NCBI GenBank assembly: GCA_002362595.1
Contig: DEUO01000149.1
Coordinates: 1,052-7,341 of the forward strand
DNA from: Caryophanales bacterium UBA3260
Lineage (GTDB): Bacteria; Bacillota_I; Bacilli_A; RF39; UBA660
Length of the DNA stretch: 6,290 bases
Reading direction: 5' to 3'
Shown here: piece by piece, positions 1 through 6,290 of the stretch
Layout: each line of letters begins with the position of its first letter
How positions within the stretch are numbered: the stretch's first letter is position 1
Position numbers and translations under genes: made by a program
The notes under the pieces: generated by a model
The model's input: only the letters and a program-made list of their open reading frames with translations
What the model was told of the DNA's origin: nothing
The model's database searches: none

Positions 1-2346
1 TCTATGCCAGGTATGATGGATACTATTTTAAATTTAGGTTTAAATGAAGAAGTAGTAAATGTTTTAGCTGAAAAGTCTGGTAATGCTAGATGGGCTTGGG
101 ATTGCTATAGAAGATTTATTCAAATGTATTCTGATGTTGTTATGGAAGTAGGCAAGAAATACTTTGAAGAATTAATTGATAAGATGAAAGAAGCTAAAGG
201 CGTTAAACAAGACGTTGAATTAGATGCTGATGATCTTAAAGAATTAGCTAACCAATTTAAGGCTGAATATAAAGAAAAGATTGGTTCAGATTTCCCTGAT
301 GATCCAAAAGAACAATTAATGGGTGCAATTAAGGCTGTATTCCGTTCATGGGATAATCCACGTGCTAACGTTTATAGAAGAGATAACGATATTCCTTATT
401 CTTGGGGAACTGCTGTTAATGTTCAATCTATGGCATTTGGTAACATGGGTGATGATTGTGGTACAGGTGTTGCATTTACACGTGATCCAGCTACTGGAGA
501 AAAAGGTTTATTTGGTGAATTCTTAACTAATGCTCAAGGTGAAGATGTTGTTGCTGGTGTTCGTACACCAATGCATATTTCAGAAATGGAAGAAAAATTC
601 CCTGAAGCATTTAAAGAATTTAAAAATGTTTGTAAAACTCTAGAAGAACATTATAGAGATATGCAAGATATGGAATTTACTGTAGAACATGGTAAACTAT
701 ATATGCTTCAAACTAGAAATGGTAAGAGAACTGCTCAAGCTGCATTGAAGATTGCTTGTGATTTAGTTGATGAAGGAATGCGTACTGAGGAAGAAGCAGT
801 ATTGATGATTGATCCTAGAAACTTAGATACTTTATTACATCCTCAATTCGACACTAAAGCATTAAAAGCTGCTACTCCAATTGGAAAAGCTTTAGGAGCA
901 AGTCCTGGTGCTGCTTGTGGTAAAATAGTATTTACTGCCGAAGATGCTGAAAAACAAGGTATTGGTGGTAAAGGTGATAAAGTTATACTTGTACGTCTTG
1001 AAACTTCACCAGAAGATATAACTGGTATGAAGGCTGCTCAAGGTATTTTAACTGTACGTGGAGGTATGACATCACATGCTGCAGTAGTTGCACGTGGAAT
1101 GGGTACTTGCTGTGTATCTGGTTGTGGCGATATTCAAATGAATGAAGCTAAAAAAGAGTTTACTTTAGCTGGTAAAACTTATCATGAAGGCGATGTTATT
1201 TCAATTGACGGATCTACTGGTAATATTTACGATGGTGCTATTCAAACTGTTGATGCTACTATCGCTGGTGAATTTGGCCGTGTAATGGCTTGGGCTGATA
1301 AGTATAGAACTTTAGGCGTTAGAACTAATGCTGATACTCCAAAAGATACTAAGAAAGCTATTGAATTAGGTGCTGAAGGTATTGGTTTATGCCGTACAGA
1401 GCATATGTTCTTCGATGAAGAAAGAATATTTAATTTACGTAAGATGATTCTATCTGAAACTGTAGAAGATCGTGAAAAATATCTAGATTTATTAATCCCT
1501 TATCAAAAAGGCGATTTTAAAGCTATGTATAAAGAATTAAAAGGTCTTCCAATGACAGTTCGTTATTTAGATCCACCTTTACATGAATTTATTCCTAAAA
1601 CAGATGCTGAAATGAAACAACTTGCTGATGCTATGGGTGTTACAGTTGAACATGTAAAAGCTAAATGTGATGAATTGCATGAATTTAACCCTATGATGGG
1701 TCATAGAGGATGCCGTCTTGCTGTTACTTATCCAGAAATTGCAAGAATGCAAACTAGAGCTTTAATGGAAGCTGCAATTGAGGTTTCTAAAGAAGATGGA
1801 TATAATATTGTTCCTGAAATTATGATTCCACTTGTAGGTGAAGTTAAAGAATTAAAATTTGTTAAGGATGTAGTTGTTGAAACTGCTGAAATAGTTAAGA
1901 AAGAACATAATTCTGATATGGAATACCATATTGGTACAATGATTGAAATACCTAGAGCTGCACTTACTGCTGATGAAGTAGCTAAGGAAGCTGAATTCTT
2001 CTCATTTGGAACAAATGACTTAACTCAAATGACATTTGGTTTCTCTAGAGATGATGCTGGTAAATTCTTAGGTTCTTATTATGAGAATAAGATTTATGAA
2101 CAAGATCCATTTGCTAAATTAGACCAAGTTGGTGTTGGTTCATTAGTTAAAATGGCAGTTGAAAAAGGTAGAGCTACTAGACCTAATATTAAATTAGGAA
2201 TATGTGGTGAACATGGTGGAGATCCATCAAGTGTTGAATTCTGCCATAATATTGGATTAACTTATGTTTCTTGCTCTCCATTTAGAGTTCCTATTGCGAG
2301 ACTTGCTGCTGCACAAGCTGCTATTAAAAATGGGAGTAATAAATAA
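1..2346 (+). CDS. ppdK: Pyruvate, phosphate dikinase (PPDK), 5'-truncated by the window edge
   Basis: This enzyme interconverts pyruvate + ATP + Pi and phosphoenolpyruvate + AMP + PPi in the cytosol. In many anaerobes it runs towards pyruvate as part of PPi-linked glycolysis. The frame is open from base 1 (Ser, then MPGMMDTILNLGLN), which is an internal stretch of the N-terminal ATP-grasp domain. About 90-100 N-terminal residues are therefore outside the window, and the ATG at position 4 is not the start. The swivelling phosphohistidine domain shows GGMTSHA, with the catalytic His codon at 1075-1077 preceded by the regulatory Thr-Ser. The C-terminal PEP/pyruvate barrel shows GIGLCRTEHMF, MGHRGCRL, GTNDLTQMTFGFSRDD and CGEHGGDP, with the catalytic Cys codon at 2203-2205. 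No frameshift is visible. The last five codons (NGSNK) follow a sequence, AQAAIK, that is repeated exactly at 3143-3160 with a different tail. The present C-terminus therefore seems to have been remade when a toxin-antitoxin module inserted. Identification is very secure. Confidence 0.97.
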   Translation, partial: SMPGMMDTILNLGLNEEVVNVLAEKSGNARWAWDCYRRFIQMYSDVVMEVGKKYFEELIDKMKEAKGVKQDVELDADDLKELANQFKAEYKEKIGSDFPDDPKEQLMGAIKAVFRSWDNPRANVYRRDNDIPYSWGTAVNVQSMAFGNMGDDCGTGVAFTRDPATGEKGLFGEFLTNAQGEDVVAGVRTPMHISEMEEKFPEAFKEFKNVCKTLEEHYRDMQDMEFTVEHGKLYMLQTRNGKRTAQAALKIACDLVDEGMRTEEEAVLMIDPRNLDTLLHPQFDTKALKAATPIGKALGASPGAACGKIVFTAEDAEKQGIGGKGDKVILVRLETSPEDITGMKAAQGILTVRGGMTSHAAVVARGMGTCCVSGCGDIQMNEAKKEFTLAGKTYHEGDVISIDGSTGNIYDGAIQTVDATIAGEFGRVMAWADKYRTLGVRTNADTPKDTKKAIELGAEGIGLCRTEHMFFDEERIFNLRKMILSETVEDREKYLDLLIPYQKGDFKAMYKELKGLPMTVRYLDPPLHEFIPKTDAEMKQLADAMGVTVEHVKAKCDELHEFNPMMGHRGCRLAVTYPEIARMQTRALMEAAIEVSKEDGYNIVPEIMIPLVGEVKELKFVKDVVVETAEIVKKEHNSDMEYHIGTMIEIPRAALTADEVAKEAEFFSFGTNDLTQMTFGFSRDDAGKFLGSYYENKIYEQDPFAKLDQVGVGSLVKMAVEKGRATRPNIKLGICGEHGGDPSSVEFCHNIGLTYVSCSPFRVPIARLAAAQAAIKNGSNK
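2311..2328 (+). repeat. 18-bp direct repeat, left copy, inside the ppdK 3' end
   Basis: GCACAAGCTGCTATTAAA encodes AQAAIK of PPDK and recurs exactly at 3143-3160. The flanking bases differ on both sides. The two copies lie 832 bp apart (start to start) and bracket the type III toxin-antitoxin module, like attachment sites or a duplicated insertion target. No integrase or transposase gene lies between them. Confidence 0.9.
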
Positions 2347-2357
2347 TTAGCCATTAC

Positions 2358-2408
2358 GTATACTATTAATGGTATACTATTTGACATTTTCTATAGTTTA
2401 TAGTATAC
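2358..2408. promoter_or_regulatory. GTATACTAT repeats around the antitoxin promoter (operator-like)
   Basis: GTATACTAT occurs at 2358-2366 and 2372-2380, and its reverse complement ATAGTATAC at 2400-2408. The last two copies flank the -35 box, and the third overlaps the -10 box. A 6-bp inverted repeat, CCATTA/TAATGG (2351-2356 and 2367-2372), also lies here, but without a U-tract it is a poor terminator for ppdK. The repeats could bind a regulator. They could also be chance, because each copy contains TATACT, a -10-like hexamer in AT-rich DNA. Confidence 0.4.
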
Positions 2409-2409
2409 T
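2381..2409 (+). promoter_or_regulatory. Sigma-70/SigA-type promoter of the antitoxin RNA
   Basis: The -35 box TTGACA (2381-2386, perfect consensus) is followed by a 17-bp spacer and the -10 box TATACT (2404-2409). The expected transcription start is near 2416, about 20 bases before the first antitoxin repeat. A strong promoter ahead of the RNA antitoxin is the usual arrangement in type III modules. Confidence 0.85.
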
Positions 2410-2415
2410 TTTATT

Positions 2416-2571
2416 ACATTGAAGAAATTCAATAGTAAATGTTAGCCGCTCTTGGATGGCGCGGGATATAAATTATTCCAGGCGAGAAATGTTAATCGCT
2501 CCCGGATGGCGCGAGTAATAAATTATTCCGGATGAAAATGTTTGAAAACTCTGTCATATGATGGAGTTTTC
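2416..2571 (+). ncRNA. cptI: Type III RNA antitoxin (CptI/ToxI-like), two-repeat pseudoknot precursor
   Basis: This non-coding RNA would bind and inhibit the ribonuclease encoded just downstream. The predicted transcript begins with a small hairpin (TTGAA-GAAA-TTCAA, 2419-2432), continues with two repeat units (2437-2486 and 2487-2535) and ends in a terminator hairpin (2544-2571). Each unit can form an H-type pseudoknot. Stem 1 pairs 2446-2449 with 2461-2464 (unit 1) and 2496-2499 with 2511-2514 (unit 2). Stem 2 pairs bases in the stem-1 loop with a downstream strand: 2451-2456 with 2477-2482, and 2502-2506 with 2527-2531. The units differ by compensatory changes in both stems: C-G to T-A in stem 1, and T-A to C-G plus T-G to C-G in stem 2. 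Known type III antitoxins are tandem pseudoknots cut out by their own toxin. Assignment to the Cpt branch rather than Tox rests on the toxin sequence and is less sure. The 5' end is inferred from the promoter. Confidence 0.88.
2437..2542 (+). repeat. Antitoxin tandem repeats: 50 nt, 49 nt and a 7-nt partial third copy
   Basis: Unit 1 (2437-2486) and unit 2 (2487-2535) match at 39 of 49 aligned positions, and a third copy starts (AAATGTT, 2536-2542) before the terminator. Each boundary carries AAATG, at 2437, 2487 and 2536. ToxN-family toxins are known to cut A-rich sites at repeat boundaries, so these are the likely processing sites. Cutting there would release two monomers of about 50 nt. 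Confidence 0.9.
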
Positions 2572-2575
2572 TTTT
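2544..2575 (+). terminator. Leaky terminator between antitoxin RNA and toxin gene
   Basis: GAAAACTC (2544-2551) pairs with GAGTTTTC (2564-2571). The stem continues inwards through two G-U pairs, a T-A and a C-G to an ATAT loop (2556-2559), giving 12 pairs, and is followed by TTTT. In type III modules a terminator here keeps antitoxin RNA in large excess, with the toxin mRNA made by read-through. Confidence 0.88.
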
Positions 2576-2611
2576 GATTTATGTTAAAATATTTTTGTAA
2601 GGATGGATGCT

Positions 2612-3085
2612 ATGAAAGTACAAACAGGATATATTTACCATATAAAGGATGAGTTCTTTGATAGGATTAATGATAAAGGACTTATGATTAATCATGAAAA
2701 CGGGCATAGTAGACCAACTTACTTTACTATAAAAGATAATGATATACTTTGGTTTGTTCCCCTAAGTAGTAAAGTATCAAAATATCAAAGTCTAATTGAT
2801 AAAAAAGTAGAAAAATATGGAAGTTGTAAATCAATTATGATTAGTGAAATAGCTAATGAAAAATCTGTTATATTATTACAAAATGCATTTCCAACATTAG
2901 AAAAATATATAGATCATCCACATATAGTTGATGGTAAACCACTAAAAGTAATTGATACATTAAAAGAAGAAATTTTAGATAATTTTAAATATTTACTTGC
3001 TTTAAAAAAAGAGGATAGGAATTTATTTTTTACAGATATAGATAAAATCAAAGAAATAATGTTAAATGAATTAGGGGAGAAATAA
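2612..3085 (+). CDS. cptN: Type III toxin, CptN/ToxN-family endoribonuclease
   Basis: This is the toxin of a type III toxin-antitoxin module: a cytosolic, sequence-specific RNase held inactive by the upstream RNA repeats. Such modules act in phage defence by abortive infection and in plasmid or element stability. From the ATG at 2612 the protein has 157 residues, normal for the family. Features seen: N-terminal GYIYHIKDEFF (residues 6-16), SRPTYFTI (33-40), and the active-site-like strand FVPLSSK (48-54), matching the RPY...PLTS/PLSS pattern of ToxN, AbiQ and CptN. The C-terminal third is helical and charged. ATG 2612 is preferred over the in-frame ATG at 2603 because AAGGA (2599-2603) lies 8 bases before 2612 but overlaps the earlier ATG. 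The gene starts 36 bases after the antitoxin terminator. No good terminator follows directly, and the next is at 3193-3217. Family assignment is strong. The CptN branch is favoured by remembered similarity to Coprococcus/Eubacterium CptN proteins and was not searched. Confidence 0.92.
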   Translation: MKVQTGYIYHIKDEFFDRINDKGLMINHENGHSRPTYFTIKDNDILWFVPLSSKVSKYQSLIDKKVEKYGSCKSIMISEIANEKSVILLQNAFPTLEKYIDHPHIVDGKPLKVIDTLKEEILDNFKYLLALKKEDRNLFFTDIDKIKEIMLNELGEK

Positions 3086-3142
3086 TATCTATTTAGATTT
3101 TGTTTTAAATATAAACTAAATGACCTACAAAATTGAATGGTG

Positions 3143-3178
3143 GCACAAGCTGCTATTAAAGAAAAACAAAGTAAGTAA
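3143..3178 (+). pseudogene. Displaced ppdK C-terminal fragment (AQAAIKEKQSK, stop)
   Basis: Read in the ppdK frame, these bases encode AQAAIKEKQSK followed by TAA. The first 18 bases (3143-3160) are identical to 2311-2328 inside ppdK. The tail then differs (EKQSK here, NGSNK in the intact gene), although both tails have five codons and the same stop. A terminator begins 15 bases later. This is probably the original end of ppdK, cut off from the gene by the inserted module. A 13-codon frame starting at ATG 3137 runs through it, but I do not regard it as a gene. Confidence 0.82.
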
Positions 3179-3192
3179 TAAATTCTGTAATT

Positions 3193-3231
3193 AGACTAAG
3201 ATGATGAATCTTAGTCTTCTATAGTGTTTTT
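3193..3231 (+). terminator. Rho-independent terminator, probably the former ppdK terminator
   Basis: AGACTAAGAT (3193-3202) pairs perfectly with ATCTTAGTCT (3208-3217) around a 5-base loop. The T-rich stretch is offset (TTTTT at 3227-3231), so it may not be a sharp stop. It lies 15 bases after the stop of the displaced ppdK tail and is the first good hairpin after the toxin gene, so it now probably ends the toxin mRNA. Confidence 0.75.
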
Positions 3232-3232
3232 G

Positions 3233-3261
3233 TTGATTTTGTTTTGTTTTGAATATATAAT
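3233..3261 (+). promoter_or_regulatory. Promoter of the candidate small RNA
   Basis: TTGATT (3233-3238), a 17-bp spacer and TATAAT (3256-3261, perfect -10) predict a start near 3268. The same box pair and spacing occur ahead of the PfkB gene at 4248-4276. No reading frame with a ribosome binding site follows before the terminator at 3353-3388. Confidence 0.75.
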
Positions 3262-3267
3262 GAATTT

Positions 3268-3388
3268 GTATTAAAAAGTTTGCCTAATATTTATATGACA
3301 ATTTGAACGATAAGGTTTATTTCTAGAGGCAAAATAGAAATATGTATGATACGGAGATACTTATTTATACGATGAATGTCTCTTTTTT
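3268..3388 (+). ncRNA. Candidate structured small RNA, about 120 nt, family unknown
   Basis: A consensus promoter and a U-tailed terminator bracket about 120 bases with no plausible coding frame. ATTTCTA (3319-3325) pairs with TAGAAAT (3335-3341) around a 9-base loop. AGGCAAA inside that loop (3327-3333) is the exact complement of TTTGCCT upstream (3279-3285), so a 7+7-bp H-type pseudoknot is possible. The last helix is the terminator. It could be a stand-alone small RNA, a terminator-type riboswitch or attenuator for something downstream, or a second RNA antitoxin without tandem repeats. I do not recognise it as a known riboswitch, 6S RNA or SRP RNA. The promoter and terminator are seen directly; the fold and function are inferred. 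Confidence 0.6.
3353..3388 (+). terminator. Terminator of the candidate small RNA
   Basis: GAGATA (3354-3359) pairs with TGTCTC (3377-3382, one G-U). After one mismatch, TTATT (3361-3365) pairs with GATGA (3371-3375, two G-U) around the loop TATAC. Six T residues follow (3383-3388). Confidence 0.72.
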
Positions 3389-3560
3389 GCTTTGTAAATA
3401 CAGATAAATTATAATGTGTGAAATAATAGAAACAGGAAATATGCACTTGAAATTGATACTTATATTGTATTAATGAATAATATTTATATGTTTTTTTATA
3501 TGTGCTTACTGATTATTATACTTATATTATGATATTTTGATTTTTTTGCTAAATAAAGTA
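3389..3560. other. AT-rich intergenic stretch with nothing recognised
   Basis: I found no coding frame with a ribosome binding site on either strand, no strong hairpin and no RNA gene here. A 19-codon frame (3414-3473) lacks a ribosome binding site. The 13-base word TAATATTTATATG at 3478-3490 also occurs at 3285-3297, but in DNA this AT-rich it carries little weight. Confidence 0.5.
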
Positions 3561-3580
3561 TGTTACAATTAAATTAAAGG
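3561..3580 (+). promoter_or_regulatory. Extended -10 promoter and ribosome binding site of the pentapeptide-repeat gene
   Basis: TGTTACAAT (3561-3569) is an extended -10 element with only a T-run (3541-3546) at the -35 position. The predicted start near 3576 falls at the AAAGG ribosome binding site (3576-3580). That site is 10 bases before an in-frame ATA at 3591 but about 100 bases before the first in-frame ATG at 3678. The signals therefore point to translation starting near 3591. Confidence 0.55.
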
Positions 3581-3677
3581 TAGTGACTTAATAGATATTT
3601 CAGATATTGGATTTAAAAGAAAAATAGAGTTAAAGACAGGTATAGATAGAGTTAAAACACTAAATGAATTTAGAGAG

Positions 3678-4247
3678 ATGTGTCGTACACGTGAATATCA
3701 AGATATAATAAATGATGAATTAGAAAAAGCAAGTCAAAAAAAGGCTGCTGATGAACAAGCAAAGATAGCTTTAGAATTAGAAGAGAAAAGAAAAGAAAAA
3801 AGAAAATTATTAGAATCTAAGCAAGAAGTTTTAAAATCGTCATTAACAGATTTTTCTAAGATGATTGCTGAATGTTCTAAATATATTTCAGAAATACAGG
3901 GAATAATAAATGATAATTCAAATGATATAATTACTGTACCTGCAGAGTTATTATTTGTTAAAGTTAATGAGCATTATGAATTTAATCCATTATTTTTAGC
4001 TCCTGGTATATTAAAATATGTTGATTTAAGTATAATATCTTTTCAAGATGTTAAGGTAAGTGGAATAGATTTATCTTATACGAATGCTAATATTGATCCA
4101 CAAAAAGTATATAAAAAGGATATGAGTAATGGTAAGTATTGTGGTTTAGATTTTAATTTAGGTGATTTTACTGATGTAAATATAGATAAAGCTGATTTTA
4201 CGGATGCTATAATGGGTTTTTCAGTAAATAACACACCTAAAAAATAA
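3678..4247 (+). CDS. Coiled-coil and pentapeptide-repeat-like protein; true start probably upstream near 3591
   Basis: Function is not known. From ATG 3678 the protein has 189 residues. Residues 9-55 are highly charged (EKASQKKAADEQAK, ELEEKRKEKRK) and should form a coiled coil. Residues 115-180 carry irregular pentapeptide-repeat-like units (VDLSI, IDLSY, TNANI, GLDFN, DFTDV, ADFTDA), expected to fold as a right-handed beta-helix. No signal peptide or membrane segment is seen. The frame stays open upstream back to a TAA just before 3573 and reads as convincing protein (DISDIGFKRKIELKTGIDRVKTLNEFRE). It contains no ATG, GTG or TTG, while a promoter and AAAGG sit exactly where a start near 3591 (ATA) would be served. 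ATG 3678 has only GAGAG directly against it. Either the start is a non-standard ATA or ATT, giving 218 residues, or a G-to-A change has destroyed the start codon. Next comes a new promoter directly after the stop. Confidence 0.8.
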   Translation: MCRTREYQDIINDELEKASQKKAADEQAKIALELEEKRKEKRKLLESKQEVLKSSLTDFSKMIAECSKYISEIQGIINDNSNDIITVPAELLFVKVNEHYEFNPLFLAPGILKYVDLSIISFQDVKVSGIDLSYTNANIDPQKVYKKDMSNGKYCGLDFNLGDFTDVNIDKADFTDAIMGFSVNNTPKK

Positions 4248-4276
4248 TTGATTAGTATATTTTTTTATATTATAAT
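4248..4276 (+). promoter_or_regulatory. Promoter of the PfkB-Smr operon
   Basis: TTGATT (4248-4253), a 17-bp spacer and TATAAT (4271-4276) begin one base after the previous stop codon. The expected start is near 4283. The ribosome binding site AAAGGGTG (4288-4295) precedes ATG 4303. Confidence 0.82.
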
Positions 4277-4302
4277 AGATAGAGAGTAAAGGGTGACTGG
4301 AT

Positions 4303-5208
4303 ATGATAAAAGCGATTTGCCTTGGGCGTGTTACATATGAAATTGATTTAGTTATTGAAAAAGCTTTGGTAGAAGGATCTACAAATGAATTCTTTGAAAA
4401 AAAAGGTGGTGTAGGTGGCGAAGCAGGTACTATGGGATGTTGCTTGGCTAAATGGGGGATTGCTACTGCTGTTGCTTGCGTTTTAGGTAATGATATAAAT
4501 GGTACTAGAATTAGAAAATACTTTGATAAAGTTCATATTGATTCAAGATTTATTGAACCTACATATGAAAATGATACGCCTATTTCTGTTATACAGATAA
4601 ATAATACTTCTGGTAAACAGACAACATTAAATCTATCTGATCGTTATATTAGTTTGAAAAAATGTGATTTTGATTTTACTCCAGATGTTATATGTGTTGA
4701 TGGATATGATTCTGTTCAGGCAAAGAATTTATTAGAAAGATTTCCACATTCTATAAGTGTTTTAGATGCTAGTTTAGTAACTTCAGCTGTTATGGAATTG
4801 GTTAAGAAAGCTAAAGTTGCTGTATGTACTCAAGAATTTGCAGAGAATGCTGCTAATCAGCGAATAGATTTTCAGGATATGTCAACTCTTGTATCTTTAT
4901 ATCAAAGATTGAAGAAAAAGTTTTTAAAGACGGAATTTGTTATTACTCTAGGAGAAAAAGGTGCTATGTATTGCATAAATAATCAGATTAAAGTTACACC
5001 TTCTTTAAAAGTAAAAGCAGTTGATGCACATTCTTGTGGTAGCGTTTTTAGAGCTGCTCTTGCCTATACATTAGCTAATGGGGGAGACATTGAAAAAGGT
5101 GTTAAAATGGGATGTATAGCAGCAGGATTAAGTGCAACAAAAGTAGGTGGAGTAGATACTATTCCAACATTAGAAGAAATTAAAAACGTATATGAGCAGA
5201 ATTATTAG
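4303..5208 (+). CDS. PfkB/ribokinase-family protein with degenerate catalytic motif
   Basis: This 301-residue cytosolic protein has the length and fold pattern of PfkB sugar kinases, which phosphorylate sugars or nucleosides with ATP. The N-terminal strand MIKAICLGRVTYEIDL, the glycine-rich signature GGEAGTMGCCLAKWG (residues 38-52), DASLVTSAVMELVKKAKVAVCTQEFAE and FVITLGEKGAMY all match the family. The second signature, normally DTTGAGDxF with the Asp as catalytic base, reads DAHSCGSVF (residues 241-249), so that Asp is Ser247 (AGC, 5041-5043). The usual substrate-binding Asn of GGxxxN is Thr43. The rest of the C-terminus, including the GCIAAGLSATKVGG region, is intact and the frame is unbroken, so it is not simply a decayed gene. 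It may be a pseudokinase, a binding or regulatory protein, or a kinase with altered chemistry. The substrate cannot be told from sequence. It overlaps the downstream Smr gene by 17 bp and shares its promoter at 4248-4276. Confidence 0.9.
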   Translation: MIKAICLGRVTYEIDLVIEKALVEGSTNEFFEKKGGVGGEAGTMGCCLAKWGIATAVACVLGNDINGTRIRKYFDKVHIDSRFIEPTYENDTPISVIQINNTSGKQTTLNLSDRYISLKKCDFDFTPDVICVDGYDSVQAKNLLERFPHSISVLDASLVTSAVMELVKKAKVAVCTQEFAENAANQRIDFQDMSTLVSLYQRLKKKFLKTEFVITLGEKGAMYCINNQIKVTPSLKVKAVDAHSCGSVFRAALAYTLANGGDIEKGVKMGCIAAGLSATKVGGVDTIPTLEEIKNVYEQNY

Positions 5209-5461
5209 AGATCCTTTTACCTATAGATTCCCTCATTTAGATATTCATGGTGAAACAACACTTACTTGTATTGCTCCTATTAAGTCATTTATTAATGATA
5301 ATATAAAATTAAAACAGAAATATATTATAGTTATTCATGGAAAAGGTAGTGGTGCTTTAAGAAAAGCGACTCATGAGTATTTAAGGAATAATAAATATGT
5401 TTCTAAATATTACATTGATGGGATGAATGATGGACAAACAATTATTGAACTTGATATTTAA
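5192..5461 (+). CDS. Stand-alone Smr-domain protein
   Basis: This 89-residue protein is almost entirely an Smr (small MutS-related) domain, known as the C-terminal nuclease or nucleic-acid-binding domain of MutS2 and from stand-alone proteins. It has LDIHGET (residues 16-22), matching the LDxHG motif, and VIHGKGSGALRKATHEYL (47-64), matching the HGxGxGxL glycine-loop motif. The C-terminus is GQTIIEL. Smr domains act on branched DNA or on mRNA and stalled ribosomes; which applies here is not visible. ATG 5192 lies inside the last codons of the PfkB-like gene (17-bp overlap, different frame), and its own ribosome binding site is weak (GAAGAAAT). This suggests translational coupling. A terminator starts within its stop codon. 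Confidence 0.9.
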   Translation: MSRIIRDPFTYRFPHLDIHGETTLTCIAPIKSFINDNIKLKQKYIIVIHGKGSGALRKATHEYLRNNKYVSKYYIDGMNDGQTIIELDI

Positions 5462-5483
5462 GCCTCTTATGAAGGCTTTTTTT
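5460..5483 (+). terminator. Terminator of the PfkB-Smr operon
   Basis: AAGCCT (5460-5465) pairs with AGGCTT (5473-5478) around a 7-base loop, in a run of seven T (5477-5483). The stem overlaps the Smr stop codon. Confidence 0.9.
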
Positions 5484-5632
5484 ATGGTAAAATGTTTTTT
5501 GACTGAAATATATGGCAAAAATTAAGTTTTTGTTGCTTTTTTTAATGTTTTATGCTAGAGTATCTATTCGTAACTATCTATATATATAATAATGGGTAAA
5601 ATTATTTTTTCTTCTTAAAATATGAGGAAAAT

Positions 5633-5661
5633 TTGACGTTTTAAAAGTAATGCGTTAGAAT
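5633..5661 (+). promoter_or_regulatory. Promoter of the 139-residue protein gene
   Basis: TTGACG (5633-5638), a 17-bp spacer and TAGAAT (5656-5661) predict a start near 5668. A strong ribosome binding site, AGGGGG (5682-5687), lies 7 bases before ATG 5695. A second promoter-like pair, TTGCTT (5533-5538) and TGCTAGAGT (5553-5561), lies upstream in the same gap. Confidence 0.8.
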
Positions 5662-5694
5662 GTAAGCACGAAAAGAAAATTAGGGGGTATTATT

Positions 5695-6114
5695 ATGAAA
5701 GGATACGTTTTAGATTATATAAATGAAAATGAATTTAAGAAACTAGAAAGAGCTTTAAAAAAGTATAATATGTTAGCTTATAAAAAGTTAAATTTTGAAT
5801 ATTATCCTGCTTTAAGAAATGGTAAATTTGTAGGTAAAATGACTAGTCAAAATAAAAAAGCTGGTACAGAAACATATGAATTAAAATTACCTAGTGATGC
5901 TATGTTTTCACAAGTTCATGGAGATGTTAAATTAATTTATACAGTATATGCTAAAGAACAAACAATAATGTTAAATACTATTACACCTTCTGATATTTTA
6001 TTAGAGGGACATAAATCTGAATTAACTACATATAAAGGTATTATGATTTCTAAACAAAATGCTTCAAAAGATATGTTTAAAATTGACTTACTTAAAATGC
6101 TTCAAGACAAATAA
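5695..6114 (+). CDS. Hypothetical protein, 139 residues, no recognised family
   Basis: I do not recognise this protein. It is lysine-rich, has no signal peptide, membrane helix or cysteine, and is probably cytosolic. The first 30 residues (MKGYVLDYINENEFKKLERALKKYN) look like a short strand followed by an amphipathic helix. The middle (ETYELKLPSDAMFSQVHGDVKLIYTVYAKEQTIMLNTI) reads as alternating beta strands, and the C-terminus (KDMFKIDLLKMLQ) is helical. It is transcribed alone: a consensus promoter (5633-5661), an unusually strong ribosome binding site and a terminator overlapping the stop codon. Such strong signals suggest it is well expressed and real. Nothing in its neighbours indicates a role. 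Confidence 0.85.
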   Translation: MKGYVLDYINENEFKKLERALKKYNMLAYKKLNFEYYPALRNGKFVGKMTSQNKKAGTETYELKLPSDAMFSQVHGDVKLIYTVYAKEQTIMLNTITPSDILLEGHKSELTTYKGIMISKQNASKDMFKIDLLKMLQDK

Positions 6115-6134
6115 GACTTTAAAGTCTTATTTTT
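6110..6134 (+). terminator. Terminator of the 139-residue protein gene
   Basis: AATAAGAC (6110-6117) pairs with GTCTTATT (6124-6131) around TTTAAA, which extends the palindrome to its centre. The run of T continues to 6134. The stem overlaps the stop codon. The element is nearly symmetric, but the A-run needed for reverse-strand termination is partial. Confidence 0.88.
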
Positions 6135-6142
6135 GGATAAAC

Positions 6143-6171
6143 TTGCGTAATTTAATATTTTTAGATATTAT
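6143..6171 (+). promoter_or_regulatory. Promoter of the membrane-anchored protein gene
   Basis: TTGCGT (6143-6148), a 17-bp spacer and TATTAT (6166-6171) lie between the preceding terminator and the ribosome binding site AGGGG (6185-6189). Confidence 0.65.
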
Positions 6172-6195
6172 AAAGACATTAAAGAGGGGATTTTG

Positions 6196-6290
6196 ATGGA
6201 TAAGAAATATATTTTATCATCTTTAGGTATATGTTTATTAATGCTTTTGGGTATTTTTAGTATATTTTTATATGAAGAATTAGATTTATA
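6196..6290 (+). CDS. N-terminus of a membrane-anchored or secreted protein, cut by the window edge
   Basis: ATG 6196 follows the ribosome binding site AGAGGGGA with good spacing and opens a frame that stays open to the window end (31 codons). The protein begins MDKKYILSS and continues with a hydrophobic run of about 18-20 residues (LGICLLMLLGIFSIFLY), then EELDL. This is a basic start followed by one transmembrane segment, either an uncleaved anchor or a signal peptide. No clear signal-peptidase or lipobox site is visible. The family cannot be told from this fragment. It has its own promoter (6143-6171), separate from the upstream gene. Confidence 0.75.
   Translation, partial: MDKKYILSSLGICLLMLLGIFSIFLYEELDL

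Follow-up and report, generated by a model that had tools for sequence, protein, structure and literature searches.

The ppdK 3' end and its CptIN module

The window analysed here, a stretch of 6,290 nucleotides from Caryophanales bacterium UBA3260, opens with the 3' part of ppdK (1..2346; Pfam PF02896, PF01326, and PF00391), which encodes pyruvate, phosphate dikinase and lies, like all the features described below, on the plus strand. Near the end of this gene is GCACAAGCTGCTATTAAA, an exact 18-bp direct repeat, whose two copies have a spacing of 832 bp. The left copy, within ppdK (2311..2328), is followed by the codons NGSNK and a stop (2329..2346), and the right copy (3143..3160) by EKQSK and a stop (3161..3178), so that the C-terminus reads AQAAIKNGSNK* in ppdK as it stands and AQAAIKEKQSK* in the second copy. 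A terminator-like hairpin of ppdK, GACTAAG/CTTAGTC, stands at 3194..3216. The repeat search and the sequence thus bear out the preliminary description of this DNA, which had reported the repeat and, after its second copy, an alternative tail and a terminator. EKQSK appears to be the old tail: a similar tail and terminator are found in the related loci L006 and L007, and a similar hairpin follows the tail in both and in L014. NGSNK and its stop are probably a replacement that came with the inserted DNA; alternative tails exist in relatives, and one akin to that of the window, QAAIKNGSKN*, follows the junction in L277 (genome G150). The left and right copies would then be the attL and attR cores, and a core similar to the left one is found in the arrays described below. 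It should be mentioned that exact repeats of at least 18 bp spaced 500-1500 bp apart occur 25 times in 842 kb (9 of 80 loci). Because such repeats are not extremely rare, the repeat by itself is only suggestive, and the weight is carried by the facts that it is a ppdK tail and that it recurs elsewhere among the genomes. That recurrence led us to reject a chance repeat.

One complete CptIN module fills the DNA between the copies, in agreement with the preliminary description. A promoter-like sequence, TTGACA-17-TATACT (2381..2409), was read 5' of the antitoxin repeats, and a sequence resembling it precedes the repeats in L007, L121, and L129. The putative cptI antitoxin (2437..2536), located by repeat search, consists of two 50-nt repeats, 2437-2486 and 2487-2536, which are 78% alike, and a terminator-like hairpin (2544..2571; fold z -5.25) occupies the gap before cptN (2612..3085), the gene for a predicted toxin of 157 aa from an RNase family. 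The toxin scores 151.9 bits against the NCBIfam CptIN equivalog NF047359 (cut-off 90) and matches CptN in PDB 4rmo at 9.5e-16. When it is aligned with 4rmo, whose printed chain positions give the numbering, the active-site residues named in PMC4627078 are partly kept: Ser-Ser and Ser85 are present, Arg is replaced by Lys, Asp81 by Asn, and Tyr104 by His. The module has both a toxin of the CptN family and, 5' of it, tandem RNA repeats with a terminator, as a CptIN system should. Compared with the Eubacterium rectale CptIN (PDB 4rmo), the toxin family, the tandem-repeat RNA, and the terminator-like hairpin between RNA and toxin are alike, whereas the 45-nt pseudoknot there contrasts with a repeat period of 50 nt in the window, the active-site triad is SSK instead of SSR, and His stands at the Tyr104 position. 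An Rfam search of the window returned zero family matches at E up to 1. Among the scanned ORFs of the window there is no recombinase, as had been noted before.

Cassette arrays in related genomes

In an uncultured family of Bacilli with small genomes, arrays of unrelated cassettes are found at the 3' end of ppdK. These cassettes have a common start point at or near ACAAGC, bring the last ppdK codons and a stop anew, often together with a terminator, and end in an arm of ~30 bp that is partly conserved and commonly reads GTGGYAC. Behind ppdK, up to six further tail copies were counted (in G038 and G057), with four in G117. The cargo of the cassettes includes toxin-antitoxin, Fic, phosphotransferase, protease, and unknown genes, and restriction genes are seen on larger elements.

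With a junction pattern built partly from the window, TGGYACAAGCNGCNATNAA, we searched 386 genomes of the family and obtained 36 sites in 34 genomes, against none in the backward control. Three of the 36 are rpsE coding sequence, and the remaining 33 sites are spread over 31 of the 386 genomes. When the window is included (34 junctions), 33 read QAAI followed by a short run of codons up to a stop, and the remaining one is truncated by a contig end. Tail copies 3' of ppdK are present at nine of 104 ppdK loci, the window counted and some of the loci having been picked because they carry CptIN or closely spaced tails. At the same 104 loci, the reversed query gave one match and a search upstream of the tail gave eight, of which seven are other ppdK coding sequence and one is an additional copy within the L189 array. 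Minus-strand junctions of at least 7.5 bits numbered zero in the 33 stretches scanned, and 93 of the 95 junction-bounded ORFs of at least 75 aa lie on the ppdK strand. The junction pattern was also met in 84 stretches of viral contigs (best score among the 80 loci listed, 23.5 bits), an observation that weighs neither way.

These arrays support the earlier proposal that a cassette was inserted into the 3' end of ppdK and re-supplied its tail. The same arrangement in every relative, named in the preliminary description as evidence against insertion, was not seen: in L006 and L014 ppdK continues directly into the tail and terminator (L014 has a CptIN 1.3 kb downstream), and elsewhere in the family this point of ppdK is occupied by different cassettes. 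In the window, the right arm (3110..3142) has diverged from the array consensus save for its GTGGC end. A leave-one-out model of the full junction matches at 3128-3159 with 25.2 bits, and an arm-only model built without the window has no match at this arm. A general attC-like hairpin in the right arms was considered and rejected (mean z -0.37 vs -0.03 on the ppdK side, p 0.53); an inverted repeat is clear in several CptIN-type arms.

Further downstream, 3253..3440 resembles the leader of an ORF6N gene, the gene itself being absent. Leaders 77-84% identical to it precede ORF6N genes in L245 and L404 and a broken gene in L014; the stretch 3271-3400 folds no better than its shuffles (z -0.21). 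The leader is perhaps the remnant of a decayed second cassette and, because it is still there, the second tail copy may be the left end of that older cassette.

Individual cassettes are shared between species. One cassette, common to G117 and G038, is 97.8% identical over 1230 bp, against 71.5% for the ppdK genes of the two genomes. The match starts in each genome with the A of ACAAGC and reaches about 60 bp into the tail that follows. G220 and G285 are 98.0% identical over 3285 bp, from just 5' of a recombinase gene through the right junction, with 76.6% identity in the ppdK segment.

Probable recombinase-mediated insertion and other routes

The larger elements at the ppdK site encode a large serine recombinase (PF00239 and PF07508), which we found in 25 of the 386 family genomes. 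An upstream ppdK or a same-strand junction is present at 25 of the 26 recombinase loci examined, several of these junctions scoring only 8-14 bits. Junctions of at least 8 bits occur at 13 of 28 loci of this type of recombinase with like flanks vs none of ten loci of serine recombinases that are 32-37% identical. For three linked recombinases, the best NCBIfam names are CcrB (141 bits) and CcrC (114 bits), both far below the cut-offs (900 for CcrB). Full-length matches at 57% identity or more were obtained in five of 38 searched genomes with arrays, junctions, or CptIN beside ppdK, and a close copy is absent from most of the 38. Phage records with relatives number 592; identity is 35-42% in the ten that were listed and lies between 60 and 80% in one further record. 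Enzymes of this sort are therefore not peculiar to ppdK elements. No relative was confirmed in viral contigs, and a class-wide search found the recombinase in one of 376 genomes, at 37% identity.

We consider it highly probable that the CptIN of the window is a non-autonomous cassette at a ppdK 3'-end attachment site used by elements with Ccr-like serine recombinases. Recombination at (GC)ACAAGC would fuse ppdK, up to ...AQA, with the cassette's own tail codons, stop, and promoter, and the previous tail and terminator would end up to the right of the cassette. Because every insertion would leave ACAAGC plus a tail on ppdK, the attachment site would be regenerated, and cassettes could stack in one orientation. 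The linked serine recombinase probably catalyses this integration and acts in trans on the CptIN cassette, whose excised form would be a circle of about 832 bp. Mobilisation in trans had been suggested in the preliminary description, which was right in essence; what is added here are the arrays of many cassettes and a recombinase family as their likely mobiliser. The enzyme is probably a distant relative of the one that moves staphylococcal antibiotic-resistance islands.

One alternative to this view is that a donor ppdK with a linked CptIN might recombine homologously in the shared tail and terminator, so that small cassettes need no site-specific enzyme. Tails and terminators do offer some 20-80 bp of homology, the two tail copies of L007 are nearly identical over 66 bp, the match between G117 and G038 runs on into the next tail, and most of the listed CptIN segments common to different genomes begin at or near the cptI promoter and not at the core. 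Against this, the second copy has its 5' boundary no more than about six bases from ACAAGC at seven loci (the window, L121, L124, L137, L140, L175, and L177), the right arm is not derived from ppdK and yet is partly common to cassettes with unrelated genes, and the site has linked recombinase genes. We regard homologous exchange as rather improbable. Still less can be said for local duplication by replication slippage, or mis-assembly, as the source of the second tail. The genomes with arrays are all draft assemblies and similar repeats are not rare, as noted above, but like junctions with different cassettes recur in the 31 genomes, that of G235 on a 1.26-Mb contig, and we give this explanation hardly any credence.

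It is also very unlikely, in our opinion, that a housekeeping XerC near ppdK moves the cassettes in the manner of integrons or dif modules. A gene of the XerC/XerD type does lie on the same strand within about 2 kb 5' of ppdK at 11 or more loci (ppdK starts being estimated). Four of these proteins were typed: three exceed the XerC cut-off, and that of L012 falls below it with XerC as its best hit. However, G117 and G046 have arrays with the like gene roughly 20-50 kb away from ppdK, so the linkage has the look of plain synteny. The junction is, moreover, unlike the dif consensus, and the larger elements have a serine recombinase of their own.

Among 75 CptN units, a junction-like match scoring 10 bits or more lies 3' of the stop codon in 13, that of L159 being a piece of ppdK instead of a right arm; with weaker matches the number is 15. 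The junction is absent there in 60, and five of the 75 have less than 600 bp of downstream sequence. CptIN therefore spreads by other routes too. CptN had no match in phage records and seven distant ones in plasmid records.

If our interpretation is true, it would explain how very small defence modules that lack a recombinase spread between species, and it makes the movement of tiny cassettes in trans testable. The ppdK 3' end and the junction sequence are a handle for a direct search for new defence cassettes, and SCC-type islands would gain a counterpart with another target gene in uncultured gut bacteria.

Comparison with known mobile systems

In open PubMed Central text, we found no report of ppdK-targeted serine-recombinase cassettes. 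Elements of the staphylococcal cassette chromosome (SCC) form composites, and rlmH stays intact. According to two papers (PMC6222049, PMC10581047), SCC and the Enterococcus cassette chromosome (ECC) insert into a conserved gene, in its 3' region, with direct-repeat att sites, large serine recombinases, and variable cargo, all of which the ppdK elements share. Direct repeats at the ends and a host gene that stays open are likewise present here, whereas the target is ppdK instead of rlmH, and the linked recombinases do not class as CcrA, CcrB, or CcrC, the three proteins scored falling far below the Ccr equivalog cut-offs. Unlike SCC and ECC, the ppdK cassettes are single-gene units, each about 1 kb long, of which several make up an array. 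The right-arm hairpin described for ECC is clear in several of the CptIN-type arms but not general. PMC10581047 also describes the CI-ccrDE island of staphylococci, which resembles the ppdK elements in its Ccr-type recombinase, changed target gene (rimL), and direct repeat (19 bp), and differs in being an 18.8-kb island at a different gene in a different lineage.

Tentatively, and with more reserve than for the origin of the window's CptIN, we speculate that these elements of gut Bacilli form a natural gene-capture platform based on a serine recombinase, the second beside the integron, in which small cassettes gather behind a housekeeping gene, each donating a gene end and regenerating the site. 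Ten tyrosine recombinases (from four of the ten genomes surveyed for such enzymes and two other loci) all fell below the cut-offs for integron integrase. Integron attC sites have RYYYAAC and GTTRRRY boxes, and no GTTRRRY box stands at the crossover in the junction consensus of 34 sites. Like integrons, the ppdK arrays have one-gene cassettes, a common recombination sequence, one orientation, and one fixed end; unlike them, each cassette carries the end of a host gene, and the enzyme linked to the arrays belongs to the serine recombinases.

CptIN cassettes and the ppdK tail

The window ppdK (1–2346) ends in AQAAIKNGSNK and a stop codon. The CptIN stretch (2329–3142), a type III toxin-antitoxin module with a promoter-like site, two 50-nt repeats, a strong hairpin, and a 157-aa CptN toxin, is followed by a second copy of GCACAAGCTGCTATTAAA (3143–3160), then EKQSK, a stop codon, and a GACTAAG/CTTAGTC hairpin. 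The coordinates in the preliminary description are correct. The encoded PPDK is 81–90% identical to those of the twelve best loci (L001–L012), and six of their genomes (G002, G003, G006, G007, G008, and G009) are included in our set of 386 genomes from one family of uncultured small-genome Bacilli.

CptN was matched in 89 of these 386 genomes (E 0.001, fragments counted). From the family and the earlier loci, 75 distinct CptN units were taken, each requiring a match of more than 110 residues; 19, counting the window, have ppdK or a fragment of it nearby. In eight units (the window, L007, L121, L124, L136, L137, L140, and L159), the direct repeat flanking CptIN is a ppdK tail, that is, the last ppdK codons and stop, and the second copy begins on its 5' side at ACAAGC or a few bases from it (at AAGC in L007 and L136). 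One further unit, L117 (G025), has no ppdK in view and carries a 137-bp direct repeat on both sides; this repeat apparently takes in the beginning of a divergent gene, and it is a different kind of duplication.

Among the 80 fetched loci with ppdK relatives, an AGACT..AGTCT terminator resembling that behind the window's second copy follows the tail in L006, L007, and L014, the last two of which also have CptN. L007 contains the tail three times, in the order ppdK, CptIN, tail with terminator, second cptI stretch (accompanied by a truncated toxin start and a 200-aa ORF), and tail. A cptI-like repeat with a terminator stands 3' of ppdK in L002 (7100–7240), where the toxin is absent, and a search of that genome found no CptN match. 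Similar cptI-like terminators lie directly 3' of ppdK in L012 and L024, again with no toxin there. Such toxin-less stretches may be what is left of former CptIN cassettes, and some of them may now act as the ppdK terminator. In many genomes (L175, L195, L012, L179, L010, and others), a xerC-type gene is close upstream of ppdK, so that two recombination systems adjoin; this proximity is probably synteny.

Junctions and cassette arrays behind ppdK

A junction consists of a cassette right arm (commonly GTGGYAC), a core at or near ACAAGC, and the ppdK tail. The pattern TGGYACAAGCNGCNATNAA, drawn up from junctions that included the window's own and having a TGGY portion not derived from ppdK, was found at 36 sites in 34 of the 386 genomes, and its backward control had no match in the table. 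When all 36 sites and the window's were read, three of the pattern sites proved to be rpsE (L248, L249, and L250); 33 of the remaining 34, window counted, encode QAAI and then a few codons up to a stop; the other, L253, is truncated by the contig end. The tail of L277 (QAAIKNGSKN, stop) is similar to the window's replacement tail. On its left side, the junction has an arm that favours C-17, CCC at -14 to -12, AA at -10/-9, and G-1. A 45-column profile, run at E up to 10 on loci that total 2.15 Mb and overlap in part, gave 183 matches (training sites included), and its reversed-sequence control gave seven, the top one at 8.6 bits. Trained without the window, the full profile recovers the window junction at 25.2 bits and an arm-only profile has no match there; because the latter misses it, the window's right arm is taken as degenerate, and its assignment is based on the core, GTGG, and the arrangement.

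Genomes with multiple copies were picked out by a sequence pattern that describes the ppdK tail. In G117, the tail recurs four more times, and the genes between the copies differ: they encode an HTH-type protein, a CAAX-type protease, a phosphotransferase-like protein, and what reads as an ABC-transporter set. Six further copies lie within 8.5 kb in G038 and within 15 kb in G057, and other cargo encodes a Fic protein (G262), a DUF5131 protein (G337), an RsgA-like GTPase (G038), and a PHP-domain protein (G079). A downstream tail copy was present in nine of 104 distinct ppdK loci, a set enriched for such loci; on the same loci, a reversed query found one, and an upstream search found eight (seven in ordinary ppdK coding sequence and one array copy).

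The window itself may hold part of a second, decayed cassette. Its positions 3253–3440 (~190 bp) are 77–84% identical to sequence that precedes ORF6N genes in G076, G275, and G014 (L245, L404, and L014). This sequence lies about 100 bp past a junction in G076 and about 1.1 kb past one in G275; in G014, whose ORF6N gene is broken, it follows the ppdK tail and terminator. Because of this resemblance, an older ORF6N-type cassette may have its left end in the second ppdK tail; no ORF6N gene is left in the window. The stretch is possibly a regulatory leader; it folds no better than shuffles, and Rfam matched nothing in the window. The pfkB and smr genes beyond the second tail are probably chromosomal flank, since relatives (30–75%) of both occur within 10 kb after ppdK in L006, L024, L188, and L191, and of pfkB only in L046. 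A 189-aa ORF (3678–4247) has no above-cut-off Pfam match and one weak relative among the fetched loci, L289 (31%), on a distant serine recombinase locus.

A serine recombinase on larger elements

In three genomes (G285, G235, and G057), ppdK is followed first by a longer element carrying a 538–562-aa serine recombinase and, directly 3' of ppdK, an HTH-like gene (weak Pfam scores) whose proteins are 40–52% alike. The G285 element reaches its right junction 7.5 kb on, and its cargo includes a type IIG-like restriction-methylase and a protein that matches ApeA_NTD1 below threshold. The recombinase has the domains PF00239 and PF07508, and its top NCBIfam relatives are CcrB, CcrC, and XisF, all far under their cut-offs. 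It occurs in 25 of the 386 family genomes, at 28 places (E up to 1e-80), and in one of 376 genomes sampled from the class, at 37% identity. Twenty-five of the 26 loci examined show at least one of two features, an upstream ppdK in the same orientation (11 loci) and a downstream junction on the same strand (21 loci); the exception, G304, has neither. The junction score is just 8.0 bits in G286 and 10–14 bits in several others. With like short flanks, a junction of at least 8 bits was found at 13 of the 28 loci of this type and at none of ten loci of serine recombinases 32–37% identical to it. The enzyme type is common in phages as well: phage records matching the recombinase number 592, the best among the matches listed being 42% identical.

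Of 38 genomes searched that have an array, a junction, or a ppdK-adjacent CptIN, five carry a full-length recombinase of at least 57% identity. Because most of these genomes are without the gene, the small cassettes would move in trans or be fossils.

Shared cassettes and likeness to known systems

Nearly identical cassettes occur in genomes with diverged ppdK. G117 and G038 share one at 97.8% identity over 1230 bp (ppdK, 71.5%), the identity beginning in both at the A of ACAAGC and extending ~60 bp into the next tail. G220 and G285 are 98.0% identical across 3285 bp, a segment that opens just 5' of the recombinase gene and takes in the right junction (ppdK segment, 76.6%). CptIN segments are likewise shared by G198 and G314 (94.6%; ppdK, 72.7%) and by G313 and G344 (93.5%; ppdK, 69.9%). 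Since these two segments begin near the cptI promoter, exchange by a homologous route is possible for both CptIN pairs. Overall, the ppdK cassettes form a recurrent, apparently site-specific cassette system, of which the window is one small, somewhat decayed example; we infer that the recombinase performs the catalytic step and acts on the cassettes in trans.

The arrays are integron-like in layout, and no integron integrase was found among ten recombinases typed. The cassette chromosomes of Staphylococcus (SCC) and Enterococcus (ECC) are described as inserting in the 3' part of a conserved gene, with att repeats and large serine recombinases (PMC6222049; PMC10581047), and ECC attR sites as having inverted repeats inside (PMC6222049), whereas in the ppdK system inverted repeats are clear in several CptIN-type arms only. 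With a different target gene and a different recombinase family, the ppdK system is not a member of SCC/ECC, but it resembles them in its conserved-gene 3' target, its att repeats, and its large serine recombinases.
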